This document shows positions 1-64,000 of a DNA stretch of 64,000 bases, piece by piece. The notes beneath the pieces were generated by a model, which did not search any database, was not told the origin of the DNA, and saw only the letters and a list, made by a program, of their open reading frames with translations. The DNA is from Pleodorina starrii (Eukaryota; Chlorophyta; Chlorophyceae; Chlamydomonadales; Volvocaceae). Where the stretch lies: contig BRXU01000025.1 in assembly GCA_030267565.1 (NCBI GenBank), positions 789,501 through 853,500 on the forward strand. The letters run 5' to 3'. The translations under genes and the position numbers were made by a program. Within the stretch, counting starts at the first letter, position 1. Each line of letters opens with the position of its first letter.

Positions 1-718
1 TTTTGCGCTGTTTTCGTTCGCAGGTTTTCAATCGTTTGGAGAGAGGGGCGTAAAACGGTGTTGGGCAGAGGTTGGGCAGAGCTGGGCAGAGGCAGAGTTT
101 TTCCGGAAGTTGGGACGAGCCGACGGGGGACGGGATCTCGTGGGTTCTAGCGCAACTGGCGCGGGGGCCCAGAGGGCCCGGCGCGGCGGGGGCCCGGCGA
201 GGGGCGCGTTGGAACTCTAGGAACATTTTCCCGCGCATCGCGGAGGAGGGGAGCGAAGGCGAGGGCAGGCGAGATATTTGGCGAGGCCGAGGTTTCAGCG
301 ACATCGCATCGGGACTTCGGGAGCAAGTCCCGCCCCGGCGGCCCGAGCGACCGACCTAAATAGCTGAAAATTAAGGGGTAATGCTGTATTGTGTATTGTT
401 GTGTGCGTCTGTGCTGGGCATGCACACCGTTGCATGCATACCCAAATTGGGGCCCTGTACGGCAGCGTTGCCGAGGTGCGTGAAGGTGGGCTTCGAGGCA
501 GAAGGAAACCAGGATGTTACCCGTCTTAGTTTGTTTGCTGCAGAGTTGGTAAAGGCAACATTAAGCTAGAGTTTGAACCCGAGCGGCCGGTTTGCGCACA
601 ACTGAAACGCAACTCGCAGGTCGCAGCGCGTGATTTAACTTGCTAAGTGTCTGGCAACAATACTGCATCGCAACGCGTTCCATACCTTCTTGCTTCATAC
701 CGTGGAGGCTCTACGTGA

Positions 719-2906
719 ATGGCCGATGCCGTCGCGTTTCGCACAAGGGCCCGTTGTAAGGACCCTCAAGAAGCGCCGTCGCAGCCGCGTTCTCGCTCGA
801 TGCCTTACGCGAAAAGCCAGCGAGACAACAGCGGCCGTAGGCGCCTCAGGCGGGTCGTCCCGTCCGAGGAGCATGGCGAGGAGCTCAACAACAACAACAC
901 GCCCGCATCGGAAAGCGATGGCGACGACAACTGTGACAGCTTTGCCAGCAACCAGCCCAGGAGCACCGCCGAAGGCGATGGCCCGAGGCGGACCACGCCG
1001 CGCAGCAGGGCCCGGAAGCGATGCGTTGTGGAGTCGCCTTCCACCAGCTCCACCTCCGGTGACAGCGACGTGGTGATCGTCGGCGAATTTCAGAGCAAGG
1101 ACAGGGACGTGGTTGTCGTCACGGAGCCCTCGGGCGGGCGGCCGCGTGCCAACGAGCCTCACAGGAAGGATGGCGGTGTCAAACTCGGCCCCAGCAAAGA
1201 CCCCGAAGATGATCTGGGGGATGACGAGGAGCTCCGAATCGTGGGGATGGTGGGGCAGGTGGGTTGGCGCACCCTGCGGCGAGGGAAGCCCTGGGAGGGT
1301 GCTGGCTGTGGGGCTTTAGACGGGACGGAGGTGGGGGTGCCTGGAGGGCATCAGTGCTGTCACGAGCTGCTGCTGCCGCTGCTACTGCTACTGCTATGTG
1401 CTACGAGCTCTACGCTCACGCCCACGTTGGGCACTTGGGCACGTTGGGCACTTGGGCACGCCCACGTTGGGGGGCACTTATGGTTTTAGACCCTGCCCCC
1501 CCCCCCCTGCCCCCCCTCCGTTGGGCACTTGGGGTTTCAGACCCTGCCCCCATCCCGCGTTTGCTGGCGTCTCTGTTGTGGCCCGCCCCTCCTCGCCCCA
1601 CCTCCGCCTCTACCGCTTGCCCGTAAAACATTGTGTACCGTATGTATGGGCTCAATTTTGAACCTCACATTGCAACCCACATCGCAACCCACATTGCAAC
1701 CCACATCGCAACCCACATTGCAACCCACATCCCAATATTCCCAAATCGCATACTACCACCTGGATCCAGGTTGTGACCCGGGACCTGCCCCACCCGCGCC
1801 CCGACTGCGCCGAGCACCGCTTCGTCCGGGAGGGCACTGCCGCGGAAGCCAACTGCAGACGCTGCGAGCAGGTGGGTCGTTGGGGCGGTCGTTGAGGAGG
1901 TCGTTGGGGAGGTCGTTGAGGAGGTCGTTGAGAAGGTCGTTGGGGAGGTCGTTGGGGAGGTCGTTGAGGAGGTCGTTGGGGGGGAGCCTTGGGGGCAGGG
2001 TGCGGTGCATGGCTGGTACTGGGGAGGGGAGGGGAGGGGAGGGGATGGAAGGGGGTGTAGAGAAGAACAGTGGGATGGAAGGGGGTGTAGAGAAGAACAG
2101 TGCACAGAGGCAATGCCCACTGGCTGGGCTGGCGTACAAACATGAGGACTCCGCTCGACTCCTCGCGACCTGACTGACGGTTTGGACTCACACCTGCCTC
2201 TCCCTACCCCCCTGCCTCCCCCCCCACACACACACACCTCCCCACCCCCACACCTCCCCTCCCCCACACCTCCTCCCCCCATACCCCCTCAAAATCACTC
2301 TTCAACCTCCCCTCCCCTCCTCGTCAGTGCTACTGCTACGTGTGCGACGTCAAGGCGTCCGAGTGCCAATTCTGGGGCACAGGTGGGCGGGAGGAGCGAG
2401 GGAAGGAAGGGGGGAGGGGGAGGAGGGAGGAGGGGGTGACGGGCAGGCGGGAATGGGTATCGGAGAAGGGGAGGCGAGAGGAGAGAGGCGCAGGCGGGCA
2501 GGGGCGGGTGGTGGTGGCGGAATGGCAAGGAAAAACCGCGTGGAGGCTTGTGGGCCCGCGGCCCGTGAACCGATCGCCGTCAGCGCGCCTCGGGCCTCCG
2601 CTGCGCCGGCCACCCCTCCTTCCGCCTCCGGCCCGGCCCGGCCCGCCTATTAACCGATATCCGATAGCCCCCCTCCCCCTCCCCCTCCCCCCGTCTCCGT
2701 CCCTTCGCTGCGGTATCTTTTCTACCCTCCCCTCCCCTTCCCTCCCCCTTCCCCTCCCCCCAGGCCGCCGGGAGCGCGACCACGCGAACGCCCGCTCCCA
2801 CTCCGCCTGGAACGCCCTCCGGCAAGCGGCCCGCGCCGGCGACAAGTCCCTGCTGCGACGTGAGTTCGCCGCTGACGGGCCGCTGAGGATGCCGGCGGGA
2901 TTCGCG

Positions 2907-2940
<34 letters not shown>

Positions 2941-3701
2941 GGCGGCGGGCGGGGGCAGACTCGCTGCTGTTGGCGGCGGGGCATGAGTTCCTGGCAGCGC
3001 TGTTGCGGGTGCCGCAGCCGCAGCCGCAGCCGCCGCGGCGGCAGCAGCAGCAGCAGCCGCTGTCGTCCTCCCAGCAGCAGCAGACTGGCGGTTTGACGCC
3101 GCGACAGCAGCTACAGCAGCAACAACAGCAGCAGCAGCAGCGTAGCGGCAGCGGCGGTGTCGGTGTCGGTGGCGCCGGCTTCGACTGGCTGGCGGCGGCC
3201 AATTCCGACATTGACGCGTTCCTGGCGGCGCTTGATGTGTGGTCCGCCGCCGCCGGCGGCGGCGGCGGCGCCGCCGCCGCCGCCGAAACCAGCGGGAGAG
3301 CGGCCGATGGGCGAAGCCAACCCCAGTCCGCGTCCCAGCAGGCGCCGGCGGCAGCGCCAGTGCCCGGCGGCGGCGGCGGCGGCGTCAGCAGGGCCGCGCC
3401 GCTGCAGCGCGCTTCGGTGGCGGCGGCGGCGCCGCCGCCGCCGCCGCCGGGCGGCGGCTATGCGACGGCGGCGACACAGGCGCCGCTGCCGAGCGCCTAT
3501 CCGACGTATCAGCCCGCGGCGCTGCCAGTCCCGCAGCCGTTCGGCTATGGGGGCGCTGCCGCCGCCGCCGCCGCTGTCCCGCAGCTGCAGCAGCAACAGC
3601 ACCAACAGCAGCAGCAGCCGGCCTACTATTACGGGTCCAATCCCGCCGCTCATGCAGCGCCGCAAGGGGGCCAGCAGCAGCAGTGGAGTCAGCCATACCA
3701 G

Positions 3702-3733
<32 letters not shown>

Positions 3734-4067
3734 ACAACAGCTGTCGCAACAAGCGCAGCCACAACAGCCGTTCTACTCTTGGCAATCGCAGCAGCAGCAG
3801 CACACGCAGCAGCAGCAGATCATGATGCCGTACTCGTCGTACCCGCCAGCATACCCGACGACGGTGGCCGTGACCGCGCCCGTGCCGGGTTTTGGCGCGC
3901 CGGCGAGCTACCCGGCGTATGGGACAACGGGGGGTGTTGCGGCGGCGGCGGCGGCCGCGGCGCCGCCGCCGGGGGTGGGTTTCCCGCAGCCGTACTCGGA
4001 TGCGATGACGTGGACGGTCGATGCGCAGGGCGGCGGCGTGCGGCTGTTTCCCATCCCGCAGCAGTAG
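719..4067 (+). CDS. RIN13-like Cys-rich protein with long poly-Gln/Ala tail
   Basis: Four exons (719-1258, 1770-1871, 2328-2382, 2764-4067) join in phase to about 666 aa; the ATG at 719 opens the first long frame. Residues 1-170 are charged and low-complexity. Residues 174-242 form a compact module: a Val-Gly-Gln strand, DLPHPRPDC (C193), C209-x2-C212, then CYCYVCD (C215, C217, C220) and C227 followed by WGTG. This matches a module I associate with plant RPM1-interacting protein 13 and similar uncharacterised eukaryotic proteins, where it probably binds zinc. Family members usually end it with DHC(H/N)A; here it reads DHANA (238-242), so the last Cys is Ala. The final 400 residues are Gln, Ala, Gly and Pro runs encoded by CAG/CAA and GCG/GCC repeats. 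Function is unknown. The family call is from memory of the motif; the exon structure is firmer. Confidence 0.68.
1664..1731. repeat. 24-bp tandem repeat in intron 1 of the Cys-rich gene
   Basis: About three units of a 24-bp repeat made of two near-identical 12-mers (CATTGCAACCCA / CATCGCAACCCA) lie about 40 bp before the exon 2 acceptor. Intronic minisatellite with no evident coding role. Confidence 0.8.
1872..1983. repeat. 12-bp tandem repeat starting at an exon-intron junction
   Basis: About nine copies of a GGTCGTTGGGGA / GGTCGTTGAGGA 12-mer begin a few bases after the exon 2 donor (1872). A second short repeat (GATGGAAGGGGGTGTAGAGA, two copies) follows at 2045-2101. Both are intronic. 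Confidence 0.8.
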
Positions 4068-6110
4068 CCACTGACCCGCGGGTCGCCGGTCAGAGGCACG
4101 AGCGACCGACCTATGGGTCGCCGTCCTGCGTCAGCCGCCGCCGCCACCGCCGCCACCTGACCCGGTGCCGTGGCAACTGACCCATGGGTCACGTTGAGAG
4201 GCAGCCGCTGCCTGAGCTTGTTGGCTGCGGTCTGCAACACACCACCACCTCCCAGCCTAACGCGGAGGAGCGGGCGCTCTCCCCGCCTCGGTTACTTGGT
4301 TGCGGGTTGTATCTCTTCTCTGCGGCGCGTGTGGGTTTGGATGTGGGTGTGATTTTGGGTGTGGCTTTGGGTGGCGGAGGTTAGGCGTTGTGCCGACCGG
4401 CATGGGCCTGGGTGCTGCCGGCAGGCGGCAGGCGGCTGCGGTGTTGTACGGCAAGTGTTGTGTACGGCAGGTGTTGTACGGCAGGTGTTGTACAGCAGGA
4501 GGCTACAACGGAGGACCTGAGGAACTGAGTGGCTCTGTTGACCGGTACAGTGGGCCCGGAGGATCCATCGGCGATGCATCTACCGGCAAAGGAGAACTGC
4601 GGGGAAGAAACGTAGTATCATCAGTTATGCATTCTGTTTGGGTGGCTGAAGGCCTGACGATTTATACGTTGGACGTACGGCATCTGGCGGTTGGGACGAT
4701 GTACGGCATCAGACTGCTTTTACAGATGCCGGGATCCAGTCGGCTGGAAATTCGACACGCGGCGGCTCTTGACGTGTTCTACCAGTCGGCTCCAGGGGCG
4801 GGCGGTGGTGGGCGGGGGCGTTACGCACTTTTTTGCAGGATGGAGGTCGGAGGGGGCGGGGGGCGGCAATGTGAATGTGTATGTGAATCTCTTGTCTGCG
4901 TTTGTTTGTTTATTTGTGCCTGGGTGTGCCATGATTCCGGCCATCGAGTATGTGTATAGTTTGCGTCACAGGGCGATGGACGCAGAGAGGCCGCAAAGAA
5001 GACGCAGTGAGGACGCAGTGAGGACACCCGAGAGACGGTATGTGCCCGGGGGATGCCCTGGCGCTGGGGCTGGGGTTTGCGTTGGACTGGCTTTTGTAGG
5101 AGGGGGAATGAGCCAGTGTAGGACAAGGGAGGTACGGCAGATGGTGGCAACCGAGTCATCGACACACATACGGACTGAATTGACAGTGGAGATATTGACG
5201 CACATTCATTCGACTGACTGACTGACTGACTGACTGACTGACTGACTGACTGACTGACTGACTGACTGACTTGACTGACTGACTGCCTTGGAGAAGTCGC
5301 TTAGGCCCGGAAGGTGTGTACGACAATGTGAAGTACGATCGAGTGGATTCTCTTGATCGGATGGCAGGATGGGACGGGGCGGACGAGGTTTGCGATGAGC
5401 AGGCCGTTACAAATCAGTGTGGAGGGTTTATGCTCTGCCCTGGGTTTTAAAATGTGGGAGGGGACTTGTTGCCTGCACAGGCTCTATGGAACGTTGTTGG
5501 GAACGCAATGAGGATGTTGGAACGTTTCGGGAAGAGCGGTTCTTGTGGGTGTACGTATGGCGATCAGCCTTCTCGCCACGTACCCACTCCACTCGTCAAC
5601 GCGCATAAAGGCATGATGCCCTCGTCAACCTAGACAGACATGGGGGCGAAGCTCGCCAGTGTGCAGCATATTGGGGTGGGGAGGGAATATCGTATTGGCT
5701 CCCGCACACGCACAAACACACCTACCGGTGCCTGACACTTGAGTACGTAGCCATGTGCGTGCCCACTCGGCGGCTTGCGATACGAAGCGCAATGAGCAGA
5801 GACCGACGTATATGCACTGTAGGCCGTGACCATGCACGTAAGGAATAACTGTGGGAAGCTAAAAAGGTCAATCCTGAGGACTCGCTCCGGGACAGCCGGT
5901 TGCGAAGCGGTTGTGATTTCGGTACGAACCTTTGTCCGTAACAAGGAAAGTGAAGGGAACATGTACCATGGACTAGCATGTCACACAGAGCCTCTGAATG
6001 GTGCAGTTACAGGGTCTGCGACCGTTTCCCCTGGCCCAAATATTTTGTAACGCCGGCAACGCAGCTTGGATCACGATTCGCAACACGTATGCTTACTTTC
6101 GATTGGGACA
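4068..6110. other. Intergenic region with a GACT microsatellite
   Basis: No coding exon is supported between the Cys-rich gene and the phosphatase gene. It holds a perfect tetranucleotide run (GACT)n at about 5213-5285, short GTACGGCAGGTGTT-type repeats at 4446-4497, and scattered GT-rich simple sequence. The promoter and 5' leader of the phosphatase gene probably lie in the last few hundred bases, but I see no convincing TATA box. Confidence 0.6.
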
Positions 6111-9100
6111 ATGTCGGAACCAGACTCACCTGGGGGCAGCTTAGATGATGCGCTTGCGGCCGCTTTCGATGGAGAATTTGGTGAAGACGAAGAGGAGCGA
6201 CAGGTGGTCAGTGTCAAAAGGCCATGTAACCTCTTGCCTGCCGGCGTATAATTTCAGCAAAATTGATCTGCACTTAGGTGGGAGACGGGGCCACAGACGA
6301 CGAGGATGACGGCAAGGGCGGGAACTCGACTCCCAGCTCGGACGTTGACTTGGACGAACTAGGCGAGAAGGGATTCACAGAAGTTGAATCGTTACAAGAC
6401 GACGTCGGTAAGCAGGATACAAGGGTTGCCAGGCCTCCTGTCCAAGGTCAATGTGGTCGTTAAGGTGGTCCCGGCAGCCGGGGCCGCGCCCTCGTCGACC
6501 ACCCGACGGCAAAACTCAAACCCGAAAAGCTAACTGGGGCTTGGGTGACCGTGGCCGGCGCCTTGCCACGCCAGTCCTGGTCCTTCGATTGCACTTTTCG
6601 GCGCCCATGGGACCACCCTCAGCCTTAGTTACGCCGGACTCCCGCCACCTTCTGAACAGGCTAACACGCGCACACCTAGCATTCACAGGTCCCAGAGCTG
6701 ATCGATGGATCCCTTCCGAGCCTTCACGCCTCGCCCCAGCGCCCACCACAGCCCTCCGCCCGCAACTCCCAACTCCCCCGGCCCCCCTCCCCCCTCCTCT
6801 CCCCCTCCTTACCGACCCCCCCCTTCTTGCCGACCCCCTCTCCGCGGCCTGTAACCTTGGATACATCGAGCATGCAGGCTACGTCCCCCCTCCCGCGAAA
6901 CGCCAGCGCATGATTCGCTTCGGCGCGGTCGAGGAGCTCGGCCCCAGCCCAGGCTCCGCCGCCGCTGCCGCCGGCGGCAGCGGCGGCGGCTCCGCCGCCG
7001 CCGCCGCCGCCGCTGCCTGCGCCCACCCCGTCTGGGTATTTGGGTTGTGCGGCGTGTGCGGAGTCAGCAAGGAGGCGGCGGCGGAGGCGGCCGGCGGAGC
7101 AGACCAGTACGGGCAGTACCTCGCCGGAGGTGGCGGCGGCGGCGCCTCGCGGCATCGCTCATCTGGTGGCAGCGGCGGCGGCGCGGGCGGATCGCAGGTG
7201 AAGGGGGGGGGACCAAAAAACAAACACACCACCACACGCCACCGCATTGTAAGCCCCCGCAGCCCCCGCAGCCCCTCCACATCCGCCGAGTCGGTCAGTC
7301 AGTCAGTCAGTCAGTCAGTCAGCGGGTTGCCTATTCAGATAGCCAGCGGACATTCAGACAGCCAATTCGGGCAACCAGCAGACATTCAGACAGCCTATTC
7401 AGGCAGCTAGCCCGTGAACGGGGTGGTGTTGTTCACCTCCTCCTCCCCGGCCCCCTCTCTCCCCCTCCCCCCTCCCCGCTTCTCTCTCTGCCCAGGCGGG
7501 GGTGGTGCGGTTGAAGCACCTGCATGCCAATAAGGAGGTCGAGGTCAGCACGCACGAGGCGGAGCGGATACGCAGGTGGGTGGCTGGGTGAGGGTGTGTG
7601 GGTGGGTGGGGGTGTTTGGTGGGTGGGTGGGTGGGGGTGTTGGGTGGGTGGGTGGGTGGGGGTGTTGGGTGGGGGAGGGTGGTGTAATTAAAACGGCCCG
7701 GGGCGAGGAACGCAACGCAGTTACCTGGGATATTACCTGAGGGAGGGTGGTGTGTGAATGGGTGGGTGTGGGTGGGTGGGTGGGTGGGTGGGTGTGTTGG
7801 GTGTGAGTCCCGTTGGCTCCACTCTTCTCTTCTCTTCTCTTCTCTTCCGGAGCCTCCCCTGGAGCCCCCCGCCCACTGATGTAGCAGCAGTAGCACAACC
7901 ACCGCATGTCACCCGTGCATTAACCCTCCCCTACTGTCCTCTCCCTCCCCTCCTGCCCTCTCCCTCCCTCCCCTTCTCTCCCTCCCTCCCTCTCCCTCCC
8001 TCTCCCTCCCTCCCTCCCCTTCTCTCCCGCCTGCCCCCTCTCCCTCCCTGGATCTGCACTGTCAGGGACACGATGTCGCGGCTGCTGTCGCGGCGGCGGC
8101 TGATCCTGATTCTGGATCTAGATCACACGTTGCTGAATTCCGTACACACGGGGGAGGTGGGGGAGGACTCGGCGCCGCAGCTGGCCGAGGTGCTGCGGAG
8201 GGAGGAGGTGGGTGGGCGGCTGCGGGCTGGGGTGGTGTGTATGTGTGTGTGTGTGTGTGCGTTGCTTCTGCGCTCCCGCTCGGGGCCCCCTCTACGCTGC
8301 TGTCCCCTTCCCGCCCTCCGTCCCTCCGCCCCCTTCCTGCTGTCTCCACCGCTCCTACCTCCCCCCCCCCCGGGCCTATACGTGGGTGACCCTCCCATCA
8401 CCACCGGCCTATCCGTGGCTACCCTCCCCATCCGGCCCCTCCGCCCCCCCCTCCCCCCCCTCCCCCCCAGGACACATTTCGTGTGACACATGACGTCATA
8501 CTGTAGGACTAACGTCATACCGTACGACTGCTTGCTTGCCAAGGCATAAATAGCACGGGCCCGCTTACTGCTTACCACTCACTTCGTTTGGTTGATCCCC
8601 TTCAGCTGCACAACATACATCGCACCGCATCCCTGCCTTTGCCTGCCTTTGCCTGTATATCAATGCCTAACCATGCTGTCACCATGCCCTTCCCCTCGCC
8701 ACTTGCCTGGGCTGCCGCCGCAACGCTGGTCATCTTCAGGTAAGCGCTCGTTTCCTGAGTGTTGATTGCGTGCTTACAGGTCCCTTGCGCTGTTAGGCCT
8801 CGTTGTTTGGGCTTTCGGGCGGGGTACTAGGTTCACGCACGCGCATGCCAGCAACAGCGATTCCCTCCGCTCTCGCTCTCCGCTTCACTACCATCAGCCA
8901 ACTACGTTAACCTCTTCGTCAATAGTTCACAATACTATAGCATTAGCCTACTACGTTTCATACGGTGGGCGGCGTGACAGCTCCGACACGCTGCCTTACA
9001 CGAACGACTCCGACACGAGTTCGTTTGGGGCGCCGTCACGCTTGGTGTTCGGCGCAGCCACTGGTCGACTACAAGCACTTGGTAACTATCGGAGTCCGTA

Positions 9101-12100
9101 AGCAGTTCGTTTTCGGGAAGCTTGACAGAGATCCAGTCGATCTTCAGGCTACAACGTCCGCAGGGCCTTTTGTTTCTTTCTTGCAAATTCACTCTTCAAA
9201 CCCCCCTCCCCCCCCCCCCAGGAGGCCAATCTGGGTCCCCGGCGACTGCTCCACCGATTGGCGGACAACAAGCTGTGGACCAAACTGCGACCCGGCGTGT
9301 TTGAGTTCCTGGAGGTGGGGGGGGGTTAGGGGGAAGGGAGGGGGGTGATGGGTGTGTGTATGTGTATTTGGGGCGGGGAGGGGGGCGGGGGCGGGGCGGG
9401 GCTGCGACCGGGAGTGTCGTTTGAGTGCCTGGAGGTGCGTGCGCTGATGTGTGCGCGTGTGTGGTTTGGAGTAATTCACGGAGGCTGGTCCGCCGTTCCT
9501 GAACCCCCCGCCACACCCGCATCTCCCCCCACCCCGCCCCGCCTCCAAACCCCTTTAATGTCCCATCGACCCACCCACCCCCCCACCCCCCCCCCCAGGG
9601 TCTGCGTGAGGCTTACGAGATGCACATCTACACCATGGGGGACAAGACGTACGCGGCGGAGGTCCGCAGGTGGGCGAATGTGGGGGGGGAGGGTGGAAGG
9701 AGGGAGGGTGGGAGGGGAGGCGACGGCCGGGAGGGGAGGGGGCTGAGAGGGAAATGCGGGACTGGGAGAGGGAGAGGGGAGTTGCGAGGGAGATGCAAAG
9801 GGGGTCGGGAGAAAAGGGAGGAAATGGAGAGGGGGAAGGGGGATAATGTAACGGGCAAGCTGACAGACGGGGAAAGGGGAGGGGGAGAGGCTCACGAGGG
9901 CGAATGTGGTACCCACCCCAACCACCCCACCCCCGGCGCTGGAAAAGCCCGTTCCCTCCCCTCCAGGCTCCATGATTCTTACCTCCGCACATGTGGATGT
10001 GAGCTATGCGGATGTGTGTGAATGTGCACGTGTGGGTGTGCTGCTGCTGCTGGTGCTGGTGCAGGTTGTTGGACCCCACGGGGCGGTTGTTCGCTTCGGT
10101 GGTGGCCAAGGACCACTCCACCACCGCAACGGCCAAGGACTTGGATGTGCTGCTGTGAGCAAGGGAGGGAGGGGAGGGGGGGAGGGAGGGGAGGAGGAAG
10201 TGTGTTTGGGCAGGGCAGAGTGTGGTGGTGTGTGTCTGAGGAAGGGGGGGCCGTGGGTGTGTGTGTGTGTGCAGTGTGCAGGGGGTTGGGGCGGAGTGAG
10301 CTGTACAGACGACTGGGTTGGGGCAGGGTGGGGTTCAGGGAAGGATCCAGGAAGAGGGTGAAGAGGGCGGCAGGACGGGGCGTCGGCCTGCCAGTGCAAC
10401 GCCTCTTCGAGTTTCCTAACGGTCCCTCTGTAACGGCAAACGGCCAACTGCCAACCGTCAACCACAGGTCGGCGGACGAGCTGGCGCTGGTGCTGGACGA
10501 CACTGAGATCGTGTGGCCGGGGCACCGCCGTAACCTGCTGCAGGTTGGGACTTGGGGAGGGGAGGGGAGGGGAGGGGGTGCTGTGTGTGGGAGGGTGGGG
10601 GTGGGAGAAGGCGTTCTCTGACGTTTCCGGCGGTCCCGTCGCACTCGCTTTTCAACCACCTCTTAACAGTAATCCGCTGCAACACCCATAACACAACGCA
10701 ACACAACCGTAATAAATAACCACCACCAACGGTAACGGTCGTCCGCGGGGCGCTTCTTGAATTGGCTACAGATCGAGCGATACCACTACTTCCCGTCCGA
10801 CCTGCGGAAATGGCGGGCGGACGGTACGGCACTGTTGGAGCAGGTACGGGCGGGGGACGGGTGGGTTTTTTTCGGGGAGGTGAGGGAGGGCCCCCGACTG
10901 ACTGACTGACGGACGGACGGACTTTCTGACTGGCTGGTGTTGGACATTGCTGAAACAATGCAACCGCATCGCCCGTCCCGCCGACCCCACCTCCGTACAC
11001 TCTTCAAACTCCCCTTTCTCCTCCTCCTCAACGTGAAAACGCAACCCACGCCACCCCTTACCTCTCTACCTCTCTGCCTCTCTACCTGTCTCTACCTCAA
11101 TGGGGGCAGGGCACCGACGAGAGCGTCACCGACGGCGCGCTGGCGACCCACATGCGCGTACTGCGTGCCGTACACACCAGGTGCGTGCCGTACACATCCT
11201 GCACCCACCCCCGCTCGCTCTCCGCCGCTCCCTTTCGTGTATGTAATTGTTGGTGGTGGTTGTGGTAGTGGTCGGGCGCGGAGGATATGCAGTCCCCGTA
11301 TCCTCTCCCCCCCTCGGGACCGGCAGCGGTACCCTGAAACCCCATGATCGCCTCAACCCACAACCCGCACAACTCCGACTCTAGCAACGCCACGACCAGG
11401 AAACGAAAAACCGCCGCAACCAACTAACCAACTAACCGCCCCGCAGGTTCTTCTCCCAAGACGACCCCTCGCTACCCCCCCTGGAGCTGAGGGACGTGCG
11501 GGACATACTGGCGCAGCAGCGGAGGAGGATACTGCAGGCGAGGAGGTTAGGGCGGGAGGGTTGCGGAAGGGAGGCGGGAGGGAGGGTGGCGGGAGGGTGG
11601 CGGCAGCAGCAGCGGGCGGCAACTTTTGCGTTGTGGAGGCGGCTTACCAGTACCACTGTCGCATTGCACTTTTACTCCCCATTACTCCCCATTACTCCCT
11701 CACCTCCCTTTACCTCCCTCACCTCCCTTACCTCCCGCCTCCCTCCCGCCTCTCTTGCCCCACATTTCCTCCTGCTGGTCTCATCGCCTCGTCTCATCTA
11801 CATCTACATCTACATCGCGGCTCGTCTACATCTGGTCTCAGGGCTGCTCGCTGACCTTCAGTCGCTGCTGGCCCCAGGACCGCAACCCCCGCCGCGAGCC
11901 GCTGTGGCAGCTGGCGGAGGCGCTGGGGGCCACATGCCTGCCCGCATATGACCCGCAGGCCACAACACACGTCGTGGCGGCGGGGGGAGGCACGGAAAAG
12001 GTAGGGTGAGGGGTGGTGGGGGTGGTGGAGGGGTGGGCTAAATCATCGTGTATGCGTGAGGGGCACTGGGGCCGGCACCGATCACATACGCGTCCGTGCA

Positions 12101-13153
12101 CCCCTTTAGACAGCGTGTGTGCACCTCGCTTCTGCGACACCCTTCTCTCCCAGCCCGTCAGCCTGCTGCCCATCTGTCTGGACTGTCAGTCTCTTCCTAT
12201 GCCCCTCGACCGCCTGTGCCCCTCCTAGTCGCCTATGCCCCTTTCTTACCGCCGTACATCCCCTTGACCGCTCCTCTTGAACCCTCCCCCCCTCCCTCCC
12301 TCCCTCCCTACCCTCCCTCCCTCCCTCCCTCCCTCCCCCCTCCCTCCCTCCCCCCTCCCTCCCTCCCTCCCTCCCTCCCTCCCCCCTTCCCTCCCTCCCT
12401 CCCTCCCCCCTCCCCCCTCCCCCCCCCCCAGGTCCATCAGGCTCGCTCTCAAGGCAAGGCGGTGGTCCTGCCCGCCTGGCTGCAGGCCTGCTCCTTCAAG
12501 TGAGTGGGTGGCCAGAGGGAGAAGGGCGGGGGGCGGGGGATTATAACAATATAACATATTACAATACATATAGCCATGGGTCACGGGCGGGCGGGCGGGG
12601 GGGGCGGGGCGGGCTGAGGGTGGGGGGACGGGGTGTTGGGTATCGGGGGCGGAGGGGTTGCGGGGTGGGGGCATTGGTTCCTCAATCAGGTAAGGGAGGG
12701 CCGTGGGGGTGTTGGGAGCGGGATTACTGGAGACGAAGCCGCTTGGGGCCCCCGCTGGGGGCTGGGGTGTAGAGGGCGTTGAGAAATTGGGGGCTGTGAG
12801 GTGGGTGCCTCTCCCTCCCTTCTTCTTCTCTGTCTCGTTTCCCCCTTCCTTTATCTCTCTCTCTCGCTCGCTCGCTCGCTCGCTCTCTCTCTCTTCCTCT
12901 GTCTCATGCTTGTGTGCGCGCTGGCGTGTTTCTGGCCAGGTGGTCGCGGCTGCCGGAGGCGGACTTTGCGGTTCCGGAGCCGACGTCGGACGGCCGCACG
13001 GGGGCCAGCAGCGGCGGCACGGCGGTGCGACCCGCGGCCTGCGGCGGCGGCAGCAGCGGCGGCCACCTGACGGCAGAAGAGGAGTTGCGTGTTGTGATGG
13101 CGGTGGCGGGGGGTGGTGGCGGTGGCGCCGCGGACGGGAACAGGGAACAGTGA
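6111..13153 (+). CDS. FCP1-type RNA polymerase II CTD phosphatase with BRCT domain
   Basis: Removes phosphate from the C-terminal repeats of RNA polymerase II in the nucleus. Fifteen exons stay in phase: 6111-6203, 6278-6407, 6689-7197, 7496-7575, 8066-8207, 9222-9314, 9599-9669, 10065-10154, 10468-10543, 10772-10843, 11110-11180, 11447-11537, 11842-12000, 12432-12499, 12940-13153, giving about 652 aa. An acidic start is followed by a C185-x-H187-x7-C195-x2-C198 cluster, a linker, then the HAD catalytic DLDHT (D288, D290). WTKLRPGVFEFLE, HIYTMGDKTYAAEV, the LDD (D413-D414) with VWPGH, and ERYHYFP follow in FCP1 order. A BRCT domain spans roughly 505-590, ending with a WLQACS helix. The 11537 junction uses a GC donor. 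The N-terminal exon with Pro/Ala runs is least certain. Family assignment is strong; the precise paralogue (FCP1 or plant CPL3/4-like) is open. Confidence 0.92.
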
Positions 13154-15467
13154 CGAAGCGAATGCGGAGGCGGAAACGTTGACGTTGGCGGGGGCGCCGC
13201 GGATGGGAGCTTGAAGCCCTGAGGATGCGAAGCCGGTGGAGGCGGAGGCGATGGCGACAGAGGCGGAGTGGGGTGGGGAGGCTTGAGGAGCTGAGGCCGG
13301 CGATCGTGCTGCACTGACGTACTACAGTTGCCGTACTACAGCTACCGTACTTGTGTTGTGGGCACCCGTTGTTGGGGACGGACAAAGGGCGCCGCCCTGG
13401 ATGCCCGGCTGCTGTCTGTTGGCTTGTTGGCTCATGGGCCGTGAGGGGAGGGAGAGGGGAGAGGCAGGGAAGGCCCATTTGGGTGGGGGAGGGAGGAGGG
13501 AGGAGGGGCGCGTGTGGGATTCAGCAGGATGCAGCAAAGGGGGACGACGTCTGTATGCGTATGTGGTTCTGTGTATGTGGTTCTGTGTATGTGGTTATGT
13601 GTATGTGGTTCTGTGCATGTGATTCTGTTGGGGCGGCGGGACAGGGGCGGTCGCCTCTTTCCCCGCCTCCGCCTTCGCCGCGGGGTAGGACGGAAGGGAA
13701 CGGGACACGGGAGCCGGGTGACGGGATGAGGCGCAGTCGGGTAATGCGCTCTCCGCAGGCACCGGTGGGGTTATCCACGAGGGGGGGGCATTCAGTAACC
13801 AGGCATCTGCAGGCCGCCATGACGCAGGCAGGCCGCCATGACGACGTGTGTCGAACCGGTGACGATGGGTTGCCCGCCATTGGGTGGGGTCGAGTGGGGT
13901 GGGGTCGGGCCTTGTCGGGTCACTGGGTCGGGCCTTGTCGGGTCGGGTCGGGTGGAGGTCTCGCTGTGGGCGTTGCGCTGCGTCGAGGCTGCCCTGAGCT
14001 CTGCCCTGGGTTAGGTCTGAAGGGGCAACCTCTGTCCGCCAGGGGTGCGGTGCGGTGCGGTGCATGGGGGGGCGCTGTTACTGTAGGTTGTGGCGGTTGG
14101 GGGGCTCCACAGCATGCGGGGATCGCACTTGCTGATACGCTCTCCCAATCCCCCTCATCGCCGCGAAGAGACAAACTGACCGCGAGGGGGGAACGTGCTC
14201 GGGAGGGAGTGGGGGGAGAGTACGACATGACAGTCCATGCAAGGGGGGAGGGAGGATGATGTGTGCTTGGTGTGCCGGGGCTGGGTGCAAGTCAGGCCCA
14301 GCGCCATGCCTCTTCCGTAACAGTTTCACGGGGGAGGACGGGGTCTGCCGTACAGCGGGTGCCGGACCGTGCAGACAACCCTTATCGCCGCCTGCAGCAG
14401 ACGTGGGGCCAGGCGGCGCTTGATGAGAGGAAGGCGGAGAGCGGCGTTGGCACGAACGCACATCGCTGTACTGCACTGGCACATCGCTGTACTGCACTGG
14501 CAGGCGTGCAGCTGGAGGCCGCAATTTAATGGGGGCACCGCGGACCCCGAGCTTCCTCATAACGGATGGATACATGGCTTGGGCGGTATGCCGTCAGTCA
14601 CGAGCCGTCTCAAAGGAGTCCAGGGGATTTTGCTGAAAACGGACGCCTTCATGTCGTTCTTTGCATCCTTGCCCGGGGAGTTTACCCCTGAGGCGTTTGA
14701 TTCATTTTTTTCTAGAATTTTATACGCGTGGCGACGCTTCAAACAATGGTGGAGGGTGATCGGGCAGCGCGCATGGGCCTGCATGGAGGAACCCTTCCTA
14801 CCGCGACGACATGAAGTTCACTTATTAAAGTTTGGATGACAAAACTCAATATTTGTAAATTACCGGTGTGAAGTACAGGGACGTAATTGGACGGTCGCGT
14901 GAAGTTCGGTGCGTGTTCCGTCGCGTCAGGGTTCCGACACGTGAAAGCGCCCTTGACGTAGGACCAGGACGGAACTTAGCGGCACTCGCCAAGTGGCTCT
15001 AAGATTCGGACAAGTACTCAGTCGGGCAGGTGGAGGGGAGCGAAAGTCCCATGATGCCATTACGTTTGTCGTACCTGTTGACTCTGACATACAGTACTTT
15101 CAACGACCTTCGTGTATACCTTTAGCCGCTTATAAGATGCATATAATACCACAGTCTCAGTCTTTTTTGCACCAACAGAGAAACGGGTTTCATTCGCTAC
15201 TGAAACGCTTCGGATACGTGTTAGGATGCGATCGTTACAAGGGCTACCAGCTTTCACACCGTACGTATTAGCCCTTACGTGGCCGCAAGACTGACATGCA
15301 GTCCCTTTATTGAACTTTAATTTAAGGCCAGCTCTTAAACTACAGAAAGCTATATAGGATAAATAGGAAAACCATTTGATAGCCGACATATCAAAGTCGC
15401 CATCGCATATGCCGCTCTTCTCTTAAGTTCTATGCTAAGCTCCTGCAGCGGGTGAATACTTAACGTC
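13154..15467. other. Intergenic region, no supported gene
   Basis: Between the phosphatase stop and the PFL-activase start. It holds GT-rich decamer repeats (TGTATGTGGTTC type, 13556-13627) and GGTCGGG-type runs (13885-13955). A plus-strand open frame ends at 14839; its last part, from about 14530, has ordinary amino-acid composition with aromatic residues, but I recognise no family and see no clear splice sites. A 19-bp unit (CATCGCTGTACTGCACTGG) is duplicated at 14461-14499. Confidence 0.5.
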
Positions 15468-18400
15468 ATGCCGCAAGCTGTTGTTGGATCGTGCGCTTCT
15501 GGGCTGCCAGCTCGCTGTGCCTCGCTGCAACGTTGCCGACTCCGACGACCTGCAGCTGCGCTTGCAGCAGCAGTACCGGCGCGCTACCCACTTACGTGGG
15601 GATCAACGCTACGCCGAAGTTACGTTGCGCCGTCGGAGGAAGTGGACTTAGGGCATCGACAGCAACACCAGCTGAAGGCCGCGTATGCGGTTGAGCTGCC
15701 GCACTACGAGCCCAGAGACAATTCTAATATCGAGGAGGTATTTGGAAACGTGCACTCAACGGAGTCCTTTAGCGCAGTCGATGGCCCTGGCGTCCGGTGA
15801 GCGAGGTGGGCTCCATGCATGCATGGAACCGTTGACATATATGGTACACTGATTGGGCCTTGGCGTAAGCGTGCTAGATGACCGCTGATACGTAAGCATG
15901 ACCTTTGGCATAAATACTTCTTCTTTCGTGGATCTTGACCAGTACGCATACCAACCGTTGACAGAACCCTCAGGAAGCCAGGGCGCCGTGAAGTCGTCCT
16001 TCGGCCACGACCTGCACTCACGCGCGAAAAGCGCCACCGAGCGTTAGCCTCGGGCCGACGCACACCTGACCCAACACAATTTTAGCTTTCAAATTTGATT
16101 CCGCATAACCGCCCAATCTATCTCCCCCTCCGGCTCTCGCCTCGCGTGGCGTTAGCAGTCGTTCTCGCCTCGCCGCACGTTTGCACGTCGCATCCCGTCC
16201 CGTCGCGCCCATGCTCCTGTCCCCTTCGCCGCCGCCTGGAGCATATCACTCCCTGACCCCCCCTCCCCTCCCCACCCCCCACCCCCACACCCCCCCCCGC
16301 CCGCAGCTTCCTCGTGTTCGTCCAGGGCTGCGCCATGCGCTGTCTGTTCTGCTCCAACCCGGACACCTGGAACATGAAGGGCGGCACACGCACCTCGAGC
16401 AAGGAGCTCGCGGAGCAGATCCGCAAGGTGGGGGGCTGAAGAGGGGGGGGGGGGCGCGGAGTGAGGAAGCCGGGGATCCGGAAGGTGGGGATGAGGGTCA
16501 CAGAGGGAGAAAGCCGGATCCGGATCCGGATTCGCAAGCTAGGGGTTGTGTAATGAGCGAGCGACTGAACAATGACCGGTAATGAGCAGCCTACCACGGG
16601 CATAGGACTCGTTATAGGGTGAGGGAGCTGGGGAGTTTGAGCAGCGGGAGAGGCACTGAGCGCCCCCCAGCTATAGCGGCGGCGGCCCTGGACGGGTGGG
16701 AAGGAGACAGGGGATGGCGGATGTGCCTTTCAGGCTGAGAACGGGAGATGCGATTGGGGGGATTGCCGAATGTCTCTTGTTCCGCAAAGGAAGGGTTGCG
16801 AGAGCACAAAGGAGTGCGCGGGCAGCTGCGAGCGGCGGCGGCGGGAGCACAGCTGCTTTCGCGAGCGGCTGAAGGGCGGTGGGGATGCAGCAATGAACAC
16901 GATGCGGTGCAAGTGGCGGCGGTCAGCGTTTACGAAGCGGGGGAGGACGTGGCAGCGGCCGTGTAGATGGCGGCGCGCGATGGGAGGACGTGGCAGCGGC
17001 CCACGGCCTTTGGCCGTTTAATGGCTCTACAGCCCTGGAGTGGTCGCTGTGTTAATGCCCGGGAGTGGTCGCTGTGGATGTGGGTTTGCGTCGATTTGGG
17101 TCGCATGCTGATGGTGGCGATGATGACGATGCGCATCTTTCTTGGGTCCGATATCCAATCCCGCCGATAGGCCGCAGGTGTGCACAAGGGCCCGAAATCG
17201 CTGTAAACCCCCCAAAAACCCTTAAACATATATAAAAAAACACCCTAAGACCAGCTTTTCCCGCCGCGCCCAACCCTTATCCCCCAACCCGAACCCCACC
17301 CCAACTGTGACCCCAACAACACAACCGCCGCCGCTTCTGGGCCTCTCTGATTCTTGGCTCTTGACCCTTGACTCTTGACCCTTGACTCGCTGCTGCAGGT
17401 GCGGAACTACCTGAAGCCCCGGGGCGGTGTCACCATCTCCGGAGGGGAGGCCATGTTGCAGCCGCGATTCGTGGCCGCAGTGTTCCAGGTGGGGCAGGCA
17501 GAGAGGGAGCAGGGAGGGAGGGGCAGGCAGGGAGGGAGGGACAGGCCCCCGGGGAATATAGGCGTAGCAGGGAAAGCGGGGGTTGGGACCCAACTGCATG
17601 GATAGCCTAGGGACTGTGCTTCGTGGCCGCCTCCACCGTGTTCCTGGCGAGAGGCTGGCAGGCAGGATTAGTCGGGGAACCCTGTGTTAGGCGGGCGCCT
17701 CGGCCGTCGGCCCGGGCCCTGGATGGCGGCAGCGGCGACTTCACTGGGGGCTAGCCGGGTACTACAGAACCCTCCTGCAACGACCTCAACCGCCCATGTA
17801 CCCGCGCCTGTGCCGACCCGACCCGACCCGATTCGACCCGATGCGCGCAGGAGGTCCACGCGTTGGGTCTCAACACCACCATCGACACCACCGGTCAGGG
17901 CACCAAGGCCGGCAACTGGGACATTGTGCTGCCTCACACGGATCTTGTGCTGTTCTGCATCAAACACATGGACCCGCTCAAGTACGAGTCCATCACGGGT
18001 GCGTGCGCGCACGGGCGCGGTGCGGGTGGGGTGTGCGGGGTGCGTGTGTGTGCTTTTGTGTGTGTGTGTGTGTGTGTATGCGAGGGGGATCTTCAGAAAA
18101 AAACGACGAAGCTGTACCGCGGGGGCGATGTGAGTTAAGCGACATTTGGTGAACGGACGAGGACCCAGGGTCGCCTCGGTGTTATGTTACTTACTTTGCT
18201 GCACCTTCTCGATTTTCCTTTCTCATTCTCTTACCCCTGGCCCCTCGCTCCGCCCGTTCCCCGCCCGTCCCCCCGCCGTGCCGTGTGTTTGCCGTGGCGC
18301 GCTGCGCAACAGGTCTGAAGCAGAAGGGCGCCCTCCGTTTCGCCGACGAGCTGGCGGAGCGGAAGATCCCCTTTTACCTGCGCTACGTGTACATCCCGGG

Positions 18401-19024
18401 ATACACGGATGGCCCCAAGGACATTGACCGGCTCATCACCTGGTGCAAGAAGCAGCCCACCTTCCAGGTGCGTGTCCGGGTGTGTGTGTGACTGAGTGTG
18501 TGACTGTGAATGTGTGTGTGACTGTGAGTGCGTCCGTGTGTGTGCATGTACATGGCACATGTTCGGTGCCCCCTGGTCACTGGCCGACAACAAGAGTCTG
18601 CAGCCGTATGCTTTGGCTGCCTCCCAATGCCGCCCATTCACCGTTACTGACACACCGGCTTTGGTCGGTTTCGTATATTGTTCTTACGGCAAAATACGTC
18701 CGTATGTACGGGAAACGCAGCCCTCTTCGTTAGGGCGCGCGCCACCGGGCCACGCGCCACCGGGCCACGCCGCGTGGCGCGCGCCCTCACGGTGGTCGTA
18801 CTACAACTGCACTGGCACGGAAATGTTTGTTTGCGGATGCCGTTTACTGTCGTACACCGCAGGGCATTGAGTTGCTGCCGTACCACGTGCTGGGACGCAA
18901 CAAGTGGGAGGTGATGAACATCCCGTACCCCCTGGACGGCGTTACGACACCCCCCCACGAGACGGTTGCCAAAGTCATCAAGGAGTTCAACAACAACGAT
19001 ATTGCCGTCATCTGCGCCAACTAA
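15468..19024 (+). CDS. pflA: Pyruvate formate-lyase activating enzyme (radical SAM)
   Basis: Installs the glycyl radical on pyruvate formate-lyase using S-adenosylmethionine and a [4Fe-4S] cluster (EC 1.97.1.4), enabling anaerobic pyruvate cleavage to acetyl-CoA and formate. Six exons in phase: 15468-15796, 16307-16427, 17399-17488, 17851-17998, 18313-18467, 18863-19024; about 334 aa. The cluster motif C118-x3-C122-x2-C125 follows the family hallmark VDGPGVR, itself split by intron 1. The glycine-rich SAM motif is ISGGE (163-167), followed by AML where PLL is usual. TTIDTTGQG, the KHMD segment, YVYIPGYTD and [12 protein letters not shown] complete the family pattern through the C-terminus. 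The first 85 residues are Ala/Arg-rich without acids, consistent with an organelle transit peptide; in Chlamydomonas PFL acts in mitochondria and plastids. The ATG at 15468 is the first in frame; a further 5' exon cannot be excluded. No PFL gene is visible in the window. Confidence 0.95.
18732..18787. repeat. Perfect 14-bp inverted repeat in the last pflA intron
   Basis: AGGGCGCGCGCCAC at 18732-18745 pairs exactly with its complement at 18774-18787. The 28-bp loop holds two direct copies of CGGGCCACG(C). It could form a very stable GC hairpin 75 bp upstream of the final acceptor. Confidence 0.8.
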
Positions 19025-22000
19025 ATAACCAACAACCGTCTGGCGCCAACCAACTAACGCCAACTAACCTGCGCCAACCAACTGGCGCGCCAACCATCTA
19101 CGCGGCGGGGATGGAAACGGGGACGCGTGCCCGGGGCTGGCAGCGTGCCCAAGAGGGGCTGCGGCTGCCAGGACGTTTCGGAGCCGGCGCCGGGGCTCGT
19201 CAGCTGAGGAGGCCGCGGAGCCGCGCGGCCCGTTGAGAACTCAGCGGGAGCGGGGAGGGCAGGAACCCTTCCCCACCCGAACGCTCATCCCGATGAAGAC
19301 CACCCTCAAGTTCAACGCGACAGCAAGGGGCCTGGCTGGGCGCGTCGTCGCAACCCGGCTTGCGTTGGTTCACGGGTCGCCGTGCGGGTCGGGTGGCGGG
19401 CGGGAGGGCGCCGGAGCGGAGCTCCTCAACCTAAACCTACACCCAGGAGGGGGCGTCCTGCCGTGCAGAGAACTGGCTTCCGCCTCCTTCCCTGGCTTTC
19501 CTCTGCTGCCCTGCCCGCCCGGGCGCGGTTCCCCAACGGCCCTCCTTCGTGCCCCCTCCCAGCGCTGCCGCCTCGCTGCCTCCTGTGTCGGTGCGGACGG
19601 CGTCGAGCTTGGGGGGCTGCGCTCCGGCAGCGCAGAGTTGCATCGCTCCCGAGCTCGAGAGCCGTTGTTTTTAGCGAAGACTGTTTTCTTGCGAAGACCG
19701 GAAGAGGGAGGTACGGTAGTGTTGAGTAGTCGTGTCATGTAATAGGTAAATAGTTAAATCGTTAGTAATTAAAGCCCGATCGTAGTTAAATCCCTTAGAC
19801 CCAAACCCTGAAACCCAAATGGGGCGAAGTGTGTGGGGCTGGCGTTGACACACACACACGCACGTGTGTCGCGGCGGGGTGCTTGCAAGCATGTGGGTAC
19901 GGCAGGTGAGAGTCTGGCACACCCTTGCCATGAGTACAAGCATGCTACTCGCGACACCGGAGGGGGCGCCCGCCTCCCCCATAATCGGGCCAGGACATAA
20001 ACCCAACCCCGCGCGTCGAGCGGCGGCGCGTTGTGGCTGTGACAAATCGTTGTCGAGTTGCGACCTGTTGTGCGGCCCGCGCCGAGCGGGCCGGTTGAAA
20101 GATTGTTGCGTTGGGTTCTGTTGTGTGCGTCGGACTGTGCGCGTTGGGAGGGCGATTGCGCCTTTTGTTCAGTGGGCGGCGTGTGCTGCTGCCACCCGGC
20201 GCGGCGCACAGCGGATTGCGTGGTGGGTTGGATCTCCCCCACCCCACCCGCCCTTGAACCCCAATGAGTCTTGGGCCCCGTCCGGTTCGGTTCAGTTCAG
20301 TACAGAGTCTAGGACACTTCAGGCTGTGTGCTGTGTTCGTGGTGTGTCCGGCACGGCAGGCACAGGCCGTGGCGTGCCTCCGGGCAGCGCCACGGCGAGC
20401 CCGGGGGGCCACCTCCCGCTTGCTGAACAACCGGTGGAGGCAGTGCGGTGGAGCAATTGTGTGTCGGATGCTGCCGTTTGTTCGCTCGCTCGTTCGGGCA
20501 TGCGCCGTGCTTATGATGGTGTCAGAAGGACCCGCTTCCTGGCTGCTGCCAGAATGCACACGGGTGGCGGACACATGAGGAGGACGGGGCGTGTGCGCAT
20601 GTGTGCGTGTGTGTGAGCGGCGGGGGGGGTTGAGGGCAACAACCTCGGTTGCTGTTGTCGTTGTTGTTCAGCAGTTGAGCTGGTGCTGAGATGCGGAATC
20701 CGGGGCGCGAGGAGCTGGTGCCCGGGGGGGAGGGAACATCTGTACACCCACCATCCCATCAGGGTGCAGCTGGGGGGCCGTGGCTCGGCTAAGGAGGGTC
20801 AGACATTGGGGTTGGGTGCATTCTTGATGGTGGTGGCACAAAGGCTCGAGACGACCGGTGGGCAGCCGGGAAGGAACGCTAGCGTGTGCCACCGCATGGG
20901 GTGACGCGGCGCCTGATTTGATCACACAGTACCGGTACATCCCTAGGCAAGGTAAAGGCCGCGTGGCGATTCATGGCTCTATTATGTGTGTGCGTGTGTG
21001 TGTGAGAGAGAGTGTGATGCATGAGGTGGATGAATGACGTCGTGTGTGGTTATGTCCGTGAGTGTGTTTGCGTTGACGGTGTGTGTGTGTGTGTGCGTGT
21101 TTCAGCACGCTGTGCGTGTGCCGAAGGCGAGCTGGACCTAGAAAAGGTGCTGGTCAGACAAAACGTGGAAGGCGCCGGTTCATGGCATTTCATGGCCGCA
21201 TGGAATGGCGGCGGCGGTTTGGGCCCACGGCAGCCCGTTGTCAGGCAGACCGCCGCCAGTGAAGCGACGTGTGTGTGTGTGTGTGTGTTGGGGGGGGGGT
21301 GAGGAGATTGGAGCCAGGACATGGAGGAAGACGCGGGAGCCGGCCGGGTTCCTTGCTAGGTGTTGTTGTTGCCGTTGTTGGTAGAGGGGGCTACAGCGCC
21401 TTGGTCCTCGGTGTCCAGATGAGACGGCGAGGAGGCTTGGAAAGCCGGGGGAGCGCCGTATCTGCCGCCGGAGGTGCTCGGGGAGCGTGATACCGCATTC
21501 TGTATGGGCAGGAACATTGCGCTGCGTTTGACCGTTGGAGTTGGTTGTTTGTGCCGCGTTGTGGTTGCGTTGGGGCGGGGGGGTGGACGGGTGGTGGAGA
21601 AAGAAAGAGGTCGGCTCGGGCTGTCTGGAGGCCGCCCGGTCGCTCAGCTCCATCGGTCCGAAGGACACTGAGGAGAATCGAGGGGCGGGCAGCGGGTTGT
21701 GCACTTCTCGGCCCTGTCCTCTTTGACATTCGTTTAGGGCTCCATGGTACGTGTAGTATCTCCTCGTTTCGTATTACTGAATTTCTGCCTCTGCGTGAGG
21801 CGGTTGCGAACATGATGTTTGCTTTGGAAGCGGACTGGAAGAGTGGAGGGCATTGCGGCAGAGGCGGTTAAGACTGTTGAGGAGGTGCGCCGCCGGACTA
21901 CCCGCGCCCCGTACCATTCAGCATTGGCCGCTGCGCACAACAGCCTCAGCTGCCAACACCTTCAACCGCAGAGTCGTCAGCGGAGGAGGCAAAGTGAGAT

Positions 22001-22097
22001 CAGAATTCATCAACGGACGTAGGCGGCGCCGCACTTGGCACTGGACGATCGCGCATGGTCGTACTGCTGCCTCAACCCCCACCCTCCTCCCATCCCG
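19025..22097. other. Convergent intergenic region, no supported gene
   Basis: Lies between the 3' ends of pflA (plus) and the glycosyltransferase gene (minus). It holds the two 3' untranslated regions, GT/GC-rich simple sequence (TG runs at 20990-21100 and 21268-21290), and no frame that resembles a protein or is flanked by sensible splice sites. Confidence 0.55.
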
Positions 22098-25000
22098 CTA
22101 TTGCAGCAAGTCGTCTCGCGGCCAGGCGGTGCCGCTCTCGTGCAATCGCTGCAGGTCCTCCAAAGAGAAGGCCCGACTGCCGGCCGGTGAACTTCGCCAC
22201 TGCTGCTGCTGCTGCTCGTCCCCTGGATCCAGACTGGAATGCGGGTCCAGATCCGAGGGGTCCTCTTTGCCGTACCGTAACAGAACCTCTTGATACCTGC
22301 GTGTGGGGGAGGAGGGGGCGGAGGTACCAGCGGTAGCCGCACGAGTGGGAGAGGGGATTCACCCTCCCGCCGCCAAAGTAGTAAGAGAGGCAGCAGGTCC
22401 GGTTTCCGCTATAACTCTAGTTTCAGAATCTTTCATTACGCCACACACGAAGCACGAACCCCATTGCCCAGTCTGCCTTGCCCCCAAACACACACGCTGA
22501 CGACCCATGGCTCGCCAGCAGGTGACCCGGGCTTTCGCGCACCCACCTGCACGACTGTGCTGTACGTTTGTACGAATGCAGGAAGCGGATCTCCCGTACT
22601 AGCGGCACGCAGAGCTGCCGCCGCTCGCAGCTGGGCTTGTACCTGAGGGGGCCATACCAGCACCAAGGAGGGGGCGAGGCAGTGGTGGCGTTGGCCGAGT
22701 GGGGAGGGGGTGGGGAAGAGGGGAAAGGAGAGCGTGGGACGTGGGGCGTTGTGGCATTGCTTCAGGACATACCTCCTTGGGTCTTCCAAAGTACCCGAAT
22801 GAGCAACCAGGCACCCTGGCATCATCGGTCATGCCTTTGTTGCTCACACCCACCCATCCACGCTTCGTCACCCCATCGCTTCACCCGCTTCACCCACTTC
22901 CTTCATCTTCATCAAACCCCCGCAACGAGTCAAAGGCCCCCACCCCGCCCCGCCCCGTTCGCCCCCCACCTCATCTTCTTGGCCAGCTCGCTGAGCAGCC
23001 TGAACAGGTAACACAGCCGCGCCTGGCGGTTCAGGTGCTGCAGCGCGAACCGCTGCCCCTCCTCCGCCACCCGCCGGGCCTGCTCGTCGTGACTCTTGGC
23101 CCAACGCACCACCTGTCGGGTCAGGTCGGGTCAGGCCAGGTCGGGTCAAGTCAGGTCGGGTCAGGTCGGGTCGGGCACCCTCCCTCGTGCCCCCTGCGCT
23201 CATTGTACGATACGGTACGGCACTCACGTCGAGGATGTCGTCGCTGGAGTTGACCATGAACGGCAGGTAGTGCTTGTACGGCTTGATGGCGTCGTAGTAA
23301 AAGCCGTACCGCGTTGTTTCTGCCTGCCACGCACGTGTTGAAGTTCGGTATTCAGAAAAGAGTGCAGGACGGTAGGGAGAGGGCTAGGCGGCGAGGGGGG
23401 CATACGAACCCATACATGCAGTCAGATATCAGTTTCGTTCAGTAACACTCAGGTCATGAGGCCATGGGCAGCGCTAACCTCCGTACATGAGACCTCCCGT
23501 ACCTTGAGTACGGCAGACCCGAGCAAAAGATACTTGTCAAACTTGGAGCTGATTGACCAGCCTGCGCACTCGGAGACACAAGAGGTGGAAGACGCGAGCG
23601 AATAGAAGACGACATTGGCATTCGAAACAAGATAAAAATGATAAGACAGGGTGAGGCATGCAGCGATACGGTAATCATGAATTTATAGGCCACAAATTAA
23701 AGTATGATGCGTGAACTATGATACATGATACATGGCTCAAAGCAAACCAAACAAACTGTAATCAAGAAGTAAGCAAGGACAATCTTGGTTCTCTATATTT
23801 TTTTAGGAACAATACACAGGTCACTCAGCATGTAAGACCTTGAATAACACAGCACAACATGCACATGATCGCGGTGTGATGTCACTGTGCACGGAAGGCG
23901 CGAAAGGCGTGGAAGGCACGGAAGGCGTGGAAGGCGTGGATGCCACGTGCGGAAGCCATGGAACGCACGGCAGGCACGGCAGAGAGCAGAGGCAAGGCAC
24001 GGCGCATGCATTTCACACGGTGCAGCCAACCGGTCACAACACAGCATGGTGGGAGTGCATGGAACATCGCAGCAACATCATAGCACAGCGCAGCACAGCA
24101 CAGTACAGCACATGGTGCTGTGTTATGCTGTGCTGAGCTGTCATGTGCTGTACTGTACGGGATGTCATGCTCTGCTGTGCTCTAATAGTCGTTGTCATGG
24201 GGAGAACAGCTCAGCACAGCATAACACAGCACCCTCCCCATGACAACGACTATTAGAGCACAGCAGAGCGTGGCATCCCGCACTCTCTGACCGCAGCACA
24301 GTACTGCCACAAACACTCTACGGTAAAATAATATTTAACATAAAACAGATTATAACTTATTATATAATGCTATAATATATTACATATATATTATATTACA
24401 ATTATTATAATACGTTTCTTTCTTTCAGTGGGGTCGGGGCATCTATCTGCTGTGCTTGTGGGCCAGCCAGCTAGGCAAGACAGCCCTCCTCATCCCGCCG
24501 TCTGCACCACCACCACCACCACGGGCATTTCCTTCCCACCGGATGAGGTCCGAGGTAGGCACAGCTCATCATGCCTGACCCAAGCAAGTGATAAAGCCCT
24601 CCATCCATCCTCCCGTCCTGCACACTACATCATGCTTACTACTTTTTGTGTATATATCAAGCTATCAGTGCCGTCTGACCCAAGTACAGTATCACACCTA
24701 CCGGTACCTCTACCTATCTCTACCTATCTCTAGATAGATAGACACGCAGATAGATAGATAGATAGATAGATAGATAAATCAATAAATAGATAGATAGATA
24801 GATAGATAGAGTCTCCCGCCTCTGCTGGTAACAGCAAAGCACGACACAGCACGCCGCCCGCCCCCCCACCCCTGCACGCACCGTCCGTCGACACGATGTA
24901 CTTGTAGGCGTTCTGGTGGGCCAACGGCAAGGGTCTCGCTCGTCCAAGGTCGTACGTGTCCAGTAGATCTGGATTCGCCTTTGCCAGCTCGTTCAGGTGA

Positions 25001-26733
25001 GTCCGTGGGCACTTCATAACCTGTGCCCACCCACCCACCCCCAAAACACGCCGGGTGATACCACGGCCAGGTTACACACATACGGGGTGTTGATCGGTGG
25101 TTCGCAGATCTGGAGGTGCCAAGGTGCAGCGCCGAAAGCTGGAACTACTTTTTGTTACCCGCACCTAAACCCTAAGTACTAAGCCGTCTTGCTCTCCGCA
25201 CCCACCCACATCACCCACCCACCCTCACTTCCCACGCACCCTCACCTCGCTCAACCCTCACCTCGCTCTCACCTGGCCATCGGCGGTGTTGCTCCAGGGA
25301 ATGTAGTGCGTGCAAAAGGCGTTCCAACGCCCGAACGCAATCTGCGACGGAGGAGCGAGGGCCGGCCCAGAGCAGGGGGGGAGGCGGGGAACATGCCACA
25401 CGTGCGCGTCTGCTGCCGTTCCTTGTTGTTCCTTGACAAACTTGTGCGTCGACACGGCTCGCATGGGGGAGGGGTGTCGGCCCGGCTTTATGTCTCGCAG
25501 CAGCCACGTCCTTCCTTGCGATCTTCGTCCCGCCCCACCCAGCCCCGCCCGGCCCCTCTCCTCCTCCACACCCCGCCCCGCCCATCCCTGACCAACCGCT
25601 GACGCTGTCCACCCACCCCAGCCCTCTCCCAATCTGCATGCCGCAGCATACATATGTACTGCGCAATACACACACACACACATACACACACCAGCAGGCA
25701 ATCATCCCCCGCCAACTCCTCACTGCGGCTCCCTGCGGTTGACCGACCCCGCGACCCCCCGCCCTCAAGTTCCTCAGCCAGCCAGCCGTACCTCTTTTCG
25801 TTCGCTCCAGGGAACGGCCGCCAGGTTCTCCAGTTGAGACTCGATCGCGTCCCAGCTGTCCTGCGAGCACCTGCCAGGATTAGGGGCGAGATCCAAAATA
25901 ATCCATTATCAGATCCAGATCTGCACAAATCAAAAAACACGCGGGATCCGGATCTGAATCCGGATCCTGCCGGAATTATATCCCGCTGAGGAATGGCGAA
26001 CGTGCGCGGGCCTAGTTGTGGACGGGAGCCTAGGCGGGGACGTGTGGGAGGGATCGGCGGGGACGTGCGGTAAGCTGCTCTGGGAGCGGCTTGCCGAGCG
26101 AGCGAGCTTAGGGCTGCGTGTGGCCAAGGGAGTGGAGTGGAGTGGGTGACTGACTGTGCCACGGGGGTTTGGGTTCAAGGAGGGTTGTTGGAGGGTGGGG
26201 CTGCGGCCCTCCGCTTTGATTGCGCACAGCGGGCATCGGCGCTGCCTCGCTGCCCAGCTGCTGCCGGGCCATCGGCGCAACCCTCCTGCTGCTGTCACCG
26301 TGTCATCGACCACAAGCCCTAAGGAACAATGCCGTACTCCTTCACACGCCGCGGTGTCTTCTTTTGTACCCCTGGACCAGGGACCACCCACCTGAAGGCA
26401 CCCGAGTACGGCACCACCAGCGCCGCATTCCCGTCCCACTTGCTCCACGCGAGTACGGCAGGCACGCTGCCGGTCGGCGAGTACGTCCAAGTTGTCGTAC
26501 CGTCGGGGTTTACCCGGGTGTGCCCGGGGGCGTTATCGCCTTTTTTGGGGGGACGGGGTTGGGGGGCGAGGGATTGTTGGGGGTTGGGGCGGCGCTGGAG
26601 GGCAGCAAGGATGGGACGGAGGCGACGCAAGCGAAGCGATACTGGAGGGCGAGGGCGGCCTTCCCGGGGTTGGGCGCCGGAGCGAGGCGGGTGCAGCAGG
26701 ACGGAGTGCTGTCCGGTGGGGCCCGCAAAAGCA

Positions 26734-26767
<34 letters not shown>

Positions 26768-28676
26768 TGTCTTCGGGCACCCCTGGCGTTACCGTTAAGC
26801 CCCCAGTGTTCCTCTTTTTGGCACCTGCGACCTGTCAGACCCTACCCCTCCCCTCCCCGCCCGACTGCGAGCCGCATTCCTCAATCCCACGATGGTCCAC
26901 ATTCCACCATTCATCCATCCATCCATTCCTCCACTCAGAGGCGCTCAAGGAGGTAGCTCACCGAACCAGTACGTGAATTCCACATCAGGCAGCCTGCGGC
27001 CCCCCCCGCCCCGCCGGGTGGCGAGTGGCGGGTGGCGGCCAGCGGGTTCGAGGGCGGAAAGAATGACGCGTTCAGGAGGCAGCGTCCGGGACCGTGGCAA
27101 AGGGGCGGTGGTCAACGGGCCCGTGGCCAACGGGCGTGTGGAGGCGGGAGCAGGCGCGATAGGGCGATGGGGCGGCGTCAGTCGAAACAGGAGGAGGAGG
27201 GGGAGGAGGAGGGGGGGGGTCATGGAAAGGCGGGGACGTGTGGAAAAGCGGCTGCGTCTCGTTGGCCGCAACGGTGCGGATGCGCGTGCGGTGGCTCGGC
27301 GGGCCTTTCAGTCAGCCATCCATCTACCCACCCACTCATCCATCCATCCATCCATCCGTCCGCCCCTGCTGAGAAGAGAGGCCGCCCTCGGAACCCGCAT
27401 AATGGCATCCAACTAGAAACTGCAAAAAAAACATCCATCCGTCAGCAGCCCTGGTTGGTGCACCGCGCTGCTCGCCGCTCGCCGCGACGCCGGTGCTGCA
27501 CAGCCCGGCCCCTGCGGCGGCGGCCCCGGCGCCGATATGTTGAGCCCCAAGCCGCCCACGTCCAGCCCACCCACCTGTACACCTGCGACGAGGAGGAGGA
27601 GGAGGAGGGGGAGGGAAGGACGATCCGGCCGGCGGGCGGATGGCCGGCGGACACCGGTTTTGGAAATCGGTGGAAGGGAAGGGGTCAAAGCTGGTGTCAA
27701 TCTGTGTTGATGGTGCAGTGTCTACTGGTGGGGTCATTGGTGGGGCCATGCCACTGGTGGGGTCACTGGTGCGTTGAAAGGTGGAGTCAGTGGTGAGTTC
27801 ACCGCTCAGTGGAATTCACCGGTGGTGCTGGTGGTTTGAAGGGCGGCCGCACTGCACGAGCAGCGCCTCTCCCTCCCTCCCCAAAAAGAATAGCCCCAGA
27901 ACCGCATTGAATCTCAAACTCAACCTCAAACTCGTCAGCCCGCCGCCCCCAGCTGCCTGGCCCCTCCCTCGACCCTCCCTCGACCCGACTCGACCCGACG
28001 TGGCCTGACAGATCACTGCCGGTAAACCGCAGAACAACACAAGATGTGCTGACGGTGTTCGGTGCATAGGAGGCAACGCAGAGCAGGTTCCCCCGTACTG
28101 TATGCACTGTACGGCATCGTACTGCGCCGTACCTGGCTGGCTTCGTACAGCTCCACCAGGAAGCCGATGTGCTCAAAGGGCCCCAGGCTGTCCGCCGCCA
28201 CGAGGTTGGTCAGGAACACCGTCCCGTTTTGAATCAGCACGCGCTGGGGTTTATTGCAATCCGGGCCCGCCGGCTGCCCCTGCTGCTGCTGCAGCCGCCG
28301 CCGCTGGCCCCGCGCCCGCGTCAGCTCCTGCTGCTCCTCCTCCTCCTTACGCTGCTGTCGCTGTCGTTTGCGGCTCGTGCTTGCTCCTATTGCGGCGTCA
28401 GCCGGCATGGCTGACGCAGCCTCATCCCCTGCTTCGGGCCCGTCACTAGCCTCCCGGTGCTGCCCCAATGCCTGCTGCTGCTCCTCCTGCTGCTGCTGCT
28501 CCTGCTCCTCCTGCTGCTGCACCTGCAGATTCCGCTGGCGCCGCTGTTGGTGGTGGTGGTGGTGGTGTGACTTCTGCCGGAAGGATTGCGGCGGCAGGTC
28601 ACAGAACTTGCAGACCGAAAGCGCGAGGTCTTCGCTGATGCCGGTCTCGCCCCAGAAGCCAACGTCGCGCTGGATC
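22098..28676 (-). CDS. GT90 / CAP10-like glycosyltransferase (5' end not found)
   Basis: A secretory-pathway sugar transferase of the CAP10/POGLUT family; donor and acceptor are unknown. Twelve minus-strand exons keep phase: 28676-28133, 27582-27575, 26993-26962, 26539-26392, 25870-25792, 25341-25273, 25020-24882, 23561-23503, 23323-23228, 23112-22970, 22642-22547, 22296-22098 (TAG). They give at least 536 aa. Family landmarks in order: IQRDVGFWGETGIS, RVLIQNGTVFL, LPDVEFTYWFGD, AALVVPY, AVPWSERKEIAFGR, KCPRTHLNELA, AYKYIVSTDGWSISSKF, YLLLGSAVLK, YGFYYDAIKPYKHYLPF and VVRWAKSHDEQARRVAEEGQ. An insert of His6 and Gln/Glu runs separates the first two landmarks, and a Gln5 run lies near the C-terminus. 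The start codon and any signal peptide must lie upstream of 28676; no candidate exon fits the phase convincingly. Exon 2 is only 8 nt. Confidence 0.86.
23116..23175 (-). repeat. Degenerate GACCCGACCT repeat abutting a splice acceptor
   Basis: Read on the minus strand, about seven GACCTGACCCG-like units run straight into the AG acceptor of the exon beginning at 23112. A similar run (CCGACCCGACCCGATTCG) precedes the acceptor of the pflA exon at 17851 on the plus strand. Confidence 0.7.
24114..24280. repeat. Interleaved inverted repeats (A-B-A'-B') in a GT90 intron
   Basis: Block A (24114-24141) is exactly complementary to A' (24206-24233, 28 bp). Block B (24158-24204) is complementary to B' (24234-24280) at 45 of 47 positions. 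The blocks interleave, so A:A' and B:B' pairings cross instead of nesting. They lie in the 1.3-kb intron between the exons ending at 24882 and starting at 23561. Confidence 0.88.
24310..24815. repeat. AT-rich island and GATA microsatellite in a GT90 intron
   Basis: About 24310-24420 is almost pure A/T (TATA/ATTA words), in sharp contrast with the GC-rich surroundings. A (GATA)n tract with one (AATA) break follows at 24732-24810. Both are in the same large intron as the interleaved inverted repeats. Confidence 0.8.
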
Positions 28677-31600
28677 CTGTTTTTTGCGGTTTTGTGGAAG
28701 GTTATGTTGAACGGGGTTGCTTAATACGATACGGTGCGTTTGATGGGTGTTGGGGCGCCCCTGCGGGCGGTGCGGTGCCGACAAGAGGGGGCAGCTGGCT
28801 GGTGCACGCCTCACCGGAGCCCGAGGTCGGGATGGAGCTCGCAGTGCTCCAACCGAGATCGTTTCCATGTGGCAAAGGAAAATCGAGGTAGCAAACATGC
28901 AAGCAGAAACAAGATTGTTGAAGGAGACCGCATGTTTCAGGGATACCTAATCATGTCTCCGCCAAATCACTGTGTTCTAGCCTCATGACATAATTAGATG
29001 CAGGTATGTTTGCATTCGTGGCCAAGTACTTCATAATTCATGGCGCATCAAGGCACGCAAGGTTACCAAGGTCTCCGTCCACGAATAATTAAACAAAATT
29101 CAGGAAACTGCTCATGGATCGCAACGCAAGAAAAGCAAGACGCTGTAAAGTTATCTAGTTCATATCTTGATAACCCGTCGCTTTCGTTAGCAGCCGAGCT
29201 GGATCCTATCGTACACTGGCGGTTTCCTTTCAACCACCAACTTCGGACAACAACGGTGCTCGTGGCCTGGCCTAGCCCGGCTGGTCAAGCTATGGTTGCT
29301 GTTCAAGGGCGCCGTCTGCCAGCTTAAGCGTGCACCGATGTGCGATATAGCAAGACAGCCCAACCTAGCCCCAACCCAAGCCGTAGAGCCCAACCCCGTT
29401 TCGACATTTCTACCCGGGATCCTGCTGGGGCGGGGTTTTATGATCTGGTGGAGAGCATGTCAGCTTACAACTTGGCTTGCAAGCCTCACAAGGATCGCAA
29501 ACCCTTCAAGCTCGGCCGCTGCGCCTAGTGTCCTCACTCACTCAGGGATTACACATTGACCCCTCAGCGTGATGCGCGATACGCCTTTGGTATTTGCTTT
29601 CTGCTTTTTGGGGGGTAAAAAGAAGGGGCGGCGTGGACAGTGGAGCTGCGCCAGCGTTCAGCCTAGCCCAAGGCGATGAGGCGACGGCGGCAGCAGCCGT
29701 CTTGTGCGTGCGCAACGCGAAGCTTGCGGAATTCCCCTTACAACCAGGCTTACAACCCCTCAGCCCGCAGCGACCCAACCAACCAACAAACCCACCCCAC
29801 CCACGCACGCACACATGCATGCATGCACGCAATCTTGCCGCAACGCAACGCGTCACGGCGCCCGTCCGCACCCCTCCGAGCCAACAAGCAAAAAGCAAAA
29901 AGCAAAACGCCGGCCTTCCACCAAGATTTCACCGCCGGGGGGGGCGGGGGGCAACGGTAAGTGAGGGACGCAGGGCCCACCTTTCTTGCCCTCACCCCCA
30001 TGCTGCATCTTCCTCCTCCATCGTCGTGCCTATGCGGCACATGGTCCACCGGCCAACCCTTCCAGATCAACCCTCCATGGGCCTTCCCGGCCTTCACGGA
30101 AGCCCCCGCTCTTACGCGGCACGCATTCCAGACATCCCTGGAGGGCCCCCTCCCTCCCTCCCAAACACGTACCCACGCCCGTAGGCCCCCGCCTGCCAAT
30201 GCAAACCAACCATGCACAGCAGCAGCGGGTTCGCACCCACACCCACACCCACACCCGCAAGCGCAGGTCCACAAGCGCGCGTGCACACACACACACTCAC
30301 ATACACACACGCGATAAGAGGGAAGATCATAAATGATTAAGAGGTAGACTGGGGCATGGCTGGCGCTGCGCCAAAGTGACGCAGCAGTCCCCTTCCTGCC
30401 CAGGCAGAAAGCACAACGGAAACCCCAAAGCACCCACACCCACCCACACACACAGGCAGACACCGGCAGCAAGCAAGCAAAACAAAAGACCCGCAGGTAG
30501 CCATGGTAAGCCAATGTTGTGCGAGACGAGTACGAGCAAGACCAGATCGATCCGTGGGAATTTGGTGACGTCGGGGGCATGCGAGCACGCCATGCCTCCG
30601 ACAGACACCCCGCCATCAAACCCATGACCCAAAACACCATACTTGCCTCATGACGCATCGCCAGCGAGTTGACCACCACAATAATAACGCTTCCCCCCAC
30701 GCATTCAGTTCCCGCCCGCCGCGCCGATAAGTAAGCTCCAACCGCGGCCTCCCTTCCACCCTCCCGAGTCCCGACCCCACCCAGCGCGCCGGCCGTCGAC
30801 AGCCGCCCCCCGCGCCGCCCCGCGCAAACGTCCAAATGTGCCAATGTACAGTCTCTGATTGACTGCCGCGGGGGGAAGAAGGTCGCGCGACCAAAATAGT
30901 GGAACGCCCGGCGTCCCCTCCCCCCTTAGCTAGCAGACCGCGCGGCGCGAATGCCCAAAAAATCCTGGCCGCCCGCGCCAATCCCAAAACCAAAACAAGC
31001 GAGAGCCGTCCAGGACCATCCCTCCAGCGGTCAGTAAGGCCCGAATGGCCAGGCTGTACTGCGTACGGCACCTCCGCGGGGGCCCCCGGGAGGAGAGAGG
31101 GAGACCCGCGCGTTCCCCCGTCATACCCCAAAACGGAGTTGGAAGGGGAGGTGCCGTACAGCCGCTGGAGAAGAAACGCAGACGCTGCCGCTGCCGTTGC
31201 CGCCACACACGGCCCTTCAAAAAAGTGGACAAAGAGGAGAAAATCCGATCTCGCGAATGCGAGCAGCGAGGAGAGGAAGGCTATTTGAAACTCCGAAAAA
31301 ACCTAACCTAGCTATGGCATGAGTAACCTTGTACTCGGAAAGAAAACTTGACCTATCTCGGGAAAAGACCGATGAAAAGAGAACGCCTGACAAGTTGACG
31401 ACAAGTTGCTGCCCCCGGTAAGAGGTGCACACGGTACACGGTGCACGGCGCGCGCACGCGTTTCCAACGGGGTTGTCCCCCCAGGAAGCGGCAGCCGGGG
31501 CACCAGCGAAAGCGGAGCGCCGGAGAAGAAACATTCGCACGGCACCACCAACGCAGCATGGCGAGCAAATGCGCAGTTAAACGGCAGCCGCCGCGGCCGC

Positions 31601-34600
31601 CTATCAATGACGAAAGTGCGCTGCCCAAACAACCGAATCCCTCCCCGGCATACAGCCGCCAAAGCCACCAGCATTTTGCCACGCGCGCATTGCCTAAACA
31701 AGCACCAAAAGTACCGCATCATAATCTTTGTTGGACAGGGGCCCGTTTGGACAACGCGCACGCACCCCCAGCCTAACTGACCCCCCTTTCGCCTTTCGCC
31801 GTCCGACCGATTGCCCACCGACCGCTTCCAACAAAAGCAGCCTCCTGCTTGCCCAAGTGTCCTGCCCTGCCCTGCCTTGCCCTGTCCTGTCCTGCCCTAG
31901 AAACCTGCCCTAGAAACGTCTACAAATTGGCCGCGCACCCGAAAGCTACCTAAAGCAGCTACCACTCTATCTACGCCAGAACGTGTACAACTTCTTGTAC
32001 ATCTGTACGGCCGTACGGCGTCGGCCGGAATACATCACAAGTCGCAAAATCGCGACGGCCCCCATTTATCAAGCTCGTCCAGACAGCCCCCATCCATCCA
32101 TCCATCCTTGATGTCATGACATCGATGAACCTTGCCGATTCCGCGCAAATAAGGAAACGGAAACGGAAGAAAGCAACGCTCCAACAGCAGTGAAATATAA
32201 TCTGTGGCAGTATCAGTATTATACCGGTACTACTGTTAATTCCCCTCAAATGGGAATCCAGCGCTGCGCTCGACCCGACACATCTATAGCCTGGAAAAGT
32301 ATTTTTTAACCTGCCTGCTCTGTTCCCTAACTAGGCAACGTGACGCCAGCAGGGCACACCAATACGTGACCGCATCCGGCTACGACTGCCCAAATCGATC
32401 CTTGAATAGAAGGATTGCTTGACCGCCGCCAAAACAGCTCTTTAACTCTAATCCTGCATCTGACAAGTGAAGCTCGGGCGGCGGGTCTGCCCCCGGCACG
32501 TGACTAGCTACCTCGGCCCCAACATCATCATACACACATACACGCACACAGCTCAATAAAGGCGGGCGCCTCCCGCTCTCTCATTGACCAAACAAGCGCC
32601 CGGTGCCTTGCTTTCGAGCATCTTCTCCAGCGCGCTCTCATTCGCTTCCCGCTACCGACGAAAGCCGGAACCGCCGCCATCGGCCAATCACCCCAAACAG
32701 CCCGACTATCCCCTCATCCGACCACCAACAACGTCTCCATCCCGCAAATGAAAACTCTCTTGCCAAGAACACCCGGAAATAGCCGTCGACGCAAACCCCC
32801 TTCCCTTAACGACAATAGTAGGAGGGACACCGCACGAGGGAGCGCGCCGCGCTGAACCACCCCTCCACCCACCCAGGAGCGAGGAGCGAGCAGTCCACCA
32901 TTCTTCCATCATCCATAAAACTCGGAAGAAGGGCCCTCCCTCCCGCCCTCCCTGCCCCCTCCCGGGCCTCCGTGCCCCAGGGCAACGCGGCGCGGCCCAC
33001 AGAGGCTCTACCCGCCGAGCGCAACCCCCGCCCAGCAGGCGCGAGCAGCGTTCCCCGCCTGCATGCGATGCCGAGCACGCCGCACGCGCTGCGCGTGCTG
33101 CGCTGCGCCGCACGTGCTGCACTGCGGTCGGGGCAAGTTCAGGGCACAACAGACCCGATCTAGGCACCCAGAGCCTAAAGAGCACGAGCATGAGCAGGCG
33201 CAGACCAGACGACGCGGCAGCGCAGGGGCCGGCAGGCCCCTCAGGGCCCCTCGCAGGGGCCGGCGAGCCCCTCAGGGCCCCTCGCAGGTGGCGCCGCGCC
33301 CGAGCGGCTCTACCGTTGTCCGACCTCCGGTCATCTATCCGGGACCGTCACCATCCGGGTCCGCCCCCAGGTCCGCGTCAGCACCTTTGTGAGCTCACAA
33401 CCCACAATAAAACGTGTGTGATAAGCGACCCGCGGGTCGAAATACCAACAAGGGCCTTCCTCAGTGCGCCGCCTCTATCTCTTGCATCTCTCTCTCTCTG
33501 TATCTCTCTTATTCTCTCTCCCTCTCTTGCCGTATACCTCCTGCATTGTACGACAGCTTGCCGCCTGCTCCGCGCCGCCCTGCCTCGAGACTCACTTGCA
33601 ACTGCGGCGGCGGCGGCAATGACGGCAAAGACGGAAGAAGGGATACATCCGCGCATCCAATTCAGAATCCAATCCGACAGAATTGATATCCAAATCCATC
33701 CATACCCAATCGGATCCAATCCGCGTTTGCATCCCAATCCGCTCCCTCCTCAGTCACAGACGCACCACGCAGGCCCCGTTGGCCCCTGTCGAGACAGCCG
33801 TTGGAAAACCGCACCAGCCAACATCCTGCTGGGGACTACACCGCAGAGTTTGCCCCCCCGTTGACCGTTGCTCCAGATCCAACAAGCACAACGGGACACG
33901 GGATAAGGCCCATATGGCACCAATGGATCCACCGATGGATCCACCGATGGATCCACCAATGGATCCAGAAGCTGTGCGAACACGTGACCTCGCCGGCTCA
34001 ACCAAACCACCGTGCCCGCCAGAACCCGCACTTTGGAAAGGATGAACAAGGCAACCGGACTGCGTCCCCCAGCGTGAAGCCTCTCGTCCGTTTTACCACC
34101 ACAATTGGTCAAGAGGAGGATGGCGTACGGCCGCCGTACTGTCGCATCGGACGACAACGCCCGCCTTTTTATCGAATATCTCACCCACCTCTCTCTCGCG
34201 CCGAGTCCCTCGCGCTGCCCTGCAACGGTGCCGCAATTGTACGACAGCATGCCCTGCAACGGTGCCGCAATTGTACGACAGCATGCCCTGTAACGGTGCC
34301 GCAATTGTACGACAGCTTGCCCTGCAACAGTGCCGCAATTGTACGACAGCTTGCCCTGCAACGGTGCCGCAATTGTACGGCAGCATGCCCTGCAACGGTG
34401 CCGCAATTGTACGACAGCATGCCCTGCAACGGTGCCGCAATTGTACGACAGCTTGCCCTGCAACGGTGCCGCAATTGTACGACAGCTTGCCCTGCAACGG
34501 TGCCGCAAGCGGCGACTTTGCAGAAACGGGCGCGGGATCGGGCGCGGGCGCGAGGAACGGCGACAGCAGCCCCCAGCAGCAGGCGCCCCAGAAAAACGGG

Positions 34601-36068
34601 ACCAACGAAATCAACGAGCCCAGCCCAAAACAAGAAAGGCGCGGCCACATCATATCACGTATCAAACCAAGCATCCAATCAAGAAAGAAACCAACCAACA
34701 AACCAACCAACAAACCAACCGACAAACCAACCGACAAAGGGACGGAACGACCCGGTACCATCTGAACCGCCGGTACCATCGGACTCAAAACAAACTCATC
34801 AACTAAACTTAACTTTCCACTTTTAACGGCGGATCCACCGACTGCGATATGACTCTTGATTGACCGATAGCGCTTCAATCAGCGCTCTAACCCTTGTTGC
34901 GCGGCCAAACGGCGGTCCACCACAAATGGCGCCCGGGGTCGCCACTTCGGCCTTTTGCTTTTTATCTGGTACCGCAGATACATCATTAATACGATACTTC
35001 ACTCGATCGCCACCATCTGCCAAACCGAGCACGCACGCGCGACCGCGCGCGCGCATGCACGCATGCACGGACGACGCAAGCAATGCGCAGCAAAGCAGCG
35101 CACACGCACAAGCACACGCAAGGGATGGAGATGGGGAAACTGTGCATTTCCTTCGCCGCTTCTTCTACCCTCCTCCTCCTCCTCCCTCTCCAGGCCATTT
35201 GAGGCGCTGAGGCGCGCCCTATATTAAGAAGAACTCGGCAACAGGGCGCGCCCGCACGGCACAAAATGCCGCGACACGGGAGCCGCCCGCCCTCCCTTCC
35301 TGTCTCTACCGCCACCCTCGCTCCTCCCTCCCTCCCTCCCTCCCTGGCTCCTTTCCTCCCAAGCCTTGGCGCTAAGGGACATGCAGGATCCACCCGACGT
35401 ATGCGCGGGTGCGTCGTGCTAGGAGCGGCTCCGAAACCACCTGCAAATCCAAAACCCCCGCGGCTCCTGCACACATACACATTCTCCAGCCCGGCTTCAA
35501 ATCGAACCTCGTCGCCCCATCTCTCCCGCTTTGGTTGAAGACGGGTGCTGCTCGGCCCCATCAAACAAACTGGTCATTCGCAAGTTTAGCTTGATGGCAG
35601 AACAATTTTTCCTTCGGTTGCCCAAACGCCCAAATCCAGACGACCGCGCGCCCGCCGCCCGAGCCAAAGCGCGCAATCGCCATCATGCCATCACCATCAC
35701 TGCATGCAATCGGACCGTGCGGGTGTTTCTGCAACGCGATTCGTGAACCTGAAGACATAAAGTGGGCCCCCGTGCCCCGTGCAGGCGGGCCGCCCAGGGA
35801 GCCCGATCGCTCCCTGGCTGCCGTACACCGGAGGGATCTACGGCGCTGCATCGCCGCCAGAGCCGGCGCCGCTTCCGACTCCGCCGAAAGATCTACCCAT
35901 GCAATCGTCGCGGGAGCCGGCGCCGCTTCCGACTCCGCCGGAAAACGTACCCAAGCAAGGGCTGCGAAGAGGTCACTTTGCCCGCTCGTCGCTTACGGCG
36001 CGAGCAGTCCGATCATCTCCGCAGCCGTCGCCGAAAGCAGCAACGGCGGCGGCTGCTTCTGGAATGAG
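28677..36068. other. Gene-poor 7.4-kb region
   Basis: No gene is supported here. The 5' exon or exons of the GT90 gene (minus) should lie at its left end, and the 3' untranslated region of the cyclin gene at its right end. It contains ACAC-type simple repeats (30228-30312), CCAT runs, a TACGGCCGTACGGC palindrome near 32009, ATGGATCCACCG 12-mer repeats (33920-33966), the 34-bp minisatellite, and AACCAACCGACA-type repeats (34690-34741). A 27-bp GC-rich unit is duplicated 50 bp apart near 35860 and 35910. Confidence 0.5.
34215..34509. repeat. 34-bp minisatellite, eight full copies
   Basis: The unit contains GTGCCGCAATTGTACGACAG followed by C(A/T)TGCCCTGCAACG. Eight full copies plus partial ends run from about 34215 to 34509 with only a few substitutions. 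Because 34 is not a multiple of three, all frames cycle, producing long but spurious open frames on both strands. An isolated matching stretch (ATTGTACGACAGCTTGCC) occurs at 33545. Confidence 0.92.
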
Positions 36069-39000
36069 CTAGCGCCACAGTTGCAGGTGCTGCTGCTGCT
36101 GTAGTTGCTGCAGTTGCTGCAGTTGCTGTTGCTGCCATTGCTGCTGGTATTGATGGCAGGACTCGTACTGGTACTGCGGCTGCGGCGGCTGCGCCCAAAA
36201 AGGCTGTGGCTGCTGCTGGTACTGCGGCGGCGGCGGGGCCGGCGGCTGCTGCTGCTGCTGCGCCCAGATTGGCTGCTGCTGGTATTGCGGCTGATGATGC
36301 TGCTGCTGCGGCGGCGGCTGCGGCCACTTCTGCGGCGGCTGCAGAAGGCCCTGTTGCTCCATCGAACACAGATGCTCCACGAGTGCCAGGCAGGGCGACA
36401 GATTCGGCGCCAACTCATCCATCGACAGGCCAGTGGCGTTCTGCAGGGCAGCAAGGCAGGGCGACGTCCTGTGCACCGCCGCCGCCGCGAACGCCGCGCA
36501 GGCGCCGTACGGCGCCGGCCCCACTGCCGGCGGCGGCGGCGGCGGCAGCGGCGCAAAGGCCGCGGCGGCTCGCTCGCCCAGCGCGAGGCAGGCGAGTGCG
36601 ACGGTGCTTTGGCAGTGCACCAGATCGCAGTGATGGAGGAGCGCCAGGTCCTGTCGGCAGAGGGAAGAACACAAAAGTACCAACGGCGTGTCAACGGTAC
36701 AATGCGTGACGGTGTGACAGGGTGACAGGGTGAGAGGGTACGGCAGAGAACCGGTATCGCGCGGCAAGGGAACCTCATTCTTCAAATCGCAATACGTAGT
36801 ACGGTATGGCAGACGGGTCCGTGTCTCCATCTCGCGATTGAGACCGACCGACCCGCGGGTCAGCCGCCATGGAGTCCACGCGAGTCAGCCAAACCCTGCA
36901 GTCCCGCCGGCGTCCCCTGGGCCGTCTCCAAATCCAAACACGCGCGCAGCACCCTATTCAGATCATCTCCTATTTTCCCCTTCCTGTCCACACTCTCCTC
37001 TTTTGGGTCCCTTCCTCCCCTGTAGTCCCTCCTTCCCTCTTGCCCATCGAGACACACACACACACATACACACAAACCCCACATCCCGAGACCCACCAGG
37101 ATGCGGTGCGCCCAGATCTCCAGCGAGTTGCCGTCCACGTCACCACCGACGCCGTTGCCCTCCGTGTCTCCAAACCGCCGACTCGAGCCCCGGAACGACG
37201 ACAAGGAGCCCATCGCGACGGCGTCCGCGGCGGCGGCGGTGGAGCCGGTTGCGGCAGGCGCGGCTGTCCGCCGGGCGGAAGAGCCGGCGGTGGAGGCGGC
37301 GTCGGAGGCGGAGGCGGAGGCGGTCGTGTCTGCAGTCGGGCCGCAGCACAGCAAAAAGTGCTGCAGGAACGACAGCGATGTTGGCGCCCTGGCGCACCAG
37401 TCCACGACCCACAAGAGCCGCCACTCCATCTGACCCAAATGGGATGCCTGTCGGAGATCGAAACGAACAGGGGTGGAATCGAAACGTTCGGAGAGTGGTG
37501 CGTAAGCCACTACACCTGATCCAAATGGGATGCCTGTCGGAAATCGATACGAACAGGGGTAGGTGGCAGTGAGGCGAGGTAACGGTAACGCCAGGGTTGT
37601 TGCCTGCACTTGCGCGGTTGCGGGGAGGGATAAACCTTTTACAGAGAGCTGGACGAGCAAGAGGAGCAGCAGGAGCCGAGCTGGACGAGCAGCAGGAGAC
37701 GAGCTGGACGAGCCGCAGGGGAAAAGTTGGACGATCCAGTGCCGAGGCAGCGGGGGAGGGCGCGAGAGCGCGAGGGGCGGGCAGTGCGATGGACGGGTGT
37801 CGTACACGAGGGGTGCGATACACGGGGTCTCGTACGAAAGGGTGTGATAGGTACCTGATAGAGGGCTGCACCGGTCTCCGGGTCCACGGCAAGACGCACC
37901 AGATCGCTGACGTCGAGGGGTACCACCTGGGGACAAATTGATGGAGAGGGGGTGATGGAGTGCAAGGTGATGGAGTGCAAGGTGATGGAGGGGGTGGTGA
38001 TGGAGTGCAAGGTGATGGAGGGGGTGGTGATGGAGTGCAAGGTGATGGAGGGGGGCGTGATGGAGTGCAAGGTGATGGAGGGGGGCGTGATGGAGTGCAA
38101 GGCGCGGATTGCGTCAGTGATAGGAGCGAGGTGCTCTCGCCCACTGTCGGGTTAAGGGTCTGGAGAATGGCTCACCCTTCCCGCTCACCCTTCCCGCTCA
38201 CCCTTCCCGCTCACCCTTCCCGCTCACCCTTCCCGCTCACCCTTCCCGCTCACCCTTCCCGCTCACCCTTCCCGCTCACCCTTCCCGCTCACCCTTCCCA
38301 CCCCATCCCCCTCTCTCTCAGCAACCCTCCCTCACCTCCTCGAACTTCATGGCCACCGATATGCACGCCATGGCCACGAGTTGCAGCATCCGCTCGGGTG
38401 GCTCGAACTGGGTCGTCGAGAGAGCGGGCGGTTAGGGTTTTCAAGTGAAACGAGTGAAACGCGCAAAAATAATGTAGTACTGGTTGCGGCAACCGTTCCG
38501 CCTCAGGCAAACTTGTGAGTAGCAGGAGGGGGGTGTGATGGTGAAGGTAGACGCAACACTCGGAGGAGCAATAGGTTGCTGCGGCGCCTCGCGCGTTGGA
38601 CCTCGCTGAGCAGGGGAGAGAGAGAGAGAGAGCGGTGGAGGGTGGAGCCGCAGGAAAAGCCGCGCACACGCAGCACGGGAACGAGCGGAGCTTCCACCCC
38701 CCCTCCCCATCCCCTAACCTCCCGACCATCCTCGCAACCACCCCCTCCTGTTCCCCTCGCACCGTAGAGCCCGAGCTCGCCGCCAGAAAGCGATCCAATA
38801 GAGAAGTTGCGAGAAAGAGGGTCTCGCGCTGCAGCTGCGCTGCGCGCGTGAGCTCCATCATCCAACCCACAAGCAGCCGCCGGTCTCCGAGGGAGCTCTC
38901 AGGCCAGCCCCTGTAAACGCGCTCTTTAGGGTCCGCAGCAGGGCCGATGTCGCCGGCGCAGGCCCAGGCGCCGGGCTGGCCAGAGCATGTTTGGGATGTG

Positions 39001-39668
39001 GTGAGATGAGCATCGGCGGGCGCGGCGCACTCGCGCGACCAAGGCCGCACGCCCTGCGGCGGCTGCTGTGCCCCGTAAGCTGCCCTCAAAGAGATTTGCT
39101 TATCGCTCGCGCACATTTCTCGTTGGCGCCCGAGCTCGGTTCTGGGAGACAAGGAATTTGGCGCAGCAGAGTGAATCGGCAAAACTGTTTTCGAAACAAA
39201 CACGCTCGAGGATTAGTCCTGCTTGGTTAATCACCTGATGAGGTTGAAAACGGTGGCATCCGCGACCGCGCCAGACGACCTGCCCGGCTGCGCGCTGCCG
39301 AGATGCTGCTCGTGACAGGGCGTTTCGCAGGCGTTCTCCAAATTTACAACGTCGTCAAATGATATGTCTTCGCTGCATTCAAGGCAGTCAGTACTGGAAG
39401 AAAGGCACCAGTCCTCCTCCACAGAGCAGGCAAGCGAAGTGCTCGACCCGCGCATAAGGTGGTGTGTTGTCCCATCCTGCGCCACGGCACAGCGACTTAT
39501 TTTCAATCTTTTGTCGGCTCTTTGGCCGTTGCTGACATGCAAGGCCGCGATGTAACCGCACAGCGCGTCACTGCACTGACCTGGCAAAGTCCGGCTGGGT
39601 AAGACTGCACGAATGACATCAGGATGGCAGGGACTAAAGATAAAGCTATAATAACGCGTTCTTCGCAT
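36069..39668 (-). CDS. Cyclin with low-complexity insert and Gln-rich tail
   Basis: A regulatory subunit for a cyclin-dependent kinase, judged by its cyclin box. Six minus-strand exons in phase: 39668-39235, 39141-38763, 38407-38336, 37926-37855, 37429-37097, 36650-36069; about 623 aa. Residues 229-295 are the first cyclin-box half: RRLLVGWMMEL, ETLFLATSLLDRFLA, MLQLVAMACISVAMKFEE. The second half starts with DVSDLVRLAVD and MEWRLLWVVDWCARAPTSLSFL (320-341). It is interrupted by about 80 Ala/Gly/Ser-rich residues before DLALLHHCDLVHCQSTVALACLALGE (431-456). The C-terminal 80 residues are Gln/Pro-rich. The upstream half resembles A/B/D-type mitotic or G1 cyclins; I cannot assign the class. The first exon and the ATG at 39668 are least certain; a later in-frame ATG near 39450 is possible. 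Confidence 0.85.
37436..37560. repeat. Diverged direct repeat in a cyclin intron
   Basis: A segment with CCAAATGGGATGCCTGTCGG followed by a near-identical 20-bp continuation occurs at 37436 and again 82 bp further on. The left copy abuts the acceptor of the exon starting at 37429. Confidence 0.75.
37945..38300. repeat. Two adjacent minisatellites in a cyclin intron
   Basis: At 37945-38102 GTGATGGAGTGCAAG and GTGATGGAGGGGG units alternate. At 38168-38300 about ten copies of the 13-mer TCACCCTTCCCGC follow. Both lie in the 409-bp intron between the exons ending at 38336 and starting at 37926 and make up most of it. Confidence 0.85.
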
Positions 39669-40850
39669 AAAGGTGGAATCACAGGGCCAGCTGTGCAAGC
39701 CGGGTCCGGTCACGGATGAGTGGCCTGTTTGCGGCTGCTAGGGCGCTCCTAGTAACTTGTGTTCTTCTTGAATTCTCAAGATGCTTGGCGTGCAATGACA
39801 TTGTTGCAAATGCTTTAAAAAGTTATTTCCATGTTGATTACTGCCGCTCTAAGATCCGCTCGTAATGCGAAATTCACTGAGTGACAGTTGAACCTAGAAA
39901 AGTCATGCAGATACGCAACATAACTCGCGAACATAATATATTGCATTTTATATTTGTTACATGTAACAAGGCACTCAAACTTGGGGCGGTTTGCAACCTA
40001 ACCACTCCGACGACCCAGCGACGACCCAACGCGGCACCGCGAACCTTCGCAACATCGCGGAGTGACGCGCTGACCAAGGCGCGTCAACGTACCCCGGCCG
40101 CGTAACAATTCCCAAGCGAGTTCCCGACACAAGCGCGCGAGACCCGCGCCCCACTGACAACCCACGCAGCCCGTGTCCAGGCAAAGCGTCACCACCGTTC
40201 GAACCGTGTGCCGGGAATCCCCGCAGTCTCGCTCCTAAGTAAACGCGCGCGCACAAACGGAACCCCCCTCACCCAAAAGCGCACGTGTCAAAGGCAACCC
40301 GTTCAGTCCTAGTGCCCACGGGTACGCACCGTGCAACAGCAACATCGTTACTAGGGAAAATGCGTGCACCTGTGAAGGGCACAGCGGAAGGCCAGACGCA
40401 GTGCGGCACATGACGCACGAATCACATGATCGCCACAACGGGGCCATGACCCCTACCAACACGTCTCAAACACCCGCAATCCAAATCCACCAGCCCATGC
40501 CCATACCCAACTCCACTTAGCCGGCTCCAATCCCTCCACAAGCGCAAAGAAAGCTAAACGCCGCCGCAGCCGTCGCCCTCAGGCTTTGATGGTTTGAATG
40601 ATGTTTGAGGGCGAGCGGGCCGTATTCGCTAATGTTGCATGTCAGCATAGGTTTGGAGTCCCTGGTCAACCCGCGTACCTCTGTCGCCTGAAATGGAATA
40701 ACACCCGGCATCGGCACCACGTCCGCACCCCGTTCCCTAGACCCTACCTACTAAGACACCCACCGCCCCCTCAGCCACTGCCGTTCATGTTTCCGTTGGC
40801 GCCCATACCCATGGGTCATCCATCCGGGATACTCCCATCACGCCCTTGGT
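39669..40850. other. Intergenic region, nothing recognised
   Basis: Between the cyclin start and the 3' end of the split gene, both on the minus strand. No frame with credible coding character, no RNA gene recognised. It should contain the cyclin promoter. Confidence 0.5.
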
Positions 40851-43611
40851 TCACGTGTGCCCCTGCTGAGAGCGTGCCGTCTCCTCAACGAAATAAGTGC
40901 CGATCGTGCCTTTCGGCTGAGATGAAATGAAGCGCTGCATCGGTGTGCCCTGCACCCCGCTCTCTCGGGCGTCCCCGATGACGTTACCGCCCAGAACCCC
41001 GCCCTCTCTGCCACTCCCGCTGACGTGTCCGCCGCCACCGTTAAACCCGCCTCCCCCGCCCATGTCCGCGACGGCCCTGCTGCCCGACGCGTTTCCGCCA
41101 CCACCAACGGCTGCACCTGCGCTCCCTGCATCGCATAGCGCGCTCTTGTTGAACAGGTTCGCCACTGGGTCTTCAGGGCTGGGGCTGTGTCGGCGGTTGG
41201 AGACTTGGGCGACTTTCGCCAGGTCTTGGGTAGCTGGTATTCCCTGGCCCTCGTCGAAGCTACCCCCGGAGGTCCCGGCACCACTGGCGGGCGTTCCTGT
41301 GCGCTTGCCCTGTGACGTTTGAAAGCTGGGAGCGAAGGTTGGGTCCAGCCCCACCCCGACGCTCACCGCACAGCTGTTCAGCCCGTGCAGCTTCCGTGAA
41401 AGCTTGTCCTTGATGACGCTGTCCTCCAGGTGGTCGATGACGACCTTGGGCACCTGGGGGCCGGGGTGCGGCACGGGGCCCTGCAAGGTATCCAGGCTCT
41501 GCTTGACCTTTTGAAGAGCTGACTCCATTTCGGGGTCGAATGCCTCCGACAGTACTGATCTCACGGAGGGAGCGTACGCATAAAATGCCTCCATGACGTC
41601 GTACTTCTCCTGAACCTTGGCGTGCTGGTTGTAACGGTACTCGTGCTGCACGTGCTTGGACCGTTCTGTGAGGCTGGCTGCGGCCTCGGAAGTTCCAGTG
41701 TCGTACTCTTGCAGCGTGGCCAGCAAAGCAGTCATGTCCTGCATCAAGGGCCTGATGGTGTTGTCCCGGGTTTGTAAGAGTGCTGCAGCTGTGGACTCCA
41801 ACTTCATGGCGGCTGTCACAGCCTCCGTGCGCTCCTCGTCGTCGACTGCCCTCCTGCAAGGTTACACGTGCCGACATGTATTGGAAATGCAGTTGATGTT
41901 CCTCATAGGTTACACATGTATACATCAAGATAATTAGGCATGCGGGCAAGCAACGACATGTGTCCGTGATAGTGGACACAAGTTGCACAATAATCAATAC
42001 TGTACGACCCCGACCATCGTGATTATTGAAACTCAATGGCTTACTCTCTTGCGGTCCGCTCGCTGGTAAGGGAGTTCGCGACACCCAGGAAGTCCTGCTT
42101 GATGAGCCCACTGAAAAGGCTAGAGACCCCGGGTGTACGAGACATGGCCTGCAAATTCGAGAAGAGCTTTCCGAGGCCCAGGACTGTGGAAGGCGGAACT
42201 TGGCTGGCCTCGGAGTGCTGCCCCTGCTTCTGCAAGAGCTGCACGATCCGCAAGGTCGCGTGGTCATCGTTGGGCTCCGAACCGGGCGCCACGCCGCCTG
42301 AAGGATGCACAGGGCCGTGGCAGTGAGAATCACACAGCTATTTAAACAGGAAAGCCACGGCGTTTGCCCCACCTACCCGACGGCATGCCCTGCGGCGCCG
42401 CCTGCATTTGCGGCTGCGACGGAGGCGCCTGCAAGGGGCCGGGGGCTGCGCGAAAGGGAGCGCAGCGGTACGACGTTAACAACAATGCAAGCCTTGCCGT
42501 ACCGCAGCGCCCAGAGGAAAACGGCGCGTACCATGCAGCGCGTTGGGAGCCATCATCCCCATCGCCTGCATCTGCTGGGGGCCGAACCCGGGCGCCACGC
42601 CGCCTGAAGGATGTACAGGGCCGTGGCAGTGAGAATCGCACAGCTATTTAAACAGGAAAGCCACGGCGTTTGCCCCACCTACCCGACGGCATGCCCTGCG
42701 GCGCCGCCTGCATTTGCGGCTGTGACGGAGGCGCCTGCAAGGGGCCGGGGGCTGCGCGAAAGGGAGCGCAGCGGTACGACGTTAACAACAATGCAAGCCT
42801 TGCCGTACCGCAGCGCCCAGAGGAAAACGGCGCGTACCATGCAGCGCGTTGGGAGCCATCATCCCCGTCGCCTGCATCTGCTGGGGGCCGAACCCGGGCG
42901 CCACGCCGCCTGAAGGATGCACAGGGCCCTGGGGGATCGCGCCCACAGCGACGCCACCTGCACGAAGGGTACGGAAGTACAATTTAGCTCTGTACGTTTT
43001 GTAGATTACATCACCTTCATCATGAGTTGACACACCTGCTAGGGCGACCAGGGCATCTGCAGCGTTCCTTGCTGTTTCTGTGAAAAGCATGAAACATGGT
43101 TTTGAGACTCCAAGTGACTAATAATCCCTGCGCATGTCCTCTTACCGTTGAGCCCACCACCAGCTGCGGCCTTGTTCCCCCTATCGCCAGCAGTGGAATC
43201 GGCGCCGCTGCTGTCGCCGTCCGCGTCAGAGCCTCGCTGTCCCGACTGTTGAGGCCCCGTACGTGTACCCTCCTTAGGTACAAGCGGCTTGTCCCAGATG
43301 CAGAACTTCTGCGTCTGGAGCTTGGCCTCGCTAACCGTTTTCAAGATATTTTCCCCCGAGATCACTTCCGTGTGCGTCGACATGCCACGCTGCAGTGTGT
43401 GCTGGTTGAACTGCGTCTTGTGGATTATGGTGCGCAGCGACAGCTTCTCGCTGTTCTTGTGACCCTCGAAGCACTTCGAACAGAACGCCATTCGGGAGAA
43501 CGCAGCTGCGAGACATACACGATCAGGATTTCGTACACACGTGCGTGAAGTGAGCCCAAGTTGCCCAAACGCTGTGCAAAGTTACGGGAGTATGGCTACC
43601 CTACCCTTTTT
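40851..43611 (-). pseudogene. 3' part of an uncharacterised gene split by the LTR element
   Basis: Carries the end of exon 2 (43611-43605) and exons 3-10: 43505-43146, 43077-43036, 42957-42838, 42751-42683, 42603-42532, 42445-42377, 42297-42045, 41853-40851. All junctions keep phase, and exon 2 joins the 5' part at 56425 in frame across the target duplication. Together the parts would encode about 822 aa. Visible here: a Cys/His-rich stretch (AFCSKCFEGHKN followed by HKTQFNQH), a Gly/Ala/Asn linker, a duplicated Pro/Gln/Met-rich exon pair, a helical segment (TLRIVQLLQKQGQHSEA) and a 333-aa last exon that is helical at first and Gly/Ser-rich later. I recognise no family. An internal ATG at 43491 could still give a shortened protein. 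Listed as a pseudogene because this allele is interrupted in coding sequence; splice sites and frame look undamaged, so disruption is recent. Confidence 0.72.
42297..42957. repeat. 306-bp tandem duplication spanning two exons
   Basis: Two copies with a 306-bp period run from about 42285 to 42910 and are almost identical. Each contains one exon encoding APGPLQAPPSQPQMQ and one encoding GGVAPGFGPQQMQA with the intron between, so the protein gains an in-frame Pro/Gln/Met-rich repeat. One of the few differences changes a Thr to Met codon. Confidence 0.9.
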
Positions 43612-43616
43612 GTTGG
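43612..43616. other. Target site duplication, left copy (GTTGG)
   Basis: GTTGG lies immediately outside the left LTR end (TGTTGTAG) and recurs at 56425-56429 immediately outside the right LTR end (CTACAACA). A five-base duplication is typical of Ty3/Gypsy integration. Confidence 0.9.
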
Positions 43617-43898
43617 TGTTGTAGTGAGATACGTAGGTAAATACCTTTGTCTCAGGCCGGCACTGCCCCGGCCACGGTATTTACTACCGTGCTCAGAATC
43701 GAATCAGAACTTAACGTCCAGTCATCGTTCTTTCTGTGAGCAAAGACGGCTTCGAGATTCGTGATTGTCGTACAGATTCTAGAATACTCGATCAAGAGAT
43801 ATTCTATACTATTCGGAAGGTTCTGTTATCGGTAATTCGATAATCATAATCATATTCAATAATTCGCATAAGTCCTGTGTAGCCATCACGCTACAACA
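43617..43898 (-). repeat. 3' LTR (complete, 282 bp)
   Basis: Complete LTR with terminal TGTTGTAG...CTACAACA inverted ends. Compared with the split 5' LTR it differs at one position inside (CATCGTTC versus CATGGTTC on the plus strand) and at one in the terminal 16 bp. The pol stop codon lies inside its first bases in the sense direction. Confidence 0.93.
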
Positions 43899-46800
43899 GC
43901 TGCCTCCCCCCCCGAGGAACCAGCGTCCGCGCTGTGTTCCGGGTGAGTTTTCCAATATTCGTTCACCAATTCGTCTGGAACGTCCTTCGAATCAAGCCAC
44001 GTGTTGTGTTCGTCACCGTAGCCTTGCCACTGTACCAGGAAGCGATACAAAGTCCGTCGGCGTAACTTCCGTTCTTCGTGTTTCACAATTTTCGAAATAA
44101 CCCAAACGGGTCGGGAAGTTTCACCATCGATTTCCAAAGGCGGAGGTGGATTCGTAGGTCCGTTCGACACGTCAGTACGATATGGACGTAGCAGAGACAC
44201 ATGGAAGACATCGTGGAATCGATATTCAGGAGGCAACTTCAATCGAAACGCAACGGGATTGATGCGTTCTGTGATCGTAAAAGGTCCAATGAATTTCGGC
44301 ATCAATTTCCGTGTTCCTGCTTGCAAAGAAAGGTTTCGAGTACTCAACAAAACTTGTTGTCCAACAGAGAGAGTGATTTTTCGACGGTTTCGACTCTCCT
44401 GTACCAAAGCGCGATCTTGAGCAGCTTCGTAAAATCGTTTCGCAAGTTTCAACCGATCGTGTAGGGTGTCAACGTAATCTTTTGCAACGGGAACGGCGTC
44501 ACCCAGTTCCAACTGCAAAGGAGTTCGAGGGTGGAAACCGTAGTTCAAGAAGAAGGGGGAATGTCCCGTCGTTCGATTTTTCAGATTGTTTATCGAGAAC
44601 TCAGCAGCGTCGAGATGCTGATCCCATTCGTGCGGATCATGCGTCGCATAGTGTCGTAGCATGTCGCCGAGAACGCGATTGATTCGCTCCGTCTGTCCAT
44701 CGGATTCGGGGTGAAAAGCCGTACTGGTATGTTGCTTCGCACCAGCGCGTTTCAACAACGCAGGCAGGAAATGCCCTTTGAATCGTGGGTCGCGATCGGA
44801 AATAATCGTTTTCGGCATTCCATGAAGTCGTACCACGTTATGGAACATCAAATCCGCAGTTTGGATCGCGGTTGCGGTCGTACGGCACGGAGCTAAATGT
44901 ACCATTTTCGTGAGGCGATCTACAAAGACGAGGATCGCATCAAAATGCCGTTTCGTCTTCGGAAGTCCCACAACGAAATCCATGGACACACTGTCCCAAG
45001 GCATTTCAGGAATCGGCAAAGGTCGTAATTCCCCAAACGGCAAACCGGATGCAGGTTTAGTCCGTTGGCAAGTATCGCACTTCGCAACGAAGTCGGTCAC
45101 ATCAGCTCGAAGGGTTGGCCACCAGAAATTTCGTTGGACGAGTTCGATAGTTCGGTCACGACCTGGATGGCCAGACAACGTGTCAGCATGGGCTCGAGCG
45201 ATGATTTCGTGTTTCAATGCAGGGTCGTTAGGAACAACGATTCGCCATTGGTTCTCCTCCTCTTCCAAAACGTAAAATCCGCCAGGATGTGTAATCAGGG
45301 GACGAGTGTTTTTCGGATTTTGGAAGTAAGCGTCGCGCTGCGTGGCTTCAGCCAGCCGAGTGAGGAGGGGCGAATCAGAGGAAGGTTCGACCGCACAGAG
45401 AATCGTGGCCAGATTCGGGTGCCGGGATAAAGCGTCGGCAACAACGTTCAATTTGCCAGGGCGATAAACCCAGTCGAAATTGAACTGTTCGAGAAATTCG
45501 ATCCATCGGGCCTGTCGTCGACTGATATGCGTCTGCGTTTTCAAGTATGTCAGGGGGTGATGGTCAGTCACCAGAGTGAAGGGAATGTTACTCTGCAAGT
45601 AACAACGCCACTCACGTAGTGCGTTCACAACGCCAAGAAGTTCTTGTTCGCCAGTCGCATAATTTCGTTCAGCCGGAGAAAATTTGCGGCTCGTGAAGGC
45701 AACGGGACGTCCGTCCTGAAGTAGGACAGCGCCAGTGCCGTTCAAAGAGGCATCGGAAACCACTTCGAAAGGTCGTTCGAAATCAGGGTATGACAAAAGG
45801 ACGTCAGTCGACAGGCGGTTCTTGATGGATTCAAAAGCAGCCAACGCCTGTGGTGGCCACTGGTCCGGGAGGCGCGAATTGGAGAAAAGATCCGTGAGCG
45901 GCGCGGCCAGAGAAGCAAAATTTCGGATAAATCGGCGAAAGTAATTCGCAAGGCCAACAAAGGCCCGCAACTCGCTCAGGTCTTTGGGTAACGGCCATGT
46001 TCGAATCGCTTCCACCTTTTTCGGATCCATTCGAATTCCGTCCGCACAAACCACGTGACCAAGGTATTTCACTTCAGATCGCCAAAATTCGCATTTCGAT
46101 AATTTGGCTTTCAAGTCGTGCTTACGGAGAGTTTCGAGCACCAATCGTAGATGATTCGCATGCTCCTCTGGTGTTTTCGAGTAGATGAGAATGTCATCCA
46201 GGTAGACGGTTACGAATCGATGCATGTAGGGTGCGAAAATTCGGTTCATCGTCGCTTGGAACGTTGCGGGAGCGTTCGAAAGACCAAAAGGCAGCACCAA
46301 CCATTCGAAATGTCCGAGCGGCGTGTTAAAAGCCGTTTTCGGAACGTCGTCGGGATGAATTCGCAGTTGGTGGTAACCAGAGGCCAAATCAAGTGCCGTA
46401 AAAAGACGTGCGCCCGACAAACGATCAAGCGTGTCATCGATTCGAGGCAGAGGATAGCGGTTCTTAATCGTGATTCGGTTCAGGGCTCGATAATCGATAC
46501 ACATTCGAAGCTCTCCAGTCTTCTTGGTCACAAAAAGGATCGGCGCACCGTAGGGCGAAGTGGAGGGTTGGATCATCCCTTTCGCCAAAAGTTCTTTCAC
46601 TTGTTTTTCGACCTCTTCCTTTTCCAGGAGAGACAACCGATATTGTGGTCGGAAAACAGGTTGCGCGTCAGGTTCGAGCGGGATAGTATGATGCACACCA
46701 CGGTCAGGTGGCAACCCGGTAATGGGGGCAAAAACGTCCGCGTAATCGTGAAGAATTGTCGAGAGTTCGCGATTCGCTTCGATATCGGGTGGAAGATTGA

Positions 46801-47926
46801 TTTCGGGTTCGAGCGAATTAACCTGTGGAACGGGGCTGGGGAAGGATGCGGTCTGAGAATCGAGAGGGCGGACAACCACCAGCAACCCGCGAGAACCGGG
46901 TGACTCGCACAGGTCTCGCAATGCGCGTTCCGCGGATACCACAGACGTGCGCTTAGGCGCTTTTTCGAGAAAATTCGTTTCGATAGGAATCGGATCGTCG
47001 GTCGGAATGGGAGGTGCTTGTAAAGCGCGCAGCACAAACTGCCCACCGTTCGGCCGTTGGAGGGTAAGCTCGCCACGCGCGGGCCTTAATCGCGCGTCGA
47101 AGCGAGACAAGAAATTCGAGCCAAGGATTACGTCAGCGGAGACAGTCATGCTTGGAAGGACGAGCAGACGTACGTCGGTTCCAAAACGGTCGAGACGTAA
47201 ACGAGCACGACATTCGCCAAGAATGGGGCTAGTCGACTGATCCGCTAAGCGTACCGGCGCGAAAGGAGAAGGCAAGAGTCGTAATCCGAGCTTGGTAGCC
47301 AGGGTCTGGGAGATGAAACAATGCGTAGCGCCTGTGTCTGGGAGAACTCGTACCGCAGTGGCGCCAAGTCGGCCCGCAAAAAGGTTCAGCTGCGCATTAC
47401 CATCAGTAACGGCGCATTTCGGTTCGACGGGTTGACTTTTCGGAGGATCCCACCAGATTTCATGGCTAGTCGTTTCAAGTGTCGGGTCGGGAAAATCGAG
47501 TCGTTTCGATTTGTACAGCTGAGTCCCCTCCGGCAGGGTCATAAGTCGTGTCATGCCATGAAGAAGGCTACGAACGTTTCGCAGATCAGCCGGAACAAGG
47601 ATACACGCTGAGATGCTCGGATCGAATGCCTTGCAGGTTCGATAGTGTCGTAAGAAAGACGCAAGAAGATGAACGGGAGGGTTCATCCAGATGGTGTGGC
47701 CGGAACAATCGAAAGTCAGGAAAGAGCGGGTCGGAGAAGCGAAAACCTTACAAATCGAGTTACTGCCGTCATCGTTGGCAGCGGCGTCCAAGGTAAACGT
47801 TCGTCCAATGCGCTCCTCAAGCTGCGCAATAAGGTCAAGGTCAAACATGCGCGAGTCGTAATCGGGAGCTAGTTTCGAAACGTTCGACCCAGTACGTCCG
47901 CCACACAAAAACGACTGGGCATCTCC
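43886..47926 (-). CDS. pol: Gypsy pol polyprotein with Dam-like region and chromodomain
   Basis: Open from the codon after the TAG at 47929-47927 to a TGA at 43888-43886, which falls just inside the 3' LTR. Numbering from the TTG codon at 47908: Dam-methyltransferase-like region 20-165 with TLDAAAN and IWMNPP (73-78); aspartic protease [12 protein letters not shown] (191-193 DTG); reverse transcriptase with YLDD 569-572; RNase H from FEVVSDAS (715-722); integrase with the HHCC zinc region (913-947, HPGRDR ... CDTCQRTK), catalytic D977, D1038 and E1074; chromodomain about 1268-1325 ([11 protein letters not shown] ... TWLDSKDV). No internal stop, so enzymes look intact. There is no natural ATG at the front: expression would need read-through of the TAG from gag. 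The RT-IN order marks Ty3/Gypsy, and the chromodomain marks a chromovirus. Confidence 0.95.
43899..43917 (-). other. Polypurine tract next to the 3' LTR
   Basis: In the sense direction GGGGGGGAGGCAGC directly precedes the TGTTGTAG start of the 3' LTR, the expected site for plus-strand primer formation. It overlaps the last pol codons. Confidence 0.75.
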
Positions 47927-48095
47927 CTACTTCGGGTGCGGGATTCCCGGGCACGCGGCCTTAATGTGCTTAGCCTGCTGCCCGCACTTAAAGCATCGTC
48001 CCTGGTCCATCCATTCGAACTTCGCCTTGTTCGTCAAAAACGTTCCGGGAACTAGGGGGTTCGGGACGTTCGACGGTTCGTTGGGCTTCTCGACA
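47927..48095 (-). pseudogene. Displaced gag C-terminus with CCHC zinc knuckle and TAG
   Basis: In the pol frame this stretch encodes a repeat of the EKPNEPSNVPNPLVPGTF segment, then FEWMDQGRCFKCGQQAKH and IKAAC, a CX2CX4HX4C nucleocapsid knuckle. It ends PGIPHPK and TAG (47929-47927), after which pol continues in the same frame. It is cut off from the main gag frame by the 202-bp duplication just upstream, which shifts frame by one base. Confidence 0.85.
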
Positions 48096-48425
48096 GGACC
48101 GTCAGGGCCACAACCGCGACTCGACCGCTGCGAACCAGGCGCGCACTGACGAGGCGACTCCGGCGCGGCCTGGGCGTGTCATGTCGAAAGCGATGCAGTG
48201 GGCCTTTCGGATGGCGGAAGAGACGCCCAACGAACCGTCGAACGTTCCGGGAACTAGGGGGTTCGGGACGTTCGACGGTTCGTTGGGCTTCTCTTCCGCC
48301 ATCCGAAAGGCCCACTGCATCGCTTTCGACATGACACGCCCAGGCCGCGCCGGAGTCGCCTCGTCAGTGCGCGCCTGGTTCGCAGCGGTCGAGTCGCGGT
48401 TGTGGCCCTGACGGTCCTGTCGAGA
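48088..48425. repeat. 158-bp near-perfect inverted repeat inside gag
   Basis: Arm 48088-48245 is complementary to arm 48268-48425 with about two mismatches and a 22-bp spacer. Flanking this, about 50 bp around CGTTCCGGGAACTAGGGGG is directly repeated with a 202-bp offset (48041 and 48243). Together this looks like a template-switch duplication of gag sequence. Confidence 0.9.
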
Positions 48426-49529
48426 TCGCTTGTTGACAGCTTCAACCCACGACGAGGTCGATGGTCGTTTGCCGTTGTCGTTGGCGTCCTGTCGGGAGTT
48501 TCGGGAACGTTTCTTAGAACCAGAGGCCGCGTAATGCAAAGAAGCGCGCGACTGGCCCTGGGCCCGTGCCTTAAGCTTCTTTTCTTCGCCAATGGCATAG
48601 TCGACAAGGTCGGTCAAGTTCGCGAATTCGTTGCCATTGCTATCGACACGGCACTGAGCTTGCAGTTCGCGAATCAGGCCCTTACGAAACATCTTCACCA
48701 AGGCCTTCGAGTCAGTAAATTTCGCACGGCGAGCGATTTCCCGAAAACGAGCATTGTATTCGGCAACACCCTTCGCCGGATCCATTCGCACTTGACCCTC
48801 AAGCAACTGTTCGAGCGCTTCATCTTCCTTCGTGCGCACCTTGGGGTCGAAGCGGTTCAGAAAATCGCGGAGGAGTTCGGTCAGATCGAACGGCTTGTTG
48901 GACTGCTTCTGCTCCCTTCGCCAGTCAGCCAGCCAGTCCTGAGCACCGGGCGGGTACTCTTTCACCGCCGTTCGGAACTGCCAAACGGAATCTTCGAGCT
49001 GGTTCGGAATGAATCGCACAGCCCACTCCTGGAAGTCGTTGACAAAGTTGTCGAGGGATCCGTCCTTCGATGGCTGCGGGGGTTCGTTTTTCAAGTGAGG
49101 TCGCAGTTCAGTCCGGTTCGAAGTTCCATTCAAAGCAAAACGATCAGCATCAGAATCGTTTCGAGTGCTTACCGACGGCACAGGGGGTCGCGATCCTGAT
49201 GCGCCCGCGTTGGCCAAATCGGCCTGAGCACGAACCAGTTCGAGTTCGGCCTGCTTCAACTTCAACTGCGTTTCAGCGAGCTGAATCTGAGCAGCAATAT
49301 CGGGGTTCGAAGGTCCAGTCGCCGTCTCGGCGCCGGTCGGAGTCGGAGTCGGCGTGGTCCGAGCAGGCGGCGGCGGCTGCTGCCGTTGCTGCTGCTGCCG
49401 CTGTTGTTGCTGGGTCGTGTTCGCAGGGTTCGGAAGGTTCGTAGGGTTCGCAGGGTTCACGTTGTTCGTGTTGCCATCTACGGGCATAGGATCGTTCGGC
49501 AAAGTGTTCGTCTCTGTCGGGTCGGTCAT
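48102..49529 (-). CDS. gag: Gypsy gag, truncated before the zinc knuckle
   Basis: ATG at 49529, 475 codons. The N-terminus is Asn/Pro/Thr-rich with a Gln run, followed by a helical stretch (LAETQLKLKQAELELVRAQA-like). A retrotransposon capsid domain follows, roughly residues 150-320 (FVNDFQEWAVRF, WQFRTAVKEYPPGAQDWLADW, EQLLEGQVRM, VAEYNARFREIARRAKF). It then reaches SKAMQWAFRMAEEKPNEPSN and runs into an inverted copy of its own coding sequence, ending at a TGA in the wrong strand sense. Without the duplication, gag would continue into the CCHC knuckle and the TAG at 47929. So this copy makes a Gag lacking nucleocapsid and cannot make Gag-Pol. Confidence 0.9.
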   Translation of the reverse strand: MTDPTETNTLPNDPMPVDGNTNNVNPANPTNLPNPANTTQQQQRQQQQRQQPPPPARTTPTPTPTGAETATGPSNPDIAAQIQLAETQLKLKQAELELVRAQADLANAGASGSRPPVPSVSTRNDSDADRFALNGTSNRTELRPHLKNEPPQPSKDGSLDNFVNDFQEWAVRFIPNQLEDSVWQFRTAVKEYPPGAQDWLADWRREQKQSNKPFDLTELLRDFLNRFDPKVRTKEDEALEQLLEGQVRMDPAKGVAEYNARFREIARRAKFTDSKALVKMFRKGLIRELQAQCRVDSNGNEFANLTDLVDYAIGEEKKLKARAQGQSRASLHYAASGSKKRSRNSRQDANDNGKRPSTSSWVEAVNKRSRQDRQGHNRDSTAANQARTDEATPARPGRVMSKAMQWAFRMAEEKPNEPSNVPNPLVPGTFDGSLGVSSAIRKAHCIAFDMTRPGRAGVASSVRAWFAAVESRLWP

Positions 49530-49742
49530 AGCTGAACGTTAGCGTATTGCAAACCTGAGATGCAGAGTCGCGCGAGTAGCTCGCGAATGAACACTGCGTC
49601 AGTCAGACGGCTTGCTGGCAAGTCACTCAGCATGAACCACTCTGAACCGAAGCCGTAGCGACCTAACGCGTGAAGCACCGCCGACGACTTGAGACTAGCA
49701 AGTCGTGCGGCTCGTTCGTCTGGTGTAAAGTCGAAGCGAGTC

Positions 49743-49763
49743 AGTGTTGCTGAGACACCAAAG
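49743..49763 (-). other. Candidate primer binding site
   Basis: In the sense direction TGGTGTCTCAGCAAC starts five bases after the CTACAACA end of the 5' LTR fragment (49765). TGG is the expected start of a sequence complementary to a tRNA 3' end. Which tRNA is not identified. Confidence 0.5.
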
Positions 49764-49764
49764 A

Positions 49765-49780
49765 TGTTGTAGTGAGGTAC
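49765..49780 (-). repeat. Inner 16-bp fragment of the 5' LTR
   Basis: TGTTGTAGTGAGGTAC on the plus strand matches the first 16 bases of the complete LTR (43617-43632) with one substitution. It is separated by 6,377 bp from the rest of the 5' LTR and abuts the primer-binding region, showing where the LTR was cut. Confidence 0.88.
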
Positions 49781-50376
49781 AGGAACGCCACGGACCGGCG
49801 TACGACTGGACGAGCGAGGCCCCGGACCGGGCATACATGCCCTGCGCGGACATGCGCATTTGACCGGCAACCGACCGGCAAGTCTCTGCTTTTGGCGTCC
49901 TCAACCCGACTGCGTCGACCCTTTTTTGCGGGCGCGACGACTGGGCGCGTTTGCAGCGCAAATGCAGTGTAATGGAGGTTCGTTAGGGCTCGGCAGAACA
50001 CAGCGAGGTGCCAAGAAGGTCGCTGGGAGTGTAAGAGTAGTGTAACACTATCATTACACTACAATGACGCGAGCGGAAAGTGCGGCGTGCTGGCAAAGGC
50101 ATTTGGAAGGGCGCTGTGACAATGTTGTGCATTGGGAATGGTATAAATGTTCGCTGGGCGTCGAAATGAACTGCTGGTCGTCAAGGCAGGTCGTGGAGCC
50201 CGAAGCGACAATGCGAGTCGTGCGTTTGTGAGGAGTTTGTGAGGAGGGTAACAGCTGCGTAACGTTATCATATACATCTTCAAGAATGAGATGTCTGAAC
50301 GGGTCAGCTCGTATGATGAAGGTGACGGGTGCGTCATACACCGCACACGGCCCTTGCCGACACATTTCCAACCCCG

Positions 50377-51584
50377 TTTTCTTCCCAGTCCGAGACCGGA
50401 CCCCCGCTCCCCACCCCCTTCGTGATGCGCTTTGATCATTCGGATATGTTGGTATGCGGCGCGCACCAAAGGAAGCCCGGGCGGCTTTACAGTGGGCCTT
50501 GAGGTGTCTCCCCACCCCCCTTATGGTCTCCCCACCACCAGGCACGCGGCGGGTGCGCGTCCCCCCTTTTCTTCCCAGTCCGAGACCGGACCCCCGCTCC
50601 CCACCCCCTTCGTGATGCGCTTTGATCATTCGGATATGTTGGTATGCGGCGCGCACCAAAGGAAGCCCGGGCGGCTTTACAGTGGGCCTTGAGGTGTCTC
50701 CCCACCCCCCTTATGGTCTCACCACCACCAGGCACGCGGCGGGTGCGCGTCCCCCCTTTTCTTCCCAGTCCGAGACCGGACCCCCGCTCCCCGCCCCCTT
50801 CGTGATGCGCTTTGATCATTCGGATATGTTGGTATGCGGCGCGCACCAAAGGAAGCCCGGGCGGCTTTACAGTGGGCCTTGATGTGTCTCCCCACCCCCC
50901 TTATGGTCTCACCACCACCAGGCACGCGGCGGGTGCGCGTCCCCCCTTTTCTTCCCAGTCCGAGACCGGACCCCCGCTCCCCGCCCCCTTCGTGATGCGC
51001 TTTGATCATTCGGATATGTTGGTATGCGGCGTGCACCAAAGGAAGCCCGGGCGGCTTTACAGTGGGCCTTGAGGTGTCTCCCCACCCCCCTTATGGTCTC
51101 ACCACCACCAGGCACGCGGCGGGTGCACGTCCCCCCTTTTCTTCCCAGTCCGAGACCGGACCCCCGCTCCCCGCCCCCTTCGTGATGCGCTTTGATCATT
51201 CGGATATGTTGGTATGCGGCGCGCACCAAAGGAAGCCCGGGCGGCTTTACAGTGGGCCTTGAGGTGTCTCCCCACCCCCCTTATGGTCTCACCACCACCA
51301 GGCACGCGGCGGGTGCGCGTCCCCCCTTTTCTTCCCAGTCCGAGACCGGACCCCCGCTCCCCGCCCCCTTCGTGATGCGCTTTGATCATTCGGATATGTT
51401 GGTATGCGGCGCGCACCAAAGGAAGCCCGGGCGGCTTTACAGTGGGCCTTGAGGTGTCTCCCCACCCCCCTTATGGTCTCACCACCACCAGGCACGCGGC
51501 GGGTGCGCGTCCCCCCTTTTCTTCCCAGTCCGAGACCGGACCCCCGCTCCCCACCCCCTTCGTGATGCGCTTTGATCATTCGGA
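50377..51584. repeat. 190-bp tandem array, 6.3 copies
   Basis: CTTCCCAGTCCGAGACCGGA recurs at 50381, 50571, 50761, 50951, 51141, 51331 and 51521, an exact 190-bp period. Copies differ by only one to three bases. The last copy breaks off after GATCATTCGGA. No conserved frame runs through it since 190 is not a multiple of three. It lies downstream of the recombinase gene within the same insert. Confidence 0.95.
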
Positions 51585-51798
51585 CACACATTCAGCGAAG
51601 ACCAATGCCTGGCACCCCCATTCCACGCCCCACATCCATTCACCACCCGCATCGTTCTTCATCACGACGTGACAGTGTCTGCACGTCCCCAGAAGCGCAA
51701 GGCCACCGCCCGGCGTGCTCATAACAGTATAGCACGGGGACAGCAGAGTCTCACCCGCCCCCGTCCATGTTGCCCCTGCATCGCTCTTGAGAAGGCCT

Positions 51799-54206
51799 TC
51801 AAAGCGGCCACACGTTCGCAGTCACGTAGGCAGCACGCGCATCCTGCCATGACTTGCACGCCTGCAACCGCTGCACGATGGGGCTATCGGGCACTGTGTC
51901 CGCTAGCTCGAACGAGTCTTGCACGGCAACTTCTGCGATCCATTCCATGGCCGCCAGGTTCGCCGGCACAGACACCCTGTCCCCAAGGCCCGCTGCCACG
52001 ACCTCAGCCACATTTGAACGCAGCTCGGGAAGGTAGGAGAGGATAAGTTCCTGCGTTCACGCAAGACGAGTCATTGCACGACAGCACATGAGCGCACCCG
52101 AAGCGACAGGTCCTACCTTGCACTCGTTGAGGGTCTTCTCTGGCACCTCGAACATGAAACGGGGCGCCCAGTAAGCGCTTTTTACCCCACCAGGGCCGTC
52201 ACACGGATATCCCGCAAGGACAAGCAGTCCCTCGGGTGGCTGGTTCAGAACGTAAGACTCCACCACGGAGTCCTGCGACCACCTCCCGATGCGGCGGATA
52301 GTGTCCAGGCACACACTGCACGATAAACGGAACAGTACGTCTTACATGCCTGACTACATGGATTGCGGAATCCAAGCGCCTTACTTGTACGAATCCAGCA
52401 TCCTGGCACCTGCCACGCGGAAGGCGTGCATGACCTTGCTGGTGATGATCTCCAGTAGCACGAACACCGCTTTGATTGAATCGTACTGCGACTTGTACGT
52501 GACGCCAACACACCCCTTCTTGGCCGAGCGCAGCAGAGGGCGGCTCTCCCTAACAATGACACAGAAACGGGAAACGGCACGGTGAGGGTCAGGGAAACGG
52601 GGCCGGGACGACGCGGGACATGGGAGGGTGCTGCAAACGGAGCTCAAGCCAGGGGCATGCAAGATGGTGTGTGTCCGACATGGGAAGGGAGGGCAGCATC
52701 AGGAGTACTGCAAGTTAATGAGGGGTTGCCACGAAGGGGACAGTCAACTTACCAATCCTTCCTGTTCCTGGGATCCGGGTACTTCTCGCCTCCCGCTTGG
52801 CCGTGAAGAGAGAATCGCACCATCAGGTACTCTGCCAAGGCTCGTATCGCGCACATGGCGGCAGTCCTCCCACGCAGCAGCGCCATGTATTTGGGGCGGC
52901 CCCCCTGCACCGTGAATTGCGTACGCCAACAGGTCAGGCTAGGGAAGAGGCGAGGTAGGTGCGGTAGCGGTATTCCCTTCTCCCGGTATCACCTTCTGCG
53001 TCTTGCCGCCGTACAAAGTGATGTTGAGCACCTTGGCGCCAATGCTCTTGGTGTCACGCGGCGCCCCGATATCGCACAGGTTCATGATGCGCGAGTCGTC
53101 AGAGCGACCCACGCCGAAGTGGAGCAGAAGCGCGGTGAACCTACAAGCATTTGCGGACCTTCTGTTTGAAACATAGCGAACTCGGGGCCGGCCCCCCCCT
53201 AGCGCATTACTTTGGTGAGATCAGAGCGCTTGGCGGGACCCTTTGCTTACTGGCACAGCACCACGCGCAGCAGGTTCCAGCCCAGCCTCTTCGCTGCCAC
53301 CGCGCCAGAGGCCATGAACAAGCAGAAGGCGGCGAACTCATCCCCATCGTAGCCGTCGTTGACAGTGTTGGCCAAGGAGTCGCCCGTGCGCCTGCAAAAA
53401 ACACACGGTCACACTCTCAACAGAATAATCTCGACTGTTACCGTGCATAGCAATCTTACCTGCCCCCTGGCAGCACCCTGGTCTTCGCTACATCGAACCG
53501 CGCCTGGAACTGTTGGTTCTCCGCAATCCCCCTCTCCCGCTGCTTGTTAGCGCGCAGGTGGTTGGTGATGTCCAGCTCCACCAGCATACTCCGGCATTGG
53601 TTCAGGGTCGAAAAACTCCACTGCGGCAGAGCGTGTGAGTGCAAGGGGAGAGCGCGTGGGAAAGGGGAATGCAATGTGCTCAAGCGGGGGGCGAAGGGCA
53701 CGCCGCTATAACCCGATCCAGCAATGCTGCTCCACCTCACAAACACCAAGGATGCCCTCCCACCTTCGGGGTCACGCCATCCGGTGTCTTTGCATTTCCG
53801 ATGAACTCCAGAAAAAGCCCGCCGGCTTTCGCGAGGTCTTCACCAAGGAGCGTCTCCGGGTCCCCCTTCCGGTGGTCCTTGCAGTACTTCTGCGGCCGAG
53901 TTAACGCACAGGTGGGGACGCAACGGGGGGGGGGCGTGGGGAGACAGGGGTGACATGGCGGGAACCGAGCGCGAGGAAGCCCACGCTGAAGCATTACCAC
54001 CGCACATTGCATTAACCCACCTTGAATTTCCGAAATTGCTTATCGTAGGCCTCCCTTGTGGCTTTCTTCTTTGAGCCCTGAAAGTCGTTTGCAAGGTCTT
54101 CGCCGTCGAGGTCTGCCTGGGAATATGGCCTCTCGTCTTCGTCATCCTCGTAGCCAGCATACGCATCGTCCTCTTCACGGTCTAAAGCTCTAGCAGCTGC
54201 TTGCAT
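51799..54206 (-). CDS. Crypton/NDC10-type tyrosine recombinase
   Basis: Catalyses site-specific strand exchange of a Crypton-type mobile element. Nine exons in phase from ATG at 54206: 54206-54021, 53889-53764, 53620-53460, 53391-53251, 53140-52993, 52904-52753, 52549-52385, 52315-52117, 52050-51799; 509 aa. The acidic N-terminus precedes a core-binding region (ATREAYDKQFRKFK-YCKDHRKGD). Catalytic residues in order: R217 in HFGVGRSDDSR, H346 and R349 in KVMHAFRVAGAR, W372 in GRWSQD, and nucleophile Y381 in VVESYVLNQPPEG. LLVLAGYPCD and YWAPR after the tyrosine match the C-terminal signature of Cryptons and yeast Ndc10-related proteins. All junctions are clean and no stop interrupts it, so the gene looks functional. 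Eight introns in a transposon gene is unusual for a recently moved element. Alternative: a domesticated host gene carried by a larger duplication. Confidence 0.86.
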
Positions 54207-56157
54207 GGTGAATCTTTGTTGCAAGCTCCCTCAGACGCGTGCCATTATGAACAGTAACCTAAACATGTAGCTCCTAGTAGTTTGAAACGGCTGCATGAGC
54301 CAGACAGTTCTGCAAGTGGGGGTCAACACGAAATGGGCAAGTCCAAGACACGAAATTGCTTGTCTTGACTGAGCTAGACTAAAAGTATTTATGTTAATAT
54401 ATGCCTAAGGCAAAAAAACTAATGTTTTATCTGTAGAAAATACAATTTGGGGGATGGCGGATCGGTTGGACGATACACCGCTCCGCCGCCCGCTCCGCCG
54501 CCCGGTCAAGCCGGTCCGCCGGGCGCACGATATTCTCTAGTTCGCGTCGACAGCTCGGCTCGCTCCGCTTAATGTTACGGCTCCGCTTAATCTTACATCA
54601 TGGCCTATGTCAAATCGAAGGCAGAGTTACTGCCAGATGCTCATGTTTTGGATTTCCTCGGCCCAAATTGTCCACAAGGGTGTAAGGCGATTGCTTTCAG
54701 ACCCTGTCACGCATCACCCCTCGCGCACGCGTCCCGCCGTGGGTTCGCCAATGGCCGACGCTGAATCAATTGTCAAGTCATGCCAGACTGCTTCAGCTGC
54801 CAGGCAGCAGCGGGCACGCCGACGATAAACACAAGGAAGGTTGGACATTTTGGATCCCCAGAGGCAATGACCCAGCCCTCGACAGGGATACCTGAAGGAC
54901 CCAGCCGCGCACTACCTCTGTGAGCGCTGTGAAGTAGCAACTCGGTGAAGACATACACCTCGCTTCACTGCCCGGTATAATCAGTTACGCCGCGCCTCGG
55001 CGGGTGATGACAGTCATGTATGACAGCAGCCCCTTCACACCTACCACGCGCACGGCATGGAAGATCCTCCTTGCAGCATGCTCCATGTAATTGCATGTAA
55101 TTGAATGAAAAAATCAAAGCCATGTGTCAGGTTGCCTACGTGTTGTGTCAAATAGACGCAGATAGACCTCATGCCCCCGAGCGAACGAAGTAAGTAAGCA
55201 CACGCGCCGAGAACCCTGGCATTATTCCTTCTGAAAGCGAATACCGTACATGTACGCACATCATCTTAATTCTGGACAGCACGATCATTGTACGGCACTT
55301 TCGGCACGTACGAGAAAATGAAACCGCTACGTACGGCCAAGCTGCTGTGGCACGCACGTAGAGACAAGCAGCGGCAATCAAGTCAGCACCGTTAGTTTTC
55401 ACACACGAGCAACAATAACGCGGCGGCACTAGAAGAATATGCGGCAGCTACGACTTGTACCGTATTTCCCAACCCGTGCCACAACCGAACTCCTGTGCGC
55501 ACTATTTTGTGTCGTCATCGCCATCGCCAGCACCGTACCTCCTCCGCTCCGTCGGCGGCCTACCGCCCGCCCCCCCGCCCCATAAAACGCTAATAATCCA
55601 TCTGATCGAATATTTGATACAAATTATTAACATACGTATTATTAGAAAATGAAGTAGACCCACCCGCCCGGCAGAGCGAATGAAAGCGAACGGCAGCTAG
55701 CGAGACCCGCCGCCGGCAGAACGTACACCAACAACCAACCAACCAACCAACCAATTAACCAACTGACTGACCAACCGGCCCTCCAGCAGCCGTCCAGCAG
55801 CGGCCCTCCAGTAGCCCTCCAGCAGCAATCCGCATAGATATCAGGAACTGACACTAAACTGAAGCGGAGCACCAGCGGGCTACCTTGCTTGCTTCAGAGC
55901 TCACACGCACAACGACCAGCATCGTCCGGTGGACAATTCTGAATTTCTGTTGACTGCTTTGCCGGATACCGACATGCACCTACGTACCCACGTATGCGAT
56001 ACCTTTTCCCTATAAAAAACGCATGCACGCACGCACGAGCTATACATGGCGCGTCAGCTTTTCGCCAGCTGCTTCTGCTGCTGCTGCTGCTGCTGCTACG
56101 GCTGCTGCAGAGCCGGCGGTCTCTTCACTCACGCAGAATATGGCGACCGGGCGGATT
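54207..56157. other. Non-coding right part of the insert
   Basis: No supported gene. It contains a Cys/Gly-poor open stretch without recognisable domain, CCGCTCCGCCGCC-type repeats (54477-54515), AACC repeats (55733-55775), and a CTG trinucleotide run (56072-56106) close to the junction with the LTR. It probably holds the recombinase promoter (left end) and the element terminus (right end). Confidence 0.5.
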
Positions 56158-56424
56158 CGTAGGTAAATACCTTTGTCTCAGGCCGGCACTGCCCCGGCCA
56201 CGGTATTTACTACCGTGCTCAGAATCGAATCAGAACTTAACGTCCAGTCATGGTTCTTTCTGTGAGCAAAGACGGCTTCGAGATTCGTGATTGTCGTACA
56301 GATTCTAGAATACTCGATCAAGAGATATTCTATACTATTCGGAAGGTTCTGTTATCGGTAATTCGATAATCATAATCATATTCAATAATTCGCATAAGTC
56401 CTGTGTAGCCATCACGCTACAACA
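56158..56424 (-). repeat. Main part of the 5' LTR (267 bp)
   Basis: Identical to 43632-43898 except for one base. Its outer end (CTACAACA on the plus strand) abuts the GTTGG target duplication at 56425. Its inner 16 bp are displaced to 49765-49780 by the insert. Confidence 0.93.
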
Positions 56425-56968
56425 GTTGGGGTCGCAGAGAACGCTGTCGAGTTGCACCTCGAGGGACGCGTCATCGGGAGGGGCCCCACGGCCCGATGGG
56501 TAGGCGGGTAGGTCCTTGTTGTACATGTCCATCACCGTCGCCCCATGGGACTCCATCGCGTGCAAAACGGCGTGCGACGGGGTAATGAAGCCGAGGTTGA
56601 CCCAACCTGGTGCATCGGGGTTGTACTTGCAACCCTCCACGCCGCAGTACAGCGCACCACCGACGTCGATATTGTAGTTTTCTGCAAAAGCGTTCACCAT
56701 AGGACAATGTCATTGGCAGAATAAGTATGTATGTTATTGGCCTTCACTTACTCTGGCGCGCCGCTGCTGGGCGGCCAGACCGTGTGGGCTGCGCTTGGGG
56801 CCGAGGCAAATCCTCGCTATGGGATATCAGCGTGTTGTTCCTATTTCGGAAGTGAGCAGGAGCGGCAGGAGCACCTCCCGCCTTGGGTGGCTTGCCGCCT
56901 TTTCCACCTTTCCCACCGTCACCGTCTCCTCTCCGCTTCCTCGTTTCCATTCCTCGTTTCGATGCCAT
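56425..56968 (-). pseudogene. 5' part of the uncharacterised split gene
   Basis: Exon 1 56968-56752 starts at a true ATG and encodes a Lys/Arg/Gly-rich stretch (METRKRRGDGDGG, GGKGGKPPKAGG). Exon 2 begins at 56681 (KNYNIDVGGALYCG) and runs in frame to the retroelement at 56425 (VLCDPN). It includes a C-x4-C ... H-x3/4-H arrangement (YCGVEGCKY, SHAVLHAMESH) that could be a zinc finger. The gene continues at 43611 as N-K-K and a donor six bases later, then exon 3, giving the 822-aa protein described under the 3' part. The insertion falls only seven bases before the end of exon 2. Confidence 0.72.
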
Positions 56969-57069
56969 TTTGATTATGATGAATCCGACGGCAAAATAGC
57001 TATACGCACGAAGCTGCTATCGAGCAGAAGGCGGAATTCATTCCGTGCCCATTTCCGTGTTCTATTACA

Positions 57070-57494
57070 AAAAGTACAGGGGCCGTGGGGATTTATCTGT
57101 CAGTACCTTGTAACATTTATGTATAGTTTAGTCTTGACTTTAGCGGTCGAGAAAAGAGAGCCCTGCGTTTTTGCGTATTCCATCATTTGTACGGATTGTG
57201 TAAGATGTCCGCTGGCGCCAACTTCGGTCCCTGAGTCACTGTGTGCTGCTACTTCTGCAGCATGCGTTTTCACCAATTCAGTGAAATTCCCCAAGTTGAC
57301 ATCAATTCATGCGTCAGATGTTGAGCGCGTTTTCAGACGAAATTTGTTTACAACATCTGCAGTACTTCCAACATTTTCAGCAGTTTCCAAAAGTACAGGG
57401 GCCGTGGGGATTTATCTGTCAGTAACTCGTAACAATTATGTATATTTCAGTCTTGACTTTAGCGGTCGAGAAAAGAGAGCCCTGCGTTTTTGCG
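57070..57494. repeat. Pair of 106-bp direct repeats 319 bp apart
   Basis: 57070-57175 and 57389-57494 share long identical blocks (AAAAGTACAGGGGCCGTGGG; GACTTTAGCGGTCGAGAAAA) with a handful of differences. The spacing could mark ends of a short element, but no terminal inverted repeats or target duplication are visible. The rest of 56969-58835 has no supported gene. Confidence 0.8.
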
Positions 57495-58835
57495 GTCGAG
57501 GGCGTACAAAAACGCTCGTCCTAAAAACGCAAAAACGGCCCTACACGTGATGTTTGACCAAGCCCTACTTGCTTCCTCTTTATTTGTTATACATTGCATA
57601 AGGTACACCGCAACCCCCGGAGGGCGACGAATACGTTGCGACTGGTCATGGTCGTACCATGACCTTTTGCAAAATTGAACCGCGAAATTCGGGCGTGAAC
57701 ACTCAGTTGTGTTGGAGATTAATATCCTTATCTATTTTAGTCTAGTCTCATTGCCGCGCCCTCAGAGGAGTGCGAGCCCTTTTGGGTCTGGACGACGTAT
57801 GAGCCCCTTGGCGCCAAGTCCTTCGTCTCTGCCTCAAGGTATTGGTTCGACTTTCGGCACTTAACGGGCCACACCACCGAGCCTTCAGCTGCTTCCGCAG
57901 ACCCAGCCTGGCACCATGCCCTGGCTCTTATCATTCCCTCCCTCTCCTAACCAGTTCGCGTCCAGCATCACCCTTTCCAGCTACCCAGGCATAATGACGC
58001 CCTACGCGAGGCTAAGGAATGCACCTACCAAGGACTTCAAGCGCTCCTTGTCGCTGAGAGGTCCCCTGTGTGGCTAGCTGTGCTAGAGACCTCTAGCAAC
58101 TGGGGCCTTCCAAAGCCCAACTACCAGATCCTAGCGCCACCTGGCCTGAAACCCAGTACACAATACAACTAGCATGGTAACCCCCCTCTTTGAGACATGT
58201 ACGGCCCAGCACCAACCACGGCCAAAGTATCGTCTGCTGCACCCCGAGAACCTTGCCCGCCCCCGCGCGGCAGTGCATCAACGCCTCACGGCGTCAGTGT
58301 GAAGTAGAACTTCCGCTGTGGAACGAGCATCCACAGCGGTACCTTGCCCTCGTGGTGAAGGCGTGCAGCGTGGATGTCCGCCATGCAGGTCTTGCAAACG
58401 CACCTCACGTCCAGCAGATGCTGCTGCGGACGCGCTTGCCGGACGTTGTGTTGCAGCTCTGTGCAGCTCGTCTAAGGCCACCATGAACATGACGGCCGCA
58501 GCTTCTTCCCACAGCAGCAGGTTCAGTGACGTACAGGTGAAGCACCGGAACGTCACGTCCGACAGGAATCTGCGGAAAGGTCAGCCACACAAATGCACTC
58601 GTAAGGCGTGTCACGCTAGGAACGAAATCGTCCGCGTTTGGATATGTGCGACACAAACCTGGGAGGCGAGCAGACAGCAATACGGTAGACATTCATCGCT
58701 GCCCCACCATTCCCGTGAAAGCATGTTCCCACACGACGTAACCTCAAGCGCGTACAGGCTCCCCATGGCATGCGTGAAGAAACCCAAGCGTTCACAGGCT
58801 TCCCCTTTTAATATTAGCCCCCTGTCCTTGCTTAC

Positions 58836-59856
58836 TTAGTCTTGGGCACCGGCAACAACATGACCAGCGGCCACGACTGGCAGGCGGCCGGGTACAGCGG
58901 CCACAGCAGCTCCGCCATCGGCGACTTGTTTAGGTACTTCACCGCCGCCGATGGGGTGGCATTTAGCTTGTCCAGCTCGCTGTACCATCTTGATCACGCT
59001 GTCGAAGACCTTTCCGTCAGAGTAGGAGCTGCATAGGCCGTCCATGAGCCCGACAGCCACCTGGGGCAATATGAACCCGGTCACGTACCAGAGCTGGATC
59101 GTGTCCTACAGATGGGGAATGCGGGTTACAGTACGGCTGATATTAATGTTGTACAGAGGGTTTAAAAGAACGGGGGAAAAGAGCCAGGCAAGCCGGGGTC
59201 AGGGGTGATGCGGGTAAAGGGAGTAATAGGAGGTACGGGCGAAAGGGTCTTTCGTGGAACATCACGTGGCCTAGAGGACGGCCCTCCAGAAAGTTCCCCA
59301 AGGTAGAGGCTGAAGTGAAGTTAGGCGAACCTACCAAGTTATGGTCAATGGTGACAGGCCCGGCCAGCATGACGGATGGCTTCATGGTGGTCCTGCTAAT
59401 CAGCCGCGAGGCCAAGCCTGTGAAAGACCAAGGGAAGAGAAGTAGGAACCAAGAGCGCCAACCGATTCAGGCCTTGCAAATGAATCCACCGGAATCCAAC
59501 CACCCAACCCGACCCCTGTCCCCCCCCACACACACCGCCCCAACACACTCATCGGCTCGAGCGACGCCCAGCAGCTGGGCGCTGCGGTCGTCGCTGGAGG
59601 ACAGATCCCCGACTTCATAAACCAGCTCGATTTGCACCAACCTGCTGCTGCCACAGCCAATCATCCACTCCCCTGCGCCGCCCCGTGCCTTTGATAGAGC
59701 CAAGGAAAGCACCAAACCGCACTCGGGTAATTGTGAAGCCTCACTGACCTCGTCCTCGGCTATTGTGGACCGTGCCCTTGTGCGTTTCCGCAGTGTCGAC
59801 ACAACGGCGGTCGTCATGAAGTCGCCCAGAGCGGTATGCGAGTCGCGGCGCTGCAT
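58836..59856 (-). CDS. Small uncharacterised gene
   Basis: Three minus-strand exons are suggested: 59856 to about 59544 (ATG, MQRRDSHTALGDFM; later LVQIELVYEVGDLSSSDDR), 59417-59335 (LASRLISRTTMKPSVMLAGP) and 59105-58836 (DTIQLWYVTGFILPQVAVGL ... stop). The last two junctions are in phase. The donor of exon 1 is uncertain because the best GT does not fit and a weaker one at about 59544 is needed. Product about 219 aa with several hydrophobic stretches; no family recognised. A further possible exon lies downstream on the same strand near 58556-58430 (FLSDVTFRCFTCTSLNLLLW), after the stop used here, so the gene model may be incomplete or the terminal exon may be spliced differently. Confidence 0.42.
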
Positions 59857-60466
59857 CACAGGAGAGAGGAAACTCGGTTAAGCGAAGGGGCAACATAATG
59901 TCTGCTAGTAGCATACATATGTGGACCTACTGAACCGCTATAGGGGACGCCCGACCGCTGTATGCGTGGGACGTCCGAATCCCCCAGTGTCAGGCGCGCC
60001 AGGCCCGACGTCACTCCCGTTGAATCAGCCTGGGATACACGGAAATAATTATCCATACAAGTCTAATCCCCTGCCTGCATTCGCAATGGCTGCCGTCTTG
60101 ACTCTGGCTTGACTCCAGCACTCCACTTAGACGGTCAGCCAGGGTCGGCCCTGGTCGGCCAACGGTTGGCACAACAGTTGGGACAACGATTGGGAAAGCC
60201 TGAACATAGTGCCAAAGCGCCGCAAATTTATGCAAGCTGTTCAATTTATTACAGTAAAGAAATAATCCATGTGTGAGTTGTCTGGAGCACGGACACCGGC
60301 CGGTGAAGACGCGCGAACGAATCAATGCCTTGCTGTATTGAAATTGCTCTTGCGCCAAGTGCACAATTTCCCACCCTTGCGTCAATGAATATTCATGATA
60401 AACACTTAAGAAAGACATTGTGCCCGGTCGAAGCAGTCCGGCGTGTCGAGACAGAATGCGGTCACA

Positions 60467-60488
60467 GTTGTCGTCACGTGACGACAAC
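60467..60488. promoter_or_regulatory. 22-bp perfect palindrome with CACGTG core
   Basis: GTTGTCGTCACGTGACGACA followed by AC is self-complementary over 22 bp and centred on a CACGTG G-box/E-box. It stands about 610 bp upstream of the small minus-strand gene's start. A regulatory role is only a suggestion; it could equally be a chance palindrome. Confidence 0.35.
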
Positions 60489-61320
60489 CGTTGGGGAAGC
60501 CCGTCATGAAGGCCATTGCCGACGGAGATCCATTATATAGGTTATGTAGTGCACACTGAAGGATTATTTGTGATGAATTAGCTGGCGCCAATGCATCCAT
60601 GCCACCGAGGCAATGGAACGCGACCCCGCTTTTTGTGCCACCATGTAGTTTGCAATATATGCCCGGTGGCAAATTGCGCAAATTATGGGGTGATCCAAAG
60701 ACCGTTAATTACCTAGAATGGGGAATGGGTAAACTGCGCGGCCGAAGGGCGCGAAATTTTTGGAACCTACGGCATAAAAAGCCTTGCAAATTTGTGCAAA
60801 TTCGGGGCAAGATCGCGTTGGAAGAATATTTTGTTACCAGCCTGAACTTCCTTACAAGCAGGGTATACGATCAGAAAGAAGGAATCAAGGCGAATTTACT
60901 GGCGGGCCCGGTTAACGCCCGGCAGTGAAACCGGCGAGTACGAAGGTTGACACCCACCCACCGCCCCCCCCCCCTTCGGCAAGGGCGGATAACCCGCCCA
61001 CACCCATACCCGCGCACGTACTGTCTACAAGTGAGACTGCAACAAATCCCCTAGATGATGTTGCTGGTGTTCTGTGGGGTTTAATTGTTAGGACTTGCCG
61101 AATTTGTGCCCCAGTCAAACCACAACTTCGAGTTCGTTCATTGCTGTCCAAGTCACAAAACACAAACACGCGGCGTAGATGTGGAGGCGTACGCCCTCGG
61201 AGGCGTATGCCTTCGGGGCACAGGGGGCTCGGGGCATAGGGGGCTCGGGGAACAGGGGGCTCGGGGAAAACGGGCACGGGAGCAGCAGTGCAGGGTTTTA
61301 GGGTCTGTGTAGCAGCAGCG

Positions 61321-61842
61321 CGGCGCCCCGGCAGTGCAGGAGAGCAGAGGAGGACAGCAGCTGCAGCGCAGAGGGGTCCGGACAGCTGCTGCAGCGCGGC
61401 ACCGTCTCCTGCGGACGGTGCGCCGCCCCGGCAGTGCAGGAGAGCAGCAGCTGCAGCGCAGAGGGGGCCGGACAGCTGCTGCAGCGCGGCACCGTCTCCT
61501 GCGGACGGTGCGCCGCCCCGGCAGTGCAGGAGAGCAGCAGCTGCAGCACAGAGGGGGCCGGACAGCTGCTGCAGCGCGGCACCGTCTCCTGCGGACGGTG
61601 CGCCGCCCCGGCAGTGCAGGAGAGCAGCAGCTGCAGCGCAGAGGGGGCCGGACAGCTGCTGCAGCGCGGCACCGTCTCCTGCGGACGGTGCGCCGCCCCG
61701 GCAGTGCAGGAGAGCAGCAGCTGCAGCGCAGAGGGGGCCGGACAGCTGCTGCAGCGCGGCACCGTCTCCTGCGGACGGTGCGCCGCCCCGGCAGTGCAGG
61801 AGATCGGGGAGGGGGCCGGACAGCTGCTGCAGCGCGGAAGGG
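61321..61842. repeat. 90-bp tandem array, five to six copies
   Basis: GCAGTGCAGG recurs at 61331, 61431, 61521, 61611, 61701 and 61791; after the first copy the period is exactly 90 bp. Copies are nearly identical and rich in CTGCAGC and GCGGACGGTGCG. Since 90 is a multiple of three, all six frames stay open across the array, giving long frames on both strands that I do not regard as genes. Confidence 0.93.
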
Positions 61843-62589
61843 TTGCAACGGCGAGGGGGCTGTGCAGGCGCTCCGGGTCTGCGTGCAGGCGCTCCTGCGT
61901 GTGGAGGCGCCGAACCCCACTGTTGATCTAGCGCTCAAACTCTTTGATTCTTGGCTGAGAATAAGTTGTTGTTTCACAGAATGACGCTAGGGAACCCTTA
62001 GAAACAAGGCATTTTGACATGTCTGTCAGGAGTTCAGATTTCGCGCTATAGCCGGAAACCTCGCTCAATGCGATCATGCTGCCTATAATAAATAATGTTA
62101 GTGGCAAATTCTGAGGGCTGTCAAGACGGAACTTTGTGTGCGAGCGGCGCCTAAAGTTGCTGAAATCTTAGGAGCTATTTACAACATTGAAAATGATTTA
62201 AGTAGAACGTAAGTATATTGGCAATGGAACAGAATTGAATATATCGAATTCGTGTGAAGTTGTGCGAATTTGCGCAAATTCCCCCCTGCACGAATTACCC
62301 CATTCTACGGCAGGGTCACCCCCAGGGACCCAAGCAACCACGAAATCCTACTGTAATTATATCGTCAATCAATGGGTAACACCAAATACGTGTTGATGAA
62401 TCGGCCTTGGAGCAGGCGCATGGGTTGTCCCGCAGGGGTCCCGCGGGCTTCGACATTGGCGGCAGTTACCCCCCACTGCCTGGCCCGCTGCCCGCGCCAG
62501 ACAGCATGACAGCGCACTTACAGAACACAGGATACCGGAAATCGGACTGACTCAAGTCCGCGTTCATCTACGACGCAGGCCAGCACTCA

Positions 62590-63270
62590 TGGGCCTCATG
62601 GGTCGTGGTCAGTGCCGAGGCTTCTGGTGAGGTCGTAGGGTTCGTGTATGACTTCCACCCCGGATCGCTGCACGGCTGGGTCCGGACGAGTGACAGCGGA
62701 GGGTGGCCAGCCATATCCGTGCCTGTTCTGTGCCACGTCCTCGCGGACGTAGAGGGATACCTTCACTCCATGGGCCTCATCCACTGGGACATCAAGCCGG
62801 CAAACATCCTGGTGCGCCCTTTGCAAGCTGGGCTTTGCTGGACTGTACCCTCCTTGTACCACAATTGCTGGCATCGCAGGTTGACCGCAACGGCCGCGGG
62901 GTGCTCGGCGACTTCGATTGACCTTGTGACACGAGCTGGCAGGTTCCGCGGTGAGTTACCTCTTCATGTTTGTTTCGCTATGCCAAGCAATGTCCTTATG
63001 GTGTGCCCACAGGCTGGCACCTCGGGATACCGTGGCCATGAGGAAGACGTCATGACCGAGACGCACGGCCACGCCTTCGACGTGTACAGCATGGGCGCGT
63101 GCATGCTTTACATTCCGGACGGCAGTGGAGGGGTGCTCAGGAGCTGGCCAGCGGACCCACCGTCACAAGCCAAGAAGGAGCGCCTCGTGGCAGCCGCACA
63201 GGAGTGGCACTATAGCGGTACCGCGGCACCAGCAGATCGACAGGCTTGCCGCAGACTGCGCGAGGTATAA
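62590..63270 (+). pseudogene. Decayed protein kinase fragment
   Basis: Three blocks match a Ser/Thr kinase catalytic core in order. About 62590-62811: VVGFVYDFHPGSLHGWV, VLCHVLADVEGYLHSMGLIH, then WDIKPANIL, where the usual HRD is HWD. 62880-62942: VDRNGRGVLGDFD, then an in-frame TGA. 63013-63270: AGTSGYRGHE (APE region changed to GHE), AFDVYSMGACMLYI, stop. Splice sites between blocks (62811 donor, 62880 and 63013 acceptors) keep phase 0. The glycine loop and VAIK lysine are not found upstream. Loss of the catalytic-loop Arg, the altered APE and the stop after DFD together indicate a non-functional relic. A sequencing error could explain the stop but not all three changes. Confidence 0.7.
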
Positions 63271-64000
63271 GCAGCCAAGCGAAAGGCTGCGGTCGTTCCG
63301 CCCGGCCAGGTAGCAGGCGTGGCGTGCGGGGCAGATAATCGAAGTGATTGCGGCCGGGTTGCGGAGCTTGGCTGGGGTGTACGGTGGGCGTGTCAACCGG
63401 GAGGGACCCCGAGCCTGATTGGCACATCCGGAAGTCGCGCGTGGTTACCATTTGGGGCTAAGTGACCTAACTGCGGCAACAGCAGATAGCGGGTAGGGGG
63501 GTGAGTCGGCGGCAGTAGGGGGTAGTTCCTAGTTGGCGGCGCACAGGGTAGGGAGTGGCAGGTAAAAGTGTTCTGCGTAATACCCCATGTGTTTTCCTCT
63601 TGTGGTGTGCGATTGTGAGTACGCAAAAGGAACACTTTACAAAAGTACGGCATGGCTGTCTGGGTGGTGGCCAGGGCCATATTAAAGTCTGAAGGCGGCC
63701 TGCCGTGGTGCCGTACGTGTTGGGTGAAACAGCACGGGGTGGTTGCATGTCTATTCAAACAGGGCACCTGGAAGATACGTTTGGGGTCAGGCCAACGTGT
63801 AGCATGGTACGACGCTGTGCTTGAAACAGCCGTGAGCAAAGCCACGATGTAGCGTGGCCGTATCCTGAATACTCCAGATTCCGCACAAGCGCTTGTTCGA
63901 CTCCATCCACCCTTCTTGGGCGCCCCGCCCTCCAAGCCCGCCCAGACGTCACAGCAACTTCATTGACACAGCCCTCATAGCGCGCGCTTGGACATTGCAT
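63271..64000. other. No gene seen
   Basis: The last 730 bases contain open frames on both strands without recognisable protein character or splice structure. Confidence 0.5.

Follow-up and report, generated by a model that had tools for sequence, protein, structure and literature searches.

Volvocine algae harbor TOC, a DIRS-like tyrosine-recombinase element, and fungi harbor Starships, which have a DUF3435 captain recombinase and large cargo. Fungal Cryptons reportedly have introns, an observation said to go back to Goodwin et al. in 2003. Among the Crypton groups, CryptonF occurs in fungi and oomycetes, and Cbf2/Ndc10 is related to it (Kojima and Jurka 2011, PMC3212892; here and below we draw on the part of this paper that was available). 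CryptonF elements have 6-bp terminal direct repeats, which are likely substrates, and no inverted repeats (PMC3212892). A circular intermediate has been proposed for Cryptons, which are hard to delimit because they have neither inverted repeats nor target duplications (PMC3212892). In the same source, terminal repeats were not found in animal Cryptons, CryptonS has mostly TATGG termini, and the hosts tabulated in 2011 are fungi, animals and stramenopiles, with no green alga. A survey that included Volvox carteri gives, in its available text, a single Crypton, in Nematostella (PMC4157794). Among the papers listed by searches outside Repbase and subscription journals, and in the excerpts consulted (PMC3627910 and PMC11630846 among them), no green-algal Crypton element was described.

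We analyzed the window, a stretch of 64,000 nucleotides from Pleodorina starrii (C25:789501-853500), against a genome of 136 Mb in 95 contigs. Coordinates without a contig are window positions, and copies elsewhere are named by contig. An initial annotation had described 49781-56157 as one delimited 6.38-kb mobile unit carrying a complete Crypton-type recombinase. We found instead two adjacent units, and a recombinase that is whole in its catalytic part only. We consider it likely that the first unit (element 1) inserted as a circle at the target AGATAC and is without a C-terminal half that a longer form had; the second (element 2) then probably landed against it and left it trapped.

Insertion site in a Gypsy retrotransposon

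The insert lies in a Gypsy LTR retrotransposon (43617-56424, minus strand; gag-pol frames from 49538 to 43886) with the 5-bp sequence GTTGG on both sides (43612-43616 and 56425-56429). One LTR is intact (43617-43898, minus strand) and carries the uninterrupted edge TGTTGTAGTGAGATACGTAGG. The other is split, with its first 12 bases left of the insert (49765-49776, minus strand) and the remainder to the right (56159-56424, minus strand), where the target bases ATAC are absent. The same uninterrupted edge was present in all three other Gypsy copies inspected, which were drawn from 14 whose match ends at window base 49780. The LTR pair matches at 99.3% over 272 bp, with two differences; the first falls in the last bases of the insert, leaving one difference in 266 bp of true LTR. 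Judged by this divergence, the Gypsy element hosting the insert is young, in agreement with the placement in a young LTR by the initial annotation.

We also observed several repeats in and around the Gypsy element. An inverted repeat at 48088-48425 (162 bp, 14 bp between arms, 99% complementary) lies inside the gag region, where it breaks the gag frame, and is partly present in the other Gypsy copies. A 111-bp direct repeat (57065-57494; 94%, 319 bp apart) lies just outside the element, and further tandem arrays occur at 42277-42932 (306-bp unit), 61348-61803 (90-bp unit) and 34216-34508 (34-bp unit), all with 96-98% matches.

Extent, joints and target of element 1

Copies elsewhere in the genome divide the interval at a single base. 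In the whole-genome search and local alignment, the C28 copy ended at window base 54540 and a copy of the remainder at C25:400k began there; the interval is therefore composed of element 1 followed by element 2. Element 1 (49777-54540, minus strand; 4.76 kb) was found at four places. Besides the window, these are C28, which has both ends, C4, which has the 3' part with the 3' end and the tandem array described below, and C12, a 246-bp match at 93% identity that keeps the 3' end only and whose target is not readable. Both ends are intact only in the C28 copy. The C4 copy is missing the 5' part of the element up to the array, and its 5' edge adjoins ATAC. We considered a special alternative end for this copy and rejected it, since the CT of the core is gone and later deletion is the simpler explanation.

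The ends of element 1 contain a 6-bp core. The element-side copy, AGGTAC (49775-49780; in gene orientation the 3' end, GTACCT), is the same in all four copies. The second core copy is reduced to AG in the window (54539-54540) and reads AGATAC at C28, where the second joint is CTCTAG followed by ATACC. With AGGTAC on one side and AGATAC on the other, equal at five of six bases, the intact C28 copy has short terminal direct repeats.

The targets are themselves repeats, so empty sites could be read for three insertions (LTR, C28 and C4). When joined with one AG, the C28 flanks matched C28:299330-299540 at 100% without gaps (query positions 162-372) and C10:271527-271896 at 98%, and three empty sites were read. 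The joined C4 flanks matched C23, C36 and C38 at 94-96%, again with three empty sites read. The target was AGATAC at all three loci with a readable empty site, and comparison with the empty sites showed no target duplication at the LTR, C28 or C4. A fixed 6-bp target without target duplication is a Crypton signature.

In gene orientation, the 5' joint keeps the target core, GTATCT, and the 3' joint the element core, GTACCT. A DNA circle of element 1 would have recombined its own end AGGTAC with the LTR target AGATAC. Both joints would be accounted for by a single exchange on the right-hand side of the variable base, and excision would then regenerate GTATCT. In this model the recombinase as maker of the joints, the circle and the splicing are what we infer; the ends, targets, empty states, catalytic residues and shared intron positions and phases come from the sequences themselves.

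Recombinase gene

The recombinase gene (51799-54206, minus strand) has nine predicted exons, at 54206-54021, 53889-53764, 53620-53460, 53391-53251, 53140-52993, 52904-52753, 52549-52385, 52315-52117 and 52050-51799. All eight introns are GT-AG, and the predicted exons join into one frame of 509 aa without a stop, in line with the nine in-phase exons of the initial annotation. The annotation had also pointed to the Crypton/NDC10 families. A Pfam search with the 509-aa protein returned NDC10_II only, at 54.5 bits against a cut-off of 26.3, which was also passed by relatives at C9 (70 bits), C17 (26.6 bits) and C23 (48.4 bits). These relatives are 41%, 45% and 50% identical to the window recombinase, respectively. 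Searches of NCBIfam and, at the thresholds used, of RNA families and tRNAs returned no match.

The full R-HxxR-W-Y set claimed for this protein holds up in the alignment, and a lysine joins it: R217, K251, H346, R349, W372 and Y381 are invariant across the four aligned sequences (window, C9, C17 and C23). A profile of these four sequences aligned to Cre over HxxR...W...Y (E=0.0044), and all 17 PDB sequences listed in that search were Cre or its derivative Tre; a PDB search with the single recombinase sequence gave no match.

Only two database proteins matched the recombinase, both from P. starrii: P0001 (PLESTB_001533400) and P0002 (PLESTF_000846000 / PLESTM). The tail of P0001 matches C30 at 100%. 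This annotated protein (C30:49755-52395) has PAMR in place of HxxR and GRR in place of the GRW of the others. P0001 is a Crypton recombinase in which the HxxR histidine and the conserved tryptophan are altered, and it may therefore be decayed or co-opted.

A putative deletion of the C-terminal half

The window gene is missing the C-terminal half of its relatives. In the C28 copy, window 53629-51817 is replaced by 1838 bp with an Ala-rich repeat and an HMG box, the frame of which passes one model (23.2 against a cut-off of 22.4). The C28 copy is thus the complement of the window copy, with the N-terminus, the repeats and the HMG box and without the recombinase. From their sequences, the two copies look as though complementary parts had been deleted from one longer element.

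Alternatively, element 1 could naturally end after the recombinase, and the C28 copy could have exchanged its core for a captured gene that carries repeats and an HMG box. CryptonS, A and I are without a GCR1_C domain (PMC3212892, in the part available), the 1838-bp core of C28 was found nowhere else in the genome, and a full-length element 1 was not found in the whole genome assembly, all of which would fit such an ending. We nonetheless regard it as unlikely, as several observations argue against it. P0001/C30, C17 and the C9 family continue past the recombinase into repeats. GCR1_C-like matches occur at 16 places, including downstream positions at C30, C23, C20, C9, C34 and C51, although the Pfam scores in P0001 (16.3 bits) and P0002 (13.6 bits) lie below the cut-off of 23. 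P0002 links the parts directly: its exons 1-2 are identical to the window and are followed by a GCR1_C-like stretch and then by the Ala-rich repeat known from the C28 copy. The window frame takes its last residues and stop (51799-51816, minus strand) from bases that are 3' noncoding in the C28 copy, a position that would be the edge of the C-terminal deletion. Lastly, the second family described below has an HMG-like frame of its own.

We therefore return to the reading in which element 1 lost its C-terminal half. The window copy would most likely derive from an internal deletion that spared the catalytic half and removed the repeats, the GCR1_C-like domain and the HMG box; this history is a reconstruction, since the assembly contains no full-length element 1.

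P0002 is an annotated protein of female and male strains. Its GCR1_C-like stretch was not found in the C28 copy of this assembly, and the element therefore differs between strains or loci.

Element 2

The second repeated unit, element 2 (54541-56158), has the ends TTCG/TTCG and one other copy, at C25:399501-401294, to which it is 83-97% identical by segment. A clean exchange at the element-1 core would not explain its joints. When we searched the genome for an empty site of the C25:400k copy, only its own two flanks were matched. We also considered element 2 as a second, decayed Crypton on the basis of a frame at 55113-54988 (minus strand) with an HxxR-like motif (E=0.044 with an exon-7 profile). 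This candidate was dropped: the same search gave E=0.045 for an unrelated frame at 56709-56338, and a single-sequence comparison matched the candidate at E=0.58.

Elements 1 and 2 could have arrived in the LTR together, as a single 6.38-kb composite with the left end of element 1 and the right end of element 2. No spare bases separate the two units, and the ATAC of the target is missing between element 2 and the LTR, which would suit such a composite. Each unit occurs alone elsewhere, however (C28 and C25:400k), and whole-genome searches found no second copy of the composite, so that we find a joint arrival quite unlikely. In the succession that we prefer, element 2 came after element 1 and probably landed against its 5' end, where the ATAC of the core is now missing.

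A second Crypton family and the 190-bp array

We found, by their 190-bp repeats, nine copies of a second Crypton family (family 2), which are 98.6-100% identical where compared. Those at C9, C34 and C51 are 98.6-99.95% identical over 4.3 kb, and the copy at C25:120.8k, which has an internal deletion, matches at 100% in the flanking 1872 bp and about 212 bp. The C9 copy, measured from its ends, spans about 8.6 kb (C9:2898228-2906875). Eight 5' ends are 99-100% identical; the 5' joint reads CATCG in six of them and CACCG in two, and is followed by CAACAATGTACC in seven and by CCCCAATGTACC in C51. All nine 3' joints read CACCG. The family-2 core is thus 5 bp long; the target side mostly has T and the element side C, an arrangement as in element 1.

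Gene content varies across the family-2 copies. A recombinase match is present at C9, C34 and C51, and in part at C25:122k. At C44, C18, C7 and C2 there is a GCR1_C-like match without a recombinase match, and C10:2223k gave neither of the two. The last part of family 2 is an HMG-like frame that scores below the Pfam cut-offs.

The 190-bp tandem array reported in the initial annotation was recovered at 50372-51584 (6.4 units, 99% matches). All 13 candidate places were scored for the unit, which is present in three element-1 copies (window, C28 and C4); the nine family-2 copies have it at 82-88% identity, and C3 has a fragment of it. Given this distribution across sequences of both families, we interpret the array as an old part of the Crypton lineage. 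As a guess, it could be bound by the recombinase or by the tail protein.

Volvocine Cryptons could also be read as a split, two-part system. In this reading, which seems to us very unlikely, recombinase-only copies such as the window copy would act jointly with copies that provide the DNA-binding half alone, such as C28 and the family-2 copies with a GCR1_C-like stretch and without a recombinase match, and their joint action on shared ends and on the conserved 190-bp repeats would choose the AGATAC target. Under our preferred reading, the window and C28 copies would be deletion products of one longer element.

Conserved introns and recent movement

Seven of the eight introns are common in position and phase to at least one of the relatives at C9, C17 and C23. 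Introns 1 and 2 (phase 0) are shared with C17, intron 3 (phase 2) with C9 and C17, intron 4 (phase 2) with C23 and absent from C9 and C17, intron 5 (phase 0) with all three, intron 6 (phase 2) with C9 and C23 (the C17 position being ambiguous), and intron 7 (phase 2) with all three. Intron 8 was found in none of the three. We note that some splice choices in this comparison were not unique: for some introns two or three alternatives were compatible, in one instance with a different phase. Since seven of eight introns are conserved in relatives that are 41-50% identical, we interpret them as having travelled with the DNA. Together with the shared termini and the 6-bp target at three loci with empty states, these conserved introns support the DNA-only movement that had been proposed for the insert.

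Between the window and C28 copies, two non-array parts show no difference over 595 and 581 bases, and two others are 99.3-99.4% identical. We take this near-identity, along with the young age of the LTR, as a sign that the element family moved recently, and on these sequence comparisons element 1 is part of a recently spread group of elements in P. starrii. The recent mobility initially suggested is therefore upheld for the family, although not for an active copy here. The window copy is probably immobile now, as its sequence lacks the tail and an intact 5' core, part of which was lost to element 2.

The initial annotation had held that finding no other copies would favor a segmental duplication of a host gene; such a duplication, landing in the LTR without transposition of its own, would suit the low copy number of element 1 (four places), but other copies with exact shared ends in unrelated surroundings, the recurrence of one 6-bp target at three loci whose empty sites were read, the nearly identical family-2 copies, and the presence of a recombinase gene make it extremely improbable.

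Relationship to known Cryptons and significance

Element 1 shows the recombinase catalytic residues, terminal direct repeats without target duplication, and dispersed copies with shared ends, at four places for element 1 and nine for family 2. Based on these sequence features, element 1 is a Crypton-type element.

Compared with the described groups, element 1 resembles CryptonF in its tyrosine recombinase, 6-bp terminal direct repeats, absence of inverted repeats, NDC10_II match, and the GCR1_C-like tails in relatives of the window gene. CryptonF has GCR1_C in the same protein, whereas the 509-aa protein of the window copy is without it and the GCR1_C matches of its relatives are below the cut-off. 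We therefore did not file element 1 as CryptonF, comparing groups by published features rather than by a tree. Further differences are the HMG box and 190-bp 3' repeats added in C28 and in relatives of the window gene, and the green-algal host, absent from the host table in the available part of PMC3212892. As the window copy stands, its recombinase-only protein resembles those of CryptonS, CryptonA and CryptonI, but here the core is GTAYCT (GTATCT / GTACCT, rather than the TATGG-type termini of CryptonS) and relatives have tails.

CryptonV, a Repbase group of cnidarians, is likewise a target-site-specific Crypton; it is described as microsatellite-specific (PMC8869645, PMC4455052), whereas the AGATAC target of element 1 is a hexamer that occurs as a single copy inside other repeats. 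Kangaroo of Volvox (PMC4157794) and other DIRS-like elements of volvocine algae are tyrosine-recombinase elements of the same algal group and are retrotransposons, whereas element 1 keeps introns and showed no reverse transcriptase frame. Element 1 also differs from Starships, with NDC10_II as its only Pfam match and a length of 4.76 kb. The initial suggestion of a new Crypton subtype is therefore supported in part: the GCR1_C-like and HMG-box tails, the conserved 190-bp repeats and the chlorophyte host are all unusual features, but in its integration pattern element 1 is an ordinary Crypton.

The readable empty sites narrow the exchange to a 6-bp core, one base of which distinguishes element from target. 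If our interpretation is true, a multi-family, recently spread volvocine lineage would extend the Crypton host range to a green alga. The HMG box and a conserved tandem repeat would then join the Crypton parts list, and the shared introns would be a record of DNA-only inheritance.
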